This document shows, piece by piece, positions 1 to 64,000 of a stretch of 64,000 nt of DNA. Position 1 is the stretch's first letter, and every line of letters begins with the position of its first letter. The position numbers and the translations under genes were made by a program. The stretch spans positions 186,001-250,000 of the forward strand of contig NZ_AOLN01000013.1 of NCBI RefSeq assembly GCF_000337815.1, given 5' to 3'. The notes below the pieces were generated by a model, which ran no database searches, was not told the origin of the DNA, and saw only the letters and a program-made list of their open reading frames with translations. The stretch is from Haloferax mucosum ATCC BAA-1512. GTDB lineage: Archaea; Halobacteriota; Halobacteria; Halobacteriales; Haloferacaceae.

Positions 1-1
1 T

Positions 2-157
2 TTCGAGAAACTGTACAACAGCGTGCCGGCGACCAACGAGGTCGCAATCGAGTTCCTCGAAGGCCACGGCTGGGAGACCGAAGCCGTCCGCGAGAATCAC
101 TACAAAATCGATGGCGACTACGTCGATGAAGTGATGATGGCCGCCTCGCTCCGGTGA
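2..157 (+). CDS. GNAT acetyltransferase, C-terminal fragment (cut by window edge)
   Basis: The reading frame is open from the left edge and ends at TGA 155-157, giving the last 51 residues of a protein. The tail carries the closing part of a GNAT fold (EFLEGHGWETEAV, then VDEVMM). About two thirds of it matches the C-terminus of the complete GNAT protein at 53687-54418, so the two are paralogues. The start, the acetyl-CoA loop and any N-terminal domain lie outside the window. The substrate is unknown. Identification rests on the paralogue, which has the full GNAT domain. Confidence 0.8.
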   Translation, partial: FEKLYNSVPATNEVAIEFLEGHGWETEAVRENHYKIDGDYVDEVMMAASLR

Positions 158-277
158 GACGACACGCGGCACGCGGTACGCGCCGTATCACATCACAGAC
201 TCGAACCCTGATTTCTGCGACGGAACGGCGAGCGCGAGCGCGACACGAAAATCGAGTCCCGGCCACCAGCGGCGGCG

Positions 278-442
278 TTACGACCAGTGTTCTTCCGCGC
301 CGTCGAGCGGTTCGGCGACGACGCCGTCCTGTTGGACGAGCGCCCTCGCGTGGGCTGGGCAGACGTCTCTGTCGGCATCCCACGGGATGTAGAGTCTGAC
401 CGCCGCGACGTTCGCACAGTCGGGTTCGCTACACTCGGCCAT
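278..442 (-). CDS. small Cys-rich zinc-finger-like protein (54 aa)
   Basis: This short frame runs from ATG at 442 to TAA at 278 and encodes 54 residues beginning MAECSEPDCANVAA. Cys4 and Cys9, with a later CPAH (Cys28, His31), could form one small zinc site. It contains the single-Trp segment IPWDADRDVC and an acidic tail, in keeping with haloarchaeal micro-proteins. It lies 39 nt upstream of nothing else on its strand but directly downstream of tmcA, so it may be read through from that gene. The function is unknown. The call rests on conserved-looking Cys/His spacing and a clean start and stop; no homology search was possible. Confidence 0.6.
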   Translation of the reverse strand: MAECSEPDCANVAAVRLYIPWDADRDVCPAHARALVQQDGVVAEPLDGAEEHWS

Positions 443-481
443 ACGGAAGCAGTCGTCGCGGAGGCGTATCGGTGTGTTGGA

Positions 482-2770
482 CTACAGGAATCGGTCGCGT
501 TCTTCGCGTGCCGCATCGCCACCGTACTCGTCCACGAGCGGTTCGTAGGCGTCGCCGAGGGCGCGCATCGCCTGCGCGGTGGAGTGGAAGTCGAGTTCGT
601 CGGCCACGTCCGGCCACGGTCGCGTTTGTAACACTTTTCGGACGAGCAAGCGCTCCGCTCGCGCCGACAGCGAGGCGCGGCCGGGCGACGTGAGATGCGC
701 GAGTGCGAGCCGCCGGAACGCGCCCGGCGCAGTCGTGTACAGTCCGGGACCGTACGAGGCCCCGACGACGACGCGCCATTCGTACGCCGAGAGGTCGGCG
801 TCGTAGTCGGTGTCGGCGGCGGCGAGTGCCGCACGGGCGACGTCGGGGTCGAGGTCAGAGAGCGCGTCGCCGAGCACGTCGCCGATGCGGTCACAGAACC
901 AGTCGGCGTGTCTGTCGTGAAGTTCGCGGCCGAGGTCGGAAAGCGGGTGCAACATGAGCGCGGAGTACTCCCCGCTGGTGTCGTTACGGGTAGTCGAAAG
1001 GTGTACACACCCGTAGTCGTTCTCGCGCCAAAACGAGAGGAGTTCGGGAGTCGCGCCGAATCCGACGCCGAGATAGTCCGCGTCGGTCTCGAACTCGGCT
1101 CGAATCTCCGAGAGCAGTCGAGAGCCGAGACCGCTGGACCGAACCGCGTGATGGGTGGCGATTCGCATCACTCGGTAGCCGACGGGCACGCCGGCGTCCT
1201 CGTCGCGGAGTTGGCTGGTGAACACGTCGGGGAGCATGTTCCCGCGGATGCGCCCGCCGTCGTACATGTGTCGGCGCGTTTCGGCGTCGAGACCGCCCTC
1301 GCGGGCGAGCAGTGCGACGGAGACGATTCGGCCGTCGTGCGTGAGCGCCCGGAGCGTCAGGTTCGGCGCATCGAGGAGACGGGCTAAATCGTCCGGTTCA
1401 GTCCGGTAGTGTGCGAGAACGAGCAAGCCGAACGCCTCGCGCAGGCGATGTTCGTCCGCGAGGAGGTCGTCGGGCGTGAGCGTCCGGTACGAGACGGTTT
1501 CGGGAGTCGCGTCCGCGACCAACTGGTCAACCGGCGGGCGAGCGTCGAGGAGGAGCGCGCGGAACGCCCACGATTCGACCGGGTCGCCGGCGGCGTACCG
1601 AATCGGGTCGGCAAGGCGAACCGAGCTGACGTCGTGGTCCGAGTCGTCGAGTCGGTCGCGGAACCGGACGGCGAACCCGCGACCTGCGCCCTCGTACCCG
1701 CGAACCGTCGTACAGAACGCGACTGCGGGTGTATCGAGGAACGATTCGAGAAGCCGAACCGGGAGCGCGGCCGCCTCGTCTACGACGAGCGCGTCGGTCT
1801 CGGCAGACGCCGCGGCGGCCCCCGCCTCGGTCGGTGGGACGTACGAGATGCATCCACCGGTCGTTGCCGACAAGTGGTAGTCGTCCGCGCTTCCGTCGGC
1901 GAGTGTGCCGAGCGTGGAGAGGAGTCGCTCCGCCCGGACGAACACCTCGGCGGCGTTTCGCTCGTCGGGGGCGGTCACGACGACAGTCCGTCCCTCGGCC
2001 GCGAGGCTCCCGGCGGCGAGACCGGCGGCGCTCGACTTGCCGCGTCCGCGGTCGGCTTCGACGACGACGGCCTGTCCGGTGCGCCGAAGCGCTTCCAGCG
2101 CGCTGAGCGCGTCCGACTGGTCGGCTGTCAGGCAGTCCTCGTAGGCGCGGCGCGGGAACCGTCGGTCTGCGTCGCGCGGAATTGACGGCACAGGCGTCTC
2201 GAACGAGATTCCCTGTGTGTACGACCCGTCGCGCTCGACGGTCTGGTTTTCGAGGTCGACGAGCGCGACGCCGGGGTGGTCCCGAAGCGTCGAGACGAGT
2301 CTGGCGCGGAACCGCCCCGCGACGTCATCGACGCCGAAAGGTGGCACTGCGAGGCGTTCGTCGAACGAATCGCGGTGAGACGCCCACTCGTCGAGCGACG
2401 GAGTGAGCAAGACGAGGAGGCCGCCGCCATCGACGGCACCGGCGACGCGGCCGAGCGCGTTCGGCGAGAACGATTCGTGGGCGTCGAGGACGACGACGGT
2501 CCGCGTCGTGCCGAGGAGTGACGACGCGTGTCGCGGGTCGAGACGCTCGAATCGGAACCCCTCGCGGGACGTGACGAAGGTCACTTCGTCGTCGGGGACG
2601 TCGGCCCCGCGAACGACATCGAAGGCGGCGTCGATACCGGCGTCTCTGTCGCCGGCGAAGACGAGGAGTCGTCGTTGGTTCGTCGCCATCGCCTCGTCGC
2701 GTCGGGCGGCCGCGAGAGACTCGCTATCGAGTGTGTCGGGTCGGCGAGCGCCGTCGCCGGAGCGGGTCAT
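482..2770 (-). CDS. tmcA: RNA (tRNA-Met) cytidine acetyltransferase TmcA
   Basis: The 762-residue protein has the TmcA/NAT10 architecture: an N-terminal DUF1726-type region, a RecA-like ATPase with a P-loop (ADRGRGKSSA, about 239-248), a GNAT acetyltransferase domain (about 480-590, with RSSGLGSRLL as the acetyl-CoA loop) and a C-terminal tRNA-binding domain. The family makes N4-acetylcytidine in RNA from acetyl-CoA with ATP hydrolysis; in bacteria the target is the wobble C of elongator tRNA-Met, and archaeal members can act more widely. The start at 2770 gives a basic N-terminal tail; Met28 (MATNQRR) is a possible alternative start. It is transcribed divergently from the L7Ae operon. Confidence 0.93.
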   Translation of the reverse strand: MTRSGDGARRPDTLDSESLAAARRDEAMATNQRRLLVFAGDRDAGIDAAFDVVRGADVPDDEVTFVTSREGFRFERLDPRHASSLLGTTRTVVVLDAHESFSPNALGRVAGAVDGGGLLVLLTPSLDEWASHRDSFDERLAVPPFGVDDVAGRFRARLVSTLRDHPGVALVDLENQTVERDGSYTQGISFETPVPSIPRDADRRFPRRAYEDCLTADQSDALSALEALRRTGQAVVVEADRGRGKSSAAGLAAGSLAAEGRTVVVTAPDERNAAEVFVRAERLLSTLGTLADGSADDYHLSATTGGCISYVPPTEAGAAAASAETDALVVDEAAALPVRLLESFLDTPAVAFCTTVRGYEGAGRGFAVRFRDRLDDSDHDVSSVRLADPIRYAAGDPVESWAFRALLLDARPPVDQLVADATPETVSYRTLTPDDLLADEHRLREAFGLLVLAHYRTEPDDLARLLDAPNLTLRALTHDGRIVSVALLAREGGLDAETRRHMYDGGRIRGNMLPDVFTSQLRDEDAGVPVGYRVMRIATHHAVRSSGLGSRLLSEIRAEFETDADYLGVGFGATPELLSFWRENDYGCVHLSTTRNDTSGEYSALMLHPLSDLGRELHDRHADWFCDRIGDVLGDALSDLDPDVARAALAAADTDYDADLSAYEWRVVVGASYGPGLYTTAPGAFRRLALAHLTSPGRASLSARAERLLVRKVLQTRPWPDVADELDFHSTAQAMRALGDAYEPLVDEYGGDAAREERDRFL

Positions 2771-2910
2771 ACCGTCGCTATGTCGGCGCGCCTATTCACG
2801 TTCTTCGGTCGGGTTCTTCGACGGCCGCCTGTAGCCGTCGGGGCCGCGAAAAATCGGCGTTTCTCGCGTGGCGTGCGGAGCCATCGCACGCCGTCGAGAT
2901 TTTGAAAGCG

Positions 2911-2917
2911 CTTTTAT
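2911..2917 (+). promoter_or_regulatory. putative TATA box of the L7Ae operon
   Basis: The sequence cttttat is an A/T island in GC-rich DNA and fits a haloarchaeal TATA element. Initiation about 25 nt downstream would fall near 2936-2942, some 120 nt before the rpl7ae start codon. This is inferred from position only. Confidence 0.45.
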
Positions 2918-2937
2918 GGGGGCCGGAGCAAAGAATG

Positions 2938-3062
2938 GTTACAGCCTGTCCGGGGTTGATGAACCTCCTCGCCGTAGGGATATCGTGCCTACCGGTTGTG
3001 ACCGACCGACCGATGCGCCGGCGAGGGAGTCGAGCCCGCGAGCAGGATATAGGTGAACAACA
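2938..3062 (+). promoter_or_regulatory. long structured 5' leader of rpl7ae
   Basis: About 120 nt separate the putative start site from the rpl7ae ATG, which is long for haloarchaea, where many mRNAs are leaderless. The leader contains TGATGA at 2957-2962, flanked by a small GGTT/AACC hairpin, plus several GC-rich complementary stretches. L7Ae binds kink-turns built from GA-rich motifs, and in Sulfolobus L7Ae represses its own mRNA through a leader k-turn. A similar role here is an inference. Confidence 0.35.
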
Positions 3063-3425
3063 ATGGCTGTTTACGTAGACTTCGACGTACCGGCCGACCT
3101 CGCTGACAGCGCCGTCGAGGCGCTCGAGGTCGCCCGAGATACTGGTATCGTGAAGAAAGGAACCAACGAAACGACCAAGTCCATCGAGCGGGGCAACGCC
3201 CAGCTCGTCCTTATCGCGGAAGACGTCTCCCCTGAGGAGATCGTCATGCACCTGCCCGAACTCGCCGACGAGAAGGGCATTCCGTTCATCTTCGTCGAGA
3301 CGCAGGACGACATCGGCCACGCCGCCGGTCTCGAAGTCGGCAGTGCCGCGGCCGCCATCGTTGACGGCGGCGAAGCCTCCGACGATGTCGAGGACATTGC
3401 GACTAAGGTCGAGGACCTTCGATAA
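3063..3425 (+). CDS. rpl7ae: ribosomal protein L7Ae (also box C/D and H/ACA RNP core protein)
   Basis: The 120-residue protein matches archaeal L7Ae in length and sequence ([17 protein letters not shown]-binding segment, [18 protein letters not shown]). L7Ae binds kink-turn RNA in the large ribosomal subunit, in box C/D and H/ACA guide RNPs and in archaeal RNase P. It is the first gene of a tight plus-strand operon with S28e, L24e and Ndk, with gaps of 6, 2 and 0 nt. ATG at 3063 follows a short purine-rich stretch (aggtgaacaaca). Confidence 0.97.
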
Positions 3426-3431
3426 CCGACC

Positions 3432-3656
3432 ATGAGCGCGGACGAACAAGCCAACGACTCGACGCCTGCTGAAGTCATCGAAGTCGTTGGAAAGACAGGG
3501 ATGCACGGCGAGGCCATGCAGGTCAAGTGCCGCATCCGTGAAGGCTCCAACAAGGGCCGTATCATCACGCGAAACGTGCTGGGTCCCGTCCGTGAGGGCG
3601 ACATCCTCCAGCTCCGCGAGACCCAGCGTGACGCCGACTCCATCGGAGGACAGTAA
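3432..3656 (+). CDS. rps28e: ribosomal protein S28e
   Basis: The 74-residue small-subunit protein carries the archaeal/eukaryotic S28e signature ([16 protein letters not shown], then [18 protein letters not shown], an OB-fold). It starts 6 nt after the L7Ae stop and ends 2 nt before L24e, so the genes are probably co-translated. The slightly acidic N-terminal extension ([12 protein letters not shown]) is typical of halophiles. Confidence 0.97.
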
Positions 3657-3658
3657 CA

Positions 3659-3862
3659 ATGGTCGAGAAGCGCACGTGTGACTACAGCGGTGAAGAAATC
3701 GAGCCCGGAACGGGCACGATGTACGTCAAGATCGACGGAACCATCCTCCACTTCAAGAACTCGAAGGCCGAGAAGAACTACTTCCTCGGCCGCGAGGCAC
3801 GCGAGCTTGAGTGGACGGAAGCCGGCCGCCGCGCACGCGGTCGTTCTGAGGAGGACAACTAA
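3659..3862 (+). CDS. rpl24e: ribosomal protein L24e with degenerate zinc finger
   Basis: The 67-residue protein has the L24e fold signature (EIEPGTGTMYV, then NYFLGREARELEWTEAGR). Archaeal L24e normally holds zinc with two CxxC/CxxxC pairs. Here only Cys7 remains: the partner positions read Ser10, Lys33 and Ala37 (CDYS, then HFKNSKA). The protein therefore probably folds without zinc. The gene lies between rps28e and ndk; its stop codon directly abuts the ndk start. Confidence 0.95.
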   Translation: MVEKRTCDYSGEEIEPGTGTMYVKIDGTILHFKNSKAEKNYFLGREARELEWTEAGRRARGRSEEDN

Positions 3863-4327
3863 ATGTCCGACGCCGAGCGAACCTTCGTGATGGTCAAGCC
3901 GGACGGCGTCCAGCGCGGTCTCATCGGAGACATCGTCTCCCGATTCGAGGACCGCGGTCTCAAGATGGTCGCCGGCAAGTTCATGCAGATCGACGAGGAA
4001 CTCGCCCACGAGCACTACGGCGAGCACGAGGGCAAGCCGTTCTTCGAAGGCCTCGTTGACTTCATCACTTCTGGTCCCGTCTTTGCGATGGTCTGGGAAG
4101 GTCAGGACGCGACGCGACAGGTCCGCCGTATGATGGGCGAGACCGATCCCGCCGAGTCCGCTCCCGGCACCATCCGCGGTGACTACGGTCTCGACCTCGG
4201 TCGGAACGTCATCCACGGCTCCGACCACGAGGACGAGGGCGCAAACGAGCGCGAAATCAGCCTGTTCTTCGACGACGACGAACTGGTTGACTACGAGCGC
4301 ATCGACGAGACCTGGCTCTACGAGTAA
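3863..4327 (+). CDS. ndk: nucleoside-diphosphate kinase
   Basis: The 154-residue enzyme transfers the gamma phosphate from ATP to NDPs through a phosphohistidine. It shows the family start ([18 protein letters not shown]) and the active-site segment [12 protein letters not shown], with the catalytic His near residue 115. The length and C-terminal DETWLYE are normal for the family. It is the last gene of the L7Ae operon, a linkage common in archaea. Acidic surface residues fit a cytoplasmic halophilic enzyme. Confidence 0.97.
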
Positions 4328-4572
4328 GCTCTCGTCTCGAGTTTTAGTTTCTTACCCGAGAGGAGCGGCGGCTACGTCGCGGTCCCTCTCGTCCGCGCTC
4401 TCAGCGACGGGAGGGACGTTCTCGGCGCGCGGTGAGTGAATAGCTACCAGTACTCGCCACAGTCGCACGACGAATTACGTAGCCAGCAGACCTCGCCAAA
4501 CATTCAGTCGCCGAATCGGACTGTCGGCTTCGACGCGAAAAACGATTTTGCGATGAGCGATAAACCTGTCGT

Positions 4573-5130
4573 ATGGTTGAACTGGAGTTGGTCCTCCTCG
4601 CACTCGTGGTGGTGTTCGTCGTCGGAGTGGTCGCTATACTCGGCGTGACGGCAGTCGGAGCGTGGCTGACAGCACGGTTAGCGACGAATTTCTCGACGCT
4701 CGTCAAGCCGGCCGTGCTCGGTCCGACAGACATCCAAGATGTCGAACTGCGAGTCGCCGGTATGCGCGCGCTCGACCACGTCGATACCGGCGTCGTGACG
4801 GACGTCGTTCCGGAGCGCCGCCGAGGCGCTCGCGGCCTGTCACGATTCACGCTCAACGACGGCGTCCGGTTCGACCTCGCACTCGCAACGCCCGACGACA
4901 GGACGGCAACGCTCTGGGTCCCAGTTCCCGAGCGGTTGACGGGCCACTCGCGGTTCGAACGCATCGCATCGGCGTGTGACGTCTCGCCGGAACAGATATC
5001 CGATGCGGTTGGGTCCGAACTGCCGTTAGTTCGGGAGTCGGACGGTTCGTGGCGTATCGGCGAACACCGTAGCGAAAGCGGGAGCGGGCCGGCCGCGTTC
5101 ACACGGGCAACCGAAAGCGATCGAGTGTAA
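4573..5130 (+). CDS. hypothetical membrane-anchored protein (185 aa)
   Basis: The N-terminus is one strongly hydrophobic helix (about residues 5-35, rich in V, L and A), followed by a soluble domain of about 150 residues with no motif I recognise. The soluble part reads like a compact alpha/beta domain (VELRVAGMRALDHV, TLWVPVPERLTGHSRFERIASACDV). The topology suggests a membrane anchor with the domain on one face. It stands alone, 245 nt after ndk and convergent with the SnoaL-like gene. The start at 4573 places ATG just before the hydrophobic helix. Confidence 0.7.
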   Translation: MVELELVLLALVVVFVVGVVAILGVTAVGAWLTARLATNFSTLVKPAVLGPTDIQDVELRVAGMRALDHVDTGVVTDVVPERRRGARGLSRFTLNDGVRFDLALATPDDRTATLWVPVPERLTGHSRFERIASACDVSPEQISDAVGSELPLVRESDGSWRIGEHRSESGSGPAAFTRATESDRV

Positions 5131-5155
5131 CTCGTTCACCCGCCGGAAGCCGGCG

Positions 5156-5653
5156 CTATGCCGACCCGAATCGAGACTTAAGACGGTGTGCCGCCAGCTT
5201 TGCGATGACGCGCGGACCCGGCGGCAACAACCCGAGTTGCCGAACGATGCCCATCAGATTCACCAGATTCCACTGTTCGACAATGCGTCCGTCTTCGATG
5301 CGGAAGACGAAGAACGCGTCCGCTTCGAACGAGCGACCCGTTGGAACGAGATTCCCCCACGCCTTCTGCGGCGTCCCACGGGCGGTCAAACGGCACATCA
5401 CGCGGTCGTCTTGGCCGACCGCGTCCTCGATGGTGAGATGCCAATCCGGGACCGCCTCGCGGAAGCCGAGTATCTGCGCGACGAGCGACTCTCGACCCAC
5501 ACGGTCTACGCCGGCCCCCAGTTGGTGTGTGAGGACGTCTTCGTGAAGTACCGCCTCCGCGACGGTCTCGTCGCCTGTGTTCGCAAACTCTTCGATGTAC
5601 CGACCGCAGAGTTCGACGTTTTCGGTCGTTGGTGTGGCCGCCTCAGTTCCCAT
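5156..5653 (-). CDS. SnoaL-like / ester cyclase family protein
   Basis: The 165-residue protein looks like a SnoaL-type polyketide cyclase-like protein of the NTF2 fold: an N-terminal helix (ELCGRYIEEFANTGD), a central REAVPDWHLTIEDAV, and WNLVNLMGIVRQLGLLPP near the end. Haloarchaea carry many such stand-alone ester-cyclase-like proteins of unknown substrate. No polyketide genes surround it, so a cyclase reaction should not be assumed. It is monocistronic, with an A/T-rich promoter region between 5654 and 5757. Confidence 0.8.
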   Translation of the reverse strand: MGTEAATPTTENVELCGRYIEEFANTGDETVAEAVLHEDVLTHQLGAGVDRVGRESLVAQILGFREAVPDWHLTIEDAVGQDDRVMCRLTARGTPQKAWGNLVPTGRSFEADAFFVFRIEDGRIVEQWNLVNLMGIVRQLGLLPPGPRVIAKLAAHRLKSRFGSA

Positions 5654-5757
5654 ACGAACGCTACGCTATGTTATGTGTTATCTATTGTCTAATTTATTCG
5701 GAACAGAGACGTTCAGTGCGCCGAGAAAAATAAAACGCGTCGTCGCGGCGTACGGTA

Positions 5758-6756
5758 TCAGCCGGACGCGCGGTGTTCTTCGACGACGTGATTCCACGAG
5801 ACGGTGCCTTGGTCAACGATGTTTTCTGGGGAGAGCGCGGCCGATGCCAACACCTCCGCGGGACTCGGGATGTTCGGGTCGAGTCCGCCGAGAACGATCG
5901 GGAAGAGACTCTCTGCTTCCGGCGGGCGACCAGTCTCTTCGACCGACGGTTCGGGGACGCCGTCGTCGCAGACGACGATTCGCATGACCATCCCGAACGC
6001 CTCGTGCGGGGGACAGTAGACGTCGTACACGCCGGTCGTCTCGAACCGGTAGAGCCAGTATCCGCCGACGGGCACGAGCGGCGACGAAAACGGCCCGACA
6101 TCGTCGGGGACGCGGTTCTGTCGTCCGTGTCGTTCGTGGTACGCCGCGACGGCGTGGTCCGGTGTCTCGGCGCTGAAGAGCACGATATCACCCGGCTTGA
6201 CGGCGAGTCCGGCGGGGTCGAAGTTGAACGCCAGGGTGTCGATGAGGAGTTCGGCGATTTCCTCGATGGTCACCGTCATCGGCCCACCCTGCGTCTGAAC
6301 GGTTACTTCAGCGTCCGGGTCGGTCAGTTCGCCGGCCGTCAGTTCGCCGTCTTCGACGGCCGCGTTGAGGTTTCCAATCGTCTCTTCGGTGAGGACGCCC
6401 TGTCCGGCCAGCGCGAACACGAGGCCCGGAATGTCGATACGGAACTCGACTTCGTGTGCCGGTCGAACCGGCGGTTTGAACGACTCGAAACACTCCGAAC
6501 CCACGTCACCCGAGCAGGGATTCGGCCCCACCGAGGCGAAGCCGAATATCGAATCGAGTTCGTTCGGCGTCGGACCACCACCACTGCCCCCGTTACCCGG
6601 TGGCCCGTTTTCTTTTTCTGACCGGTCGCCGCGAGCGACGGCGGGTCCGGTTCCCACACCCAGTAGCGTCGAAGCGGCCGCGGCACGCAGGATACTCCGG
6701 CGCGCGACCGGGAACCGTTGGTCGTCGTTCTGTTCGTCGTATTGCTTGTTAGTCAC
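5758..6756 (-). CDS. Tat-exported cupredoxin-domain protein (type I copper)
   Basis: I chose GTG at 6756 (VTNKQYDEQNDDQ), because it puts the twin-arginine signal ARRSILRAAAAST near residue 20, ending at GPAVA. A Gly/Pro-rich linker follows, then a mixed domain, then a plastocyanin-like domain at about residues 185-280. The copper ligands are visible: His in ETPDHAVA, then Cys, His and Met in YCPPHEAFGM. The protein should act outside the membrane as an electron carrier or copper sensor. The region N-terminal to the cupredoxin (about 70-180) and the C-terminal 60 residues are not recognised. It differs from simple halocyanins in being roughly twice as long. Confidence 0.82.
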   Translation of the reverse strand: MTNKQYDEQNDDQRFPVARRSILRAAAASTLLGVGTGPAVARGDRSEKENGPPGNGGSGGGPTPNELDSIFGFASVGPNPCSGDVGSECFESFKPPVRPAHEVEFRIDIPGLVFALAGQGVLTEETIGNLNAAVEDGELTAGELTDPDAEVTVQTQGGPMTVTIEEIAELLIDTLAFNFDPAGLAVKPGDIVLFSAETPDHAVAAYHERHGRQNRVPDDVGPFSSPLVPVGGYWLYRFETTGVYDVYCPPHEAFGMVMRIVVCDDGVPEPSVEETGRPPEAESLFPIVLGGLDPNIPSPAEVLASAALSPENIVDQGTVSWNHVVEEHRASG

Positions 6757-6948
6757 AGGTTCCCACCCCCGTCGAAAGGACAACGTCTGACAACATAAAT
6801 TCGACCAACGGGTTAGAAATCTGAGAATCACGAGGGCATGAACGAAACCCCTGAATGTCGGGACGGTCACCCAAGACAGAAAAATCGACATCGGCGACCG
6901 TTCGAACCTCGGACGCTCAGCTGTTCGGGTGCTCAGCTACGTAGGCAC

Positions 6949-8022
6949 TCAGTCCGCCTTCGGAACGGGCGCGGTGAGGTCGATTTCGCCAGCGTCGAGT
7001 TCGGCCTCGATTTCGCGGGCGGCGGTGACCATGTTTTTCATCTTCTCGTATGCGACTTCGCGCGGGAGCAGTTTCACGCCGCAGTCGGGTGACACGGTGA
7101 GTTTCTCCGGCGGAACGACCTTGAGACCCTGTTTGATATTCGCTTTGATCTCTTCGACCGACTCCACTTCGGCGGTGTGGACGTCCACGACGCCGAGTGC
7201 GAGGTCGGGTTCGAACTCGGGGTCGGTGAACACGTCAATCTGCTCGTAGCCGCCGTTGCAGAGTTCCACGTCGAACTCGTCGATTGGGTAGTCGTTGAGT
7301 TCGGGGTAGATGCGCGAGTAGTCGCCGTAACAGACGTGCAGGCCGATACGAACCTCGTCGGGGACGCCCGCGACGATGCGTTCGAGACACTCGCCGACGA
7401 TGGCGTGGTCGTCGGGCGTCGTCGCCAGCGCGGGTTCGTCGATTTGGATGTACGTCGCACCCGCCTCGACGAGTTGCTCGATTTCCTCGTTGACGAGGTC
7501 GGCGAGGGCGTAGGCCAGCGCTTCCTCGGAGTCGTACTGCTCGTTGAACGACCAACTGGCGAGCGTGTACGGTCCCGTGATTGGCACCTTGACCGGGCGG
7601 GAGGCGGCGTTGCGGGTAAATTCGAACTCGTCTACCAGCCACGGTTCGTCGTACTCGACTTCACCGACGACAGACGGTTTGTCGAAGTAGTTGTGGCCCC
7701 ACACTTTCACTGGGCCGTTGAACTCATAGCCGGGGATTCGGTGAGCGAAGTACTCGACCATCTCGTTGCGGCGCATCTCGCCGTCAACGACGGTGTCGAG
7801 CCCGGCGCGTTCGTGTTCGTCAACGATGGCGCGACAGGCGTCGTCGTGGGCCTCGTGGAGGTGTTCGTCCGTGAACTTCGAATCGGGGTCAGATGCGAGG
7901 TCGGTCGCGCGGTTGAGCCACTTGGGCTTCGGGTACGACCCGACGACGGTGGTGAGAAGGAAGTGTTCGTTCTCGTGGGTCGCCGGGCGGAACTGCTCGC
8001 GGTTCGTTGCGTTTCGGCTCAT
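6949..8022 (-). CDS. metE1: methionine synthase, MetE C-terminal-domain type (zinc-containing subunit)
   Basis: The 357-residue protein matches the catalytic domain of cobalamin-independent methionine synthase, which methylates homocysteine. The zinc ligands expected from MetE are all present: His229 and Cys231 (GLHVCYGD), Glu253 (DVELCNGG) and Cys314 (SPDCGVK). The QIDEPAL motif is near residue 194. The N-terminal MetE half is absent, as usual in archaea, where the methyl donor may be a corrinoid protein or pterin rather than polyglutamyl folate. The start codon overlaps the stop of the upstream metE2 paralogue by 4 nt (8019-8022), so the two are likely made in fixed ratio. Confidence 0.93.
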   Translation of the reverse strand: MSRNATNREQFRPATHENEHFLLTTVVGSYPKPKWLNRATDLASDPDSKFTDEHLHEAHDDACRAIVDEHERAGLDTVVDGEMRRNEMVEYFAHRIPGYEFNGPVKVWGHNYFDKPSVVGEVEYDEPWLVDEFEFTRNAASRPVKVPITGPYTLASWSFNEQYDSEEALAYALADLVNEEIEQLVEAGATYIQIDEPALATTPDDHAIVGECLERIVAGVPDEVRIGLHVCYGDYSRIYPELNDYPIDEFDVELCNGGYEQIDVFTDPEFEPDLALGVVDVHTAEVESVEEIKANIKQGLKVVPPEKLTVSPDCGVKLLPREVAYEKMKNMVTAAREIEAELDAGEIDLTAPVPKAD

Positions 8023-9026
8023 GCTTTCACCTCCGTTTCCGTTTCGGCCGCGGCGGCGACCGCGGCGAGTTTCTCCATCGCGCGATTCTCCGGCAGGTAG
8101 AACAGTTCAGTGTTGGTCGTCACGTAGGCAGTATCGAAGGTTTGACTCTGTACGCGGTCGAGCGTCCACTCGACGCGTTCGCGGACCGTCTCGGGGTCTT
8201 CGACCAGCGTGTTTTGGCCATCGACGAGACCGAGGGCGATGTCGTTTTTCGTGCCGTACTCGTTGATGTTGTAGAGCGTCTGGTCGCGGTCACCGGCGAC
8301 GAAATCGAAGCCGAGGGCATCGACGTCGGCGTCCATCAAGTGCGCGTAGACTTTCTCTTCGAGTGCGCCCCAGTAGGTGTGCACGACGACGTTCGCATCC
8401 GTGGCGTCGGCGACAGCCGAAATCGCTTCGGGGACGCGTGCGTCGATGTCTTCTTCCGGGGGGGAGAACACGAGCGAGGGTTCGAGGAGGAACAGCGTCT
8501 CGTGTTCCGGGAACGCTTCGACTTCGCCGGCGAGGAACTCGCCGATGGCGTCGAGGAACGCCGCGTCGTCACCGTAGTGTTCGTCGGTCGCAAGGTCGGA
8601 AAGCGAGTACGGGCCGGGGAGGACGGCCTGTAGGGACTCGTCACCGAGGTGGTTAGCGGTCGTCTCTAGTTCGGCCGCGACGTCACCGGAGAACGTCAGG
8701 TCGCCGCGGACCTGCGGGTCACGGTAGAAGTTGTTGTTGTCGTAATAGCGGACGATACCGCCCGTCTCGACGTTCTCGTGGACGGTCAGCGGATGCGCGA
8801 GCATGTCGTCCCAGCGGAGTTGACCCTCGACGATGCGGTCGAGACCGGCATCGACCTGCTCCGAGACGACTTCCTCGCGGCCGCGGTCGTACGCGTTCAC
8901 GATGTCTGTGCCCTCGTCGCCGGAGATGAGGTCGTGTTTCTGGTGACCTTTCAGGTCTGAGAGGTCTTGCTTTGCCCAATCCGGGAGGGGATACAACCCC
9001 GGTGTCGTCGAGACGAGTTCAGTCAT
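8019..9026 (-). CDS. metE2: MetE/UroD-fold paralogue lacking the zinc site
   Basis: The 335-residue protein aligns with its neighbour MetE1 (opening TTPGLYPLPDWAK; LPGPYSLSDL; AHLMDADVDALGFDF). I took ATG 9026 (MTELVSTTPG), because the 16 extra upstream codons are uncharacteristic and overlap the A/T-rich promoter stretch. Of the four zinc ligands, His216 is kept, but Cys becomes Tyr218 (VVHTYWG), Glu becomes a non-acidic residue near 243, and the last Cys becomes Thr306 (TTNTELF). It is therefore unlikely to activate homocysteine by itself. It may bind the methyl carrier and work as a second half with MetE1; that role is inferred from operon coupling. Confidence 0.88.
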   Translation of the reverse strand: MTELVSTTPGLYPLPDWAKQDLSDLKGHQKHDLISGDEGTDIVNAYDRGREEVVSEQVDAGLDRIVEGQLRWDDMLAHPLTVHENVETGGIVRYYDNNNFYRDPQVRGDLTFSGDVAAELETTANHLGDESLQAVLPGPYSLSDLATDEHYGDDAAFLDAIGEFLAGEVEAFPEHETLFLLEPSLVFSPPEEDIDARVPEAISAVADATDANVVVHTYWGALEEKVYAHLMDADVDALGFDFVAGDRDQTLYNINEYGTKNDIALGLVDGQNTLVEDPETVRERVEWTLDRVQSQTFDTAYVTTNTELFYLPENRAMEKLAAVAAAAETETEVKA

Positions 9027-9085
9027 CACTCGTCGGTAAGAAATGACGGAGTATAATATTTCCTGTATCGACAAATGCGTGGTGG

Positions 9086-9682
9086 TTATTCCAGGGCCAG
9101 AACAGTGAGCGTTTCGTACGGATACGACTCCTGAACGACGACTTCGTGGCTGAACCCGTTCGATTCGGCGCGTGCGAGTACTTCGTCATAGCCGGTGAGA
9201 CTGCTCACGAGCAGAAACACTTCGCCACCGGGTTTGAGAACGCGGCCGACGGTGTCGAGAAACGGGTCGATGATTTCGCGGCCGTCTTCGCCACCGGTGA
9301 GCGCGACTTCCATCCAGTCGTCGCGGGCCGCTTCGAGGTCTTCAGGGAGATACGGCGGGTTGAACGCAACCGCGTCGAACGAGTCCTCGCGGAAGGGTTC
9401 GACGAGACTTCCGCGAACGACCTCGAATCCACGGTGCCCGTCGGCGCGGAGCGACGCGGACCGCTCGGCGGCCTGTCGGCACGCATGCGGATTCAAGTCG
9501 CTTGCGACGACCTCGGCGTCCGTCTTGGTTGCGAGTTGTTCGGCGACCCACCCCGAGCCGGTTCCGACTTCGAGAACACGCCCGGCGATGCGGTCGAGCG
9601 CCGCCTGTGCGAGCAGTCCGGAGTCCTCCGCAGGCTGATAGACGGACGTGTTCATCCCGCGCCGTTCGGCGAGGTCGGTCAT
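9086..9682 (-). CDS. HemK/PrmC-like N5-glutamine methyltransferase (Mtq2-type)
   Basis: The 198-residue class I methyltransferase has the SAM-binding motif LEVGTGSG (37-44) and the diagnostic NPPY motif (108-111) used to methylate the amide nitrogen of glutamine. Its short length resembles archaeal/eukaryotic Mtq2, which modifies the GGQ motif of release factor aRF1/eRF1. It overlaps the mscS stop by 4 nt and lies in the L21e-Rpo4-DUF655-KsgA set, a grouping widespread in archaea that links translation and rRNA maturation. The target is inferred from the family. Confidence 0.88.
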   Translation of the reverse strand: MTDLAERRGMNTSVYQPAEDSGLLAQAALDRIAGRVLEVGTGSGWVAEQLATKTDAEVVASDLNPHACRQAAERSASLRADGHRGFEVVRGSLVEPFREDSFDAVAFNPPYLPEDLEAARDDWMEVALTGGEDGREIIDPFLDTVGRVLKPGGEVFLLVSSLTGYDEVLARAESNGFSHEVVVQESYPYETLTVLALE

Positions 9683-10899
9683 CGGCTGTCGGCCTCCGCC
9701 TCGTCCGCGTCGGCAACGTCGCCGCCGTCAGTCTCAGGTGAAGCCGCCGAGGGACCGTCCGTGATCGGAACCGGTCCGGGATGGTTGCGCCCCGAGAGTT
9801 CGCGCTGTGGGAACGGAATCGTGATGTCCTCGTCGGCGAACGCTTCGTGAATCGCACCGATTGCGGCGGTTCGGGCGCGCCACCGACGGCGGGCGCTCGG
9901 GCGGTCTATCCACGGGCGCACCCCGAGGACGACAGCAGAGTTACCGAAGCGCTTTGCGACCACCTGCGGTTTCGGCACCGACAGTACCTCGTCGAGTTCC
10001 TCGACCGCGGTCTGTGCGACTGAAGCGGCGTGGTCGAGGTCGGTGTCGTAGTCAACGCCGACGTCGATGTCGAGGCGGAGCCGCCCCTTTCGACTTCGAT
10101 TGACGAGGCTTTCGGAACTCACCACGTCGTTCGGAATCATGACGAACTCGCCGTCGAACGTCTGGATGCGGGTGTTCACGACCGTGATTTCGGTGACGAT
10201 GCCCTCGTGTTCTCCGACTTCGACCCAGTCGCCGATTTCGAACGGGCGGGAGAACATCAAGACGAACCCGGCGATGAGCGCACCGAGCGTCTGTCGCGCG
10301 GCCATACCGACGACGATACCGAGGAATCCGGCACCGACGAGGAACCCACCGAGGTTCGCCTCCCAGATTCCGAGGATGACGATGGTTGCGACGAGGTACG
10401 TCGAAACCTGCGCCAGGCGGTAGATAATCTCGCGTTGGTGGTCGGATATCTCGGGGCGCGTGCTCGCAATCTCCTGTATGAAGCGACCGAGGACGGACGT
10501 CAACACGTACGCACCGACGAGGAACGTCCCCGAGAGGGCGACCTGTATCAGCGTCTGTGTTCCGAGGTCGTACTGCTGAGAGAGCGTCCCGATGTCGCCG
10601 GAGAGCGACCAGACGGCAAAGAGGAACGCGCCGCCGAGGACGACGACGACCAGACGGAGCAGCGTGACTCCGAGGTGCCAGGCGGGACCGGAGACACTGC
10701 CAACGTCCATGTCGTGGAGCCGAGCGCCGAATCGCCAGATTACGGCGATAATAACGGCGGTGAAGACGCTGGCGGCGAGACGCAGTTCGAACGAGGGGAA
10801 CCACGAGGCGAGTTCGACGAGTCCGCCGGTCTGGAGCACGCTGTTCGTCGAACGGAACAAGGAGGGATTCGAAAGCGGAGCGAACACGGGAACCGACAT
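9679..10899 (-). CDS. mechanosensitive ion channel, MscS family
   Basis: The 406-residue protein has about four to five transmembrane helices in the first 200 residues, then the MscS pore helix and beta domain (GFLGIVVGMAARQTLG, then SRPFEIGDWVEVGEHEGIVTEI, then TFDGEFVMIPN). It ends in an acidic tail. MscS channels open on membrane tension and protect against hypo-osmotic shock, which is important for a halophile. It sits inside a translation-related operon, 3 nt after ksgA and overlapping the methyltransferase gene, so it is co-transcribed with them. Confidence 0.93.
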   Translation of the reverse strand: MSVPVFAPLSNPSLFRSTNSVLQTGGLVELASWFPSFELRLAASVFTAVIIAVIWRFGARLHDMDVGSVSGPAWHLGVTLLRLVVVVLGGAFLFAVWSLSGDIGTLSQQYDLGTQTLIQVALSGTFLVGAYVLTSVLGRFIQEIASTRPEISDHQREIIYRLAQVSTYLVATIVILGIWEANLGGFLVGAGFLGIVVGMAARQTLGALIAGFVLMFSRPFEIGDWVEVGEHEGIVTEITVVNTRIQTFDGEFVMIPNDVVSSESLVNRSRKGRLRLDIDVGVDYDTDLDHAASVAQTAVEELDEVLSVPKPQVVAKRFGNSAVVLGVRPWIDRPSARRRWRARTAAIGAIHEAFADEDITIPFPQRELSGRNHPGPVPITDGPSAASPETDGGDVADADEAEADSR

Positions 10900-10902
10900 G
10901 GA

Positions 10903-11766
10903 TTATACCCCAACCGAGGCGGCGAGCTGTGCGAGTTCGGCGAACGCTTCGGGAGACATGTTCCCGGCACGCTTTCGAAGTACGTCTTCGTCGGCCGCCT
11001 CAACGACTGCTTCCGGGTCTGACAGTCCAGAGATGTGCGGCGTGTTTCGGATGCCGTTTCGGATGGTCTTGCGACGTTGGGTGAAAAGCGCTTTTACGAA
11101 GTCGAAGAAGAACTCCTCGTCGTCAACCTCGTAATCCGGCGCGCGAGGAGTGATGCGAACGATTGCGCTCTGGACTGCCGGTTTCGGGTCGAACGCTTCT
11201 CGTGGAACGATTTCGCAGACTTCGACGTCGCCGTAGTGTTGGGCGCTCACCGAGAGGCGGCCGTACTCGGACGTGCCGGATTCGGCGGCCATCCGCTCGC
11301 CGAACTCCTTTTGAAACATGAGCACGAGCGGCTTGCCGCGCGGCAACAGGCGAAACGAAATTTCCGAGGAGATGCCGTACGGCAAATTCGAGACACAGGC
11401 TGTGAACTCGGGGAGTTCGAGTTCCAGCGCGTCGCCTTCGAGAACCGTGAGGCGGTCGGCCGCGATTGCATCGGCGAACTCGCGGCGGAGATGGTCGGCG
11501 AACGACCGGTCCTGTTCGACGACGGTCACGCGGTCGGCGACCGCAAGCAGGCGGTCCGTGAGAACGCCGGGACCGCCCCCGATTTCGAGGACGTGCGAGC
11601 GGTCGGCGTCCGCCGGGAGGTACGTCGGAATTCGATCGACGACGCGGTCGTCGATGAGAAAGTGCTGGTCTCGGTTCGGGTCGCCACGCACGCCCGCTCG
11701 TCGAATCAGCGCGTCGGGGTCTCGTGTGGCGGCCTCGGGGACCTGTTCGCTTCCGTCGCTCGTCAT
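10903..11766 (-). CDS. ksgA: 16S rRNA dimethyladenosine transferase KsgA/Dim1
   Basis: The 287-residue enzyme dimethylates two adjacent adenosines in the 3'-terminal helix of 16S rRNA during small-subunit assembly. Seen are the start motif DQHFLIDDRVVDRI, the SAM motif VLEIGGGPGVLT and the catalytic loop NLPYGISSEI (NLPY), followed by the C-terminal helical domain with RRKTIRNGIRN. It lies 43 nt after DUF655 and 3 nt before mscS. DUF655 and ksgA neighbour each other in many archaea. Confidence 0.96.
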   Translation of the reverse strand: MTSDGSEQVPEAATRDPDALIRRAGVRGDPNRDQHFLIDDRVVDRIPTYLPADADRSHVLEIGGGPGVLTDRLLAVADRVTVVEQDRSFADHLRREFADAIAADRLTVLEGDALELELPEFTACVSNLPYGISSEISFRLLPRGKPLVLMFQKEFGERMAAESGTSEYGRLSVSAQHYGDVEVCEIVPREAFDPKPAVQSAIVRITPRAPDYEVDDEEFFFDFVKALFTQRRKTIRNGIRNTPHISGLSDPEAVVEAADEDVLRKRAGNMSPEAFAELAQLAASVGV

Positions 11767-11809
11767 TGAGGGTGTTATCGTGTGGGAGCGGGTAAAAGTC
11801 CCGTTCCGC

Positions 11810-12397
11810 TTATCCGTCGATTCTAACGAACGTCTTGTACTTCACGTCGTTGTCTTGCAGTTCGTCCATGATGCGCTCGGCGATCACGTCTTTCGGGTGA
11901 TGGAGTCCCGAAACGCGCTCTTCGAGGTCCTCGAACGATTCGAACGGCCCGCGCCGTTTTCGCTCTTCGAGGATTTTGTCCCGGAGTTTCTTCCCGATTC
12001 CCGGAAGCAAATTGAGTTGGTGGAGCCGCAAGGTGATGGGTTGTGCGTCGTTGTAGAAATCGACGAACCGCTGTTCGTCGGCGTCGATGATGTCGGAAAC
12101 GACGTACTCGACCTCCGCGGTCGCGGTGTTCGAGAGGTCACCGTAGGAAACCTCTACGACCGATTCGACCACGTTGCGGTCGGCTGTCGGCGACACGACA
12201 ACGCTGTCGCCGATACTCACGTCGGCATCTTCTACAAGGGTCAACTCGAGGAGACGGAAGTTCGACTCGCCGAGTGCGTACGCAATCGGTTCGGCGTCGA
12301 ACCGTCGATTGTCTCCTTGACGCCCGTGGCGGAGTACGTCGAGTACGATAGCGTACTCGGCCGTGGCGTCGGCGTCACCGCTCTCCGAACGTGTCAT
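11810..12397 (-). CDS. DUF655 family RNA-binding protein
   Basis: The 195-residue protein has the DUF655 layout: an N-terminal OB-like region (EYAIVLDVLRHGR, GDSVVVSP) and a C-terminal helix-hairpin-helix (LNLLPGIGKKLRDKILEERKRRGPF, split here as LLPGIGKK then RDKILEERKR). HhH motifs bind nucleic acid. The gene sits between rpo4 and ksgA, a conserved archaeal linkage, which suggests a job in ribosome assembly or rRNA handling. Biochemical function is not established as far as I know. Confidence 0.92.
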   Translation of the reverse strand: MTRSESGDADATAEYAIVLDVLRHGRQGDNRRFDAEPIAYALGESNFRLLELTLVEDADVSIGDSVVVSPTADRNVVESVVEVSYGDLSNTATAEVEYVVSDIIDADEQRFVDFYNDAQPITLRLHQLNLLPGIGKKLRDKILEERKRRGPFESFEDLEERVSGLHHPKDVIAERIMDELQDNDVKYKTFVRIDG

Positions 12398-12450
12398 GCC
12401 AGTAGTTACGGCGAGCCGATATTTAAATAGTTGGCCGCGCCGTCGCGCGG

Positions 12451-12807
12451 TCAGACGTACTTTGCGACGACGTTGAGAATTTCGTCGAGCTCGTCGCCGG
12501 AGAGTGCGTAACGCTGTTGGGCGAAGACCGCACGCAGTTCGTCACGTGACTGCGGGAGGAGGTCCGCGATTTTGATCGCGGTCGGGCCGTCTACCTTTTC
12601 GAGCTCGGCGAGCTCCTCGACGAGTTCACGCGATTCCTCGGGGTCGAGGTGGGCGAACCGGTTGACGTGTTCGATAGCACGCGCCAGTTCGTAGCGCATC
12701 TCGCGCTCTTCGTCGGCGGCGCGCTCGGCCTCAACTTCGGCGAGGAGTTCCTTGACCTCGGAGGTCGTCAGGTACTCCTCGCCGATTTTTTCTTTGAATA
12801 TGGTCAT
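12451..12807 (-). CDS. rpoF: RNA polymerase subunit Rpo4 (RpoF)
   Basis: The 118-residue protein is Rpo4, which pairs with Rpo7 to form the stalk of archaeal RNA polymerase. The sequence shows EYLTTSEVKELLAEVEAER, then helices with ELEKVDGPTAIKIADLLP and the C-terminal HRDC-like segment DELDEILNVVAKYV. It starts 3 nt after L21e and is followed by DUF655 after 53 nt. Archaeal genomes commonly keep L21e-Rpo4 together. Confidence 0.95.
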   Translation of the reverse strand: MTIFKEKIGEEYLTTSEVKELLAEVEAERAADEEREMRYELARAIEHVNRFAHLDPEESRELVEELAELEKVDGPTAIKIADLLPQSRDELRAVFAQQRYALSGDELDEILNVVAKYV

Positions 12808-12810
12808 CGC

Positions 12811-13101
12811 TTACTGCTGGGCGCGCAGGTGAGCGGGGCGGACGATTACCGTCTTTTCTTTGCCGCCGTCGGTGATTTGGACCTTGAACGCGCGACCCTG
12901 CTTTCCGACGACCTCACCGGTGAGACCGTTGAAACGCGGGTGGAAGCGACCTTTACGAACGCTCGGGTCGATGTTGAGGTGGACCTTCTGGCCCTCCTCG
13001 AATTCCGCAATCGCGCGCTGCGGCGGCGAAGTACCGCGCTCACGCGGCTTGTTCGAGAGCTTTCCTCGCGTCCCCTTCATCGGACCGTTGGAGCTCGGCA
13101 T
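12811..13101 (-). CDS. rpl21e: ribosomal protein L21e
   Basis: The 96-residue protein begins [15 protein letters not shown] and contains the L21e SH3-like core ([22 protein letters not shown]). I chose ATG 13101 because the family starts with this short basic tail; longer frames upstream run through the promoter. It is the first gene of the long minus-strand operon reaching metE1 at 6949, and it is divergent from the cystathionine gamma-synthase gene, with 123 nt between the starts. Confidence 0.96.
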
Positions 13102-13224
13102 AGTCGTGAGAACGAATACTTGCGTCGTCATTATAAATTGCACGTTACGGACCGCGCGTGTGGCACCCCCGCGTGGTCGCGCGGGAGGGACGGACTTAAC
13201 CCGAGCGGGTGCGGGGGTTTTCGT

Positions 13225-14385
13225 ATGTCTGAAGACGAGCGACGCATCGAGACGCGCGCCATCCACGCCGGTCAGGAACCCGACGAAGAGACGGGAGCGC
13301 TCATGACGCCCATCTACGCGAACTCCACGTACGCACAGGACGGTCCCGGTGACCACCGCGGCTACGAGTACTCCCGGACGGGAAACCCGACGCGAACTGA
13401 CCTCGAATCGAATCTGGCGGCGCTCGAAAACGGCTCGTACGGCCGTGCGTTCTCCTCGGGGATGGGTGCGATAAACACCGTTCTCAACCTACTCGAAGCG
13501 GGAGACCACGTCGTCGCCGGCAACGACGTCTACGGCGGCACCCATCGCATCTTCACGCAGGTCTACGAGAAGTACGACCTCGAATTCGACTTCGTCGAGA
13601 CCACAGACCACGATGCGGTCCGCGAAGCCGTCCGCGACGAGACGGCGCTCGTGTGGGTCGAAACGCCGACGAACCCGCTCATGCGCGTCAACGACATCGA
13701 AGCGCTGGCCGACATCGCCCACGAGGTCGATGCGCTCTGTGCCGTAGACAACACCTTCGCAACGCCGTACCTCCAACGCCCGCTCGACCTCGGTGCGGAC
13801 ATCGTCTCGCACTCCCTGACGAAATACCTCGGCGGCCACTCCGACATCGTCGGCGGCGCGCTCATCACGGACGACGAGGAACTCGACGAGGAAATCGCCT
13901 TCTACCAAAACTCCGTCGGTGCGACGCCGTCGCCGTTCGATTGCTTCCTCGTCCTCCGCGGGACCAAGACGCTTCCCGTCCGTATGGACCGTCACTGCGA
14001 CAACGCCCGCGAACTCGCGGCGTGGCTCGACGACCACGACGCGGTCGAGACCGTCCACTATCCCGGACTCGACTCACACCCGCAACACGAACTCGCGGCG
14101 GAGCAGATGGACGACTTCGGCGGCATGCTCTCGTTCGAACTCGACGGCACACTCGAACAGGCATCGACCGTCGTCGAGGAGACCGACGTGTTCACCCTCG
14201 CCGAGAGTCTCGGCGGCGTCGAGAGCCTCATCGAACAGCCCGCGGCGATGACCCACGCGGCCATCCCCCGCGAAGAGCGCCTCGAAGCCGGTCTTACCGA
14301 CGGTCTCATTCGCGTCTCTATCGGTATCGAACACATCGACGACATGAAAGCGGACCTCGAACAGGCGTTCGACGCCGCGTTCTAA
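13225..14385 (+). CDS. metB: cystathionine gamma-synthase / gamma-lyase family PLP enzyme
   Basis: The 386-residue protein is a Cys/Met-metabolism PLP enzyme: [14 protein letters not shown] (PLP phosphate contact), [26 protein letters not shown], and the lysine that binds PLP in [13 protein letters not shown] (about residue 200). The family makes cystathionine from an activated homoserine or splits it; gamma-synthase and gamma-lyase cannot be told apart reliably by eye. ATG 13225 matches the family start and lies close behind the promoter. The nearby metE1/metE2 pair suggests a link to methionine synthesis. Confidence 0.92.
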
Positions 14386-14490
14386 CGTCCGACCGTCGTT
14401 TTGCGGTCTCAGACGGAGAAAAGAGTATTCAAAGCGCATTTTTCCACCCCGATACCGGTTGTTGCCGTCACGTGGGAACGCGGGGAAGGG

Positions 14491-14498
14491 TTATTGAC
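14491..14498 (+). promoter_or_regulatory. putative TATA box for the 84-aa membrane protein
   Basis: The segment ttattgac is centred about 26 nt before the ATG at 14520, which would give a leaderless or nearly leaderless mRNA. A second A/T block (taattatat) directly abuts the start codon and is too close to be its TATA box. Confidence 0.4.
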
Positions 14499-14519
14499 TA
14501 TGCCGAAGAATAATTATAT

Positions 14520-14774
14520 ATGTCTCAAAAATCGGTCTCGCTGAGCGCAGAGTCGTTCCAGCAACCACAACCCGACGTGGTAGAACGCGAGATGGTCGAT
14601 TCCGACGACCACGAAGGGTCGAGCCACAGCGCAGAGCAGTTCGGTATCGGACTCAGTGCCGGGTTCCTCATCGGCGGGATTCTCGGTGTCCTCACGAACT
14701 CGCTGTCGCTCGGCGTGATGTTCGGGATGACCGTCGGTGTCGTCCTCGGCGTCGTGTTGATGGAATACCGCTGA
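14520..14774 (+). CDS. small membrane protein with two helices (84 aa)
   Basis: The 84-residue protein has a soluble acidic N-terminus (about 1-38) and two hydrophobic segments near 42-58 and 63-80 (FGIGLSAGFLIGGILGVL, then SLGVMFGMTVGVVLGVVL), separated by a short NS turn. The Gly-rich helices resemble small multimerising membrane proteins. ATG 14520 follows a clear A/T-rich promoter. Similar two-helix proteins of unknown role are common in haloarchaea; I do not recognise a family. It is flanked by metB and the convergent aEF1-beta gene. Confidence 0.75.
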   Translation: MSQKSVSLSAESFQQPQPDVVEREMVDSDDHEGSSHSAEQFGIGLSAGFLIGGILGVLTNSLSLGVMFGMTVGVVLGVVLMEYR

Positions 14775-14835
14775 TTGTCGGACCCGAGCGCTGTCGCTCG
14801 TCGGGGCGAGTGTGAGAGAAAAGTCGGTCGTCAGT

Positions 14836-15102
14836 TCAGATACGGCCGACGTTCTCGACGGAGACGCTTTCGACGCCTTCGACTTCGATGAACGCTTCCT
14901 CGACAGCCTCGGTGCCACCGGCGTCGTCGGGGACGATGACCGTCGGCAGGAGGGCGACGAGACCGAACGCGACGTCGTCGCGCTCGAAGCCCTTGATTTT
15001 TGCACCCTCGGGGAGGGAGTCTTCGAGCAGGTCCTCGAGGTCGTCGAGGTCCAGTTCGGGGCTGTTCGGCATGACCTTGATTTTAGCGGCTACTTTTCCC
15101 AT
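14836..15102 (-). CDS. ef1b: translation elongation factor 1-beta (aEF1B)
   Basis: The 88-residue protein is the archaeal guanine-nucleotide exchange factor for aEF1A. It begins [22 protein letters not shown] and contains [14 protein letters not shown] and a C-terminal [20 protein letters not shown]. The start at 15102 lies 2 nt after the stop of the zinc-finger gene, and the two are surely one transcript. Length and fold are normal for the family. Confidence 0.96.
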
Positions 15103-15104
15103 GA

Positions 15105-15284
15105 TTATGGACCCATGAATCCGCAGTCGGGGCACTCGTAGAGGTTGCTCTGCTTCCGGCACTTGGAACAACGCGAAATCTCCTGACCACAGTCGGGGCA
15201 CTTGAACGTCGCGGCGCTCATGCCAGCGATGTTGATGCCGCAGGACACACACTGGTGCGCGTGTCGCTGTTCGGACTCGCTCAT
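15105..15284 (-). CDS. four-CPxCG zinc-finger micro-protein, HVO_2753-like
   Basis: The 59-residue protein contains four C(P)xCG-type knuckles: QCVSCG, KCPDCG, RCSKC and ECPDCG. They could bind up to two zinc ions. Length, motif number and position directly upstream of aEF1-beta match the Haloferax volcanii protein HVO_2753, which as I recall has a solved structure and whose deletion affects swarming and biofilm formation. The start ATG 15284 gives [10 protein letters not shown]. The linkage to an elongation factor hints at a translation-related or regulatory task. Confidence 0.93.
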
Positions 15285-15367
15285 ACGCTCACAAACCGGC
15301 GCACGACTTTTAACCGTTGTCTTTCCGGGTTCTTCCGAGGGGTATCCGTGTGCCGGGGGTACACGGC

Positions 15368-16624
15368 TCATCCGAGTGCGAGCGGTCCCATGAGGACGCA
15401 CATCAGGTGCACGCGCCGACAGCCGAGTTTTACCGGCAGATGGCCGACGACCGCGGCGGCAACGAGGACGACGACGCCGCCAGTGCCCGCGAACGCCCAC
15501 GAGAGAACGACGAGAAAGAGACAGACGACCGCGACGAGTCGGCGCTGGTCGAGTCGGCCAGCGACCGACAGCGCTCGGTCACCGAGTACCGGAACCAACG
15601 CCGCACCACAGACACCGGCGAAAATCGTCGTCGGAACCGCGATGCCGAGTCCCGTCGGGAGGTCGGCCGCCGACAGCGCGACGAGTGCACCCGTTCGCGG
15701 CGTTCCCAATCCGGCCAGTGCGAACAGCGCGAAGACCGTCGTCGCGGTCGTCGCGGCGCTCGTCGCCGTGACGTAGGCCCGCGCAGATTCGTCGGGGTCG
15801 CGTCCCGGAAGCACTGCGAGCGCGAGCGTTCCCGCGACGCCAGACGAGACGCCCGGCAAGTAGCCGACGAACGCGCCGCCGCCCGTCCCCGCGAGGACGC
15901 TCTGTGCGACGGCACCGGGCGACGTGGCGAGGGTCGTATCGCCCTGCGGCGGAACGCCTGACCCGTGACGCGCCGAGAGTAAGACAGGCACGCCGAATAG
16001 ACCGGCCAAGAGCGGCGCGAGAACACCGCCGACGGGGAGCGGCCCACCGAACGACCGGTCGAGAACGGCGAGTCCGAGGCCCGTCGCCGCGGCGATTGTC
16101 ACGCCGGCGGTGAGTTTCGCCCGGAGCGTCGGTTCGGTCCAGACGAGCGCGACCGCGACGCCGACGAGGACGACCCACAAGTGATTTCGAATCACCGGGT
16201 AGCCGTAGACCAACAGTTCAGTTACGGGAACGGCCACGGGGACCGCGATGCAAAGCGCGGCCCCGCTCCCGAGTGCGGACAGCCGAAGCGCCTCGCGGCC
16301 GCGCCCACCGAGGACGAGTTTGTGGGCCGGAAGCGCGCCCGGTGCGAGCGCCGCATCGGGGACGCCGAGCGCCAGGGCGGGGACGACATCGAGAAACGTG
16401 TGCACCGTCGATGCCGCGAGGACGGCGGCGGCAACCGCGACCGGCGGTGCGGGAACGTCAGTTGCGACGCTCGCAAGGAGGAGCGCGAAGGCGTTCGCGT
16501 GAAGCCCCGGCACGAGTCCCGAACACGTCCCGAGACAGACGCCGACTGCGACGCCGAGGAAGACGGCGACCGTCGAGTCGAGTCCGCTGAGTGTGACGGG
16601 TCCAACCGTTCCGGTGGGCGACAT
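15368..16624 (-). CDS. TctA/DUF112-family integral membrane protein
   Basis: The 418-residue protein is almost entirely hydrophobic, with around ten to twelve helices, and carries family hallmarks: [16 protein letters not shown] near the N-terminus and a second Gly-rich repeat [19 protein letters not shown] in the middle, giving the two-fold TctA-like layout. Bacterial TctA works with TctB and the binding protein TctC in tricarboxylate uptake. Neither partner is present nearby, so the substrate and mechanism in archaea remain open. It is probably monocistronic, upstream of nothing on the same strand except aEF1-beta's set. Confidence 0.85.
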
Positions 16625-16798
16625 CGCTCCGAGGTGGGCCCGGCTTGGGGTATGAAGCTACGGCTATGGCTACGCGACGGTTCGTGTGACACGAAGCGCA
16701 AAACCTCAACGAGTGCCGTCGCTCACAGCGTTGCGTCGAAAGAAAATCGGAGTTATCGAGCGAGTGTCGCCGCGTGTGCGGCGTCTATCTCGCGGGAG

Positions 16799-17131
16799 TT
16801 AGCCGAAGAGGGCGCCGAGACCTTCACCGTCGGCCTCTTCGTCCTCGTCGTCGTCGTCTTCTTCAGCGGCTTCTTCGGCGGCGTCCGCTTCGTCGTCATC
16901 GTCAGCCGTCTCGACTTCGCCAGCAGCAGCGCCGCCCGCGGCGGGTGCGGGGGCAGCGGCGGCCGTCTCGATGGCCTCTTCGATGTCAACGTCCTCGAGC
17001 GCGGCGACGAGCGCCTTGACGCGGGACTCTTCGACATCGACACCGGCAGCCTCGAGGACTGCGGTGATGTTCTCTTCGTTGACCTCTTCGTCCGTCTCGT
17101 TCAGGATGAGAGCAGCGTAGACGTATTCCAT
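16799..17131 (-). CDS. rpl12: ribosomal stalk protein P1/L12
   Basis: The 110-residue protein is the archaeal acidic P1 stalk protein. It has a helical dimerisation N-terminus ([21 protein letters not shown]), an Ala/Pro hinge, and a very acidic tail ending in LGALFG, which contacts elongation factors. It is the last gene of L1-L10-L12, starting 24 nt after L10. The C-terminal motif is shared with L10 (LGSLF). Confidence 0.97.
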
Positions 17132-17155
17132 TGTTGTATTCCTCGTTGTGTGTTG

Positions 17156-18199
17156 TTAGAACAGGGAGCCAAGGGCGTCGCCGGCGTCTTCGTCGTCACC
17201 TTCGTCGTCGGTGTCGGCGGCGTCGTCGGCGTCTGCCTCGTCGGCGTCCGCTGTTTCTTCGTCAGTCGATTCGTCTTCGTCCGCGGCGGCCGCGCTAGGC
17301 GCAGAGACACCGCGGAGTTCCTCGGGGAGCGCCTCCTCGTCGTCGATCTTCGCGGCGAGCGCCCGAAGCTGGGCGTCTGCCTTCGTGATAAGCTCCGGCA
17401 TGAAGTCCGGGCTTTCGATGTTGGCGAAGAGACCGACGGATTTGGCCTCGCTCGTCGCCTTCGCAATGAGCGTCGGCGCGGTCTGGGCGGTCGGGTAGAC
17501 CGCGTTGACCGAGAGGTTGGTCGCGGCGGCGACGGCCGACTGGATGTCGGCGCGGTACTCGTCCACGTCGATGGCGAGTTCGTCGGGTTCGAACAGGACG
17601 CCTTCGGAGAAGACGCCACGAAGGTCGAGACCGACCTCCTTGGGTTCGATACCGAGTTCGGCCAGGACGTTGGCGAGTTCCTCGGAGACTTCCTCGCCCG
17701 TCGAGAGGACGTGGGAGTCTTCGGTCACCTTGATCGAGCCGTCCATAATGCGAGCGGACGCACCGACCTGCTGGAGTTCGCCGACGAACGGACCCGGGTC
17801 TACGCCCGTGTCACCCTCGGGGATGACGATGTCGTTCGGGGCAACTTCGCCAGCGTTGATGGGAGCGGGCGTCTTCGACGCCTCCAGCTCCTTGTACAGG
17901 GCGAACGGGTTGTCGTTCGTGCCGATGAGGGCGACCTGTCCGGCGATGTACTCTTTGAGTTCCTCGAAGCCGTCGTTGACTTCGTCGAGCGCGCGGTTGA
18001 CGAGCGTGTTACGGCTCATACGGACCGCGGCCGAACCGTGAAGCTCGCGGCGCATGGCCTGAAGCTGGCGGCTCGGGATACCGGCGACGCCGACGACGCC
18101 GACGGACTCGTAGCTGTCGATGAACTCGACGAGTTCATCCACTTCGTCACGTTTCCACTGCGGAATGACCTCGGTCTTCCGAGACCCAGATTCGCTCAT
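17156..18199 (-). CDS. rpl10: ribosomal stalk protein P0/L10
   Basis: The 347-residue protein anchors the stalk to 23S rRNA and carries multiple P1 dimers. It has the L10 core ([19 protein letters not shown], then [14 protein letters not shown]), the archaeal insertion domain, long helices for P1 binding, and an acidic tail ending DALGSLF. The start codon overlaps the L1 stop by 4 nt (18196-18199), so translation is coupled within the operon. Confidence 0.97.
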
Positions 18200-18834
18200 G
18201 CGGGCACCTCCACGGACGGACCCATCGTCGTTTTCACGAAGATAGAGTCGATGTTGAGGGGGCCCTTTTCGAGCGTCGCTTCGAGACGACGGACGATAAC
18301 GTCGATATTCTCCGCGATCTCGTCAGAAGACATGTCGTCCGCACCGACGCGCGTGTGGAACGTGCGGCGGTCGCGGGAGCGGAGCTGTACCGTGTTTTTC
18401 ATCCGTTCAACCGTCTCGACAACGTCGTCGTCGGGCTGAAGCGGGGTCGGCATCTTACCGCGGGGACCGAGAACGGTACCAAGGTAGCGACCGATGTCCT
18501 GCATCAGTGCCGCCTCGGCAACGAAGAAGTCGGTCTCGTCGGCAAGGTCTTTCGCCGCATCGGTGTCGTCACCGAAGTCTTCGAGCTCATCTGGCCCAAG
18601 AACTTCGTCGGCGACATCCTCTGCGCGGAGCGCGGTCTCACCGGTTGCGAACACCACAATCTGGGTGTCCTGACCGGTGCCAGACGGGAGTACGATACTC
18701 TCGTCAACACGCTTCGACGGGTCGTTAAGATCTAAGTCGCGCAAGTTCACGGCGAGGTCAACCGTTTCGCGGAAGTTCCGCCCGGGTGCCTCGTCGAGTG
18801 CGCGAGAGACTGCGTCAACTATTGTGTCTGCCAT
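18196..18834 (-). CDS. rpl1: ribosomal protein L1
   Basis: The 212-residue protein shows the L1 pattern: [15 protein letters not shown], the conserved [18 protein letters not shown] and the closing [13 protein letters not shown]1 binds the mobile L1 stalk of 23S rRNA and in archaea and bacteria also represses its own mRNA. A strong ribosome-binding site (GGAGGTGA) lies 4 nt before ATG 18834. That is noteworthy because many haloarchaeal genes lack one, and it overlaps the foot of a leader hairpin. Confidence 0.97.
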
Positions 18835-18837
18835 TAT

Positions 18838-18870
18838 TCACCTCCGTAGTACGCAGGATTGCTCCTACGG
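18838..18870 (-). promoter_or_regulatory. L1 operon leader: Shine-Dalgarno and putative L1 autoregulatory hairpin
   Basis: Reading the minus strand, CCGTAG at 18870-18865 pairs with CTACGG at 18849-18844, enclosing an inner AGGA-GCAA-TCCT hairpin and an asymmetric internal loop. This two-stem layout is what L1 recognises in 23S rRNA and in its mRNAs. The Shine-Dalgarno GGAGGTGA (18845-18838) starts at the foot of the hairpin, so bound L1 would hide it. L1 autoregulation through the leader is known for haloarchaeal and methanogen L1 operons; this site is inferred. Confidence 0.6.
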
Positions 18871-18895
18871 GTCAGTGAAACAGGCTACTGCCTGC

Positions 18896-18930
18896 CTCGT
18901 CCGGCAGGACGAGTAGGCTCAACTTAAGTC
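18896..18930 (-). promoter_or_regulatory. L1 operon promoter region with second hairpin
   Basis: The minus strand carries CTTAAGTT (18929-18922) as a likely TATA box, followed by a perfect hairpin CTCGTCC-TGCC-GGACGAG (18913-18896). Initiation about 25 nt after the TATA box would fall within or just after this hairpin, giving a leader of about 70 nt, similar to the leader length reported for the Halobacterium L1 operon. Whether the hairpin lies in the RNA depends on the exact start site. Confidence 0.45.
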
Positions 18931-19040
18931 CGTCGAAGAACGGGAGCCGAAACGCCCGAATTCGGGGGTTTCGCGTGCCACAGCCACACATGATGGACTG
19001 CAGACACACGAACCGGTGTTCTGGATTCGCGTCGTGGAGA

Positions 19041-19069
19041 GAAGAAAGTGGGCCGAGCCGACTCGGCCC
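19041..19069 (-). terminator. putative terminator of rpl11
   Basis: On the minus strand, GGGCCGAG-TCGG-CTCGGCCC (19069-19050) forms a perfect 8-bp GC hairpin with a 4-nt loop, followed by ACTTTCTTCTC. It lies 33 nt after the rpl11 stop. Hairpin plus T-rich tail fits termination and supports separate transcription of L11 and L1-L10-L12. Confidence 0.6.
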
Positions 19070-19101
19070 GACGGAAAGGGCGGTTCGACCCGACGGGACG
19101 A

Positions 19102-19578
19102 TTACTCGTCGAACTGGTCGTCGAAGTCGCCGCCGTCGATACGCTCCTTGAACGTGCGAGCGTCCTCGCCTTCGATGGTGACACCGAGCGACGCACACGT
19201 CCCTGCGACTTCCTTCGAGGCGTTCTTGAGGTCGTACGCGAGCAGGTCAGAGGACTTCTGCTCGGCGACCTTCTTCAGCTGTTCGATGGACATGTCGGCG
19301 ACGAAGTTCTCCTGGGGTTCGCCGCTTCCGGTCTCGAATCCAACCTCGTCCTTGATGAGGGCGGCCGTCGGTGGGACACCGACTTCGATGCTGAACGAGC
19401 CGTCGTCATCGTACTCGACGGTGACCGGCACTTCCATGCCGTCGAACGCGTCGGTCTGGTCGTTGATTTCGCTAACGACAGCCTGCACGTCAACAGGGGT
19501 CGGGCCGAGTTCCGGGCCGAGCGGCGGACCGGGGTTCGCCTTCCCGCCGGGAACGAGTACTTCGATAGTTCCAGCCAT
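19102..19578 (-). CDS. rpl11: ribosomal protein L11
   Basis: The protein of 158 residues starts MAGTIEVLVPGGKANPGPPLGPELGP (shown in part: GKANPGPPLGPELGP), the L11 hallmark, and ends with the C-terminal RNA-binding domain (AGTCASLGVTIEG). L11 forms the GTPase-associated centre with 23S rRNA. ATG 19578 is preferred to an in-frame start 4 codons upstream, because all L11 proteins begin near MAGT. A terminator-like hairpin follows it. Confidence 0.97.
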   Translation of the reverse strand: MAGTIEVLVPGGKANPGPPLGPELGPTPVDVQAVVSEINDQTDAFDGMEVPVTVEYDDDGSFSIEVGVPPTAALIKDEVGFETGSGEPQENFVADMSIEQLKKVAEQKSSDLLAYDLKNASKEVAGTCASLGVTIEGEDARTFKERIDGGDFDDQFDE

Positions 19579-19677
19579 ACGTGGAAACACCGTGTGGCGA
19601 CTTTTAACGGTTTTCTTTCGCCCGGAGTCGTGTGCGACAACTACGCACAGGGTCGATTGTTGCTCCGTTCTGCCGTG

Positions 19678-20742
19678 TTAGAGTTCGACGCCGAACGAAT
19701 CGACGTTGCCAGCGAGCGCCGCCATCGACCCGAGAAGCGCGGCCACGTCGTCGAGGTCGGTCGTCGAGATGACTTCGACCGGCGTGTGCATGTAGCGGTT
19801 CGGGATGCCGATGTTGAGCGATGGGATGCCGGAGCGACTCGTGTAGAAGGCGTCTGCGTCCGTTCCCGTACGGATACCGGCGGCCTGTAGTTGTACATCG
19901 ATGTCGGCTTCCGCGGCGGCGTCGCGGGCAAGCGAGACGACGCTCGGGTGGTTCGCGCTCCCGCGGGAGACGACCGGTCCCTCGCCGAGTTCGACGGGAC
20001 CTTTCTGCTTGCCGGGGACGTCGGGGTTGTCGGTCGCGTGCGTCACGTCCACCGCGACCATCGCGTCGGGGTCGAGGTCGTAGCCGACCATCTTCGCGCC
20101 CTGCACGCCGACCTCCTCTTGGACAGTGCTGACGGCGTAGACCGTCGCGTCAACGTCGTTTTCGACGGCGGCGCGAAGGCCTTCGGCGGCCGACCACGTG
20201 CCGACGCGGTTGTCCATTCCGTTGGCCGCGACGCGGTCACCCGCGAGGTCGCGGACGCGCGCTTCGACCGTGACGGGGTCGCCGACTTCGACGAGGTCGG
20301 TCGCCTCGCCGTTGTTCGTCGCGCCGATATCGACGAACTGCTCTTCGAGGTCGTCGTACTCTTCGCTTCCCACGTCGCGGAGGTGAATCGCCGTCTGCCC
20401 GATGACGCCGTGAACGTCTCCGTCGTCGCCGTGGACCGTCACGTGCTGGCCTTTCGAGACGGTTCGGTCCGCGCCGCCGATGGGACCGATTCGGATGAAT
20501 CCGTCGTCGTCGATGTCGCGGACGATGTAGCCGATTTGGTCGGCGTGGCCGGTGAAGGCGATTTCAGGACCGTTGCCGGAACCTTCGTGGACCGCGACGG
20601 CGTTGCCGTACGCGTCAACTGTCACGTCGTCTGCGAACTGAGAGACGTACTCCACCCACACGCGCTGTCCGTCGGTTTCGTAGCCGGACGGACTCGGTGT
20701 GGTAAGCAGGTCGTCGAGGAATGCGCGTCGGTCGTCGTCCAT
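19678..20742 (-). CDS. M42-family metalloaminopeptidase / endo-glucanase-type peptidase
   Basis: The 354-residue protein is an M42 (TET-like) peptidase. Metal-binding motifs are visible: His in FTGHADQIGY, Asp/Asn in NGMDNRVGTW, Glu-Glu in STVQEEVGVQGA, Asp in VAVDVTHATD, and His in NRYMHTPVE. These hold a co-catalytic metal pair, and family members form dodecameric aminopeptidases. ATG 20742 starts MDDDRRAFLDDLLTTPSPSGYE, the normal family start. It is monocistronic, convergent with nothing and 100 nt downstream of the rpl11 promoter side. Confidence 0.93.
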   Translation of the reverse strand: MDDDRRAFLDDLLTTPSPSGYETDGQRVWVEYVSQFADDVTVDAYGNAVAVHEGSGNGPEIAFTGHADQIGYIVRDIDDDGFIRIGPIGGADRTVSKGQHVTVHGDDGDVHGVIGQTAIHLRDVGSEEYDDLEEQFVDIGATNNGEATDLVEVGDPVTVEARVRDLAGDRVAANGMDNRVGTWSAAEGLRAAVENDVDATVYAVSTVQEEVGVQGAKMVGYDLDPDAMVAVDVTHATDNPDVPGKQKGPVELGEGPVVSRGSANHPSVVSLARDAAAEADIDVQLQAAGIRTGTDADAFYTSRSGIPSLNIGIPNRYMHTPVEVISTTDLDDVAALLGSMAALAGNVDSFGVEL

Positions 20743-20943
20743 ATCGTTCGTTCGTTTGGGACCGGTAAAGAACACAACGAATCCGTCGCCGTGGGCGGTG
20801 GCGCAGTCGAGCGCCGTCTTGCGGCGACGCCGACTCACGTCGTTCCAACTCAGGACGACTCCACTCCACAGAGTCCAATCCCCGGAGAGTTCATCCCGGT
20901 CGCCGCCGCAACGACTATCCGTTTTCTGGGCGTACAGTAGTAC

Positions 20944-21264
20944 ATGGCCAACTTCACTCTCTTCGAGGTACACCTGCACGACGGCTTCGAGTTCAGTCCC
21001 AGCAACCGCGCCCCGTTTTTCAACACGGACAGCGAGACGACCGGCGAGGACGTCGAACTCGAACCCGAACACGAATACGAAGCCGACGAACGCCACGAAC
21101 TCGACGACGAAAGCGACTCGGGTGGCAGTGGTGCGATGGCGCTCCTGTTCGGTCTCGTCTTGCTCGTCGGCATCGCCGCGGCGGTTCGCTTCCTCCGCGG
21201 CGACGCCGAACTCGACGACTTGGCCGACCTCGACGACCACGAGGAAGTCGAGATAGACGCCTAA
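20944..21264 (+). CDS. hypothetical single-helix membrane protein (106 aa)
   Basis: The 106-residue protein has an N-terminal segment MANFTLFEVHLHDGFEFSP, a long acidic stretch (about 27-58), one hydrophobic helix (AMALLFGLVLLVGIAAAVRF, about 64-83) and an acidic tail. The acidic linkers on either side of one helix suggest a bitopic membrane protein. No family is recognised. It is alone on the plus strand, divergent from the M42 peptidase, with a TATA-like region shortly before the ATG. Confidence 0.7.
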   Translation: MANFTLFEVHLHDGFEFSPSNRAPFFNTDSETTGEDVELEPEHEYEADERHELDDESDSGGSGAMALLFGLVLLVGIAAAVRFLRGDAELDDLADLDDHEEVEIDA

Positions 21265-21426
21265 CACGGCCAGACGCGACAGACCGGCGTCCATCGCGGG
21301 AGCCGACGGGGCTTTTCTCCCGACCGTCGTGAATCTCGACCGTTTTTTCTACCCGGACGACACTCGGCCTGCCAGTGACGACGTCGGTCGGATACGCTTA
21401 AGCGAATCCCGCGGAAAGCCCGGAGC

Positions 21427-22491
21427 ATGACCGTTTCGAGCGCTCCCGGCAAGGTGTACCTATTTGGGGAGCACGCAGTCGTCTACGGCGAACCGGCGGT
21501 GCCGTGTGCCGTCGAGCGACGGGCGACCGTCTCTGTCACCGCCCGCGACGACGACCACGTTCGCGTCCGTGCCGAAGACCTGAGTCTCAACGGCTTCACC
21601 GTCGAGTACCGCGGTTCGACCGGTGACCACCCGGACGTAGACGTGCCCGCACCGCTCGTCGAGGCCGCGATGGGGTACATCGACGCGGCCGTCGCACAGG
21701 CCCGCGACGCCGCCGACGCTCCCGACGCCGGCTTCGACATCACCGTCGAAAGCGACATTCCACTCGGGGCCGGCCTCGGCTCTTCGGCGGCCGTCGTCGT
21801 CGCCGGCATCGACGCCGCGACGCGCGAACTCGGCGTCGAACTCTCGCCCCGCGAAATCGCCGAGCGCGCCTACCGCGCCGAACACGAGGTCCAAGACGGG
21901 CAAGCCTCCCGCGCCGACACCTTCTGCTCCGCGATGGGCGGGGCCGTCCGCGTCGAAGGAGACGACTGCCGGACCATCGACGCGCCGCCGCTTCCGTTCG
22001 TCATCGGCTTCGATGGCGGCGCGGGCGACACCGGCGCACTCGTCGCCGGCGTCCGCTCGCTCCGCGAGGAGTACGATTTTGCCGCCGACACCGTCTCGAC
22101 CATCGGCGACATCGTCCGCCGGGGCGAAACCCTCCTCGCCGAGGCGGACCCCGACGCCGACGAACCGCCCGAGGAACTCCTCTCTGAACTCGGCCGGTTC
22201 ATGAACTTCAACCACGGCCTGCTGGAAGCCCTCGGCGTCTCCTCCCGCTCGCTCGACTCGATGGTCTGGGCGGCCCGCGAGGCCGGCTCCTACGGCGCGA
22301 AACTCACCGGCGCGGGCGGCGGCGGCTGTATCGTCGCGCTCGACCCGACGCCGGAGACACAGACCGGACTGCAGTTCACACCGGGGTGCGAAGACGCGTT
22401 CCGGGCCGAACTGGCGACCGAAGGCGTCCGCCTCGAAGAACCGCCGGAGTCGGATTCGACCGCTGAATCCACGCGGGAGGAGTCGGCGTGA
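21427..22491 (+). CDS. mvk: mevalonate kinase
   Basis: The 354-residue GHMP kinase starts SSAPGKVYLFGEHAVVYG and has the ATP loop PLGAGLGSSAAVVV (about 119-132) and the C-terminal motif KLTGAGGGGCIVAL. It phosphorylates mevalonate in the archaeal isoprenoid pathway. It overlaps ipk by 4 nt. In haloarchaea the route continues by phosphomevalonate decarboxylase to isopentenyl phosphate, the substrate of the neighbouring ipk product. Confidence 0.96.
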   Translation: MTVSSAPGKVYLFGEHAVVYGEPAVPCAVERRATVSVTARDDDHVRVRAEDLSLNGFTVEYRGSTGDHPDVDVPAPLVEAAMGYIDAAVAQARDAADAPDAGFDITVESDIPLGAGLGSSAAVVVAGIDAATRELGVELSPREIAERAYRAEHEVQDGQASRADTFCSAMGGAVRVEGDDCRTIDAPPLPFVIGFDGGAGDTGALVAGVRSLREEYDFAADTVSTIGDIVRRGETLLAEADPDADEPPEELLSELGRFMNFNHGLLEALGVSSRSLDSMVWAAREAGSYGAKLTGAGGGGCIVALDPTPETQTGLQFTPGCEDAFRAELATEGVRLEEPPESDSTAESTREESA

Positions 22492-23240
22492 GTCTCGTCG
22501 TCCTCAAGCTCGGCGGGAGCGTCGTTACCGACAAAGACGAAGCCGAAACGGTCGATGTGGCCGGTCTCGACGCCGCCGCAGACGCCGTTTCGACGCTCGA
22601 CGAGTCGGGACGAGTCGTCGTCGTCCACGGCGCCGGAAGCTTCGGCCACCATTACGCCGCCAAACACGGCGTCTCTTCGGACGCCGGCACACACGACGCA
22701 ACCGGCATCCGCGCAATTCACGACGCGATGAAGCGCCTGAACGACGTCGTTCTCGACGCGCTCGCGGAACGGGGCGTGTCTGCCCTGCCAGTCCATCCGC
22801 TTTCGGCCGGTGCGCGCGCGAGTGACGGCTCGCTGTCGCTTCCGCTCGCCGCGACCGAGACGATGCTCGACGAAGGATTCGTCCCGGTTCTCCACGGGGA
22901 TGTCATCGCACACGCGAAGGAGGGTGCAACCATCGTCAGCGGCGACGACCTCGTCGTCTCGCTGGCCGCCGGACTCGACGCCGACCGCGTCGGTCTCTGT
23001 TCGACCGTCCCCGGGGTCCTCGACACCGACGGTGACGTGATTCCGGAGATTACGGCGTTTTCGGACGCGGCAGACGCACTCGGCGGGTCGGACTCGACCG
23101 ACGTAACCGGCGGCATGGCGGCCAAAGTACGGAAATTACTCGCGCTCGGCGCGCCCGCTCACGTGTTCGGTCCGGACGGTCTCTCCGCGTTCGTCGCGGG
23201 CGAGTCACCGGGAACAGTGATTCGCGGCGATTCGGCATAG
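22488..23240 (+). CDS. ipk: isopentenyl phosphate kinase
   Basis: The 250-residue amino-acid-kinase-fold enzyme has VLKLGGSVVTDK at the N-terminus, HGAGSFGHHYA with the catalytic His of IPK (HH after GSFG), and GDDLVVSLAAGL. It phosphorylates isopentenyl phosphate to IPP in the archaeal mevalonate pathway. Translation starts at GTG 22488, overlapping the mvk stop (GTGA), so coupling is certain. The mvk-ipk pair is a widely kept archaeal unit. Confidence 0.96.
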   Translation: MSLVVLKLGGSVVTDKDEAETVDVAGLDAAADAVSTLDESGRVVVVHGAGSFGHHYAAKHGVSSDAGTHDATGIRAIHDAMKRLNDVVLDALAERGVSALPVHPLSAGARASDGSLSLPLAATETMLDEGFVPVLHGDVIAHAKEGATIVSGDDLVVSLAAGLDADRVGLCSTVPGVLDTDGDVIPEITAFSDAADALGGSDSTDVTGGMAAKVRKLLALGAPAHVFGPDGLSAFVAGESPGTVIRGDSA

Positions 23241-23275
23241 GCTGTCGATTTGCGGGAGACCGCCGGGTCCACCGT

Positions 23276-24022
23276 TCAGAACTCGATGACTAAGCCGTCT
23301 TCTGCGACCTGTACCTCGCCGTCGAAATGGTCTTTGACCCGCGCTTCGAGGTCGTCTGTCACCCGGTCGGCGTGCGGATACAGGTGCGTGAGGACGACCC
23401 TGTCGATGTCGCGGCCGGTGAGTGTGTCGCCTACTTTGGACGGCGTCGGGTGGTTCGAGACGTCCACGTCGTCGGGGAACGAGCAGTCGTGGACGAGAAC
23501 GGACGCGCCGTCGGCGAACTCCGTGAGACCCGCGAACGCCTCGGTATCGCCGGAGAAGACGAAGTCGTTCTCTCCTTGGTCGTTGGTGAAACGGTAGGCG
23601 AGCGTCGGCATCGAGTGACGGACTTCGTAGCCGAGAACGTCGAATCCGGCGATGCCGAACTCGTGGGGACCGACCTCGCGGACCTGAATCTCCAGTCGGT
23701 CTTCGAGGTAGTCGTGAACGTCGAAGAGACCGTCGACGAGCGCCGCCGTTCCCTCGGGACCGACGATTTCGAGTCGGTCCTTCCCGGCGAGCCACCGGGC
23801 CTTGATGAGCGGCATGAGGTCCGACACGTGGTCGAGGTGGAGATGCGTGAGAAGCACCGACGAGACACCTTCGTAGCCGACTTCGGTCTCGGCAAGTCGA
23901 GAGAGAACGCCCGACCCGCAGTCGATGAGAAGCGCGTTCGTGTCCGATTCGAGGAGGAGTCCGGTCTGCGCACGGCCGGTAACGGGCATCGCGCTCCCGG
24001 TCCCGAGGAATGTGACGCGCAT
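23276..24022 (-). CDS. conserved archaeal metallo-beta-lactamase fold protein (RNase Z-like)
   Basis: The protein of 248 residues shows the motif set of the metallo-beta-lactamase fold: MRVTFLGTGSAMP, HLHLDHVSD (HxHxDH), later FSGDTEAF with a metal Asp, and VLTHLYPHAD. ATG 24022 (MRVTFLG) matches the family; an ATG five codons upstream is less likely. Its position after mvk-ipk is conserved in haloarchaea. The H. volcanii counterpart (HVO_2763, as I recall) was studied as an RNase Z-like protein without a clear tRNA-processing role. The substrate is open. Confidence 0.9.
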   Translation of the reverse strand: MRVTFLGTGSAMPVTGRAQTGLLLESDTNALLIDCGSGVLSRLAETEVGYEGVSSVLLTHLHLDHVSDLMPLIKARWLAGKDRLEIVGPEGTAALVDGLFDVHDYLEDRLEIQVREVGPHEFGIAGFDVLGYEVRHSMPTLAYRFTNDQGENDFVFSGDTEAFAGLTEFADGASVLVHDCSFPDDVDVSNHPTPSKVGDTLTGRDIDRVVLTHLYPHADRVTDDLEARVKDHFDGEVQVAEDGLVIEF

Positions 24023-24101
24023 ACGCGCTGATACCACGCCTCAGCCGTTAGTCCTTGTGTTCGCTCGTCGCGCCCGGCGGATAGTAATATTCATAACATA
24101 C

Positions 24102-25106
24102 ATGTTTCTTACTGTGAATGTTATTGTGTCCCGCATTCGAACATTCTTCTCACACGGCATCTTCGCCGTCCTCGGTGTCTACGCAGTCGTAACGCTCGCG
24201 TTTGCTATCGTCGCTCTCACACCCGACCCCGGCGAGGCGTTTCTCGCGCACAATCTCGCCCGGCAGGGACAGGCGGACAAAATCGAAGCGAAACTACAGG
24301 CGTACCGCGCGGCCCGAAACCTCGACCAACCGGTGACCACCCGGTATATCCGGTGGCTGGTCGATATTACGGTCCTCGATTGGGGCCGGTCGTTCGCAAC
24401 CGGACGACCCGTGTTGTCGATGGTGGGCGGCGGCCTGACCTACACGCTTTCGTACGTCGTCCCCGGCGTCGTCCTCGGAACGCTCGGCGGTATCTGGGCC
24501 GGGCTGAAAGGTGCGTTGGACAGTGATTCACGGTCTCGACGCGGACTCTCGCTCGTTTCGTACGTCGCCTTCGGCGTCCCGAGTTTCTGGATTGCGGCCG
24601 TGTTCTTGGTCGCCATCGCGCCGACTATCTCGTGGTTCCCCGACCGACTGCCCGCCGACGCGCCGTTTTCTCTCGCCGGCGCGCTGTTTCTCGTCCCGCC
24701 GGCGCTCATCGTCGGTGCGAACGTCTTCGCCGGACAACTCAGATACGCCCGGACGAAGGGCCGCGAGTACGCGCTCTCTGATTTCGTGCGGCAACACCGA
24801 GCAATCGGCGTGAGTCGCCTTCGCGTCATGTGGTACGTCCTTCGTGTCGCCGCCGTCCCTCTCCTTGCGGTGTCTCTCGCCGACCTCATCGCCATCCTCG
24901 TCGTCAACGTGTTCGTCATCGAGTTCGTCTTCAACATCCCCGGTATCGGCTTTCTCACCTACGAGGCCATCCTCGACCGCGACATGCCGGTCGTGTTGGG
25001 AATGACGATGGTCGTCGCGCTCACCGGTATCGGTGTAAACTTCTTCCAGGAGGTCGCAAACGCGGCTCTCGACCCCCGAATCGGTGACGACGGAGGGTCG
25101 GCATGA
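24102..25106 (+). CDS. ABC transporter permease, DppB type
   Basis: The protein of about 334 residues has six hydrophobic segments, a periplasmic-side loop after helix 1 (DNLARQGQADKIEAKLQAY-like region) and the permease EAA-type loop (QHRAIGVSRLRVMWYVLRVA). The DppB class moves peptides or related solutes. The start is uncertain: ATG 24102 and the in-frame GTG 24114 are both possible, and the A/T box at 24085-24096 would put a leaderless start nearer 24114. It overlaps the next permease by 4 nt. No binding protein or ATPase gene follows, so partners must be encoded elsewhere. Confidence 0.87.
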   Translation: MFLTVNVIVSRIRTFFSHGIFAVLGVYAVVTLAFAIVALTPDPGEAFLAHNLARQGQADKIEAKLQAYRAARNLDQPVTTRYIRWLVDITVLDWGRSFATGRPVLSMVGGGLTYTLSYVVPGVVLGTLGGIWAGLKGALDSDSRSRRGLSLVSYVAFGVPSFWIAAVFLVAIAPTISWFPDRLPADAPFSLAGALFLVPPALIVGANVFAGQLRYARTKGREYALSDFVRQHRAIGVSRLRVMWYVLRVAAVPLLAVSLADLIAILVVNVFVIEFVFNIPGIGFLTYEAILDRDMPVVLGMTMVVALTGIGVNFFQEVANAALDPRIGDDGGSA

Positions 25107-26230
25107 CCGACACAGTCACCGAGGTTCAGACGGGGTCCGACACCGGGGACCGACTCGACCGCAAGCCGCTTGTCTCCATCGCGGGACTCGCAACGTTTGC
25201 GGTACTGGTGTGGTACTCGTCGTCCGTGAGTTCGCTTCCGTATCTCGATGGGCTTCGCAGAATCGACCTGCTTTTCGTCCCCGCGTTGTTCCTGTTTGCG
25301 GTCTACGGCGTCGCCCCGCTGGTTTCTAATCCGGAGCGGGCACAGCCGGTGTGGGAGTACGCAGTTCGACGACCGCTCGTACTGTTCAGTCTCCTGTGGG
25401 TGGGAGGGTTCGTCGTCGTCGGTCTCGTCGCCCCGCTGTTTATCGACCTCTCGTACGACCTCGCCGCGACGCACCAAGCACCCGTCTTCGCCTCCGCCGA
25501 AGCGACGCTCTCGAACGACTGTCTCGGCACGGTCGCAAACGGTCGTTGTTCCGGAACGTGGGAACACCCGCTCGGCACCACCAGTATCGGCCGCGACGTG
25601 CTGACGCTCGTGCTTTACGGGATGCGCGAGGCGCTCACGTTCGCCACTATCGTCGCCGCCCTCATCGTCCCTATCGCCACGCTCGTCGGCGTCGTCGCCG
25701 GCTACCGCGGCGGGTGGACCGACGAGATACTGATGCGAATCGTAGACGTTCAACAGACGCTTCCGGCGTTCGTCATCTACCTCATTGCGAGTTTCCTCTA
25801 TGGCGAAAGCCAGTTCCTACTCGTCGCCGTGTTCGGTCTCACGAGTTGGGGAAGCGTCGCACGAATCGTCCGTAACGAGACGGTCCATCTCCGCGCGAGC
25901 GAGTTCGTGACAGCCGCGACGGTCGTGGGTGCCGGGACGCCGCACATTCTGCGCCGACATATCCTGCCGAAACTCTCGGGCGCTATCGCCACGTCGGTCA
26001 CGCGACAGATTCCGATGTTGCTCCTCGTGGAGGCGGCGCTGTCCTACATGGACCTCACCGTCGTCACGACCGGGTCGTGGGGGCGAACGATTCGGACCGG
26101 CATGTCGTCGTTCCCGCGAGCGTGGTGGGTTTCGGCGGTTCCGGTCGTCGCCCTCTGCGTAACGGTCGTGTCGTTCAGCGTGCTCGGCGATGCGCTCCGT
26201 CACGTCGTTGACCCGCGAACGAGCGAGTAA
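25103..26230 (+). CDS. ABC transporter permease, DppC type
   Basis: The 375-residue protein has an N-terminal extra hydrophobic part (about residues 30-120), then the DppC core: GTTSIGRDVLTLVLYGMREA, GYRGGWTDEILMRIVDVQQ and the coupling loop TVVGAGTPHILRRHILPKL. The start overlaps the DppB stop (ATGA), so the two form a heterodimeric pore. The transported solute cannot be told. The N-terminal membrane extension of roughly 100 residues is longer than that of typical DppC. Confidence 0.87.
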   Translation: MTDTVTEVQTGSDTGDRLDRKPLVSIAGLATFAVLVWYSSSVSSLPYLDGLRRIDLLFVPALFLFAVYGVAPLVSNPERAQPVWEYAVRRPLVLFSLLWVGGFVVVGLVAPLFIDLSYDLAATHQAPVFASAEATLSNDCLGTVANGRCSGTWEHPLGTTSIGRDVLTLVLYGMREALTFATIVAALIVPIATLVGVVAGYRGGWTDEILMRIVDVQQTLPAFVIYLIASFLYGESQFLLVAVFGLTSWGSVARIVRNETVHLRASEFVTAATVVGAGTPHILRRHILPKLSGAIATSVTRQIPMLLLVEAALSYMDLTVVTTGSWGRTIRTGMSSFPRAWWVSAVPVVALCVTVVSFSVLGDALRHVVDPRTSE

Positions 26231-26247
26231 CAAAACCGACCGCCTTC

Positions 26248-26288
26248 GCTCACACGACTACCGCTGGCCCGACGCTCACACGACTACC
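26248..26288. repeat. 15-bp direct repeat, two copies
   Basis: gctcacacgactacc occurs at 26248-26262 and again at 26274-26288, in the intergenic stretch between dppC and the Lhr-type helicase. The copies are exact and spaced by 26 bp. Confidence 0.85.
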
Positions 26289-26350
26289 ACACCACTCTCT
26301 TCTCACACCGCCTCAACTCCGCCACTACCCTCTCGGCTCGTCGCACCCGG

Positions 26351-26394
26351 CCACGACGGCTCCGCGACACAACCACGACGGCTCCGCGACACAA
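26351..26394. repeat. 22-bp perfect tandem repeat, two copies
   Basis: A 22-bp unit starting ccacgacggctccgcg is present at 26351-26372 and directly repeated at 26373-26394, 33 nt before the helicase start codon. It follows the 15-bp repeats, so this 196-nt gap is unusually repetitive. It may be a regulatory array or the remnant of slippage. Confidence 0.9.
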
Positions 26395-26426
26395 CCCTCA
26401 TACCTGCGCAGGCTAACCCCGTGGTA

Positions 26427-29180
26427 ATGACTCAGCGTGGCCGTTCCCTCCTCACCGCGATGGGGGACGACTACGACTTCGACGCCGAGACGGTGCCCGT
26501 CACCGACGAGGACGTACTCGACCTACTCGAACCCGCCGTACAGGAATGGTGGGTCGGGCAGTTCGGCGAGTTCGTCCCCGGCAACGGCGGCTTTTTCACC
26601 CCGCCGCAACGCGGGGCGATTCCACTCATCCACGAGGAACGGAACGCTCTCATTTGCGCTCCCACCGGGTCGGGCAAGACGCTCGCGTCTTTCACCGCCA
26701 TCATCAACGAGTTGTTCCGCCGCGACCGCGAGTCCGCCGACGGTCTCGACAACTCGGTCTACTGTCTGTACGTCTCTCCGCTCAAATCGCTCGCAAACGA
26801 TATTCATCGAAATCTCACGGAGCCGCTCGACGGCATCACGGATATCGCCGCCGACCGCGACGAAACAATCGACATCAGACACGCCATCCGCCACGGCGAT
26901 ACGTCGTCTGCCGATCGCCAGAAGATGCTCTCGGAGACGCCGCACATCCTCAACACGACCCCCGAGACGCTGGCGATTCTGCTCAATTCGCCGAAGTTCA
27001 AAGAGAAACTTCGGACCGTCGAGTACGTCGTCGTAGACGAGATTCACAGCCTCGCGGAGAACAAACGCGGCACCCACCTGTCCGTCTCCCTCGAACGACT
27101 GGAGAACCTCGCCGACACGTCGCCGACGCGAATCGGCTGTTCGGCCACCGTCGAACCGCTGGAGACGGTCGCTGAGTTCCTCGTCGGCTACGAAGACGGC
27201 GACCCGCGGGAGTACGACATCGTAGACACACGATTCGTCCGCGATTTCGACATCGAACTCGAATGTCCGACTGACGACCTGATTCGGACGCCGCGCGCCG
27301 AGGTGCAGACGCGGTTTTACGACCGCTTGCACGAACTCGTGGCCTCGCACACGAACACGCTCGTCTTCACGAACACACGTTCGGGGGCAGAACGCGTCCT
27401 CCACAACCTTCGAGAGACCTACGCCGACATCGACGAGACCAACTCGGGATGCCACCACGGCAGTCTCTCGAAAGAACGCAGACAGGAGATCGAGTCCAAA
27501 CTGAAAGCCGGCGAGTTGCAGGTCGTCACCACGTCCACGAGCCTCGAACTCGGTATCGACATGCCGCACATCGACCTCGTGGTGCAGGTCGGGTCGCCGA
27601 AGTCGGTCGCCTCGCTTCTCCAGCGAGTCGGGCGGGCGGGACACCAACTCGGCCAGACCGTCGAAGGGCGGGTCATCGCCCTCGACAGGGACGAACTCGT
27701 GGAATGCGCGGTGATGTTGACGAAGGCCGAAGCGGGGTTCGTAGACCGGGTGTTCATCCCCGAGAACGCATTCGACGTGGCCGCACAGCAGGTCTACGGG
27801 ATGGCAATCAATTCGATTCGCCCCGAGTCGGAGGTCCGAGACACGCTCACGCGGGCCTACCCCTACCGCAACTTCACCGACGACGACTTCGAACGACTCT
27901 TTCGGTATCTCACCGCCGACTACGACGGTCTCGAAGACAAGAACGTCTACGCGAAAATCTGGCGCGACACCAACGACCCGCCGGACGGTGACCACCACTA
28001 CGAGGAGTACGCGGTCGGCGAACCGCTCGTCGGGAAACGCGGTCGGATGGCCCGCGTCATCTACATGACGAACATCGGAACCATCCCCGACTCGTTCACC
28101 TGCGACGTGTTGGTTCGTGGGAGCGACCAGTGGGTCGGCACGCTGGACGAAAGCTACCTCGACACGTTGGAGAAAGGCGACGTGTTCGTCCTCGGCGGCG
28201 ACAACTTCGCCTACCGCTACCGCCGTGGGTCCAAGGTGTACGTTGACCGAACCGCCAAACGGCCCACGGTCCCGTCGTGGTTCTCCGAGCGACTCCCACT
28301 TTCGTACGACCTCGGCCGCGAGATAGCCGCGTTTCAGGCCGAACTCGTCGAACGACTCGACGCCGGCGGCCCGCCCGCGGTTCGGTCGTGGCTCAGAGAC
28401 CGCCCGCTCGACGAAAACAGCGTCCGCGCCGTCACGCGGATGTTCGACGAGCAAGTTCAATACGCCGGGAGCGAAAGCGTTGCAACCCCGTCGAGACTGG
28501 TCGTCGAGACCGAATTGGACCGCGAAACCTACCGCCGCCATTACTACGTTCACTGCACTTACGGCAGGCAGTTCAACGACGGTCTCTCGCGTCTGCTCGC
28601 GTACCACGCCGCCCGCCGGACCAACGCGAACGTACAGGTCGCCGTCGCCGACAACGGCTTTTCCATCTCGATGCCGCTGAATCGGAAAGTGGACCTCGCG
28701 GGACTCCTCCGCGACCTGAATCCCGAGACGGTCGAAGCGGACCTTCGTGCGGCCCTCGACGGAACCGACCTCCTGAAACGCTATTTCCGAATCAACGCAA
28801 CGCGCTCGCTCATGATTCTAAAGCGCTACAAAGGCTACGAGAAATCCGCGGCCCAACAGCAGGTCTCCTCGGAGATGCTGTTGTCGTTCGCACAGGACCT
28901 CGACGAGTTCGCCGTGATAGAAGAGACCTACCGCGAGATTCTGGAAGACAAACTCAGTCTCGCGGCTATCGAGGACGTACTCGAAGCCGTCCGAGACGGG
29001 ACAGTCGATGTCACCGCACACAGCGTCTCGACGCCGACACCGCGGGCCTTCGGCTTGGCGACGTTGATGGCGAGCGACGTGGTGCTCGCCGAAGACGAAA
29101 GCGCCGTACTGCGAGCGTTCCACGAGCGCGTCCGCGACGAAATCGACGCCGACGCCGACATCGACCTCGACGTTGGCTAA
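26427..29180 (+). CDS. lhr2: Lhr-type superfamily 2 DNA/RNA helicase
   Basis: The 917-residue helicase has RecA domain 1 with the Q-like PPQRGAIPLI, Walker A APTGSGKT (78-85), the DEIH box in VVVDEIHS, motif III GCSATVEP, and RecA domain 2 with TTSTSLELGIDMPHID and QRVGRAGH. The long C-terminal region is typical of Lhr proteins (winged helix and Lhr core). Lhr helicases act in DNA repair and recombination. I took ATG 26427 (MTQRGRSLL); the frame is open further upstream but through repeats with no conserved sequence. A second Met (MGDDYDFD, 26460) is possible. Confidence 0.92.
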   Translation: MTQRGRSLLTAMGDDYDFDAETVPVTDEDVLDLLEPAVQEWWVGQFGEFVPGNGGFFTPPQRGAIPLIHEERNALICAPTGSGKTLASFTAIINELFRRDRESADGLDNSVYCLYVSPLKSLANDIHRNLTEPLDGITDIAADRDETIDIRHAIRHGDTSSADRQKMLSETPHILNTTPETLAILLNSPKFKEKLRTVEYVVVDEIHSLAENKRGTHLSVSLERLENLADTSPTRIGCSATVEPLETVAEFLVGYEDGDPREYDIVDTRFVRDFDIELECPTDDLIRTPRAEVQTRFYDRLHELVASHTNTLVFTNTRSGAERVLHNLRETYADIDETNSGCHHGSLSKERRQEIESKLKAGELQVVTTSTSLELGIDMPHIDLVVQVGSPKSVASLLQRVGRAGHQLGQTVEGRVIALDRDELVECAVMLTKAEAGFVDRVFIPENAFDVAAQQVYGMAINSIRPESEVRDTLTRAYPYRNFTDDDFERLFRYLTADYDGLEDKNVYAKIWRDTNDPPDGDHHYEEYAVGEPLVGKRGRMARVIYMTNIGTIPDSFTCDVLVRGSDQWVGTLDESYLDTLEKGDVFVLGGDNFAYRYRRGSKVYVDRTAKRPTVPSWFSERLPLSYDLGREIAAFQAELVERLDAGGPPAVRSWLRDRPLDENSVRAVTRMFDEQVQYAGSESVATPSRLVVETELDRETYRRHYYVHCTYGRQFNDGLSRLLAYHAARRTNANVQVAVADNGFSISMPLNRKVDLAGLLRDLNPETVEADLRAALDGTDLLKRYFRINATRSLMILKRYKGYEKSAAQQQVSSEMLLSFAQDLDEFAVIEETYREILEDKLSLAAIEDVLEAVRDGTVDVTAHSVSTPTPRAFGLATLMASDVVLAEDESAVLRAFHERVRDEIDADADIDLDVG

Positions 29181-29223
29181 CGCGTGGGTGGGTCAGTAAG
29201 TGAGCGGTGCGTATGACGGGCGT

Positions 29224-30447
29224 TCAGACCAACAGCGTGCTCAGCGCATCGGGGACGACGAGAACGCGACCCCCGGGTTCGATTGCGTCTTCGGGAGACT
29301 CACGGTGAGACATGAGACACGATTCGACCACGTCGGGTGACGCCGAGTTCGTCACGTACACGTCGTGGTCCCGGAGGACGCGCGCGACGACGAAGGCTCG
29401 CTGGGCACCCGGTTCGTAGCCCGCTCGCATCGACTCGTAGAGCGAGCTGGCGTCAGTCGCCGTTGAGAACGCGTCGAAAAAGCGCTTCTCGCCGGACCCG
29501 TCGCCGGCACCCTCGGGGAGCGCCGCGGGGACGACGAGTCGGCCGCCGTCGTCAGCGTCGGTGTTTTCGAGGGGGTTTCGGTCGCCGAGCGCGACGTAGG
29601 TCGCGGCGCGAGTCGCCTGATAGAGGTTTGCGTCCTTCGGCGCGCCGACCCCGCAGACGACCGCGTCGTAGTCGGTCTCGACGGATACCGAGAGGGCGTC
29701 GCGGGCGGTTGCCGCCAGCGAGCGAACGACCGAGGTCGGGTCACCGGCGGCCGCACCGAGGAATCCATCGGGACCGTTGGTCACGTTAAGACAGAAGTCG
29801 GGACCGGCAATGAGACCGGCCCTATCGAGCGTTTCACGGAACGGATTTCCGCGAACGCGACCGAGGCGGACGCCGTCCCGCGAGAGCATCTCGGGACCGT
29901 GCGTGTAGCGGATGATGGACTCCGAACCCGCGCCGATGGTGACCGTCTTCGCGCCGCCGGAAAAACCGGCGTACTGGTGCGGTTCGACCATCCCGGTCGA
30001 GAGAACGACGTCGGCGTCGGCGACGGCGGGGTGGACGGCGACGGGACAGCCATCGACCGCGCCGAGAGAGACCACGCTGTCGGGTTCGTGGTTCACCGCG
30101 AGGTCGGCGTACTCGCCGAGACCGTCACGGAGTTCCGCGTCGGTCATCGGCCGGTGGAGACCGAGACCGACGACGATTGTGACGGTCTCTCGCGGAACCG
30201 GCAAGTGGTCGAAGAGCACGTCCAAGAGCACTTCGTCGGGGGTGTCGCGGGTGACGTCGGTGACGACGATTGCCACCTCGTCTGTCGAATCGACGAGTCC
30301 GGCGAGCGGCGGGCCGTGGGGCTTGTCCATGGCTGACGCCGCCGCGTGTCGAGGGTCGATAGCGTCGCCACCCGGCGGGCGCGCCACATCGACCGAACAC
30401 GACGGAAGCGAGACAGAGACCGAACCGTCGCCGAGTGGAAGGTCCAT
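29224..30447 (-). CDS. LarA-family (lactate racemase-like, DUF2088) protein
   Basis: The 407-residue protein aligns with nickel-pincer-nucleotide racemases: VTDVTRDTP, GLGLHRPMTDAE with one catalytic His, VEPHQYAGFSGGAKTV with the second His and the lysine that carries the cofactor, and IRYTHGPEM with a probable nickel His. Family members racemise or epimerise 2-hydroxyacids using a cofactor made by LarB, LarC and LarE. No such genes are in the window. The substrate may differ from lactate. It lies between two convergently placed DNA-repair helicases and is probably monocistronic. Confidence 0.87.
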   Translation of the reverse strand: MDLPLGDGSVSVSLPSCSVDVARPPGGDAIDPRHAAASAMDKPHGPPLAGLVDSTDEVAIVVTDVTRDTPDEVLLDVLFDHLPVPRETVTIVVGLGLHRPMTDAELRDGLGEYADLAVNHEPDSVVSLGAVDGCPVAVHPAVADADVVLSTGMVEPHQYAGFSGGAKTVTIGAGSESIIRYTHGPEMLSRDGVRLGRVRGNPFRETLDRAGLIAGPDFCLNVTNGPDGFLGAAAGDPTSVVRSLAATARDALSVSVETDYDAVVCGVGAPKDANLYQATRAATYVALGDRNPLENTDADDGGRLVVPAALPEGAGDGSGEKRFFDAFSTATDASSLYESMRAGYEPGAQRAFVVARVLRDHDVYVTNSASPDVVESCLMSHRESPEDAIEPGGRVLVVPDALSTLLV

Positions 30448-30525
30448 GCCTTCGGAGTACGGCAGAAGAAAGGTGAACCTGTCGGCGGAGCGACTGGCGG
30501 TGCGAAACGTAGACAGGAGAGTCGG

Positions 30526-33249
30526 CTACCGCCGCGCCCAGTCCAACAGTCGGTCGTAGAACGGGTCCGATTCGAGCGCGGCCGCGTCGCCGACGAGACA
30601 CAGCGCCTTTTTGGCCCGCGTGAGGGCGACGTTGATTCTGCGGTGGTCCTCGAACAGCGGGCCGTCGAGGTCGCCGGTGGCGACAAACGAGACGACGATG
30701 ACCTCTTTCGACGAGCCTTGGAATCGGTCTACCGTATCGACCGTCACGTCTGTTCGGCGGGAGATTTCGGCCACTTGCGCGCGGAAGGGCGCGATGACGC
30801 CGATATCGTCGGCATCGACACCGGCGGTCTCGTAGGCGGCGACGATGTCGGCCACGCGGTCGGCCTCGGTCGGATTCGTGTTGCCGACGCGCCGCCCGTC
30901 GGGGTCGATGAACGCGACTGGAGATTCGAGTTCGGGAGGCAGGTCGCGCACGTCGATACCGAGGTCACGAGGGTGCTGTGCGGCTACCGCGCCGGTCGCA
31001 GGACGGAGCGCGCCGTCGTAGAACTCCTTGGAGGCGAACGCCTGAATCCGCTGTGACATCCGGTACTGGCGGTCAAGCATCACCGACGCCTCCGGATAGG
31101 TCTCGATGAGGCGCTGGAACAGCGACGTCTGGAGGTCGTTTTCGGCACGAACGACGGGCGGGAGTTGCTTGTGGTCGCCGACGAGGACGAATCGGTCTGC
31201 GAGGTTCACGGCGGCGAGGGTTCCCGGTTCGGTGAGTTGCGAGGCTTCGTCAACGAGGGCGACGTCGAACGACTGCTCGCGCATCACCCGAGAGCCACAG
31301 GTCGCGGTCGTCGCGGCCACGACCGGCGCGTCGTGAAGTGTGCCTGCGAGCGTGTCGGGGTCGCCGCTTCGGGAGAGTCGAACGTCGAGCATGTCCTCTC
31401 GGACGCCGGTTTCGGTCCCGACACGAACTACGTCCTCGAACCCTTGGTCGCGCAGTGCTTCGAGAGCGTTGTCCACGGCACGGTTCGTAAAGGCGGACAG
31501 GAGGACCCGATTGCCGTCTTCGACGAGCGCGCGGATTGTTCGCGCGATAGTGTAGGTCTTGCCCGTCCCCGGCGGCCCGTGGATGAGCGCGAGGTCGTCC
31601 GCGTCGATGGCGAGGCTGACCGCTTCGTCCTGTCCCTCGTTGTTGTCGATGTGGGTCGTTCCGGTAGAGCGGTCCGAAAAAACGGGCGCACGACGGTCGA
31701 ACAACACGTCCTTCCGGTCGGGAGAGCCTTTGAGAACCCCGTCGTGAAGCGCCGTCAACAGGCGGTCTACCGTGAGTTCAGACGGGTACACGTCGAGGCG
31801 GCGAAGCGGGACGGGTTCGTCGGTCGTGACGACCACTTCCGCGCCGAGTTCGACGATGCGGGCGAGTTCGGCGTGGCCCTCGACAGGGTGGCCGTCGCTG
31901 GCGAGCGCGACGTCCCCTTCGCGGAGTTTCGACACCGCGTCGTCAGTCTTCTTCGCGTGGAGTTCCCAGGTGCCGTCGGGTCGCTCCTCGCGGCCGAGCG
32001 GTTCGAGACCGATGATGGCTCGGTCGTCGTCGGCACGCTCTTCGGCGGTCTGGTCCCACAGTTTGCGGTACTCATTGTGGACCGCGCGCCGCTCGTCTTC
32101 GATGGCGCGATAGAAGCGGTCGAAGTATTCGCGTTCGTCCTCGGGAACCGGGTTGCCGATGGCTCCAGCTTTCGACTCTTGCCCGAGACGGCCGGAGACG
32201 ACCATGCAGGTGTCTTTTTCGAAGCAGTACTGGCACTTCGAGTTCGACTCGTAGCCCGTCGGCACCGACACGTCGTGTTCCATCGCGGCGATTTCGTTGC
32301 GGGTGCGGACGACGAATTCGAGGAGACCGCGTCCAATCGAGAAGTCCTTCGCGGGCGAGAGGTCGCCGGACTCTTCGGTTCGGTCGAGTGTCGTGTTCTT
32401 CGTGTAAAGGAGCGTTCCCGTATCGACCGGGACACCGCGTTCGTCGAGGATAAGCGCGTACGCCGCGGCCTGAATCTTGTCCTGAAACCGCGGGTCGCGC
32501 TTGAGGTTCTTGCCGGTTTTGAGTTCGACGGGCGAACCGCGGCGGAGCGCGTCGGCGCGGCCCTTGATACCGAACGTCGGCGAGATGAGTGTGTACTCCG
32601 AGCGCCACTCGTCCTCGTCGGTGAGGACGCCCTGCGAGAGCCAGCCCTCGATGGCGGCGGCGTTTCGGCGGACTTCGTCCGCGACTTCCTCGACGTCTCG
32701 CCCGAGTAAGCCGAGTTCGAGGCCGCGTTCGTCGATGCGTTCGTCGATAGACGAGTCAAGGTCGCGGCCGCGGAGGAGGTCGCCGAACACGTCGTGGACG
32801 ATGGTCCCTTTGACGACCGGATAGTTCAGCGGGATGCCCGAGAGTTTGTTTAAGTAGTACATCCGCGAGCACTGTACCCACGAGCGGATGTCGGTCACGT
32901 CAACGAGGAAGTCGGGTTCGACGACGACGAACGACGATTTTCCGGTCGTGTAGGTCGTCTCACCGCGATACTCCGATTCCTCCACGTCGGTGACGAGCAG
33001 GTCCATCCCCGGTTCGGCGTGCTCGGCGGCGTGAGTCCACTTCCCCCAGAGCGTGACCGTGACGGGGTCGGCCGTCCCGCGCTCGGGGCGAAGCGTCACC
33101 TCCGCCAGCGAGCGCTCACCGTGTCGCGTCTCGACATCGCGTGGCTCGCCGACCTCGACGAGCGGGCCGCGAAGATTCACGTCGAAATCGTCGGTGAGGC
33201 GCGGGCAAATAGCCGTCGGTCGTTCGACCCGGCTCCGAAGCCACCGCAC
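30526..33249 (-). CDS. dna2: Dna2-like nuclease-helicase
   Basis: The 907-residue protein fuses an N-terminal OB-like region, a Cas4/RecB-type nuclease with an Fe-S cluster (first Cys in WVQCSRMYYL, three more in CQYCFEKDTC), nuclease residues in VKGTIVHDVF and VELKTG, and a superfamily 1 helicase (GPPGTGKTYTIA; VDEASQLTEPG; GDHKQLPP; TVDRFQGSSKEV). Dna2 trims flaps and processes breaks. The only fitting start is GTG 33249 (MRWLRSRVE). It is the first gene of a minus-strand run with larA 78 nt downstream. Confidence 0.93.
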   Translation of the reverse strand: MRWLRSRVERPTAICPRLTDDFDVNLRGPLVEVGEPRDVETRHGERSLAEVTLRPERGTADPVTVTLWGKWTHAAEHAEPGMDLLVTDVEESEYRGETTYTTGKSSFVVVEPDFLVDVTDIRSWVQCSRMYYLNKLSGIPLNYPVVKGTIVHDVFGDLLRGRDLDSSIDERIDERGLELGLLGRDVEEVADEVRRNAAAIEGWLSQGVLTDEDEWRSEYTLISPTFGIKGRADALRRGSPVELKTGKNLKRDPRFQDKIQAAAYALILDERGVPVDTGTLLYTKNTTLDRTEESGDLSPAKDFSIGRGLLEFVVRTRNEIAAMEHDVSVPTGYESNSKCQYCFEKDTCMVVSGRLGQESKAGAIGNPVPEDEREYFDRFYRAIEDERRAVHNEYRKLWDQTAEERADDDRAIIGLEPLGREERPDGTWELHAKKTDDAVSKLREGDVALASDGHPVEGHAELARIVELGAEVVVTTDEPVPLRRLDVYPSELTVDRLLTALHDGVLKGSPDRKDVLFDRRAPVFSDRSTGTTHIDNNEGQDEAVSLAIDADDLALIHGPPGTGKTYTIARTIRALVEDGNRVLLSAFTNRAVDNALEALRDQGFEDVVRVGTETGVREDMLDVRLSRSGDPDTLAGTLHDAPVVAATTATCGSRVMREQSFDVALVDEASQLTEPGTLAAVNLADRFVLVGDHKQLPPVVRAENDLQTSLFQRLIETYPEASVMLDRQYRMSQRIQAFASKEFYDGALRPATGAVAAQHPRDLGIDVRDLPPELESPVAFIDPDGRRVGNTNPTEADRVADIVAAYETAGVDADDIGVIAPFRAQVAEISRRTDVTVDTVDRFQGSSKEVIVVSFVATGDLDGPLFEDHRRINVALTRAKKALCLVGDAAALESDPFYDRLLDWARR

Positions 33250-33297
33250 TGAAGCGTCCTGACGCGTCGCGGAGAACGGGTCGCAGTCCGGGCTGGA

Positions 33298-33450
33298 TTA
33301 CTCTTTTATCGACTCGACTTCGCGCCGAAGGTCGGTCAGTTCGGTGTAGAGGCGATAGACGACCCAACCGAGGACGAGTGGCGCGACGTACGGAAAAAGC
33401 GAGAATGAGACAGCAATTACTTCCGGACCGCTAATCGACAGTGGAGTCAT
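33298..33450 (-). CDS. small membrane protein (50 aa)
   Basis: This 50-residue frame runs from ATG 33450 to TAA 33298. It has one hydrophobic segment (VIAVSFSLFPYVAPLVLGWVV, about 11-31) followed by a charged tail YRLYTELTDLRREVESIKE that could form a short coiled coil. It lies 48 nt upstream of dna2 on the same strand. The layout is typical of bitopic micro-proteins; function unknown. Confidence 0.7.
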   Translation of the reverse strand: MTPLSISGPEVIAVSFSLFPYVAPLVLGWVVYRLYTELTDLRREVESIKE

Positions 33451-33596
33451 CGCACCGGTCGATGGGACGACATTTCGTAAAACCTTCTACAATATCCGGG
33501 CGATGGACTGTGCAGTGACCACGACCGACGCCGAATCGAACGTCCGACATCGCCACAACCGTCACGTTCTTTCCGACTGCGGCGCTAGCGGTTACT

Positions 33597-34157
33597 ATGC
33601 GCGTCAGAGATTGGCAAGACATTCTCTCAGACGTTGTTGACGACGGCCGCGACCCGGACGCGTGGCGGGCCGTCGCGGGTCAGCGACGACAGAATATCGG
33701 CGAAGACCTCTTTCTCGGCCATCCCGATGTCGGTGTCTACCAACTCAAGACGTACGCGAAAAACCCGTACGACGTGCGCGGCGTCGGCGCTCGCGTCGCC
33801 CGGCGCATCGACGACGACCTCGACCCGCTGTTCCCGAACCACCACGAAGCAGACGACGCCGGCCTGTTCGGGGTGCAACGTCCGCCCGAAGACGAGTCGC
33901 AAGCGGAGTCGATGGCGCGGCGTCTCGAAGAGACGGTGAAGGTCCACGCGGAAGCCCCGACCACGCCCGACGACTTCTTTACCGACGTGATGGAAGCACT
34001 GGAAAGCCCGGCGTTCGGCCCGATGGACTACGAGTTCGACGCCCGACCCGACCGTCTCGACGGTCTCTCGGACGAGTTCACCGACGCCGACGAGTTGCTG
34101 TCGTCGGAACTCGACGACCTCATCGAATCCGACGGCGTCGGCCGCGGATTCCAGTGA
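33597..34157 (+). CDS. hypothetical acidic protein (186 aa)
   Basis: The 186-residue soluble protein begins MRVRDWQDILSDVVDDGRDPDAWRAVAG and contains an Arg/Gly-rich middle (NPYDVRGVGARVARRIDDDL) and an acidic helical C-terminus. The phrase GHPDVGVYQLKTYAKNPYD has the look of a haloarchaeal conserved family, but I cannot name one. It is divergent from the small membrane protein gene, with 146 nt between, and no cofactor or catalytic motif is seen. Confidence 0.75.
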   Translation: MRVRDWQDILSDVVDDGRDPDAWRAVAGQRRQNIGEDLFLGHPDVGVYQLKTYAKNPYDVRGVGARVARRIDDDLDPLFPNHHEADDAGLFGVQRPPEDESQAESMARRLEETVKVHAEAPTTPDDFFTDVMEALESPAFGPMDYEFDARPDRLDGLSDEFTDADELLSSELDDLIESDGVGRGFQ

Positions 34158-34260
34158 GAGCCAGCGGTTTCAAACCGTCTCAGACCGTTATCTCCGATAT
34201 GGACGAACGATTAGCGCGGGGACTATCACGGCTGTTTTCGGTCCAGACGAGGGAGACGGC

Positions 34261-34491
34261 GTGGTTGGACCGAGTCTGAGCGACGACGAGACGGAACTCG
34301 CAAGCAATCGCCTCAGAGCCTTCTTCATTCTCCTCATCGGTTTCTCTGCGGCCCTCATTGCCGTCCAAGCGGGTGCAACGCTTCTACAAACCGGTATCGT
34401 ACTCGTCGTCGGCGTCGTCCTCGGGGCGCTCCTTATGTGGTATCTGTCACGCTGGAGTCGAGAGTTCACCGAAGTAAATCGCAGATACTGA
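34261..34491 (+). CDS. small membrane protein with two helices (76 aa)
   Basis: The protein has two hydrophobic helices (FFILLIGFSAALIAVQAG, about 21-38, and GIVLVVGVVLGALLMWYL, about 45-62) and a basic C-terminus. GTG 34261 is used as start because no ATG precedes the helices in this frame; the frame stays open further upstream, so the start is uncertain. An out-of-frame ATG at 34199 opens only 26 codons. The layout resembles the 84-residue protein at 14520. Function unknown. Confidence 0.65.
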   Translation: MVGPSLSDDETELASNRLRAFFILLIGFSAALIAVQAGATLLQTGIVLVVGVVLGALLMWYLSRWSREFTEVNRRY

Positions 34492-34576
34492 CAAAACGTT
34501 AGACAATAACGTTATATCCCAATATATTCACGAAAATATACGTAAACCGAATTAAACGTGTGACAACGAATCGCAG

Positions 34577-34586
34577 GGTATATACC
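34577..34586 (+). promoter_or_regulatory. putative TATA box for a non-coding RNA
   Basis: ggtatatacc contains a perfect TATATA (34579-34584) in a locally A/T-rich patch. Initiation would be expected near 34605-34610, just where a chain of GC hairpins begins. No start codon with a plausible frame follows on this strand. Confidence 0.5.
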
Positions 34587-34604
34587 TATGGTCTGAGCAC
34601 AATT

Positions 34605-34775
34605 TTTCGCCGGTAACCAGGGCAGGGGCAACGACCTGGTTCTACCCGGAATACGCCGCGGCGTTCCGGAGTTGGGCCTCTGGTTCGACGCGGCGTTCCT
34701 ACCCAAGGTGCGTGCACGACCCGAACGCTGTTCGGGCATCGGGTGCGCATTCTGATGGAGTTGCAGTCTCCTCAG
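34605..34775 (+). ncRNA. candidate structured non-coding RNA (four hairpins)
   Basis: Downstream of the TATA box at 34579, four hairpins follow one another. A: 34610-34649, with CCGG/CCGG outside ACCAGG/CCTGGT. B: 34653-34696, with ACGCCGCG/CGCGGCGT around a CCGGAG/CTCTGG stem. C: around CCCGAAC-GCT-GTTCGGG (34720-34736). D: CTGATGGAG/CTCCTCAG (34752-34775), whose 3' arm overlaps the stop of the convergent gene at 34772. Neither strand has a convincing protein. It does not show SRP or RNase P core motifs. It could be a guide RNA or regulatory sRNA; the class is not determined. Confidence 0.5.
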
Positions 34776-35734
34776 GGCGACACCCGTGCGATCCATCGCT
34801 CGGGCGCGTCCAATTCCGCATCGGTCGGCAAATTCTCCGGATGTTCCCACACGAGCGATGCGGCGGCGACACCGCGTTCATCCGCGACGTATTCGAAGAA
34901 CCGAGCGCCGCGTTCGTACTGGCGGCGTTTGAGACCGAGACCGAGGACGCGGCGTGCGATTTTCGCAACCGGTCCGCCACCTCGTCGTCGCTCGTCGAGT
35001 TTTCGACGGAGGTCTTCGTAGTCGTCGTCGAATGCGCGGTCCATCAGGAGTTCCGCGTAGCCTTCGACCGCCGTCATCGCCGTGTCGAGTTCGCGGAACG
35101 CGTCGCGGTCGAGGTCACCGTCAATGAGCGCGTCAACGCCCCGTTCCATCCGTGATTCGAGATGCGTCGAGAGCCACGGGGCCGCGCCGAACTCCGCCGC
35201 GTGCGATACTTCGTGGAACGCAATCCAACGCCGGAACCGCGGGTACTCGACGTCCAGCGAGTCGGCGACGCGGCGGATGTTGGGGTGGACGAAATACAGT
35301 CCGTGGTCGTCGTCACCCTCGGCGAGAAGCAACGGGTCGTACTGTCCGAGGACGTTATTTCCTAAAAACGAGAGGACAAACGCGAACGTTCCGGTGTTGA
35401 CGGCGCGTGTGACGCCCGGGAAGACCATCGGTCCGTGTTCCTCGAACGGGCGCATGATACGACGGAACGTCTCGACGTTGGCGTCGATCCAGTGGTGGCG
35501 GTTTTGAACTTCCACGACGTCGGGCACGTCGAATGACACGTCAGCGACAACCGCGAGACGTTCACGGGCATCGCTGACGTCAGCCGCGTAGCCCGTTCGC
35601 TCGGCCGACGATAGGTCGAGCGAACCCGGGTCAGTCGCGGCTTTTGAGGCTTCGGCGACGGCGTCCCAGTCGATCGTACCAGAGCCGGTCGCCGAAGCGT
35701 CCGCAACCGCTCTGACGCTCCGAAAGAGATTCAT
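34772..35734 (-). CDS. DUF2342 zinc metallopeptidase-like protein
   Basis: The 320-residue protein carries HExxH (AFHEVSHAAEF, near residue 172) and a later acidic helix AMTAVEGYAELLMDR with the probable third metal ligand (Glu). This matches DUF2342, also labelled coenzyme F420 biosynthesis-associated, in actinobacteria and haloarchaea. The actual substrate is unknown. ATG 35734 gives MNLFRSVRAVADA. It is convergent with the RNA candidate and divergent from the glyoxalase-fold gene. Confidence 0.88.
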   Translation of the reverse strand: MNLFRSVRAVADASATGSGTIDWDAVAEASKAATDPGSLDLSSAERTGYAADVSDARERLAVVADVSFDVPDVVEVQNRHHWIDANVETFRRIMRPFEEHGPMVFPGVTRAVNTGTFAFVLSFLGNNVLGQYDPLLLAEGDDDHGLYFVHPNIRRVADSLDVEYPRFRRWIAFHEVSHAAEFGAAPWLSTHLESRMERGVDALIDGDLDRDAFRELDTAMTAVEGYAELLMDRAFDDDYEDLRRKLDERRRGGGPVAKIARRVLGLGLKRRQYERGARFFEYVADERGVAAASLVWEHPENLPTDAELDAPERWIARVSP

Positions 35735-35833
35735 ACGCTATCGAGGTGGGCCGGAGCCAAAACGCTTCGGTCGATGCTCAGACTCACAGACAAGAGGCCC
35801 TAGACACTATATGCAGTCCGACGTGAGGTGCGT

Positions 35834-36652
35834 ATGGACCGAACCATCGACCACGTCGCATTCGGTGGTCTCGAACTGTACGAACTCCGCGCCGCCGCAA
35901 ACGAAGTCGGACTTACCCCTACCTACGGCGGTGAACACAGTACCGGAACGACGCACATGGCCGTGGTTCCGTTTCCCGACGGTTCGTATCTCGAACTCAT
36001 CGCGCCGACGCTCGGCACCGACGCCGAGGAAGCCGGGTTCTGGCCGTCTCACCTCGCCACCGGTGCCGGCCCGACCGCGTGGTGTATCGAAGTTCCCGAT
36101 ATCACCGCCAGTGCCAAGGCCGCTATCGACGCCGGAATCCCCATCGATGGCCCGCACGCCGCCGCCAGAGAACGACCGGATGGCCGACTCGTCGAATGGG
36201 ACATGTGTTTCGAAGGGAGCGACCAACGACTTCCCTTCACTCTCCGAGACCGGACCCCTCGCGGGTATCGCGTCCCAAAGGCGGCACAGAACACGTCTGT
36301 CCGAGGCCTACAGACCGCCGTCATCGCTACCCGCGACCGACAAGCGACCGCCGATACGTTCGCTCGCCGGCATCACTACCCGTCTCCGGTCGAGATTACC
36401 GGTCCGTTCGAGCAGTTCGCCGTCTTGCCCGGGACACCCGTCGCGTTGTGCGAACCCGGTGACGGCGTGCTCGCCGAGCGAATCGACGAGGTCGGTGAAG
36501 GACCCTGTGCGTTCCTCGTCGGCGTCACCGACCTCGACAGGGCACGCCAAGTGCTCTCTCTCGGGGCCGAAACCCAGTACAGCGACCGCCGGATGGCGTG
36601 GTTCGACCACGAACTGTTCGACGATCGGTTAGGCGTCGTCGAACTGCCGTAA
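35834..36652 (+). CDS. glyoxalase-fold (VOC superfamily) protein
   Basis: The protein of 272 residues opens MDRTIDHVAFGGLELY and reads as a glyoxalase-like (VOC) domain (YGGEHSTGTTHMAVVPFPDGSYLELI), with a second, weaker copy in the C-terminal half (AFLVGVTDLDRARQVLSLG). VOC proteins bind a metal and act as isomerases, dioxygenases or resistance proteins. ATG 35834 is chosen over GTG 35828, because an A/T box (actatat, about 35805-35811) lies 25 nt upstream and implies a leaderless start. Substrate unknown. Confidence 0.82.
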   Translation: MDRTIDHVAFGGLELYELRAAANEVGLTPTYGGEHSTGTTHMAVVPFPDGSYLELIAPTLGTDAEEAGFWPSHLATGAGPTAWCIEVPDITASAKAAIDAGIPIDGPHAAARERPDGRLVEWDMCFEGSDQRLPFTLRDRTPRGYRVPKAAQNTSVRGLQTAVIATRDRQATADTFARRHHYPSPVEITGPFEQFAVLPGTPVALCEPGDGVLAERIDEVGEGPCAFLVGVTDLDRARQVLSLGAETQYSDRRMAWFDHELFDDRLGVVELP

Positions 36653-36769
36653 CGAGTTCGAAAACAAACGCATGCACTCGGTTGCCCGTGTAGTGATATC
36701 GCCACTGCGCCGAACGCAGTCGCTCACGGGTCGAGCGTCAGAAAAGTCGAATGAAAACCTCGTCCCGTC

Positions 36770-37555
36770 TTAGAGTTCGGCCTCGAAGTCTTCGAGGGCG
36801 TAGACGGTGTCGGAGCCGCGGCGGTCGAGCGTCTCGTTGGCGAGAAGCCAGTAGACGACCGACAGCGCACGACGACCCTTGTTGTTCGTCGGGACGACGA
36901 GGTCAACGTTCGAGGTCTGGTTGTTGGAGTCGCACATCGCGATGACCGGGATGCCGACCGTGATTGCTTCCTTGACTGCCTGCGCATCACCAATCGGGTC
37001 GGTGACGACGACCACGTCGGGTTCGATGTAGCCGGCGTAGTCCGGGTTCGTCAGCGTGCCGGGGATAAAGCGTCCCGTGCGGGCACGTGCGCCGACCGCG
37101 TCGGCGAACTTCTCGGCCGGGAAGCGACCGTACTGACGGGAGGACGTAACCAGAATCTGCTCCGGACTGTAGTTCGCAAGGAAGTCCGCGGCGGTGCGGA
37201 TCCGCGAGTCCGTCTGGCTGACGTCGAGCACGTATAGCCCGTCGTCGCGGACACGGTGGATGAACCGAACCATGTCCTTGGTCTTCTGCTGGGTACCGAT
37301 GTGGACACCGGCGGCCAGGTAATCTTCGACCGGGATGAGCAGGTCGGCGTCTTCGTCGGGCATAACGTCCTCGTCGAAGGCCGGTTCCGGCTCTTCCGCT
37401 TCTTCTGCCTCGGCGGCCTTGTCGGCCGCCTCGGCGGTCTCTACTGTCTCGTCTTCGGTGGCGGCCTCGTCGGTGCCCGTCTCGGTGACCGCTTCGGTCT
37501 CCGTCTCGGGTTCCTCGTCGGCGACCTCCACCGCGTCGTTTTCGTTGTCGCTCAT
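36770..37555 (-). CDS. rps2: ribosomal protein S2
   Basis: The 261-residue protein has a long acidic N-terminal extension (about 1-70, rich in E, T and A) followed by the S2 core: [52 protein letters not shown] and [15 protein letters not shown]. The extension is typical of haloarchaeal S2. The start overlaps the enolase stop by 4 nt (37552-37555). It is the last gene of the tRNA-Leu-L18e-...-S2 operon. Confidence 0.96.
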
Positions 37556-38751
37556 ACTGCGTCGTCCGCGATGCGGATGAGTTCGTTCAGTTTGGCGGTT
37601 CGCTCGCCTTGCACCGTGCCAGTCTTGATAAACGGCGCGTCGGTGGCGACGGCGAGGTGTGCGATGGTCGTGTCTTCCGTCTCACCAGAGCGGTGAGAGA
37701 TGACGGCATCCATTCCGTTTCGGGACGCGAGTTCGACGGCGTCGAACGCGTCGGTCAGCGTTCCGATCTGGTTCGGCTTGATGAGAATCGAGTTCGCGGC
37801 ACCCACGTCGATGCCGTCGGAGAGACGGTCAACGTTGGTGACGAACAGGTCGTCACCGCAGATGAGCGTGCGGTCGCCCACGCGCTCTGTGAGTTCCGCG
37901 AAGCCTTCGTAGTCGTTCTCGTCGAGTGGGTCTTCGACGTAAACGAGGTCGTACTCGTCAACCATCTCGGCGACGTAGTCGATCTGCTCGTCCGTCGTCT
38001 TCGTCTCGTCACCGTAGTGGTAGACGCCATCTTCGAACATTTCAGACGCCGCGATGTCGAGTCCGAACCGAATCTCGAATCCGAGTTCGTCTTCGATATC
38101 GGAGACGGCTTCGGCCATGATTTCGAACGCATCGGCGTCGGAAACGGCGGGTGCCCATGCACCCTCGTCGCCTTTCGCGGCGGGCACGTCACGCTCGTCG
38201 AGAATCTCGGACGCGCGGGCGTGCACTTTCGCGTTGGCGAAGACGGCCTCGGAGACGCTCGGCGCACCGACCGGTGCGGCGAGGAACTCTTGGATGTTCG
38301 TCGCTTCTTTGGCGTGTTCACCGCCACCGATGACGTTCCCGAGCGGCGTCGGGAAGTTGTCGCCGCGGAACGCGCCGCCGAGGTGCTGGTACAGCGGTGC
38401 ACCGAGCACGTCAGCGCCGGCCTTTGCGGCCGCCATCGAGATTGCGACGGCGCTGTTCGCGCCGATTTCCGAGAAGTTCTCGGAACCGTCGGCGGCACGA
38501 AGTGCGGCATCAACCTCACGCTGGTTGCCCGCGTGAACTTCGTTCACGAGTCGGGGAACAGCGTGTCGTCGTGCGGCCGCGATGGCCTCAGTCGGCGGCA
38601 GTTCGATTGCCTCGTACTCGCCGGTGGACGCACCACTCGGGGCCGCGGCACGACCGAACCCACCGGATTCGGTGAGAACGTCGGCTTCGACCGTCGGGTT
38701 TCCACGGGAGTCGAGTACGCGGCGTAGAGATACGGATGTGATTCGAGTCAT
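37552..38751 (-). CDS. eno: enolase (phosphopyruvate hydratase)
   Basis: The 399-residue enzyme interconverts 2-phosphoglycerate and phosphoenolpyruvate. Seen are [15 protein letters not shown] at the start, [10 protein letters not shown], the metal-binding [19 protein letters not shown], and the signature [17 protein letters not shown] and [13 protein letters not shown] 38751 ([10 protein letters not shown]) fits the family. Its place between RNA polymerase subunit genes and S2 is conserved in haloarchaea, where glycolysis and translation genes share this operon. Confidence 0.97.
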
Positions 38752-38755
38752 GTTG

Positions 38756-38932
38756 TCACTTGCCCTCTCGTTTGACGGTGAACGGAAGTACACCTGCGTC
38801 GTACTCCTCAGCGGCGATTAGTATAGGTTCGGTCTGCTCACTCTCTACGAGCACGGGTGCACCGTAGGAGATCTGCAGCGCTCGCGCGCCGAGGATTCGG
38901 GCTTTCTCGTATCTGTTGTACCGTTGTATCAT
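38756..38932 (-). CDS. rpoK: RNA polymerase subunit Rpo6 (RpoK)
   Basis: The 58-residue protein is the archaeal omega-like subunit, shown by [21 protein letters not shown] (given in part: [13 protein letters not shown]) and a PFTVKREGK tail. It helps assemble the polymerase. ATG 38932 overlaps the rpoN stop (caATGA), so translation is coupled. It precedes enolase by 4 nt. Confidence 0.95.
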
Positions 38933-39123
38933 TGGTAAGGTGACACGACGTCTACGAGGTCTTTGTGCGACACCATCATCCGCCGGCAACAGGCACGGGT
39001 GACGCCGAGCTCGTCGAGGACGTCTGCGGGGTCCTCATCGCCCTCGCGGGCACGAGCCTGGAATTCGTCCCAGTGTTCGCCAATCACTGTGCCGCAGGTG
39101 AAACACCGGACGGGAATCATCAT
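38929..39123 (-). CDS. rpoN: RNA polymerase subunit Rpo10 (RpoN)
   Basis: The 64-residue subunit holds one zinc ion through RCFTCG near the N-terminus and the ACCRRM pair near residue 45; it keeps all four cysteines. It links Rpo3 and Rpo11 in the assembly platform. Two Met codons begin the frame (MMIPVRCF) and either could be the start. It sits between S9 and RpoK in the conserved order. Confidence 0.96.
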
Positions 39124-39135
39124 GGTTAGATCACC

Positions 39136-39534
39136 TCAGCGGTAGGACTTCTGGTAGCGAGCGCGTGCACCCGGTCCACCCCACTTCTTGGGTTCGGACT
39201 GGCGAACGTCGTTGACCAAAAGCGAACGGTCGAAATCCATGTACGCGTCGCGTAGCTCCGCGTCGTTCAGATGTTGCACCAGCCCACGAGCGAGCGCGGT
39301 GCGGACTGCGTCGGCCTGACCGGCCACGCCGCCGCCGTTGACGCGCACGTCGATATCGACCTGCGAGCGGAGGTCCTCGCCTGCGATGCGGAACGGTTCC
39401 AGCATCTTCAGGCGGGCCATCTCCGGCTCGACCAGCTCGACCGGCTGCGAGTTGATACGAACTCGACCTTCACCCTCGCGCACGGTTGCGCGAGCGATTG
39501 CGGTCTTCTTCTTACCGGACGTGTTCGTTACCAT
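39136..39534 (-). CDS. rps9: ribosomal protein S9
   Basis: The 132-residue small-subunit protein shows [22 protein letters not shown] (part: [11 protein letters not shown]), the [19 protein letters not shown] core and the basic C-terminal tail [11 protein letters not shown] that reaches the tRNA P site. It overlaps the L13 stop by 7 nt, a sign of coupled translation, and is followed by rpoN after 12 nt. Confidence 0.97.
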
Positions 39535-39965
39535 GTGACGTTAGCACCCAGTTTCTCGGAAACCTCTCCGAGCGAGATGAACTTGATGTTCGAAAGGCGG
39601 TCCAACGAGGTGTCTTCGAGCATCTCGCCGTCTTCGTCGTACGGATTGCCGACGTAGACGCGGACGTTCGAGAGCGCCTCGCGGCCGCGGGGTTTCTTGT
39701 ACGGGAGCATGCCGCGAATGGCACGCTTGAAGATTCGGTCGGGACGCTTCGGGTAGTAGGGACCCTGGTCCGACCCAACTTCGGCGCGCTTGCGGTAGAC
39801 GCCCATCACGTCCTCTTCGGAGCCCGTGATGACGGTGTCTTCCGCGTTGACGACGGCGACCGTTTCGCCTGCGAGGACGCGCTGAGCGACCTCCGAGGCG
39901 ACGCGTCCCATAATGCAGTTTCGGGCGTCAACAACGACGTCTGCGTCGAATTCGGCGAAACTCAT
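39528..39965 (-). CDS. rpl13: ribosomal protein L13
   Basis: The 145-residue large-subunit protein contains [21 protein letters not shown] and [25 protein letters not shown] (part: [13 protein letters not shown]), the L13 signature. It overlaps L18e by 4 nt at its start and S9 by 7 nt at its end. Length is normal. Confidence 0.97.
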
Positions 39966-40312
39966 CGGATCACCCGTACGTTGGACCCATCGGGGTTCTG
40001 TTCTGCGAGTTGTTCCAGCGTCACAACATCGCCGACCTGCTCGATTTTCGTTCGAGCGGTGGACGAGAAGTCCACAGCCGCGACGGTGACGTTCTTCTGT
40101 AGCACACCGCTACCCAGCACCTTGCCGGGCACGACGACGGTCTCGTCTTCCTGGGCGTATCGTTCGATACGTCCCAGGTTGACTTCCGCGTGGGTGCGCC
40201 GTGGCTTTTCGAGACGGTCCGCGACATCCTGCCAGACGTTGGCACCGGACTCACGCGAGACCGCCTTCAGCTCGGCGATGAGACTCTTGAGTCTCGGGTT
40301 CGTCTTACTCAT
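39962..40312 (-). CDS. rpl18e: ribosomal protein L18e
   Basis: The 116-residue protein has the L18e/L15 fold sequence ([32 protein letters not shown]). It begins 27 nt after the mature 3' end of tRNA-Leu, so the mRNA is released by tRNA processing. In Haloarcula this operon is reported to start with tRNA-Leu. Confidence 0.97.
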
Positions 40313-40338
40313 TGTCTACCTCCAGAGAGAAAGCGGAG

Positions 40339-40423
40339 TGCAGGGAGCAGGATTTGAACCTGCGGACTCCTATGAGACAGCGCCCTGAACGCTGCGCCGT
40401 TGGCCAGACTTGGCTATCCCTGC
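40339..40423 (-). tRNA. tRNA-Leu (anticodon CAG)
   Basis: The 85-nt gene folds with acceptor GCAGGGA/TCCCTGC, a long variable arm (type II) and an anticodon stem CAGCG/CGCTG around TTCAGGG, giving anticodon CAG. The T arm is GCAGG-TTCAAAT-CCTGC. The discriminator is A, as for leucine; CCA is not encoded. It lies within the ribosomal operon between rpoD and rpl18e. Confidence 0.96.
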
Positions 40424-40567
40424 AAGCATTCCGCTGTACTTCATGCCCCGTAAAAACACCTTCGGTCCGGCCCGGTGCCGAGAGGTCGTCACACGCCACG
40501 CTGTCGGTGGATGTGACTCCTCGCGGAGTGGGCGAACGTCGGTGTTGAGACGGGGCAGTATCCATTC

Positions 40568-41350
40568 TTACAGTGCGACCTTCTCTTCGAGCTCAGCCGC
40601 TCGGTCGCCTAAGGAGGCGACTGCGCGCTTCATAAGCTCGTCAACGCTAAAGGAACCGTCCGTCTCCACACTGAAGACGAACGCTCCGGGAACGTCGTGC
40701 ACTTCGACCTCTTTTCCGGGGTACCGCTTCGTCAGGTCGTTGCCGAACGCGTCTGTGACCACGAGGTCGCCGTCTTCGGCGTCCTCGTCGTCCGCGTGTT
40801 CCGCCGCGGCCTCTTCGATGACGCCACGGAGAATGTTCGGCTCCTGTTCATCGAACTCGCCGGCGTCGCCGACGACCTCCACGCGTTGGAGATGTCGGTA
40901 GCCGACGGCGACCCCACCTTGGTTCTTGGCGTGGTCTTTTCCGTAACCGAGGACGGCGTCAGCCTCGAATTCGAGGCGCTGGCCTTCCTTCAGTTCGATG
41001 ATTGGGATGTTCTCGTCCGCAGGAACGATCATGTCGTCCGCGGATTCGATGTCCCCAGAGTACGCGGTTGCCGGCCCATCAACTTCGAGTGCGACGGTGA
41101 CGGTGTCACCGGGCTCGAAGTCGTCGAGGGGCGTCGTCAACGGAACCAGACCGAGACGAAGCCCGATCATCTCGTCGAACATGACCGATGTGTTCTCTAC
41201 GAACCGAACGGTGTCGATAGAGAACGTCGGCACGTCGGCGACCATCGCCCGGCGAATGCCGTTGGCTAGTGCCGGAGTCAGACCGTGCACGACGAAGCGT
41301 GCGCGTCGGTCTTCGCGTTCGATGAACTCGACCTCGAAGTCGTTTGCCAT
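40568..41350 (-). CDS. rpoD: RNA polymerase subunit Rpo3 (RpoD) without Fe-S cysteines
   Basis: The 260-residue protein is the alpha-like assembly subunit: [31 protein letters not shown] (part: [14 protein letters not shown]), [13 protein letters not shown] and a C-terminal dimerisation helix. Many archaeal Rpo3 proteins carry a cysteine-rich Fe-S domain; this one contains no cysteine at all, and the corresponding part is replaced by an acidic stretch ([14 protein letters not shown]). It follows S11 after 6 nt. Confidence 0.96.
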
Positions 41351-41356
41351 GGTGAT

Positions 41357-41749
41357 TTAGAGTCGGCTGTTTTTCGGCGCGCGAGTTCCGTCGTGCGGAA
41401 TCGGCGTCACGTCCTCGATGCGGCCGATTTCGAGACCGGCGCGAGCGAGGGCGCGAATCGTTGCCTGTGCACCGGGTCCGGGGCTCTTGTTACGGTTGCC
41501 ACCGGGACCGCGGACGCGAACGTGCAGACCGGAGATGCCAGCCGCCTTGATCTGGTCGGCGACACTCTCTGCCATCTGCATGGCCGCGTACGGAGATGCC
41601 TCGTCACGGTTCTGCTTGACGACGGAACCACCGGACGATTTGACAATCGTCTCGGCGCCCGTGATGTCAGTGACCGTGATGAGCGTGTTGTTGAACGATG
41701 CGTGAACGTGGGCGATTCCCCACTTGTCACCAGTTTCTGATTCGCTCAT
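41357..41749 (-). CDS. rps11: ribosomal protein S11
   Basis: The 130-residue platform protein shows [20 protein letters not shown], the [20 protein letters not shown] signature and the basic [17 protein letters not shown] end. It overlaps the S4 stop by 4 nt. The order S13-S4-S11-Rpo3 is conserved across archaea. Confidence 0.97.
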
Positions 41750-42273
41750 TCTTGGGCCTCCGCGCGCTCAGGGTGCAGTTCGTCCGAGAGCTTCGACGTC
41801 TCGTCGAAAGCCACGGTGTTCTCTTCGTCAACTTCGACCTTGCGGGACGGGACGGTCGTTCGAGCGCCGCCAACGGTCACGTGACCGTGGACGATGAACT
41901 GACGGGCCTGTTGCGGGGTCTGTCCGAGACCCTTGCGGTAGGCGACCGTCTGGAACCGTCGCTCGAGAATGTCCGTCACGTCGAGACGCAGGGTCTGCGA
42001 AATATCGTCTTCCGCAGACAGGATGCCGTAGCGACGCAGGCGTGCCATGAACTCGGCACCGAGCGCCTCGGCTTCCTCAACGTCACCCTGGGCCTCACCG
42101 AGGAGGCTCCGTGCCTCACGGCGGATGTTACGCAGTTCGGACTGCGCACGCCAGAGTTCTTCTTTGTTCTTGAGACCGTACCGAGAGAGGAGGTCCGATT
42201 CCTGAGCGATGCGCTCGCCCTGGAACGGGTGGTTGGGCGTCTCGTAGAACTTTGTGTTGTTGCCCGTTGTCAT
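41746..42273 (-). CDS. rps4: ribosomal protein S4
   Basis: The 175-residue primary rRNA-binding protein has [18 protein letters not shown] at the start, helices with [15 protein letters not shown], and the S4 RNA-binding domain ([18 protein letters not shown], then [13 protein letters not shown]). It overlaps S13 by 4 nt and S11 by 4 nt. Confidence 0.97.
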
Positions 42274-42770
42274 TCTTCTTGCGCCTCTTTGATCTCCTCG
42301 ACGTTGACACCGATGGTGCCTTCAGTACGTCCAGTGGACTTCGTCCGCTGGCCGCGAACCTTCTGGCCGCGTTGGTGTCGAACGCCCTTGTAGGAGCTGA
42401 TCATCTTCATGCGGTTGATGTCATGCCGCCGCTTCTCTTCGAGGTCCGAACCCGTGATGTGGCCGGTTTCACCGGAGAAGAAGTCCTTCTGTCGGTTTGC
42501 CATCCACGTCGGGGCGTGGTCCTCGAAGTTCTCGACGACACCGACAACGGAGTCGATCTCGTCTTCGGGAAGTTTACCGAACAGCGCCGTTCGGTCAACG
42601 TCCGCGGCGTCGGCGATGATGCGCGCTGTGCGCTTGCCGATACCCTTCATGTCCGTCAGACTGCGCTCTACCGTCTTCGTCCCGTCAAGGTCGGTCTGAC
42701 CAATACGGATGAAGTAACGGAGGTCCTCTTCCTCCTCCGGAGAGCCGTCCTGTGGTTCTTCTGCACTCAT
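42270..42770 (-). CDS. rps13: ribosomal protein S13
   Basis: The protein of 166 residues starts MSAEEPQDGSPEEEEDLRYF, an acidic extension before the S13 core (IRIGQTDLDGTKTVERSL, GIGKRTARIIADAA) and the C-terminal basic KGVRHQRGQKVRGQRTKSTGR (part: RHQRGQKVRGQRT). ATG 42770 is chosen because an upstream in-frame start would run into the tRNA-Ser gene, 23 nt away. Confidence 0.96.
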   Translation of the reverse strand: MSAEEPQDGSPEEEEDLRYFIRIGQTDLDGTKTVERSLTDMKGIGKRTARIIADAADVDRTALFGKLPEDEIDSVVGVVENFEDHAPTWMANRQKDFFSGETGHITGSDLEEKRRHDINRMKMISSYKGVRHQRGQKVRGQRTKSTGRTEGTIGVNVEEIKEAQEE

Positions 42771-42793
42771 GACTTGGAAAGTCGTATTGTGAG

Positions 42794-42878
42794 CGTTGCG
42801 GCGGGGATTCGAACCCCGGGGGCTTGACGCCACTGAGTTAGCAACCCAGCGCCTTGGGCCAGGCTTGGCTACCGCAAC
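42794..42878 (-). tRNA. tRNA-Ser (anticodon GCT)
   Basis: The 85-nt type II tRNA has acceptor GTTGCGG/CCGCAAC with discriminator G, anticodon stem CTGGG/CTCAG around TTGCTAA (anticodon GCT), a long variable arm and a T arm CGGGG-TTCGAAT-CCCCG. It lies 23 nt upstream of the S13 start on the same strand and probably shares its transcript. Confidence 0.96.
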
Positions 42879-43084
42879 ACTGCGTTCTGGTTATTTTCGC
42901 CCATACGGACTCGGGGACGACATTCCCCTACAGCGATTGCATCCGTTACGAGACGGGGGCATTACTTAAACATCACGAAAGCCCCCTCACGTGTGACGCC
43001 GAGATATCGCCTCTCACGCCCATACTGTGGTGTGTCATGGCAATTCACCAAAATCATAACTTTCACAGTTACGTATTTCGCCCA

Positions 43085-43432
43085 ATGAGTTCGACAGACT
43101 CGGTCAACCCACCGACGAAACCGATTCGAATCGAGACGGTGGACGAATTAGACGCCCTCCTCGACGAACACGACCGCGTGCTCCTCGACATCTACACGAA
43201 GGGATGCACGCTGTGTCAGAGCATCGAGCCGGTTCTCGGAAACGTCGCAAAGGCGACCGACGTGGTCGTTGCGATGATAAATCCGCAGACGGACATGACC
43301 GTCGCCGACCGGTACACGATTCGGAGCGTGCCGACGCTCCTGTTGTTCGAAGACGGAACGCTCACCGACCGACTCGCGGACGGATTCCAAGGCGCACAGG
43401 CGGTTGTCGATTTCGTCGAACGGGCAGAATAG
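43085..43432 (+). CDS. thioredoxin-like protein with CTLC active site
   Basis: The protein of 115 residues has a thioredoxin fold: VLLDIYTKGCTLCQSIEPVLGNVA with the redox pair Cys-Thr-Leu-Cys (about 43-46), the cis-Pro region SVPTLLLFEDG, and a C-terminal helix. The active site differs from the usual CGPC, so its redox potential or partner may differ. ATG 43085 is chosen because a longer frame upstream would overlap the tRNA-Ser promoter region, and an A/T-rich box lies near 43060. It is divergent from the tRNA-Ser/S13 operon. Confidence 0.9.
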   Translation: MSSTDSVNPPTKPIRIETVDELDALLDEHDRVLLDIYTKGCTLCQSIEPVLGNVAKATDVVVAMINPQTDMTVADRYTIRSVPTLLLFEDGTLTDRLADGFQGAQAVVDFVERAE

Positions 43433-43462
43433 GAGCCGTCGATGGCGGCGGCTCAGCAGTCG

Positions 43463-44170
43463 TTAAGTATCGGTATCGTCGTCACTGTCCGTGTTGGCGT
43501 CTCGTAGCGCCGCGTCGGTGGGGCGGCCACCTTTTGGCATGACGTTGTCCAGGAGGAAGTAGACCGACTCGCGCATCGCATGCTTGGACTCGGGGCGGGT
43601 TCCGGTGACCTGAACGTCGAGACTTCGAAAGAGAAACGCCATCAAATTCTCGGCCATCATCTCCGCGTTCAACTCGCGGTACCGTCCCATCTCCATCTCG
43701 CGTTCGATGAGCGTAGCGATGGTGTCGATGACGTGAGACTCCATACGCCGGAATTTCCGGCGGTACGCGTCGTTGTGCGTCGTCTGGGTCCGAAGCTCGA
43801 AAATAACTCGCTGGAACGCTCTCGGCCCTTCACGGAACGGTATTCTATGGACGGTGTCTTCACAGTCTCCAGTCTCGTCTTCGGAAGCCAAGACGTACTC
43901 GACGAACTCCCGGAGTTCTGCCTCGGGGTCTTCCGCTTCGGGGTCGATATTCTCGACGAAGAGGTCGATAACGTAGTCGATAAACGCCAACAGGAGTTCG
44001 TCTTTGTTCTCGTAGTGGTAGTACAGAAGCGAGGTGCTCTTTTCGAATTCCGTGCCGATATTCTTTATCGAAAGGTCTGCATAGCCGTGTTTTACGAGCG
44101 CTCTGAGCGTTGCGTCCATAATCGCTTGCTCGGTCTCGCTTCGTCCGGTGTCGATTCGGTCGTCGTTCAT
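43463..44170 (-). CDS. TetR/AcrR-family transcriptional regulator
   Basis: The protein of 235 residues has the TetR N-terminal helix-turn-helix (LRALVKHGYADLSIKNIG, then TSLLYYHYENKDELLLAF) and a helical ligand-binding part of about 170 residues with an acidic tail. ATG 44170 gives MNDDRIDTGRSE, the normal distance before the HTH. It is the last gene of a minus-strand run with an MMPL/RND exporter and a surface protein, so it may control that operon in response to an exported compound. The ligand is unknown. Confidence 0.9.
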   Translation of the reverse strand: MNDDRIDTGRSETEQAIMDATLRALVKHGYADLSIKNIGTEFEKSTSLLYYHYENKDELLLAFIDYVIDLFVENIDPEAEDPEAELREFVEYVLASEDETGDCEDTVHRIPFREGPRAFQRVIFELRTQTTHNDAYRRKFRRMESHVIDTIATLIEREMEMGRYRELNAEMMAENLMAFLFRSLDVQVTGTRPESKHAMRESVYFLLDNVMPKGGRPTDAALRDANTDSDDDTDT

Positions 44171-44189
44171 GTTCTGTTGCGTAGCGTTT

Positions 44190-44624
44190 TCAGTCGTCTC
44201 TCGGTTCGTCGAATCGGACCGTACACCAGTGGCAGAAGTCGAGTTCCGCGTCGATTTCGCGGCCGCACTGCGGGCACGAAACTGTCTCTGCATCCTCGCC
44301 GGGTGTGTGAGGCGTGCTGGATTCGGCGGCCTGCTGTACGCCCAACAAGAACGCGTCGAGAGCGCTAACGAGAGTGACCGCGAGAGCCGGGGCGACATCC
44401 ATCAATGGTGGTCGCGGCCCGCCGCTTAGCAGGGCAACGCGTGCCGACTCCGGAACAAACAGGAAGACCACAGAGATGGCGAGCGCTATCCAAACCGAGG
44501 CGCGTCGCCAGCGCCGAAGGAAGAGATGGCCCGCTCCGGTGATGAAGACGCCGAAGAGCGCGGCGATCCACGGACGGAGCTTGTCGAGTCCGTTCATGCT
44601 TTGATTCGGTTGATTCTCGCTCAT
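44190..44624 (-). CDS. zinc-ribbon membrane protein (144 aa)
   Basis: The protein has two to three hydrophobic segments (PWIAALFGVFITGAGHLFL; ASVWIALAISVVFLFVP; a third near 80-95) and a C-terminal zinc ribbon, VSCPQCGREIDAELDFCHWCTV, with CPxC and CxxC. The layout fits haloarchaeal zinc-ribbon membrane proteins. It lies between the TetR gene (19 nt) and the MMPL exporter on the same strand. Role unknown; perhaps an accessory part of the export operon. Confidence 0.85.
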   Translation of the reverse strand: MSENQPNQSMNGLDKLRPWIAALFGVFITGAGHLFLRRWRRASVWIALAISVVFLFVPESARVALLSGGPRPPLMDVAPALAVTLVSALDAFLLGVQQAAESSTPHTPGEDAETVSCPQCGREIDAELDFCHWCTVRFDEPRDD

Positions 44625-44848
44625 GAGGGTTCTGTTTGTGGTGTCTCGTGTGGCGTTTCGGTGGTGAGTCCGACGGTCGAGTCGTCGAGTTGCGGTCGGT
44701 GAGAGTCCGTCCGTTCGTGTTCGGGAGGCGATACAGCGTTGTTCTGTGAGCGGTTCGGGCGTGTGGGCAGGGGCGAGCGACCGGTACCGCCAGCGTGGGT
44801 CGCGGGCGGCCGGGTCGAACTTGGCTGGTCAGCGAGCGGTTCGGGCAT
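44621..44848 (-). CDS. doubtful Pro/Thr-rich ORF (75 aa)
   Basis: This frame overlaps the zinc-ribbon protein start by 4 nt (ATGA), which is a coupling-type overlap, but its composition (Pro, Ser, Thr and Arg, no hydrophobic core) looks like a GC-rich chance frame. It fills the 259-nt gap after the MMPL gene. I rate it as more likely not a gene; it could otherwise be a disordered linker protein. Confidence 0.25.
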   Translation of the reverse strand: MPEPLADQPSSTRPPATHAGGTGRSPLPTRPNRSQNNAVSPPEHERTDSHRPQLDDSTVGLTTETPHETPQTEPS

Positions 44849-44883
44849 CGTGGGCTGGTCGAGAGGCTGTCCGTCAGTTTCGA

Positions 44884-47355
44884 TTAGGTTGCCGCTGGCT
44901 CAGACGCGGCCGGATTCTGGTCGGTCAATCGCTCCCAGACGACAATCGTCGGGGGCGTCACGACGAGCGCGGTGAGATACGAGTAGAAGATACTCAGCGC
45001 GGTCACGACACCGAACTGCCCGAGAACGGGCGTAATGGCGATTGCGAGCACACCGAGTCCGGTCGTCGTCGTGAGCATACTCCCGGTGAGCGCGCCGCCG
45101 GTCCCGCCGACGGTCAGTCGAAGCGCCTCGTCAAGGTTCGTGCCGTTGTATTCGTCGGCAAAGCGGTGGACGACGTGGGCGGAGTAGTCGATACCCAACC
45201 CGATGGCAATCGAGAGGATGGTCGCCGTCAACGCGTTCAGCGGGATGCCGAGATAGCGCATCGACCCCGCGAGGAGCGCGAGTGAGACGACGATGGGAAC
45301 GAGATTGACCACGCCGAGCGTCCACTTGCCTTCCAAGACCTGATAGATGAGGACCAAGAACAGCGCCGTCGCCGCGAGGGCGACCACGAGGCTCTCGATT
45401 GCGGACATGAAGATCGTGTCGGAGATATCCTTGAACACGACCGTGCTCCCGGTCGCAGTGGCTCCCATCCGGAGTTCGTCTGCGACGACCTTGCCGTCGG
45501 CGACAATCTCGTCTTGGCTGGCGTCAGCCTCGACCGTGTAGACGATGCGCGTCTTGCGGTAGTCATCTGTGATATACGACGACGCCTGCCCGGAGACGGG
45601 CGAAGCCAGCAGTTCGTCGTATATCGTTTCGAGGTTGTCGTCGGGGACGCCGTTCCCGTTCGCGTCGTTCCGGTCAACGAGCGCCGCGAACTCGGGGTCT
45701 TGCGCCGCGTAGTTCTGGATGACCGTGATGATGTTCTGTGAGTCCGCACGGCGGTCCTCGGTGACGAACGAGTCGGGGGGACTCTCGCCCGCACGGTACA
45801 TGTCTTCGAGGGCGTGGTCCCGTCTCATCTCCCCTTCGACGTATATCGTCACGCTGTCGCCCTGCGTCGTTTCGAAGTTGTCTTCGAGATAGTTCAGGTC
45901 CTTCGTGACGGTGTAGACGCCGGGTTTGAACGGCTCGGGGAGGTCCTGGAGATACGCAGGCTGTTCTTCAGGCGGGAGGAAGTCTTCCTGTGAGAACGTC
46001 GTATCGACGCCGGTCCCGTACGCGCCCGCAACGACAGTCGTCAAGAGGATGACGACGAGGAACGCGCGCGGGGCTTTACGACCGATGACGACCCCGACAG
46101 AGAGCACTCGGGCAAGAAGCCCGCCTTCGTTGCCGAGCGGTGTCGAACCGAACTCAGGGACGTTGTACTGCGCTCGGAGTTGGTCGGCGTAGAGCTTCGC
46201 CGCCGGGAGGAACACCCCGAAGATGAGGAACGTAAACAGGATGCCGACCGCCGCGACGAGACCAAAGTCGCGGATCGGTGCGAGGTCGCTCGTGACGTTC
46301 GCAAGGAACCCGAGGACCGTCGTACCGGTGACGATGAAGAACGCGACGGAGAGCTGTTTGACCGTCGTGCGCATCGACGGCACGGGTGCGACGTCCTTGA
46401 CGCGCTCTTCACGGTAGCGATTCACTGCGTGGAGACCAAAGTCGATACCCACCGCCAAGAGAAGCGGGGGAACCGCGATGAGCATCTGGCTGAACGCGAT
46501 GTCTGCGAGACCCATGAACCCGAACGTCCAAATGACTGCGAGTCCGAGCGAGATGACTCCGAGGAAGAGGTCGATCGGGTCGCGGTAGGCGATGACGAGG
46601 AACCCGAAGATGAGAAGCACTGCGGCGGGAACGACGAGCAACAGCGAGTCGGCGATGACGTTCCCCAACTCACTGGAGATGATACCCCTCCCGAAGACGC
46701 GGATGTCGCTGTCGGCGACGGAGGTCATCGACTGAATTTCCTCTTGGATACCGGACAGCGGGCTCGTGCCCGAGGTTCCGGCACTCGACGAGAGTCCGGG
46801 AACCTCGTGGCTGACGACGCCGATAGTCGAAGAGGCCGTGACGGATTTGCGGTTGAAGTCGTCGCTCAGCAACGACGCGACCTGCGGGTTCGCCGTCGCC
46901 CGCTTCGTCGCGGCGCGGACTTCGCTCGGTGACGCCGATTCGAGCGCGTCTATCTGTTCATCGAGCGTCGTCGCCGATGGGTCGAGCGTCTGTGCGACCG
47001 TCGATGCGACGCCCGATGCGGAGGTTGCGCGGAGGTCGGGGCGGTCCAAGATTCGTTCTTGGAGCCGCAACATGTCGAGCATCGCCGGTTTCGAGAGGAC
47101 GTTTTCGTCCCGTTGGATGAGTTGCGTACTCCCGGAACTCGTCTCGAACGCCGGTGTGAACTCGCGGTTGACGTCGTCGAGTGCTTCCTGTGCGGGAGAG
47201 TCCTCGGTGAACTGCGAGGTCCCGGCGTCGGTCGAGATATTCCCGAGACCGGCCCCGAAGACGAGCGTCAACACGAAGAACAGCGCGACGACTCTCCCGG
47301 GGTTCCCGACGACGAACTCGCCAAGGCGGTCAACGTACACTTCGTAGTCAATCAT
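44884..47355 (-). CDS. RND/MMPL-family exporter
   Basis: The 823-residue protein has two repeats of six transmembrane helices, each after a large extracytoplasmic domain of about 150-200 residues, the RND plan. Seen are the hydrophobic start VVALFFVLTLVFGAGLG, LLAVGIDFGLHAVNRYREER in repeat 1 and ILSIAIGLGIDYSAHVVHRFADE in repeat 2, with the proton-relay Asp of GxDxxxH. Such proteins export lipids, hopanoid-like molecules or drugs. It starts 21 nt after the surface-protein gene, so both are in one operon, with the TetR and zinc-ribbon genes behind. Confidence 0.92.
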   Translation of the reverse strand: MIDYEVYVDRLGEFVVGNPGRVVALFFVLTLVFGAGLGNISTDAGTSQFTEDSPAQEALDDVNREFTPAFETSSGSTQLIQRDENVLSKPAMLDMLRLQERILDRPDLRATSASGVASTVAQTLDPSATTLDEQIDALESASPSEVRAATKRATANPQVASLLSDDFNRKSVTASSTIGVVSHEVPGLSSSAGTSGTSPLSGIQEEIQSMTSVADSDIRVFGRGIISSELGNVIADSLLLVVPAAVLLIFGFLVIAYRDPIDLFLGVISLGLAVIWTFGFMGLADIAFSQMLIAVPPLLLAVGIDFGLHAVNRYREERVKDVAPVPSMRTTVKQLSVAFFIVTGTTVLGFLANVTSDLAPIRDFGLVAAVGILFTFLIFGVFLPAAKLYADQLRAQYNVPEFGSTPLGNEGGLLARVLSVGVVIGRKAPRAFLVVILLTTVVAGAYGTGVDTTFSQEDFLPPEEQPAYLQDLPEPFKPGVYTVTKDLNYLEDNFETTQGDSVTIYVEGEMRRDHALEDMYRAGESPPDSFVTEDRRADSQNIITVIQNYAAQDPEFAALVDRNDANGNGVPDDNLETIYDELLASPVSGQASSYITDDYRKTRIVYTVEADASQDEIVADGKVVADELRMGATATGSTVVFKDISDTIFMSAIESLVVALAATALFLVLIYQVLEGKWTLGVVNLVPIVVSLALLAGSMRYLGIPLNALTATILSIAIGLGIDYSAHVVHRFADEYNGTNLDEALRLTVGGTGGALTGSMLTTTTGLGVLAIAITPVLGQFGVVTALSIFYSYLTALVVTPPTIVVWERLTDQNPAASEPAAT

Positions 47356-47376
47356 TGTGAGGGGAATGTGGGGCGA

Positions 47377-49002
47377 TTAGCGGCGGTACCAGAGGAACCC
47401 GACGATGCCGAGTCCGATGATGAGAACGCCACCGATAAGCGGCACCGAGAGGCCGCCACCACCCGACGATTCGGTGATTTCGATGGGGACGGGGTACGAG
47501 TCAGAGAGTTTCTGCTCGCCGTCCTCGTTTTCGTACTGGAAGTCGATGTCGAACGAGTAGGTCTTCGGATTCGCCGACGCATCGGCGGTCATTTCGAGCG
47601 GAACCTCGGTTGACTCACCGGGTGCGAGTTCGGGGATAAACGCCGTGTCGTCGTCGAGCGTCAGCGGACTGTCTGCGAAGGCCTCCGCGTCGATGTTGCG
47701 GTACGTTTCGTCGCCGTTGTTGGTCACGACGAGCGTGACGGTCTGTGAGTCGCCGGCTTCGATAGAGCCGTCTTTGGGCGTGACGTCGAAGAGGTTCTGC
47801 TTCGGTTTCACGTCGGCGTTCATCAACAGTGCCTTCGACTGTTGAGTGTCGCCGTCGGGGTTGCGATACTCGACGGTGTAGCTCAGTTGTCGCTGTCCGG
47901 CGTCTGCGGAGTCAGTCACTTCGACGGAGAACGAGAAGTCCGACGCGTCGCCGACTTCGAGCGTTCCGAGAGCGTACTCGGTCTCTTTGATGTTCGTGTT
48001 GGGGGATTTCGAGGAGATAGTGAGCACGGCATCGCGGGCCGTCTGCGGGCCATCGTTCGTGATGGTGCCGCTCACAGTCGTCTCCCGGCCGACGCGGAGT
48101 GTCGAGTCTTCCGCGTCGAGGTCGAACGATTGCTCGGCGAGCGGTTTCACGCCAGTCGTGAGCGCGCTCGACTTCGTGGGAATGCCGTCTTCGTCCTCGT
48201 AGTTCACGAGGGCAGAAAGCGAGTACTGCTGTGCGGCCGCTGACCGCGCGACGGTCGTCTCGTAGTCGAGGCGTCGCGTCTCGTTGACACCCCACTTGCC
48301 AACGTACCGACTCGCGGAGGCCGCCTGTCCGAACGTGACGTCGCTGTTTTCGGAGTTCATCGAGACCGAGGAATCGAAGGCAGTTTGGGTCCCGACGTTG
48401 CGCATCGTGACGGTGGTGGTGCCGCTTCCACCGACCTGTGCGGTCGTCTCGACCGAGACAACTTCGAACCGCGGGGCCTGCTCGATGACGACGGTCACGG
48501 GAATCGTGACCTTCTTGTCTGCTTCATTTTTCACGTCACCGTTGTCGCGGACGGACTCGTCGTGTTCGTACCGCGCGACGAGTTTCATGTCGTAAGTGCC
48601 CGGCGTGGCGTTTTCGTGTACCGAAACGGAGAACTGCGACTCCCGCTGGGTCGCGTGCGGGAGGTCCCCGATTGGGACGGTCGCGGTGTTCACGTCAATG
48701 GGTGCGCCGCCGGATTTGAGCGTGAGGCGAACGTTCCGAGCGGACCGGACCTTCTGTTCGAGTTGCGTCCGCCGCTGGTCGCTCAGCGTCGCGGGACTCT
48801 CAGTCGAGGAGAACCGTCGATACTCGGTGTCGCCGCCGTAGTTCGTGACGGCGACGTTCAGCGAGGTCGCCTGTCCGGGGACGAGTTGGTTGCTCGGCGC
48901 GTACGCCTGAAGATTCGGGTCACCGACGATGCCGGCCATCGCTGGGCCTGGTACTGCGACCAAGACGATCAGGAAGACCGCAAGTGCACGTGAGAATTTC
49001 AT
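47377..49002 (-). CDS. secreted S-layer-like protein (COG1361 type) with C-terminal anchor
   Basis: The 541-residue protein has a signal peptide (RALAVFLIVLVAVPGPAMAG), then four or so Ig-like/NEW3-type repeats (TTVTMRNVGTQTAF; VSGTITNDGPQTARDAVL; TVTLVVTNNGDETYRNI), and a C-terminal helix (LIGGVLIIGLGIVGFLWYRR) as membrane anchor. This resembles COG1361 S-layer-associated proteins. It is the first gene of the operon with the MMPL exporter. It may extend the exporter outward or bind a cargo; this is inferred from linkage. Confidence 0.85.
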   Translation of the reverse strand: MKFSRALAVFLIVLVAVPGPAMAGIVGDPNLQAYAPSNQLVPGQATSLNVAVTNYGGDTEYRRFSSTESPATLSDQRRTQLEQKVRSARNVRLTLKSGGAPIDVNTATVPIGDLPHATQRESQFSVSVHENATPGTYDMKLVARYEHDESVRDNGDVKNEADKKVTIPVTVVIEQAPRFEVVSVETTAQVGGSGTTTVTMRNVGTQTAFDSSVSMNSENSDVTFGQAASASRYVGKWGVNETRRLDYETTVARSAAAQQYSLSALVNYEDEDGIPTKSSALTTGVKPLAEQSFDLDAEDSTLRVGRETTVSGTITNDGPQTARDAVLTISSKSPNTNIKETEYALGTLEVGDASDFSFSVEVTDSADAGQRQLSYTVEYRNPDGDTQQSKALLMNADVKPKQNLFDVTPKDGSIEAGDSQTVTLVVTNNGDETYRNIDAEAFADSPLTLDDDTAFIPELAPGESTEVPLEMTADASANPKTYSFDIDFQYENEDGEQKLSDSYPVPIEITESSGGGGLSVPLIGGVLIIGLGIVGFLWYRR

Positions 49003-49220
49003 GGAGTGTGGAGTTGTGATGGGGATTGGGGTTTCTGTGTTGTCCAGTCGTGTGGGCGGCCGGTGGCGTCCGACAGTCGAGTCGAATCCCAGTTGACTGA
49101 ACGTACAATCAACACGCTATCGTGAGGAGAGTAGATACATAAACTGAACGGAACTTCAAAAAATTCCCTACAGGTTTAATCCGCTTCCGTAGAGAGTCGT
49201 CAACGGTCTCGTACGGTCTC

Positions 49221-50183
49221 TCAAACGCCGATATACTCCTCGTTTATCGTCCACTCGTCGTTTTCGTCGCGGACGAGGTACTCGCCGTAGTACGGAACTC
49301 GGTTGGCGACGACGTCCTCGAAGGCCGCTTCGATTTCCGGTCGCGTCATCTCGCCCATCGGTCGCAGGTCGTCGTTGCGGTTGAGACAGCCCTTGAGGTA
49401 TCCTTCGTGCGTCACGCGCACGCGGTGGCAGTTTGCACAGAACTCCGGGTTCTCGACCGGGTCTACGATTTCGACCATCCCTCGCCCGACGTGGTAGCGA
49501 CGGCGGTGGTGCATGTCTCTGCGTTCGATGTCGTCCGCGAGGTCCGCGAGCCATCGGTGGACGCGTTCGATGTCGATATTCCACTCGGGACGGCCGGTGA
49601 GTTCCGGCATGTACTGGATGAGTTGGAGTTGAAGCCCCTCGTTTTCGGCGACGTGTTCGACCATCTCTTCGACGTATCCCGCGGTCTTGGTGAACACGAC
49701 CATATTGAGTTTGGCGGGGGTGAGACCGGCTTCAACGGCCGCCTTGACGCCTTCTATCACGCTGTCGTACGCGCCCGAGTTCGTAATCCGGGCGAACGCC
49801 TCCGGGTCGAGTGCGTCCTGTGAAATGTTCACCCGGTCGAGACCGGCATCGACGAGGTCGGTCGCGCGCTCGCCGAGAAAGGTACCGTTCGTCGTCAACG
49901 ACGTTTCCATTGAGTCCGGCGTCCGTCGAACAATTTCTTCGAGGTCGGCGCGGAGCATCGGTTCTCCGCCCGTGAATTTCACCTTCTCGACGCCGTAGTC
50001 TTCGACGACTTCGAGAAACCGGACCACATCGTCCGCGGTCATCTCCGCGTCGGAGGCGTCCATCGGGCCGCGAGTGTCACCGAGTCCTTCGTTGTGGCAG
50101 TAGACGCAGTCGAAGTTGCACCGGTCGGTCAAAGAGACACGAACGCCGGTCACCGCTCTCCCGAAGTCGTCCACCAGCACCAT
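49221..50183 (-). CDS. moaA: GTP 3',8-cyclase MoaA
   Basis: The 320-residue radical SAM enzyme has the N-terminal cluster motif [11 protein letters not shown] (CxxxCxxC), [16 protein letters not shown], and the second cluster [20 protein letters not shown] (CxxC...C). It catalyses the first step of molybdenum cofactor synthesis. ATG 50183 starts [22 protein letters not shown] (normal start). No other mo-genes are nearby. It is divergent from mrp. Confidence 0.95.
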
Positions 50184-50336
50184 ACTGAGAGGTTAGGTCG
50201 TACGTTGATAAATTCGATGACGCTAGCGGCCAACGAGTAACCAATTCTGGTTACAAACGACCGATATGTGGCCGAACCGGGGTCGCCAAACGAACCCTTA
50301 CAAAACCCTTATCGGCCGCACCCCGGAAGAACCGAT

Positions 50337-51377
50337 ATGGACGAAGCCGACGTACGCGACCGCTTGCGAGCGGTCGAGGACCCCGACCTCGGAGGCGATA
50401 TCGTCTCGCTTGGACTGGTGAACGCCGTCGAAGTCGATGGCGACACCGCCCGCATCTCGCTCGCGCTCGGGGCACCGTACTCCCCGTCGGAGACGGCTAT
50501 CGGTCGTCGCATCCGCGAAGTGCTCGCGGAAGACGGACTCGAAGCCGACCTCACCGCCAAGATACCGACCGACCGCGACCCCGACGAAGAGGTTTTGCCG
50601 GGCGTCAAGAACATCATTGCCGTCTCCTCCGGGAAAGGTGGTGTCGGCAAATCGACTGTCGCCGTAAACCTCGCCGCCGGCCTGTCGAAACTCGGCGCTC
50701 GCGTCGGTCTGTTCGACGCCGACATCTACGGCCCGAACGTCCCGCGGATGGTCTCCGCCGAGGAAGCGCCGCAGGCGACGCAAGACCAGACCATCGTCCC
50801 GCCGGAGCGGTACGGCATGAAACTCATGTCCATGGCGTTTCTCGTCGGCGAGGACGACCCGGTCATCTGGCGCGGCCCGATGGTGCACCAACTCCTCACG
50901 CAACTCGTCGAAGACGTGGAGTGGGGTTCCCTCGACTACCTCGTTCTCGACTTGCCGCCGGGCACGGGCGACACCCAACTGACAATCCTCCAGACCCTCC
51001 CGCTTACCGGGTCGGTCATCGTCACGACGCCACAGGACGTCGCACTCGACGACGCAAACAAGGGACTTCGAATGTTCGGCAAGCACGATACGAACGTCCT
51101 CGGCATCGTCGAGAACATGAGCACGTTCCGCTGTCCCGACTGCGGAAACAACCACGACATCTTCGGCGCGGGCGGCGGCCGTGACTTCGCCGCGTCGAAC
51201 GACCTCCCGTTCCTCGGTGCGCTCCCCCTCGACCCGGCGGTCCGCGAAGGTGGCGACGGCGGGCGGCCCATCGTCCTCGAAGACGAAAACGAGACGGCCG
51301 ACGCCTTCCGCGTCATGACCGAGAACGTCGCCGATATGGTCGGTATCGTTCAGCGACAGAGCGTGAGCGAGAAATGA
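50337..51377 (+). CDS. mrp: Mrp/NBP35-type Fe-S cluster carrier ATPase
   Basis: The 346-residue protein has an N-terminal MIP18-like domain (DPDLGGDIVSLGLVNAVEVDG) and the P-loop ATPase with the deviant Walker A ISSGKGGVGKST-like motif VSSGKGGVGKSTVA (about 99-112), DIYGPNVPRM and a C-terminal FRCPDCGNNH (CxxC) for cluster binding. Mrp carries Fe-S clusters to apo-proteins. ATG 50337 is chosen over an earlier in-frame start, because MDEADVRDRL is the family start and A/T boxes (cttacaaaacccttatc) lie upstream. It overlaps the next gene by 4 nt. Confidence 0.95.
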   Translation: MDEADVRDRLRAVEDPDLGGDIVSLGLVNAVEVDGDTARISLALGAPYSPSETAIGRRIREVLAEDGLEADLTAKIPTDRDPDEEVLPGVKNIIAVSSGKGGVGKSTVAVNLAAGLSKLGARVGLFDADIYGPNVPRMVSAEEAPQATQDQTIVPPERYGMKLMSMAFLVGEDDPVIWRGPMVHQLLTQLVEDVEWGSLDYLVLDLPPGTGDTQLTILQTLPLTGSVIVTTPQDVALDDANKGLRMFGKHDTNVLGIVENMSTFRCPDCGNNHDIFGAGGGRDFAASNDLPFLGALPLDPAVREGGDGGRPIVLEDENETADAFRVMTENVADMVGIVQRQSVSEK

Positions 51378-51688
51378 GCGGTGAGGGGCAATCTGCTGAC
51401 GAACAGGACGACGCCGATACCCGGCCAGACGCCGACGCTGACGATGTCGATTGGGAGATGGCCCCCGACTCCGACGCCGAATTTCCCGCTGACCCCGAGA
51501 CGGTCGAACTCCTCCGCGAAGTCGCCGACGACATCTACGGTGACTCCTCGGAGAGCAAGCAGGTGTCGGCCATCCTCTACCGCGTGAGCGACCTCTACGA
51601 CCCGGACGGCGATACCTCGCCCGAAGAGATATACCTGAACGTCCGCCACATCATGGATATCAAGGCACAAGGCGGTCTCGACCGCTGA
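51374..51688 (+). CDS. hypothetical acidic protein coupled to mrp (104 aa)
   Basis: The start ATGA overlaps the mrp stop, so it is co-translated. The first 45 residues are acidic and disordered-looking; the rest is a small helical domain (TVELLREVADDIYGDSSESKQVSAILYRVSDLYDPD). It has no cysteines or catalytic motif. It is likely a haloarchaeal conserved partner of the Mrp operon; the function is unknown. Confidence 0.8.
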   Translation: MSGEGQSADEQDDADTRPDADADDVDWEMAPDSDAEFPADPETVELLREVADDIYGDSSESKQVSAILYRVSDLYDPDGDTSPEEIYLNVRHIMDIKAQGGLDR

Positions 51689-52028
51689 GAGGCGGGAGAA
51701 TCCACAGTTCGGCGATGCCTCGGGTTTCACATCCGCTATCGGATTTTCACTGGTTCCCTTACAGCGGTCGGTGTTGAGCGATTAGTGCCGACTATCGTAG
51801 TATTTCACTTTCACTATGCACTGCGGGCCACACGAGACGAACGTGACAGCGACCGAGATGAGGGGGAGGTTGTCGGGACACCAGTCCGGCGTCAGTAGTC
51901 GAGCCTCAGGCGGCGTGACCGTGTCCTCACCGACAGGTGGAGACTGTACAGACCGGGTTCGTTTTGGTTCCTGAGCCGAATTCCTACTTGTGGACGCACA
52001 CCAACGCCAGTTTCGGAACCCCTTCTCG
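51689..52028. other. 340-nt intergenic stretch without a convincing gene
   Basis: This gap separates the mrp operon from the uracil-DNA glycosylase gene. A 52-codon frame at 51816-51974 (+) begins MHCGPHETNV but has no hydrophobic core or conserved look. A 90-codon minus frame (51782-52054) is unlikely. An A/T patch at 51790-51805 (gactatcgtagtattt) could be a promoter. I see no strong hairpin. Confidence 0.5.
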
Positions 52029-52625
52029 ATGGACACCGACTGCACCAACTGCACGGGTCTCTGTGAGGTCCGCGAACAGGTCGTCCACGGCTACGGCGAC
52101 GTGGGCGCGGAGTTCCTGTTTGTCGGCGAGTCTCCTTCTGCGGCCGCAGAGAAGACGGGTGTCCCGTTCACCGGCGACGCGGCCGGCGAGCGAGTCCAGC
52201 GCATTCTCGGTGCCCTCGGCTTTTCGCGGTCCGACCCCGACGCCGACGAACCGGACGTACAGAACGTCTTTCTCACGTGTCTGACTCGCTGTCGCCACCC
52301 CGGCCGAGGTCCGACCGATGCAGAGATTTCGACGTGTGAGCCGTTTTTGAACGCCGAGATTCGGATGATAAACCCACACATCATCGTTCCCGTCGGACAG
52401 GCCGCACTGGAGGCGCTCGCCTTCGATTACACGACGCGCGCGGTCGATAGCTTCGACATCGACGCGGAGCACGCGACGACAATCCGTGGGCGCGGGTTCG
52501 AACTCGTGCCGATGAAGGAACCGACCCGGCAGACGAACGCCGAGACCGAGGCGTTCGTCGAACACGTCCGAGAGTCCGTCTTCGCCCGGGACTATCGGCA
52601 GACGAAAGGCCGGCAGAGTCGCTGA
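52029..52625 (+). CDS. uracil-DNA glycosylase, family 4 (Fe-S)
   Basis: The protein of 198 residues has the family-4 cluster cysteines (DCTNCTGLC at the start; FLTCLTRCRHPG and STCEPFL further on), the glycosylase motif FVGESPSAAAEKTGVPFTG and the C-terminal region IIVPVGQAALEAL. It removes uracil from DNA. ATG 52029 (MDTDCTNC) is chosen; an upstream start at 51990 adds a segment not seen in the family. The GESPSAAA motif departs from the typical GEAPG, a variation worth checking. Confidence 0.85.
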   Translation: MDTDCTNCTGLCEVREQVVHGYGDVGAEFLFVGESPSAAAEKTGVPFTGDAAGERVQRILGALGFSRSDPDADEPDVQNVFLTCLTRCRHPGRGPTDAEISTCEPFLNAEIRMINPHIIVPVGQAALEALAFDYTTRAVDSFDIDAEHATTIRGRGFELVPMKEPTRQTNAETEAFVEHVRESVFARDYRQTKGRQSR

Positions 52626-52678
52626 GACGGCCGTCGGCAAGCGGCGGGTTCAAGGGTTTCCCGGCGCGAGAAGAGACC

Positions 52679-53434
52679 ATGACCGTCATCGCCGTACTCG
52701 CCGAACCGCCGCGGCCCGGACTGGTCCTCTCCGACCTCGCCGAGACGAGTCCGCTCTCCGAAGACGACGCCGCCGCGCTCTACGCCGCGATGCTCAAGGA
52801 CATCTGTATCGCCGTAGAGCGGTCGGGGGGCGACCTGCTCGTAAACTATCGCCCCGACGACCAACTCCCGGAAGCGTTCGTCGGCGAGCACACCGCAGAG
52901 GCCGAGATTCGGAGTGTCGTCGCCGACGCCCTCGGCGGGACCGGCGACGTTCGATTCGAGCCACAGGTCGGCTCGACGTTCTCCGCCCGAGCGGGCAACA
53001 CCGTCTCGCACCTCCTGAACGAAGAAGAAGTCCACTCGGTCGCCGTCGTTCGGCCGATTGCACCGCTTTTGGGTCGTACCCACATCGACAGCGCGGCGAT
53101 GAAACTCCGCAGTACGCCGGTCGTTCTCGGTCCCTCGACGGAGGGACGAGTCTACTTCTCCGGCTTCCGTGAGTTGGTCGATTTTACCGACGCGTACGAG
53201 ACACCGGCGGTCGAGACGCTCGCCGAGGCGGCCGACGACGCCGACCACGGACTCGACTACATTCCGATGCTTCCGGTTCTCGAAACGGGTGCCGACCTCG
53301 CAACCGTCGTGCCGATGCTCCGCTCGCGCGTCGAGGCAGAGCGCGTCGTTCCCGAGCACACGACGACGTTCGTGTTCGAACAAGCGCTTCGCGTCGAGGA
53401 GACAGACGGCGTGCTGGAACTCGTTCGCGGCTAA
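52679..53434 (+). CDS. nucleotidyltransferase-fold protein (DUF2064-like)
   Basis: The 251-residue protein starts MTVIAVLAEPPRPGLVLSDLAET and has the Rossmann-like stretches SVAVVRPIAPLLGRTHIDSAAMKL and TPVVLGPSTEGRVYFSGF, recalling GT-A fold proteins of the DUF2064/glycosyltransferase-like group. The expected DxD metal motif is not obvious. Another reading is a non-catalytic relative. It follows the UDG gene after 53 nt on the same strand. Function not established. Confidence 0.6.
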   Translation: MTVIAVLAEPPRPGLVLSDLAETSPLSEDDAAALYAAMLKDICIAVERSGGDLLVNYRPDDQLPEAFVGEHTAEAEIRSVVADALGGTGDVRFEPQVGSTFSARAGNTVSHLLNEEEVHSVAVVRPIAPLLGRTHIDSAAMKLRSTPVVLGPSTEGRVYFSGFRELVDFTDAYETPAVETLAEAADDADHGLDYIPMLPVLETGADLATVVPMLRSRVEAERVVPEHTTTFVFEQALRVEETDGVLELVRG

Positions 53435-53480
53435 CGAAAGCGACAACTCTTAGGTACGTGAATTAGAACTGTCGTGCGAG

Positions 53481-53564
53481 GGTGGGATGGCGGAGCGGCC
53501 TAACGCGCCTGCCTTGAAAGCAGGTTTCCTCACGGAATCCTGGGTTCAAATCCCAGTCCCACCG
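53481..53564 (+). tRNA. tRNA-Ser (anticodon TGA)
   Basis: The 84-nt type II tRNA has acceptor GGTGGGA/TCCCACC with discriminator G, anticodon stem CCTGC/GCAGG around CTTGAAA (anticodon TGA), and T arm CTGGG-TTCAAAT-CCCAG. Its 3' 19 nt plus 6 flanking nt are repeated at 53629-53653. Confidence 0.96.
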
Positions 53565-53570
53565 CATTCT
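53546..53570. repeat. att-like direct repeat, copy 1 (tRNA-Ser 3' end)
   Basis: Copy 1 spans the T-arm and acceptor 3' end of tRNA-Ser(TGA) plus 6 nt of flank. It matches 53629-53653 at 24 of 25 positions; the sole mismatch is a to c near the start. Tandem tRNA-end duplication is the usual mark of site-specific integration. Confidence 0.85.
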
Positions 53571-53628
53571 GACGCGAACAACTCGGCGAGCACCGCGTAG
53601 CGTGTACTCGCCTTCGTGAGCGTCTGTA

Positions 53629-53653
53629 TCAACTCCCAGTCCCACCGCATTCT
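53629..53653. repeat. att-like direct repeat, copy 2
   Basis: Copy 2 follows only 58 bp of unique sequence. That spacer contains an imperfect hairpin, GGCGAGCAC against GTG-TA-CTCGCC, nested in GACGC/GCGTC. No integrase gene lies between or beside the repeats, so this is either a scar or a minimal insertion. Confidence 0.8.
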
Positions 53654-53686
53654 CAGAGAGCAGGGCAACCAAATCGAAACCCTCGT

Positions 53687-54418
53687 TCAAAACCGATACG
53701 CCATCATCACTTCGTCAACGAACTCGCCGTCGATGGTGTAGTGTTCTCTGCGAATCGCTTCGGTCTCCCAGCCGTGGTCGCCGAGGAACTCCAGAGCGCG
53801 GTCGTTCGTCATGGGAATGCTGTTGTAGACCTTGCGGAAGCCGTTTGCTTCCGCCCAATCGAGGCCGCGCTGGAGAAGCAGACTCCCGATACCCGAGTCG
53901 CGGAAGTCGTCTGTGACGCCGACGGTCTGTTGTGCAGTCTCTCGAACCTTCTCGACTTGCGGGAGGTCGAGATGCGTCCACCCGACGACTTCTCCTTCGA
54001 CGGTGGCGACGAAAAACACCCGCGACGCCACCCGATTGTGGCGCGTGACGGTCTCTTCGTAGAGCAGTTGCTCGGCGATGCTTTCGGCGATAACGTAGGT
54101 CTTCTCCGACGTGACGTCCCGAATCGCGTCAACGAGTCCTTCGAAATCCTGCTGGCGACCCGGCCGGATGGTGACCACGCCCACGTCGGTCTGGTGTTCT
54201 TCGATTGCACCGACGTCGAGCGCTAACTGGAGCGTCCCGCCGTCTTCCTCCAGATAGCCTCGTGACTTTAGGCGGTCAAGCTCGGTCCCGAATTCGTCGG
54301 ACGAGACGGGGGCGATATCGAGGAGTACGTTCCGTTTTGCGGTTCCGTGGCGCTCTACGTACTCGTAAATCAGCTTACTGGCCTCTGATTCGAACGTTGG
54401 GTGTTCGGTCGCTCGCAT
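53687..54418 (-). CDS. winged-helix GNAT acetyltransferase (complete paralogue of the left-edge gene)
   Basis: The protein of 243 residues has an N-terminal winged-helix-like part (EASKLIYEYVERHGTAKRNVLLDIA) and a GNAT domain (VVTIRPGRQQDFEGLVDAI; QTVGVTDDFRDSGIGSLLLQRGLDWA with the acetyl-CoA loop). The start ATG 54418 (MRATEHPTFE) is chosen over ATG 54442, because a TATA-like AAATATAC on the minus strand (about 54446-54453) lies about 30 nt upstream, implying an almost leaderless mRNA. It probably acetylates a small molecule or a protein N-terminus; the substrate is unknown. Confidence 0.88.
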   Translation of the reverse strand: MRATEHPTFESEASKLIYEYVERHGTAKRNVLLDIAPVSSDEFGTELDRLKSRGYLEEDGGTLQLALDVGAIEEHQTDVGVVTIRPGRQQDFEGLVDAIRDVTSEKTYVIAESIAEQLLYEETVTRHNRVASRVFFVATVEGEVVGWTHLDLPQVEKVRETAQQTVGVTDDFRDSGIGSLLLQRGLDWAEANGFRKVYNSIPMTNDRALEFLGDHGWETEAIRREHYTIDGEFVDEVMMAYRF

Positions 54419-54518
54419 ACTCCCATGAAGATAGATGGCCATGCGTATATTTCTTGTTCAGCGGCACCACATGACAAACTTCGTGGAGAATAACGTCGCG
54501 GACGGTCGCTCGCACGGG

Positions 54519-55037
54519 TTACTCCAGATACGGGGTTTCAATCGCACTCTCACCACTGATGAGCGTATTCATGTGGCGCGTAATCCAGTCGAAGAGGGTG
54601 ATGAGTGGAAAGAGTGCGATTCCGACGAGTCGAATGACTGGGGCGACGGTTGTCGCCCACTGTTCGGCGTTTCCGAGGCCGAAAGATTTGGGGACAATCT
54701 CTCCGAATACCAGGATGACGAAGCTGGTAAAGAGAGTCGTTGCGACGACTGCGAGGCCGGGAGGGAGATAGCTGACAACAAGTACCGTCACGATACTGGA
54801 GATAGCGATGTTTACGACGTTGTTTCCGACGAGGAGCGTCACGAGCAGTCGGTGTGGGTCGTCGGAAAGTTCGGCCAGAGTGGCCGCTCGGCTGTCGCCC
54901 GTGGTCACTGCTTGCTGTCGAATCCACTCCCGAGGCAGCGAGAAGATAGCCGTCTCAGAACTGGAAAAAAACGCGCTACACACCAACAACAGGACAACTG
55001 CGACGAGTCCACCGACGAGGAGAGTGGTCGTGGTCAT
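54519..55037 (-). CDS. DUF21/CNNM-type membrane protein, short form
   Basis: The 172-residue protein has an N-terminal helix (LVGGLVAVVLLLVCSAFF), the SSSETAIFSL motif, and three more hydrophobic segments (LLVGNNVVNIAISSIVTVL; VVATTLFTSFVILVFGEIVPKS; LVGIALFPLITLF), matching the DUF21 domain of CNNM/CorC magnesium transporters. The CBS pair and CorC_HlyC domain of full-length members are absent; the stop at 54519 is clean. It may be a minimal Mg2+/cation transporter or a partner. Confidence 0.85.
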   Translation of the reverse strand: MTTTTLLVGGLVAVVLLLVCSAFFSSSETAIFSLPREWIRQQAVTTGDSRAATLAELSDDPHRLLVTLLVGNNVVNIAISSIVTVLVVSYLPPGLAVVATTLFTSFVILVFGEIVPKSFGLGNAEQWATTVAPVIRLVGIALFPLITLFDWITRHMNTLISGESAIETPYLE

Positions 55038-55147
55038 ATACGTAGTCCATCAGGGCGAAGACAGAAACCCTTCCGCCTCGGCGAATCCCGAATGACAGAT
55101 ATCAACAAATGCGTAACGGCTTTGAATCGGCCTGCCAACGTTCGGGT

Positions 55148-55468
55148 ATGGATTGGCCACACGACCCGGACGGCGAAGAAGGGAGCGAAGGCGGACGCAA
55201 GTACGGCCAGGCAGTCATCGCAAAGAAGATCGACGAAGACGAGGACTTCCCGCTGAACAAAGTGGAGTTCGTCGATGAGTTCGGTGACCACCCGATTCGA
55301 CTCGACTACGAGCGTGTTGTCTCACTCTCGGATATCTTCGAACACGTCGAAGGCGAATCGTTCGGCGACTTCGTCGAATTCCACAAGGCCGTCGGCAAAG
55401 CGATGCGCGAAAACGACTTTTGGTTCTACGAGGGAGCAGAACAGTTCGTCACCGGCAAGAAAGCGTAA
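55148..55468 (+). CDS. hypothetical acidic protein, DUF5785-like (106 aa)
   Basis: The protein of 106 residues begins MDWPHDPDGEEGSEGGRKYG and reads as a small alpha/beta domain (YGQAVIAKKIDEDEDFPLNKVEFVDEFGDHPIRLDYERVVSLSDIF, only in part: IAKKIDEDEDFP, DHPIRLDYERVV). It resembles a haloarchaeal domain of unknown function (DUF5785, by recollection). ATG 55148 is chosen, since the frame before it overlaps the promoter. It is divergent from the DUF21 gene. Confidence 0.75.
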   Translation: MDWPHDPDGEEGSEGGRKYGQAVIAKKIDEDEDFPLNKVEFVDEFGDHPIRLDYERVVSLSDIFEHVEGESFGDFVEFHKAVGKAMRENDFWFYEGAEQFVTGKKA

Positions 55469-55498
55469 TTCCGACGCAGACGGAGTTAGACGACCGGT

Positions 55499-56194
55499 TT
55501 ACGTATCCGACCGCTCGTAGGAGGCTCGTTCCTGTACTTCCTGTTCGATAGCGTCGCGTTCCCACGTACGCGTCTCGTCGCCTTCGACCTCGGCTTGTAC
55601 TTTCTCTTCGAGAAGCGTCACGGCGACACTGTTTGCACCCTCGGGGATGATGAGGTCGGCGTGTTTCTTCGTCGGCTCGATGAACTGCTCGTGCATCGGC
55701 TTGACCGTCGAGAGATACTGGTCGATGACACCTTGGAGGTCGCGGCCGCGGTCGATGGCGTCGCGCTGGATACGCCGCAGAATACGAACGTCGGCGTCGG
55801 TTTCGACGTACAGGCGTAAATCGAGCATCTCGTTTACGTCCTCGTCGTAGAGCGCGAGAATTCCTTCCAGGATGATGACGTCGGTCGGCTCGACGGTCAC
55901 GCGCTCTGGTTTCCGGTTGTGGACCTCGAAATCGTACTGCGGCATCTCGACGGACCGGCCTTCGAGCAGTTCGGAGAGCTGTTCGCGCAATAGGTCCCAC
56001 TCGAACGCCGACGGGTGGTCGTAGTTCATCTGCTCCCGCTCGGCCATTTCGAGGTGACTCTGGTCTTTGTAGTAGTTGTCAATCGGAATCCGCGTCACGG
56101 ATTCGCCGACGTTCTCCGTGATGAGTCGGGCCACGGTCGTCTTTCCGGCACCACTGCCCCCGGCGATGCCGATGACGAACGACGGAATAGTCAT
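55499..56194 (-). CDS. udk: uridine kinase
   Basis: The 231-residue P-loop kinase begins with VIGIAGGSGAGKTTVARLI (Walker A GGSGAGKT, about 11-18) and contains DNYYKDQSHLEM and NYDHPSAFEWDLL (uridine binding), LEGILALYDEDV and RRIQRDAIDRGRDLQGVIDQY (part: RRIQRDAIDRGRD). It phosphorylates uridine/cytidine in pyrimidine salvage. It is monocistronic; the next gene upstream is the divergent binding protein. Confidence 0.94.
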   Translation of the reverse strand: MTIPSFVIGIAGGSGAGKTTVARLITENVGESVTRIPIDNYYKDQSHLEMAEREQMNYDHPSAFEWDLLREQLSELLEGRSVEMPQYDFEVHNRKPERVTVEPTDVIILEGILALYDEDVNEMLDLRLYVETDADVRILRRIQRDAIDRGRDLQGVIDQYLSTVKPMHEQFIEPTKKHADLIIPEGANSVAVTLLEEKVQAEVEGDETRTWERDAIEQEVQERASYERSDT

Positions 56195-56349
56195 CTACCG
56201 AACCACGCCCGCGTACACGTTTGAACACAGCGATTCGCTCTTTTCACCGAGTTAGTATATAAAACACAGTGGTAGTCTATATCAATCAGCCGTCTCTCAT
56301 ACCGCTGTCGTCCGTAATTATTACTGATTTCTGAACATTTGGGGTTAAA

Positions 56350-56357
56350 TTTATAAA
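56350..56357 (+). promoter_or_regulatory. TATA box of the binding-protein gene
   Basis: tttataaa lies about 26 nt before ATG 56381, so transcription would start at or next to that codon. This supports MVRDIVRR as the protein start rather than ATG 56369 four codons earlier. Confidence 0.6.
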
Positions 56358-56380
56358 CTACACCGTCCATGCCATTTGAC

Positions 56381-57697
56381 ATGGTACGTGATATCGTACG
56401 ACGCGACTTCCTCAAGGGAGTGGGAGCCGCGGGCGCGGCAGGCTTGACTGGCTTATCAGGATGCATCGGTGGCGGCGGCGACGGTGGTGGCGGCCCGGAG
56501 GGGCTTGTCGTCATCGGCTACCCGGAAAGCGGGATTCAGTTGTTCCGTGATTACTACAGCGCATCCGACGGGAGCGAGTCGATTCTGGTTCCCGACGGGC
56601 TTCGCTCTGGGTCGATGCCCGGGCAGGTCGGAAACGACATGGAGAACGTCACCGGAACGGCACCGGCGGCTGGCGGTCCGAATCAAGAGACGTTCAACCA
56701 ACTGTTCCAAGACGAGTACGGGGGGGCACCGGGGGTCTTTACGTCACAGACGTACGACTCCGTCGCAATCCAACTCCTCTCGAACGCCGCGGCCGGTGAG
56801 AACTCCGGACCGGCAATCAAAGACCAGATGCGCCGGATGGCGAATCCGGGCGGCATGACGGTCGGACCGGACAACCTCGTAGAGGGTATCGAAGCGGCCG
56901 CAAACGGCGAAGACATCGACTACCAAGGAGCGTCGTCTTCGGTCAACTTCAACGAGTTGGGCGACCCCGCGGAGGCGGCCTACGCCATCTGGGAGTTCGA
57001 CGCCGAAAACAACGCGACGACAGAAGTCGATAAACAGAGTTTCGCTGGCGACAACCCCGACGGGTCCGGACCGGCCGCAGACAGCGGGCCGGGGGGGACC
57101 GACCGCGAAATCGACGTGGGGATTCTCCTGCCGGAGACCGGTGATCTCGCGGCCGTCGGGCAACCGATGATTCAGGCCGCACAGATACCGGTCAAGCAGG
57201 TCAACGACGCCAACCCGGCCGGCATCTCGGTCAACGCGCAGATCGAAGACACCCAAACGTCTCCCGACGTCGGTGTCTCGGCCGCGCAATCGCTCGTCTC
57301 CGCCGGCGTCCCGTCGGTCTGTGGGTCGGCATCGTCCGGTGTGAACGTCCCCGTCTCACAACAGGCGTTCATCCCGAACGAAATCGTCGGCTGTTCGCCG
57401 TCCTCGACGGCACTGTCCGTCTCGAACCTCGAAGACAACGACTTCATCTTCCGGACGGCACCGTCCGACTTCCTGCAGGGTCGCGTCATGGCACAGGTCA
57501 TGTCCGAACGCCTCGAAGTCAGCACGGTATCGACGCTGTTCGTCAACAACGACTACGGGCAACAACTCTCCGAGCGCTTCAGTAGCGTCTTCAGTGACCA
57601 ATTCGATGGGGAAGTGTACAATCAGGTCGCGTTCAACATCGGTGAGTCGTCGTACTCCTCGGTCATCGGGACGGCGCTCTCCGGTCCGGAGAACTGA
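56381..57697 (+). CDS. branched-chain amino acid type ABC substrate-binding lipoprotein, circularly permuted
   Basis: The protein of 438 residues has a Tat lipoprotein signal (RRDFLKGVGAAG, lipobox LSGC with Cys28) and a Gly-rich linker. Residues 39-222 (GLVVIGYPESGIQLFRDYYS; YQGASSSVNFNELG) match the C-terminal half of LivJ/LivK-type proteins, and residues 243-438 (IDVGILLPETGDLAAVG; NNDYGQQLSERF) match the N-terminal half. The normal order is therefore swapped, with the ends joined through a Gly/Asp linker (223-242). The protein ends at GTALSGPEN, exactly where the half at residue 39 (GPEGLVV) should continue. The livHMGF genes lie nearby on the other strand. It may still fold, since both halves are whole. 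Confidence 0.88.
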   Translation: MVRDIVRRDFLKGVGAAGAAGLTGLSGCIGGGGDGGGGPEGLVVIGYPESGIQLFRDYYSASDGSESILVPDGLRSGSMPGQVGNDMENVTGTAPAAGGPNQETFNQLFQDEYGGAPGVFTSQTYDSVAIQLLSNAAAGENSGPAIKDQMRRMANPGGMTVGPDNLVEGIEAAANGEDIDYQGASSSVNFNELGDPAEAAYAIWEFDAENNATTEVDKQSFAGDNPDGSGPAADSGPGGTDREIDVGILLPETGDLAAVGQPMIQAAQIPVKQVNDANPAGISVNAQIEDTQTSPDVGVSAAQSLVSAGVPSVCGSASSGVNVPVSQQAFIPNEIVGCSPSSTALSVSNLEDNDFIFRTAPSDFLQGRVMAQVMSERLEVSTVSTLFVNNDYGQQLSERFSSVFSDQFDGEVYNQVAFNIGESSYSSVIGTALSGPEN

Positions 57698-57824
57698 GCA
57701 GGGCGAGAGACCCGGGCAGACACAGATTCGGCTTTTTTCGGAGACGCTGTGAGCACCGGTACCGACAGGTATCGGTCCCCGGCCGCCACAAGACACTTGT
57801 CTGATAATTGGTACAAAATCGATA

Positions 57825-58934
57825 ATGAAGCGTCGCGCCCTCCTCTCGACGCTCGGTGGGTCGTATCTCACACTCACCGCCGGTTGTCTCTCACAAAACG
57901 GGACGTCGGGGACGCCGTCGAATCCGCAATCAACGACGACCAAATCGACGTCGCCACCGACGGGTACGGGGTCGGAGACGAAAACGCCCGAACCCACGCG
58001 TGCCAACCTCATCGTCGAAAACGACGACGACGAGGAGCACACGCTATCGATTCGAGTTCGAAACGCCGCCGGCGACGAGGGTACCGCGATTCTCGACCGG
58101 TCTGTCGATGTGAGTGACGGTCCTGGCTTCGGGATGGGCGTCGCGGGTTCTCGCGTCGGCGAGGGGACGTACCGCGTCACTGCCGAACTCGACACCGGCG
58201 CGACGCTCGATTACGAGTGGCGCGTCACAGCGGTAGCACGAGACCTCTCTATCGTCATCACGAGCGACGGAAGCCTCGAACCGCGTCAGCGACTCGCCGA
58301 AGGTGGCGACGGGAACCTCCCGTACGACGTCTCGGGGGCGAAAGACATCTTCGCACCTCCGCGCGCCGAAATCCGAAACGAGAGTGACGAAGACACCATG
58401 CTGACTATCGGCATCGAACACGACGGCGACCGGTTTTTCGAGCACACGTTCAACGCCGAGACGGACCGCGAAATTTCGACCCCGCCGCTCGTGAAATCGC
58501 ACGCGACCTACGACGTGAGCGTCGAGACCGACGACGGTCGAAGCGCGTCCTACGAGTGGACGATTCCAGAGAACTGGGGGTGGCCGTTACTGGCGATTCT
58601 CGTCGCCGAGGACGGGTCGCTCATGGTCGGGTGTTCGTGGCCTCGCAGGCGCTCGATTTCCGTCGAGAACACCGACGAAACCGACCACGAGCTGACGCTG
58701 ATGGTTTCGGGCGACGGAAGCACCGTGGCCGAGACGACACAGACGGTATCGCCCGGCGAGTCGGAGTACGCTTTCGATGTCCCCATCGGCGACGAGTACG
58801 AGTTGACAGTCGAGACAGACGGCGGGTCGGAAACCGTGACGTACGCCGCTTGTTACTGCTGGAACACACGCGTGACGGTGACGCTCGCCGGTGGAACACC
58901 GGCCGTCGAGACGTTCCACTACTGGTGTGAGTGA
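57825..58934 (+). CDS. lipoprotein with three repeated Ig-like domains
   Basis: The 369-residue protein has a lipobox LTAGC (Cys21) after MKRRALLSTL, a Thr/Pro-rich linker (22-58), and three tandem domains at about 60-151, 180-266 and 276-362. Each starts with a segment such as VENDDDEEHTLSIRV, IRNESDEDTMLTIGI or VENTDETDHELTLMV and ends in a DYEW- or SYEW-type strand. The domains look like extracellular Ig-like beta sandwiches. The last repeat has extra cysteines (ACYCW). It lies between the binding protein and the livF end, but on the plus strand. Function unknown. Confidence 0.8.
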   Translation: MKRRALLSTLGGSYLTLTAGCLSQNGTSGTPSNPQSTTTKSTSPPTGTGSETKTPEPTRANLIVENDDDEEHTLSIRVRNAAGDEGTAILDRSVDVSDGPGFGMGVAGSRVGEGTYRVTAELDTGATLDYEWRVTAVARDLSIVITSDGSLEPRQRLAEGGDGNLPYDVSGAKDIFAPPRAEIRNESDEDTMLTIGIEHDGDRFFEHTFNAETDREISTPPLVKSHATYDVSVETDDGRSASYEWTIPENWGWPLLAILVAEDGSLMVGCSWPRRRSISVENTDETDHELTLMVSGDGSTVAETTQTVSPGESEYAFDVPIGDEYELTVETDGGSETVTYAACYCWNTRVTVTLAGGTPAVETFHYWCE

Positions 58935-58967
58935 ACGGAGATAAAAACGAACCGGGGGCGTGGATAG

Positions 58968-59729
58968 CTATCCGCCGAGGAAGTCCTGTCTGACCTGCTC
59001 GTCTTCGAGCAGTGCGGTGCCGGTGTCCATGTAGCGGTTCTGTCCGTTGGCGAGGACGTAGCCGCGGTCGCATCGCCGGAGCGCTTCCATCGCGTTCTGT
59101 TCGACCATCAGGATGGCCGTGCCGGCCTCGTTGATTTCGTCGATCTTGTCGAACATCTCGTCTACGAGGTCGGGAGCGAGCCCCGCCGATGGCTCGTCAA
59201 GCAAGAGCAAGTCGGGGTCGAGCATGAGGGCGCGACCCATCGCAAGCATCTGCTGTTGCCCGCCGGACATGGTGCCCGCCTTCTGGTGTTTTCGCTCTTC
59301 GAGGATTGGGAACCGGTCGTAGACCGCGCGCATCGACTCGGTCGGGACATCGTCGAGGATGTACGCGCCCATTTCGAGGTTCTCCTCGACCGTCAGCGTC
59401 GGGAACACGTTGTCGTTCTGCGGGACGTACCCGATGCCGACGTGAATAATGTCTTCGGGACGTCGGCCGGTGATATCGTCGTCTTTGAACTGCACCTTGC
59501 CACCCATGTGCGCCGTCAGGCCGAAGACGGACTTCATCGTCGTGGACTTGCCGGCCCCGTTCGGGCCGACGATGGTGACGTACTCACCGTCGAAGACGTC
59601 CATATCGACGTCGGTGAGGATTTGCAGGTCGCCGTAGCCGGCGTCGAGGTTGCGGACGCGCAGGAGCACGTCGCTTCGGTCTTCGACGCCCGCACCGCTC
59701 GTCGCACTGGTGTTGGCATCGACGCTCAT
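58968..59729 (-). CDS. livF: branched-chain amino acid ABC transporter ATPase LivF
   Basis: The 253-residue ATPase has Walker A GPNGAGKSTT, the signature MSGGQQQMLAMGRALML and Walker B LLLLDEPSAG, with the D-loop and H-switch typical of the LivF type (NAMEALRRCDRGYVLANG). It pairs with LivG on the membrane parts LivH and LivM. It is the last gene of the operon; the start overlaps LivG by 4 nt. The N-terminus (about 30 residues, MSVDANTSATSG) is an extra halophilic tail. Confidence 0.95.
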   Translation of the reverse strand: MSVDANTSATSGAGVEDRSDVLLRVRNLDAGYGDLQILTDVDMDVFDGEYVTIVGPNGAGKSTTMKSVFGLTAHMGGKVQFKDDDITGRRPEDIIHVGIGYVPQNDNVFPTLTVEENLEMGAYILDDVPTESMRAVYDRFPILEERKHQKAGTMSGGQQQMLAMGRALMLDPDLLLLDEPSAGLAPDLVDEMFDKIDEINEAGTAILMVEQNAMEALRRCDRGYVLANGQNRYMDTGTALLEDEQVRQDFLGG

Positions 59730-60589
59730 ACGTTCCCTCCGAGGTAGGCTTCGATGACCTCCTCGTTGCTCCGAATGTCGTCCGGCGTCCCCTCGGTCAG
59801 CACTTTCCCTTGGTGGAGGACGATAACGTGTTCACAGTTGTTCATGATGAGGTCCATGTCGTGTTCCACGAGGAGGAAGGTGTAGCCCTGCTCGCGGAGT
59901 TCGTGGACGTGTTTGAGTAGCTTCTTTTCGAGCGTGGGATTAACCCCGGCGAACGGCTCGTCTAAGAGCAACATGTCGGGGTCCGTGAGGAGTGCCCGCG
60001 CCATTTCGAGGAGTTTCCGCTGGCCGCCTGAGAGGTTGCCCGCGTACTCCTCTGCGATGTGGGCGATGTCGAAGAAGTCGAGGACTTCCCAGACGCGTTC
60101 GAGCAGTTCTTCTTCCTGTTCGCGCACGTCGTCGCGGACGCCCGGCATGACCGACCGCCAGAGTTCTTCGCCGCGCTGGTGTTTCGGCGCGAGCATCATG
60201 TTTTCGAGGACGGTCATGTCGCTCAGTTCGCGGGCGATTTGGAACGTCCGAACCATACCGCGGTTGGCGATTTCGTGTGGCTCCTCGCCGGTGATGTCTT
60301 CACCGTTGAACGTGACAGTCCCCGCGTCGGGCTTGAGCACACCCGTGATGAGGTTGAACGTCGTGGATTTGCCGGCTCCGTTGGGACCGATAAGTCCCGT
60401 GAGACTCCCGGCTTCGACTTCGAACGACGCGCCATCGACGGCGGTGATACCGCCGAAGGACTTGTGCAGTCCCTCGACTTGCAACGGGAAATCGACCGTC
60501 GTCTCGACGCCCGACGCGAACGCGCCGAGTGCGTCCTCGTCGGGTTTGGTTGCGACGTCATCGACGGGTGGGTCCGCCGCGTCGCTCAT
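59726..60589 (-). CDS. livG: branched-chain amino acid ABC transporter ATPase LivG
   Basis: The 287-residue ATPase has a Walker A GPNGAGKSTTFNLITG, the LivG-type insertion (RTFQIARELSDMTVLENMMLAPKH), signature LSGGQRKLLEMARAL and Walker B LLLDEPFAG. An N-terminal extension of about 35 residues precedes the domain. Start and stop overlap LivM and LivF by 4 nt each. Confidence 0.95.
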   Translation of the reverse strand: MSDAADPPVDDVATKPDEDALGAFASGVETTVDFPLQVEGLHKSFGGITAVDGASFEVEAGSLTGLIGPNGAGKSTTFNLITGVLKPDAGTVTFNGEDITGEEPHEIANRGMVRTFQIARELSDMTVLENMMLAPKHQRGEELWRSVMPGVRDDVREQEEELLERVWEVLDFFDIAHIAEEYAGNLSGGQRKLLEMARALLTDPDMLLLDEPFAGVNPTLEKKLLKHVHELREQGYTFLLVEHDMDLIMNNCEHVIVLHQGKVLTEGTPDDIRSNEEVIEAYLGGNV

Positions 60590-61911
60590 TCGTCGTCACC
60601 TCCTTCGACCGAACCGCCGTCAGTTGCCATCGTCTTCGGACGCGACAGCGAGATGACGGACGCCGTCTCCTTGCGGTGGCCAAGAAGCCCGTCGGGGCGG
60701 TTGTGCATCAGCCAGATGAGCACGAGACCCATCACCACGAGTTGGAGTTGCCGGATGCTATCGACCGTGTACAGGAGGAGCGGGACGGGGTCGAGTTGCG
60801 AGATGAGCGGGCCGATGGCCTGCCCGAATCCAGCCGGGGAGCCGAGATTGGGGAACACCGCCGAGACGAGGTTCTGGAAGTACCGCGGTCCCTGGTAGAG
60901 CACTGCGGCGAAGACCGCCCCGCCGAGGACGCTCCCGGTATTGGAGCCCGCACCGCCGATGATGAGCGCGATCCAAATGAAGAACGTCACGCGCGGCCGG
61001 AAGAAGTTCGGCGTCACGGCACCCTGCGGTATGAGCCAGAGGATACCGGCGAGACCCATCAGCGCACAGCCGAGCATGAACGACTTAATCTTGAACTTGT
61101 CAGTGTCCTTCCCGAGCGCGTTCGCCACGTCTTCGTCCTCGCGGATGGCCTTCAGCACGCGACCGAAGGGCGATTCACCGGTGCGCTTGAGCAACCAGTA
61201 GAACGCGCTGACGAACCCGAGGAGCAACAGGCCGTAGACGATGCCGTCTACGACGGGTTTCGGATTCGTCGGGACGATGACTTGGAACGCATCGACGAAG
61301 CCGAGGTAGACGCCCCACAGCCCCACAGATTGGAACAGCGCTTGGAGCGGCGGCACGAAGTCGAGGATAAGCCCCGACCCGCCGCCGAATCCGACGGTGT
61401 TTCCGAGCACCGAGAACTGCTGAAGCTCCCCGGAGAGGAAACTAAAGCGGACGATTTCCGACATCGCAATCGTCACGATTGCCAAGTAGTCCGCCCGCAA
61501 CCGAAGCGCGGGGAGCGCGACCACGAGTCCCAAGAGGGCGGCCGCGAGCATGCCGGCGAGGATACCGACCCACAGTGGCAAGCCGAGACCACCGACTTGC
61601 GCCGCGCCGCCGGGGACGAACACCGGTTTCGAGACGAGCGCCATCACGTACACACCGACGGCCATGAAGCCGACGATGCCGATGTTGAACAGCCCGGTGT
61701 AACCCCAATGGAGATTGAGGGCGAGCGACAGCATCGCAAACACGCCGATGTAGAACGTCAGCGTGGCGATGGAGTTCAGTTGTCCGCGAAGGTCGTACCC
61801 GAGTCCAATCCCCGCAAGGATGTACAGGAGGTACGCGGATACGAGGACGAACACGATGAGTCCCGCGTCGCCGCCCGGCATGCGAGCGGCGAGGTCGTCT
61901 CGGACGCTCAT
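60586..61911 (-). CDS. livM: branched-chain amino acid ABC transporter permease LivM
   Basis: The protein of 441 residues has about ten hydrophobic segments and the LivM motif YLAIVTIAMSEIVR and GIGLGYDLRGQLN; the coupling region is GRVLKAIREDEDVANALGKD. ATG 61911 (MSVRDDLAARMPGG) is chosen because it overlaps the livH stop by 4 nt; a longer frame upstream lies inside livH. A cytoplasmic acidic tail follows the last helix. Confidence 0.93.
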   Translation of the reverse strand: MSVRDDLAARMPGGDAGLIVFVLVSAYLLYILAGIGLGYDLRGQLNSIATLTFYIGVFAMLSLALNLHWGYTGLFNIGIVGFMAVGVYVMALVSKPVFVPGGAAQVGGLGLPLWVGILAGMLAAALLGLVVALPALRLRADYLAIVTIAMSEIVRFSFLSGELQQFSVLGNTVGFGGGSGLILDFVPPLQALFQSVGLWGVYLGFVDAFQVIVPTNPKPVVDGIVYGLLLLGFVSAFYWLLKRTGESPFGRVLKAIREDEDVANALGKDTDKFKIKSFMLGCALMGLAGILWLIPQGAVTPNFFRPRVTFFIWIALIIGGAGSNTGSVLGGAVFAAVLYQGPRYFQNLVSAVFPNLGSPAGFGQAIGPLISQLDPVPLLLYTVDSIRQLQLVVMGLVLIWLMHNRPDGLLGHRKETASVISLSRPKTMATDGGSVEGGDDE

Positions 61912-63014
61912 GCTGTTGCCCTCCCGCTGAAGAGACCGGACGGTTTCACGAGCAGGATGACGATCATCACGACGAACGCGGCGGCCCGCGCGAACGCGGA
62001 CGGAATCCACAGGACCGACATTGACGCCGTCAGGCCGATGACGAGACCGCCGGTGATGGCTCCGTAGATGGACCCGATACCGCCGAGGATGACCGCGGCG
62101 AAGATGAGGAGCAACAGGAGCCACCCATCGTTGAAGCCGAGGGTCCCCTTCCAGAGGATGAACATGTATCCCGCGACACCCGTGAGACCCCCGCCGATGA
62201 CCCACGTCGCGCGGACGACGCGCTCGGTCGGGATACCCGTGATGAGCGCGAGGTCCTGATTGTCGGCCATCGCGCGCATCGCCTTCCCGAGTTTCGTCCG
62301 CTGTAAGAGCAGGTGGACGCCGAGCATCAGCCCGGCCGCGACAACGAGAAGCGTGATGTCGTGTGCGTCGATGAAGACGGTGCCATCGACGAGGTACAGC
62401 CCCATCGAGGGCGGTTGTGCGGTCGTTCCGCGGACGTCGGAACCGAAGACGAACTGCATCAGGTAGCGAAGCGCGAAAGCGACACCGATGCTCGTAATAA
62501 GGAGCGTGATGCCGTCTTCGTTCCGAACCGGACGGAAGATGGTCCGGTCAACCGCAAGTGAAAGCACGATTGCGAACCCGCCGGCCACGACGATGCCCGC
62601 GACGACGGCGAGCGGCGTCGAGAGCATCCCGATGTCGAGCGCCCCACCGTAGACGGAGCCACCCGCTCCGACCAACAAGAGCGCCCCCACGTCGGCCCTG
62701 CCGAGACCCGCGATGAGGTACGTCGTCGCCCATCCGGAGAACGCTCCGGCCGTGATGTAGTCGCCGTGCGAGAAGTTTGCGAAGTTCAGAATGCTGTACG
62801 TCATCGACAACCCGATGCCCGCGAGGCCGATTACGAGCCCCCGCATCAGACCATCCCAGACAAGCGTGCCAATGTCGGCAAACTGTGTCTGCCCCGTTGC
62901 AATCCCGAGAAGCAGGTCACCGATCAGTACGGCTGCGATGACCGCCAGTACGAGCACGAACGGACGCTCGATGGCGAACCGCCGCCCCCGGGAGTATGTT
63001 TCTGCAATACCCAT
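61908..63014 (-). CDS. livH: branched-chain amino acid ABC transporter permease LivH
   Basis: The 368-residue permease has about eight hydrophobic helices, the LivH motif GLAGIGLSMTYSILNFANFSHGD and the EAA-like coupling loop KLGKAMRAMADNQDLALITGI. It is the first gene of the livHMGF operon, which is fully overlapped (4 nt at each junction). The promoter should lie in 63015-63176, which is A/T-rich. No binding-protein gene sits in front of it, so the permuted one at 56381 is the nearest candidate partner. Confidence 0.94.
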   Translation of the reverse strand: MGIAETYSRGRRFAIERPFVLVLAVIAAVLIGDLLLGIATGQTQFADIGTLVWDGLMRGLVIGLAGIGLSMTYSILNFANFSHGDYITAGAFSGWATTYLIAGLGRADVGALLLVGAGGSVYGGALDIGMLSTPLAVVAGIVVAGGFAIVLSLAVDRTIFRPVRNEDGITLLITSIGVAFALRYLMQFVFGSDVRGTTAQPPSMGLYLVDGTVFIDAHDITLLVVAAGLMLGVHLLLQRTKLGKAMRAMADNQDLALITGIPTERVVRATWVIGGGLTGVAGYMFILWKGTLGFNDGWLLLLLIFAAVILGGIGSIYGAITGGLVIGLTASMSVLWIPSAFARAAAFVVMIVILLVKPSGLFSGRATA

Positions 63015-63176
63015 TGATAACTATCCTCATGGTATGTGCGGACGATAAACAAGCATAAATCTTTCCCAATCAGTTACCTGGAATTGACAACTAAGTACTA
63101 TCCGCTGGTGCGCGATTAGGTCCAGACCGTCGGAAACGGCGACACGTAAAAACCCACTGCGGCCCGATACAAGACC

Positions 63177-63695
63177 ATGCGCGTCACTTCGGCCGGGTTG
63201 TCTGACCTCGACACGCTTTCGGACCTCTGGGTCGCCCTCGCTCGCGGACAGCGGACGTTCGGCTCACACCTCGCGGCCGAGGCCAACAGGGCGACGATAC
63301 GAGACGCGATGGCGTATCACCTCTCAGTCGGTGGTATCCTCGTCGCGCGCGACGAATCGCCCGACGACGACGTACCGGCCAGAGCTTCGGATTCGAACAT
63401 CGTCGGGTTCGTCATGTTCGACACCGAATCGGGGGCGTACGAACAGGACGTTACCCGCGGCGTCGTCCGCAACTTGTTCGTCGTCCCTGACAGGCGCGAT
63501 TCGGGTATCGGGAGTCGCTTGCTCGACGCCGCGGAAAGAGAACTGCGAACTGCGGGCGTTGAGACGGTTGCGCTCGACGTGATGGCGACCAACGACGCCG
63601 CCCGCAGATTCTACCGACGGCACGGCTATCGACCCTATCGAGTCGAACTAGAAAAACCGATACAAAACGATACACACTCAAGGGAGGACGGATAA
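63177..63695 (+). CDS. GNAT acetyltransferase (172 aa)
   Basis: The 172-residue protein is a single GNAT domain: MRVTSAGLSDLDTLSDLWVAL, GVVRNLFVVPDRRDSGIGSRLL (acetyl-CoA loop) and ARRFYRRHGYRPYRVELEK. It could be a RimI-like or small-molecule acetyltransferase. ATG 63177 is close behind the promoter region shared with the divergent livH gene. It is followed by tRNA-Thr. Confidence 0.9.
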   Translation: MRVTSAGLSDLDTLSDLWVALARGQRTFGSHLAAEANRATIRDAMAYHLSVGGILVARDESPDDDVPARASDSNIVGFVMFDTESGAYEQDVTRGVVRNLFVVPDRRDSGIGSRLLDAAERELRTAGVETVALDVMATNDAARRFYRRHGYRPYRVELEKPIQNDTHSREDG

Positions 63696-63706
63696 TCGGG
63701 AGACGC

Positions 63707-63780
63707 GCCAGGAGAGCATGGGCGGTTCATGCACTCGACTTGTAATCGAGACTTCGTGGGTTCAAATCCCACTCCTGGCT
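63707..63780 (+). tRNA. tRNA-Thr (anticodon TGT)
   Basis: The 74-nt gene has acceptor GCCAGGA/TCCTGGC with T as discriminator, anticodon stem CTCGA/TCGAG around CTTGTAA (anticodon TGT), and T arm GTGGG-TTCAAAT-CCCAC. CCA is not encoded. It starts 11 nt after the GNAT stop. Confidence 0.96.
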
Positions 63781-63837
63781 CTACCACTTTCTAACAGACC
63801 TAATCTAGAACGTAACTAGTTCCCTTTCTCCCCTCTA

Positions 63838-63859
63838 AAATCTGGGTCAAGCCAGATTT
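63838..63859. terminator. hairpin downstream of tRNA-Thr
   Basis: AAATCTGG-GTCAAG-CCAGATTT is a perfect 8-bp palindrome with a 6-nt loop, in an A/T-rich patch 57 nt after the tRNA. It could end transcription from either side. The DNA from 63781 to about 63900 is clearly less GC-rich than the rest of the window. Confidence 0.45.
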
Positions 63860-63934
63860 CTGTTATTGAGTACTACCGACAATTTCCGCTATCTACCTTT
63901 GACTGACACTGATTACGCGCCGAAACGAGAGCGG

Positions 63935-64000
63935 TCAGTTACGACCCGACGAGCGAACGCGAATCAAGAGCAAAGAACCCGGCACGCCGAGGATGAGTGC
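63935..64000 (-). CDS. possible C-terminus of a membrane protein (cut by window edge)
   Basis: On the minus strand a frame enters from beyond 64000 and ends at TGA 63937-63935, encoding ALILGVPGSLLLIRVRSSGRN. The hydrophobic segment followed by a basic tail suits the end of a membrane protein. Only 21 residues are visible, so this is a weak call. Confidence 0.35.
   Translation of the reverse strand, partial: ALILGVPGSLLLIRVRSSGRN

Follow-up and report, generated by a model that had tools for sequence, protein, structure and literature searches.

A structured RNA of Haloferax with sequence matches to the leaders of two S-layer genes

A conserved element next to a convergent DUF2342 gene

The window analyzed here is a stretch of 64,000 nucleotides from the genome of Haloferax mucosum. 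Between a small membrane-protein-like ORF and a convergent DUF2342/Zincin_2 gene it holds an element predicted to encode a structured RNA, called the window RNA in the following. Segments of this RNA match two S-layer genes, slg1 and slg2, and a second predicted RNA, R-B; this connection came from loci outside the window. We regard the DUF2342/Zincin_2 gene as a neighbor that probably plays no role in the mechanism proposed below. The labels G, C and L denote genomes, contigs and loci. The features are:

34579..34584, + strand: TATA box tatata (from sequence; aligned in 12 species)
34609..34775, + strand: predicted structured window RNA, about 168 nt (covariation; 12 of 15 Haloferax genomes)
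34610..34649, + strand: hairpin A with invariant loop GCAGGGGCAAYKA (alignment, covariation, predicted folds)
34620..34628, + strand: GGGCAGGGG in the hairpin A loop, antisense to the slg1 mRNA 5′ end CCCCUGCCC (9 nt perfect, 11 of 11 species)
34653..34696, + strand: hairpin B (both-side changes in 11 of 16 pairs)
34672-34677, + strand: invariant UUGGGC loop of hairpin B
34699..34709, + strand: linker CUACCCAAGGU, which copies the start of the slg2 mRNA and is complementary to predicted R-B
34709..34749, + strand: hairpin C (both-side changes in 4 of 17 pairs; 91.8% of cells paired)
34752..34775, + strand: hairpin D, overlapping the convergent DUF2342 stop codon (sequence, alignment)
34760..34768, + strand: GUUGCAGUC in hairpin D, antisense to GACUGCAAC of the slg1 mRNA (9 nt perfect, 11 of 11 species)
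34772..35734, − strand: convergent DUF2342/Zincin_2 gene (NCBIfam TIGR03883, Pfam PF10103)

A preceding sequence-only reading had proposed a structured RNA candidate with its own promoter at this site. The TATA box on which it relied is fixed in position across 12 species, and the predicted RNA start at 34609 lies 30 nt from the first base of this box. No insertions or deletions occur between box and start in the genus alignment (12 species), and the same spacing of 30–31 nt is seen at both S-layer genes and at R-B. Hairpins A, B and D had been placed correctly, whereas the third one (34720-34736) is the tip of the longer hairpin C. The DUF2342 stop codon does fall inside hairpin D, as had been noticed, and conservation beyond about 34775 stems from the DUF2342 coding sequence; the 3′ end of the RNA at this position is provisional and its length approximate. 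One-base insertions and deletions between orthologs speak against coding, in line with the earlier view that no protein frame is convincing. The earlier reading had also found no match to SRP RNA, RNase P RNA or a tRNA, and a scan of the window with Rfam 15 at the gathering threshold returned four tRNAs only and no match to the window RNA.

Compensatory changes support the fold

In a comparison with 200 dinucleotide shuffles, none folds as stably as the predicted structure (z −3.22). As the reverse strand is similarly stable (z −3.45), folding energy cannot assign the strand. The covariation check in related genomes that had been suggested was performed on a 144-column core of 12 sequences. 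Standard pairs occupy 93.6% of cells versus 88.2% in shuffles, with 0 of 500 shuffles as high, and pairing falls to 28.6–36.6% when the partners are slid. Changes on both sides were observed in 16 of 45 pairs versus 8.2 in shuffles, a value reached by 0 of 500; the number of further pair types is unexceptional, being matched by 78 of 500 shuffles. On the + strand, 35 G-U cells were counted versus 23 A-C cells. By eye, the outer CUGA/UCAG pairs of hairpin D are partly lost in L003, L005, L007 and L008. Together with the TATA box at its fixed distance, the compensatory changes bear out the candidate: structure and conservation of the element are established, and the reality of a structured RNA at this locus is close to certain. 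We infer that it is transcribed.

In predicted folds, the hairpin A loop segment is unpaired at 0.81–0.89 and the hairpin D loop at 0.78–0.99. The linker (0.37–0.80) and the R-B seed (0.30–0.54) are partly open, and the first 18 nt of eight folded S-layer leaders are unpaired at 0.46–0.72. Within the window RNA, UUGGG of the hairpin B loop (34672-34676) is complementary to CCCAA of the linker (34701-34705), and a pseudoknot closing the linker is possible; both segments are invariant, so that covariation gives no test of it.

Distribution of the window RNA

When 98 genomes were searched at the DNA level, 16 had a match. Twelve of these, the genome of the window included, carry the window RNA, and their loci align from the promoter through hairpin D. 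In three others the match is confined to 30 bases at the end of the DUF2342 coding sequence, and L016, short and located in apparently coding sequence, was discarded as a chance match. With a covariance model, a survey of the family (170 genomes, 28 genera) identified the RNA in 12 of 15 Haloferax and in none of the other 27 genera; the stricter filters of this survey can lose weak relatives. The pattern GGGCAGGGG-N(55-85)-CTACCCAAGG also occurs in 12 of the 170 genomes, all Haloferax (reversed control: 2 of 170), and in a sample of 293 genomes from the order the exact hairpin A pattern was seen in 6, each of them a Haloferax. The 20-nt hairpin A pattern also turned up in four IMG/VR contigs; as model R1 matches them over just 17–23 nt at the pattern, with E-values of 0.16–0.25, they were rejected as chance matches.

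The Haloferax genomes without the RNA (G001, G003 and G014) have kept the flanking genes, and hairpin D was not seen at their loci (L013-L015). In a DUF2342 tree with midpoint root they form one clade inside the genus (support 100/99), which makes loss the simplest reading.

Two S-layer genes with similar leaders

In the window genome, slg2 scores 1551.6 bits with the NCBIfam model 'ArtA-dependent S-layer glycoprotein', above its cut-off of 1100, and slg1 matches the same model along its length with a score of 708.1, below this cut-off. Both genes have the surface-glycoprotein signal and PGF-CTERM. The motif GUACCCC starts 31 nt after the TATA box in slg1 (12 of 12 loci from 11 species) and 30 nt after it in slg2 (11 of 11), and the two mRNAs appear to start alike. 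The slg1 leader begins with GUACCCCUGCCCAUGG, with ACGG in four species, and the slg2 leader with GUACCCCUACCCAAGG, one base being different in G005.

G005 has the slg1 upstream region twice. The second one, close to where a 17-kb contig ends (C3 around 16264, L055), matches the first over 317 bases, and the coding sequence behind it becomes different shortly past the start codon. This near-identical copy is among the 12 promoter-spacing loci and stands outside the 11-species counts of R-B structure and of pairing given below. A further S-layer-type gene with a slg2-type leader was seen in G010 (C5 around 98651, L118; 106 kb contig).

Both slg1 and slg2 are present in 11 of the 12 RNA-bearing Haloferax genomes and in none of the three RNA-less ones. 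The twelfth RNA-bearing genome, G006, is fragmented into 720 contigs and gave one clear partial S-layer copy and one weak match. The three RNA-less genomes gave weak partial S-layer protein matches (E 5.7e-6 to 8.0e-5) and no leader motif. This co-occurrence is established; since the RNA-less species are a single clade, it counts as one evolutionary event.

Of the 170 genomes of the family, 51 contain the leader pattern TACCCCTRCCCAWGGWG, and they represent 16 of the 28 genera. At all nine places inspected in sequence the pattern precedes an S-layer-type signal peptide; six of these places belong to other genera that have one or two copies, and three to G032, G039 and G010. This makes the leader 5′ end older than the window RNA. 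The occurrence of the 5′ end GUACCCCURCCCAWGG across the family suggests an older leader function that would be independent of the window RNA. The slg1-type 5′ end CCCCUGCCC is also present in three genomes in which the search did not detect the window RNA (G110, G021 and G047); the slg1 5′ end hence did not evolve to fit the RNA.

The linker and a predicted second RNA

Without having been sought, a 24-nt stretch around the linker reappeared in G011, in front of an S-layer gene (E 3.2e-5), and the reciprocal search from G011 returned the window RNA gene (E 5.3e-5). In both G000 and G011 the 11-mer CTACCCAAGGT occurs three times: once in the window RNA, once ahead of slg1 and once within the slg2 leader. 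Its reversed control is as frequent (2 occurrences in G000 and 4 in G011), so that the places are remarkable and their number is not. The 12-mer CCTACCCAWGGT has three matches in G000 versus none for its control, which reaches up to three elsewhere. G010 has five matches; four of them are accounted for by the RNA, the slg1-upstream element and S-layer leaders, and the fifth lies elsewhere.

The element upstream of slg1 was at first read on the same strand, as a shared leader motif. Three features led us to prefer a divergent RNA: the constant spacing of a promoter-like site, the excess of U-G over C-A cells and the complementarity to the slg2 5′ end. R-B, as predicted, lies on the strand opposite slg1 and diverges from the slg1 upstream region. 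The promoter-like site CACAAAGCATWT and its variants are present 30–31 nt before GCGUGC, the predicted R-B start, at 12 of 12 loci. GCGUGC is followed by a (C/A)ACCUUGGGUAGG stretch and then by a hairpin with compensatory changes; the core hairpin shows 6 U-G versus 1 C-A cells, and the whole drawn structure 15 G-U versus 6 A-C cells. R-B is treated as a putative transcript; it is possible that the slg1-upstream element acts at the DNA level.

R-B is complementary to the slg2 5′ end over 12–13 nt in 10 of 11 species, with a G-U interrupting the match in G005. In all 11 species the linker is a perfect complement of R-B over 12–19 nt, and in 10 of them it copies the slg2 5′ end. As a control, the real sequence of the window was divided into 2130 overlapping stretches of 120 nt: complements of at least 13 nt to R-B were found in 2, and complements of at least 12 nt to the linker in 0; shuffled slg2 leaders gave complements of at least 13 nt to R-B in 0 of 5000 cases. 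Of the 11 species, G005 alone has the stronger R-B duplex with slg1 (−22.4 versus −21.1 for slg2); the other 10 favor slg2, often by a margin of just 2–6 kcal/mol. Calculated for isolated segments, duplexes range from −37.0 to −48.5 for linker and R-B, where the segments are longer, and from −21.1 to −27.4 for R-B and slg2. The slg2 leader of most species, for example at L096 and L094, has a further CUACCC, mostly CCUACCC, in the loop of a hairpin GCCCG...CGGGC, which could be a second R-B site.

Searching the family for CCTACCCAAGG-N(140-170)-TACCCCTGCCCA beside slg1 identified R-B in 13 of 170 genomes, with 0 for the reversed control. These are 11 Haloferax and two members of other genera, G110 and G047; R-B thus seems older, or more widespread, than the window RNA. 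G021, which has two S-layer leaders with CCCAUGG for CCCAAGG, showed no R-B element within the 330 bases examined. By eye, the R-B-like elements upstream of the slg1-type gene in G110 (L111) and G047 (L114) have UUGGGUAG in the loop of a hairpin, CCGCC[UUGGGUAG]GGCGG, an arrangement that differs from Haloferax R-B.

Two loops are antisense to slg1

The counts of pairing between the window RNA and the S-layer leaders cover 11 species; G006 was left out because no slg1 region turned up in its 720 contigs. In every one of the 11 species the hairpin A loop GGGCAGGGG is a perfect 9-nt complement of the slg1 5′ end, and it matches slg2 over 5–6 nt at most, the corresponding duplexes amounting to −22.5 to −22.6 kcal/mol with the slg1 5′ end and −12.9 to −15.9 kcal/mol with that of slg2. 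Hairpin D contributes GUUGCAGUC, again with 9 nt of perfect complementarity to slg1 in all 11 species and 4–7 nt to slg2. Its target GACUGCAAC begins 19–25 nt and ends 10–16 nt upstream of the slg1 start codon. An upstream AUG overlaps the hairpin D target region of the slg1 leader (L078, L081); it is in frame in G000 and G008 and, judged by length, out of frame in G012 and G004.

Complements of at least 9 nt occur in 10 (hairpin A) and 11 (hairpin D) of the 2130 real stretches and in 75 (A) and 15 (D) of 5000 shuffled slg1 leaders, and both loops found such complements in 0 of 5000. Each 9-nt match on its own is hence not rare; what is rare is to find both in a gene to which the linker had already pointed. 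Since the antisense sites are almost invariant across species, covariation between the RNA and its targets cannot be demonstrated; complementarity above chance is established.

Discussion

We propose that the window RNA is a stand-alone base-pairing sRNA that helps to choose between the two S-layer genes. The loops of hairpins A and D would pair with the 5′ end of the slg1 mRNA and with a site before its start codon, and this pairing would block or destabilize the message. R-B would pair with the slg2 5′ end and repress slg2, while the linker of the window RNA would bind R-B as a sponge and thereby free slg2. With the signs as proposed, we give this reading a probability of roughly 0.55; that the window RNA acts on S-layer expression by base pairing at all is likely. 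A more tentative version, to which we would give somewhat worse than even odds, is a true switch of two mutually antagonistic RNAs, with one of the two S-layers worn per cell: R-B, fired beside slg1, would silence slg2, and the window RNA would silence slg1 and absorb R-B. According to the available text of PMC7921747, both S-layer proteins were detected by proteomics in H. gibbonsii LR2-5, which implies that any repression is incomplete in a population.

The signs of regulation could also be reversed, as the sequence itself gives no sign of effect. In such a case the RNA would still pair with the S-layer mRNAs, with opposite or mixed outcome, for instance by protecting the slg1 5′ end from decay; or R-B could be the leader of the neighboring pilin mRNA, the pilin genes lying a few hundred bases off in the direction of R-B. 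The pairing site just before the slg1 start codon fits repression better, however, and we regard these variants as unlikely. CsrB-type decoys titrate a protein, and the linker CUACCCAAGGU might similarly mimic the slg2 5′ end and sequester a leader-binding protein instead of pairing with R-B. Something should indeed recognize this 5′ end where the RNA was not found, given its presence in 16 of 28 genera, but titration leaves both the two slg1-antisense loops and the antisense element of R-B unexplained, and we consider it decidedly unlikely.

A box H/ACA or C/D modification guide, an idea of the sequence-only reading, was the first to be followed, as an H. volcanii H/ACA sRNA with two hairpins and a long spacer had been predicted (PMC2584109, in its available text). 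That RNA is multi-hairpin like the window RNA but is conserved throughout halobacteria and antisense to rRNA, whereas the window RNA is found in one genus, has no Rfam match and, in a search for uninterrupted complements to the 23S rRNA of its own genome, reaches 8 nt at most; the guide reading was dropped on the lack of a 23S match and the narrow distribution, and is very improbable. The same holds for a cis element, i.e., a terminator or antisense of the convergent DUF2342 mRNA, whose stop codon inside hairpin D fits the idea: the same gene order exists without the RNA in three species (L013-L015), there would be no need for a promoter and hairpins A–C, and for the effect of hairpin D on this mRNA that had been suggested, possible as it is, nothing was found in support.

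In the proposed base-pairing role, the window RNA resembles sRNA162 and sRNA154 of Methanosarcina mazei and sRNA132 of H. volcanii, which are described as stand-alone intergenic RNAs with hairpins and conserved single-stranded parts; the trans-acting sRNAs of both organisms likewise reach their targets by base pairing (PMC6560208, available text). According to the same source, sRNA132 lowers the S-layer glycoprotein transcript, among others, and its predicted sites lie within ORFs or the 3′-UTR, unlike those of the window RNA. The two RNAs are distinct, and for H. volcanii a single S-layer protein is described (PMC9973310), 24% identical to that of H. gibbonsii (PMC7921747). What sets the window RNA apart from trans-acting archaeal sRNAs is that two loops match one paralog and a third segment matches a predicted RNA that would target the other.

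Bacterial sRNA sponges are RNAs that copy the target site of another sRNA and absorb that sRNA. The window RNA likewise carries a copy of a target site and could absorb the predicted R-B; it differs in being archaeal and in having additional antisense loops against the opposing gene. In the open-access papers searched we found no earlier report of such an S-layer sRNA, and the published H. mediterranei sRNA list names no S-layer gene in its available text (PMC5852579).

Two S-layer genes per genome, as here, have likewise been described for H. gibbonsii LR2-5 (PMC9973310, PMC7921747) and Halorubrum lacusprofundi (PMC10544981), and in both organisms one of the two S-layers is the main receptor of a tailed virus; the available text of these three papers describes no S-layer regulator. 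In LR2-5, HfgLR_11210 is the essential receptor of HFTV1 and HfgLR_04635 the second S-layer gene; a 16-kb deletion removes most of HfgLR_11210 and also affects the adjacent pilA3 and pilA4, and whether single cells express just one S-layer gene is unclear according to the authors (PMC9973310, available text). Two or three pilin-like ORFs adjoin slg1 on the opposite strand at six of six loci checked, among them that of the H. gibbonsii type strain (L059), and one ORF was confirmed as Pilin_N. With pilin neighbors at both genes, slg1 is by synteny the counterpart of HfgLR_11210, the LR2-5 locus being taken from its published description.

S-layer proteins are the main component of the haloarchaeal cell wall and the receptors of some viruses. 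The RNA probably helps to decide which coat, and hence which virus receptor, a cell wears. Together, the window RNA and R-B offer a concrete and testable mechanism for the choice between two S-layer genes, and would provide an archaeal small RNA with a clear physiological target as well as a candidate archaeal RNA sponge. If the two-RNA switch is true, cells would change between a virus-receptor coat and a non-receptor coat by RNA alone, without DNA rearrangement.

Follow-up and report, generated by a model that had tools for sequence, protein, structure and literature searches.

The window, a stretch of 64,000 nucleotides from Haloferax mucosum ATCC BAA-1512, holds an intact open reading frame (56381-57697, + strand) that encodes 438 amino acids followed by a stop codon and is flanked by a uridine kinase-like gene and by genes for LivF, LivG, LivM and LivH (Table 1). 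The spacing of its TATA box is kept in 12 related loci, and the ATG at 56381 is conserved while an upstream ATG at 56369 is not; the sequence suggests that the transcript is leaderless or nearly so. At the start of the protein, the Pfam TAT_signal profile matched residues 7-24 just under its cut-off and TIGR01409 matched residues 7-25, and both an export signal and a lipid anchor are predicted from sequence. Residues 1-36 have a pLDDT below 50 in the AlphaFold model. A distinct lipoprotein-like gene (57825-58934, + strand) lies between the substrate-binding protein (SBP) gene and livF; among the neighbourhoods scanned, it had a relative at the equivalent place only at one other locus (L051, 46%), and it therefore appears to be lineage-restricted.

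Table 1. Features of the SBP-liv locus, with positions counted from the first letter of the window.
Feature	Position	Strand	Basis or remark
udk (uridine kinase-like), flanks the SBP gene	55499..56194	-	name from sequence resemblance
TATA box (TTTATAAA)	56350..56357	+	~28 nt upstream of the ATG at 56381
Circularly permuted LivJ-type substrate-binding lipoprotein	56381..57697	+	profile, homologue and rotation searches
Predicted Tat signal peptide, RR at residues 7-8, lipobox LSGC (Cys28)	56381..56464	+	Pfam, TIGR01409
Short Gly-rich tether, leading into the C-terminal lobe, not the N-terminal lobe	56465..56494	+	sequence
SBP C-terminal half, residues 39-222, moved to the front	56495..57046	+	profile and rotation
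Linker, residues 223-242, original C-terminus to original N-terminus	57047..57106	+	sequence comparison
SBP N-terminal half, residues 243-438, moved to the end; with Ser319 and Thr343	57107..57694	+	profile and rotation
LivF-type ATPase	58968..59729	-	neighbourhood comparison
LivG-type ATPase	59726..60589	-	neighbourhood comparison
LivM-type permease	60586..61911	-	putative start MSVRDD; mechanical ORF extends to 62205
LivH-type permease	61908..63014	-	neighbourhood comparison

The original prediction held that the two halves of this protein stand in swapped order, with exact junctions and with both halves complete. In native order, Pfam profile PF13458 (curated cut-off 31.7 bits) matched residues 243-430 with its positions 1-184 of 343, in two stretches and at 92 bits, while the first half alone was matched weakly by positions 233-351 of 353 of the related ANF_receptor profile (E = 0.024). 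When the chain was rotated by script, residues 241-434 being set ahead of residues 39-225 so that the normal order was restored, PF13458 aligned across both halves in one stretch (3-310 to 1-312, 102.7 bits), and phmmer alignments ran continuously through the LivJ-type structures 4gnr (2-316), 3td9 (4-321) and 1usg (4-322); in native order, the alignment in the same searches ended near residue ~430. This continuity through PF13458 and the LivJ and leucine-binding structures is direct proof of a circular permutation, confirming that the gene encodes a Tat lipoprotein of the LivJ type (PF13458) whose C-terminal half comes before its N-terminal half. Since residues 39-222 stand ahead of residues 243-438, the protein was filed as a circular permutant of PF13458 and not as a canonical member. 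The junctions are exact and neither half lacks a part, the N-terminal half ending a few residues past the point at which the C-terminal half normally starts. The AlphaFold model is confident (pLDDT 82.9, pTM 0.83) and, together with the rotation, supports a circularly permuted type I fold; the new termini lie in the C-terminal lobe, in the loop that leads from a helix (residues 426-433) to the next strand (residues 41-45). Foldseek matched only ~190 residues of leucine-binding proteins, because the aligner keeps chain order; such half-length matches are expected of a permutant, and by themselves they are no proof of the full fold. The other two PF13458 proteins of the same genome (L257 and L258) have the normal order, the gene studied here alone being permuted.

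In normal-order genes the junction between the halves reads '..SSYTSKLQSALGDEPDLLIVIGYPASGIQ..', and the permuted chain ends in '..SSYTSVINQALSS' and starts, after the tether, with 'PDLLTVIGYPESGIQ..'. It had been proposed that a 9-nt stretch present at both break sites betrays a rearrangement by microhomology. The two 9-mers are indeed there and agree in 8 of 9 bases. They are no relic of the event, however, and carry no weight, because the stretch shared by the break points of other permuted genes is only 3-7 nt long. The C-terminal GPE is limited to Haloferax and its close relatives Halogeometricum and Halobellus, and ALSS, ALGQ, AMSS or ALSPQ stands at the end of permuted genes that branch earlier, so that a microhomology scar was rejected.

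Full-length homologues with the swapped order were found in 14 of 14 same-genus genomes (89-94% identity). Across the order, 296 of 392 Halobacteriales genomes had a match: 159 had a full-length match (permuted), 129 had two half-length matches (normal order), and the rest comprised one genome with a second cut, one partial match and six weak ones. These classes were assigned from E-values wherever gene order was not read directly, and in the ~120 genes in which it was read directly the order agreed with the match-based class. The swapped order is therefore found in about 159 of 392 genomes and in 36 genus codes, including every Haloferax examined as well as Halogeometricum, Halobellus, Haloquadratum, Halorubrum, Halorussus, Haladaptatus, Natrialba and Natronorubrum. 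Genes of both orders are mostly found at one position, between the udk/small-ORF block and livF-livG-livM-livH with a GNAT gene, and udk is kept as neighbour in genomes of both kinds; since orthologues in normal order share this locus (udk - SBP - livFGMH), the halves were swapped in situ. The distance from the lipobox cysteine to the first strand has a median of 19 in permuted and 30 in normal proteins (Mann-Whitney p = 0.025, with kinship ignored). Haloquadratum walsbyi J07HQW2 has two permuted SBP copies (L160 and L164) ~11 kb apart on one scaffold, and one permuted gene (L123, genome G188) has an early frame end that leaves an open frame of 368 aa, possibly a pseudogene or an assembly frameshift. 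Tandem pairs of permuted SBPs occur at the liv locus (L255, L105 and L106 in G217 and G064; Haladaptatus L199-L206); their identity to the window protein is ~60%, and of the two genes only one has an obvious lipobox.

The permutation is not local: it is old and widespread, and it has more than one origin. In relatives outside Halobacteriales the N-terminal half precedes the C-terminal half in all cases, which makes the normal order ancestral. A tree of 61 SBPs, with the halves put into a common order, placed the permuted proteins in four clades (A-D) among normal-order ones, requiring four changes (5-95% bootstrap range 4-4); a larger tree gave four changes too, and three were required in a smaller tree that lacked clade D. 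Trees of the N-terminal half and of the C-terminal half each recovered the same four clades with four changes, so that a recombinant history of the two halves was rejected. A tree of LivF+G+M+H, from which the SBP columns were left out, required five changes: it nested clade B with normal-order cassettes (support 99), put C and D together with a further cassette of normal order, and made the normal-order cassettes of G020 and G222 sister to most of clade A. Forcing all permuted proteins into one clade was 68.7 log units worse and was rejected by the AU test (p = 0.0055), as was a single clade of A+B (p = 0.0113), while A+D (p = 0.061), A+C (p = 0.155) and C+D (p = 0.30) were not rejected, which sets the firm count at two origins. 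The linker of the window protein, 20 residues rich in Gly, Pro and Asp, carries a motif (FxGxNPxGxGPxADSxPGGxxRE) that is conserved in permuted clade A only, and the linkers of clades B and C/D are unlike it. Overall, the trees, the AU tests and the unlike linkers show that the permutation arose at least twice at one cut, and probably in three or four independent events.

A third chain order was found in three draft assemblies of genus code g53 (G324, with G403 at 98% and G407 at 88%; loci L225, L237 and L238), of which the order-wide search had returned one genome only and a genus-wide search the two others. Here the tether is followed by the N-terminal half from strand 2, the C-terminal half, a clade A linker (for example FEGDNPDGAGPSAEETPGSDPGR), and finally strand 1 and helix 1 of the N-terminal half, with the original junction healed and the gene at the same liv locus. 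This linker is restricted to permuted genes, and the second cut, which falls after the first helix of the N-lobe, therefore permuted once more a gene that was permuted already. In other g53 species the position is taken by a normal-order gene or by one with the first cut, so that three orders occur within one genus code.

These mixed cassettes also speak for the strongest alternative, namely that the permutation happened once and that its scatter reflects reversals to the normal order together with horizontal exchange of the SBP-liv cassette. Normal, first-cut and second-cut cassettes at one locus in g53, and a permease that travels with its SBP, indicate that cassettes have been exchanged, and the second cut shows that a permuted gene can be re-arranged. 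However, the exchange of whole cassettes leaves the gene trees unaltered, and these trees reject a single permuted clade as well as A+B; the trees of the N-terminal half, the C-terminal half and the permease are concordant, the linkers of clades B and C/D differ from that of A, and one gain costs more changes than four gains. A single origin is consequently improbable, and recurrent origin in place is the reading that we prefer.

Such recurrent origin would have proceeded by tandem duplication in place, or by recombination of alleles present side by side, with later trimming, a route that could recur and that may have given the second cut in one genus. Tandem permuted copies exist in Haladaptatus and related genomes, but a fused gene of 1.5 copies, the expected intermediate, was not found among the genes examined. 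Circular permutants have two standard models of origin (PMC3320104), of which one is fission and fusion: the halves were once separate polypeptides and were rejoined in the opposite order. In a type I SBP, engineered halves can be examined individually (PMC10601554). In searches that were not aimed at split genes, no genome was seen with the halves as separate genes; moreover, each half yields the same tree, and the second cut with its healed junction is better fitted by duplication or recombination with trimming, so that we hold fission and fusion to be unlikely, somewhat more so than a single origin.

Several lines of evidence bear on what the permuted protein does. Within Haloferax, omega is 0.065-0.125 and similar for both halves, which corresponds to purifying selection; the low value argues for a function of some kind, and the earlier suggestion that the permuted gene may be functional is thereby made probable. 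Across 44 permuted proteins, no variation was seen at the pocket residues Tyr47, Asp72, Ser319 and Thr343. In the phmmer alignments, Ser319, Thr343, Tyr47 and Asp72 correspond to Ser79, Thr102, Tyr202 and Glu226 of LivJ, Ser319 and Thr343 being the counterparts of the residues of LivJ that bind the alpha-carboxylate; the residues of an alpha-amino-acid pocket are thus in place, with a conservative change of Glu to Asp. In the LivFGMH tree, the type of permease tracks the type of SBP. An arginine pair was present in the signal region of 79 of 79 permuted and 46 of 46 normal homologues examined, and the haloarchaeal Tat pathway exports folded proteins (PMC12186497), so that export does not have to depend on the order of the chain; only the point at which the tether is attached differs, and the altered order of secretion to which the original prediction had drawn attention is probably immaterial.

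We therefore considered whether the permuted protein might have lost transport and become a sensor, a chemoreceptor or a decaying gene. The truncated gene of G188 (L123) would fit such a loss, but strong purifying selection on both halves, the invariant pocket residues, the near-constant adjacency of livFGMH and a permease tree that tracks SBP type all speak against it, and it is very unlikely, slightly below fission and fusion in our estimate. The idea that the gene is an assembly error or a chance resemblance of unrelated halves has practically no probability left and was rejected, since the swapped order recurs in all the same-genus genomes and in well over 100 independent assemblies, complete chromosomes included.

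The window protein is thus very probably the permuted working SBP of the adjacent LivFGMH importer, of recurrent in-place origin and exported by Tat in the folded state. The chain would fold in the cytoplasm into the usual two-lobed type I clamp, be exported by Tat and be lipid-anchored at Cys28, whereupon an L-amino acid would be bound between the lobes and passed to LivHM, the lipid tether pulling on lobe 2 instead of lobe 1. Export of the folded protein by Tat would plausibly lift a vectorial-folding penalty, so that permutants may be tolerated. A further suggestion, which we regard as tentative and on balance doubtful, is that the liv locus is a permutation hot spot (four events at one cut and one at a second) in which permutants are favoured because Tat takes them folded and because a tether on lobe 2 aids docking or opening at the membrane.

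Natural circular permutants usually come to notice through a distant structural relationship. The permuted and unpermuted orthologues described here have ~50-60% identity per half, a common locus and a common permease type, so that it is possible to date the event, to give its direction and to compare its repeats. The family makes it testable how proteins get rewired without losing function, whether new termini are set by structure or by chance, and whether there is selection on the site of the membrane tether, a possibility raised for TpMglB-2. The haloarchaeal liv locus is in this sense a natural experiment on the limits of chain rewiring with function kept. Domain tools return two partial hits for the permuted genes, and the permutation can be overlooked; in the open-access literature we found no description of a permuted LivJ-type SBP or of a permuted archaeal or haloarchaeal SBP.

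Once rotated, the window protein is homologous from end to end to SBPs of the LivJ/LivK type (PF13458 Peripla_BP_6, HAAT; PDB 4n0q, 3ipc, 4gnr and 1usg). Like them, it is encoded beside a livFGMH operon and keeps the Ser, Thr and Tyr contacts, with Glu replaced by Asp as in 3ipc; unlike them, it has swapped halves, an extra linker between the original termini and a tether on the other lobe. It is not the first natural permutant of a type I SBP, since TpMglB-2 (Tp0684) of Treponema pallidum and its relatives has been described as a naturally permuted 'Type Ic' SBP, with a crystal structure and glucose binding that show such permutants to fold and work, and its authors proposed that permutation might adapt the protein to tethering (PMC4990184). 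Both are natural permutants of the type I fold and N-terminally tethered lipoproteins. TpMglB-2 belongs to the MglB sugar-binding family and is cut in the N-lobe, its first three strands having moved to the end, whereas the window protein belongs to an amino-acid family (PF13458) of archaea with its main cut in the C-lobe; the rare haloarchaeal second cut moved only the first strand and helix. In further contrast to TpMglB-2, the haloarchaeal permutants arose more than once and share their locus with orthologues in normal order. Engineered permuted or split ribose-binding proteins, also type I SBPs (PMC10601554), show that this fold withstands a relocation of its termini and a separation of its halves, but they are man-made and not evolved. 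Permutation by duplication is known from DNA methyltransferases and from saposin/swaposin (PMC3320104), which share the formal mechanism but have different folds; unlike these, the haloarchaeal SBP combines several independent events and two cut sites at one locus.
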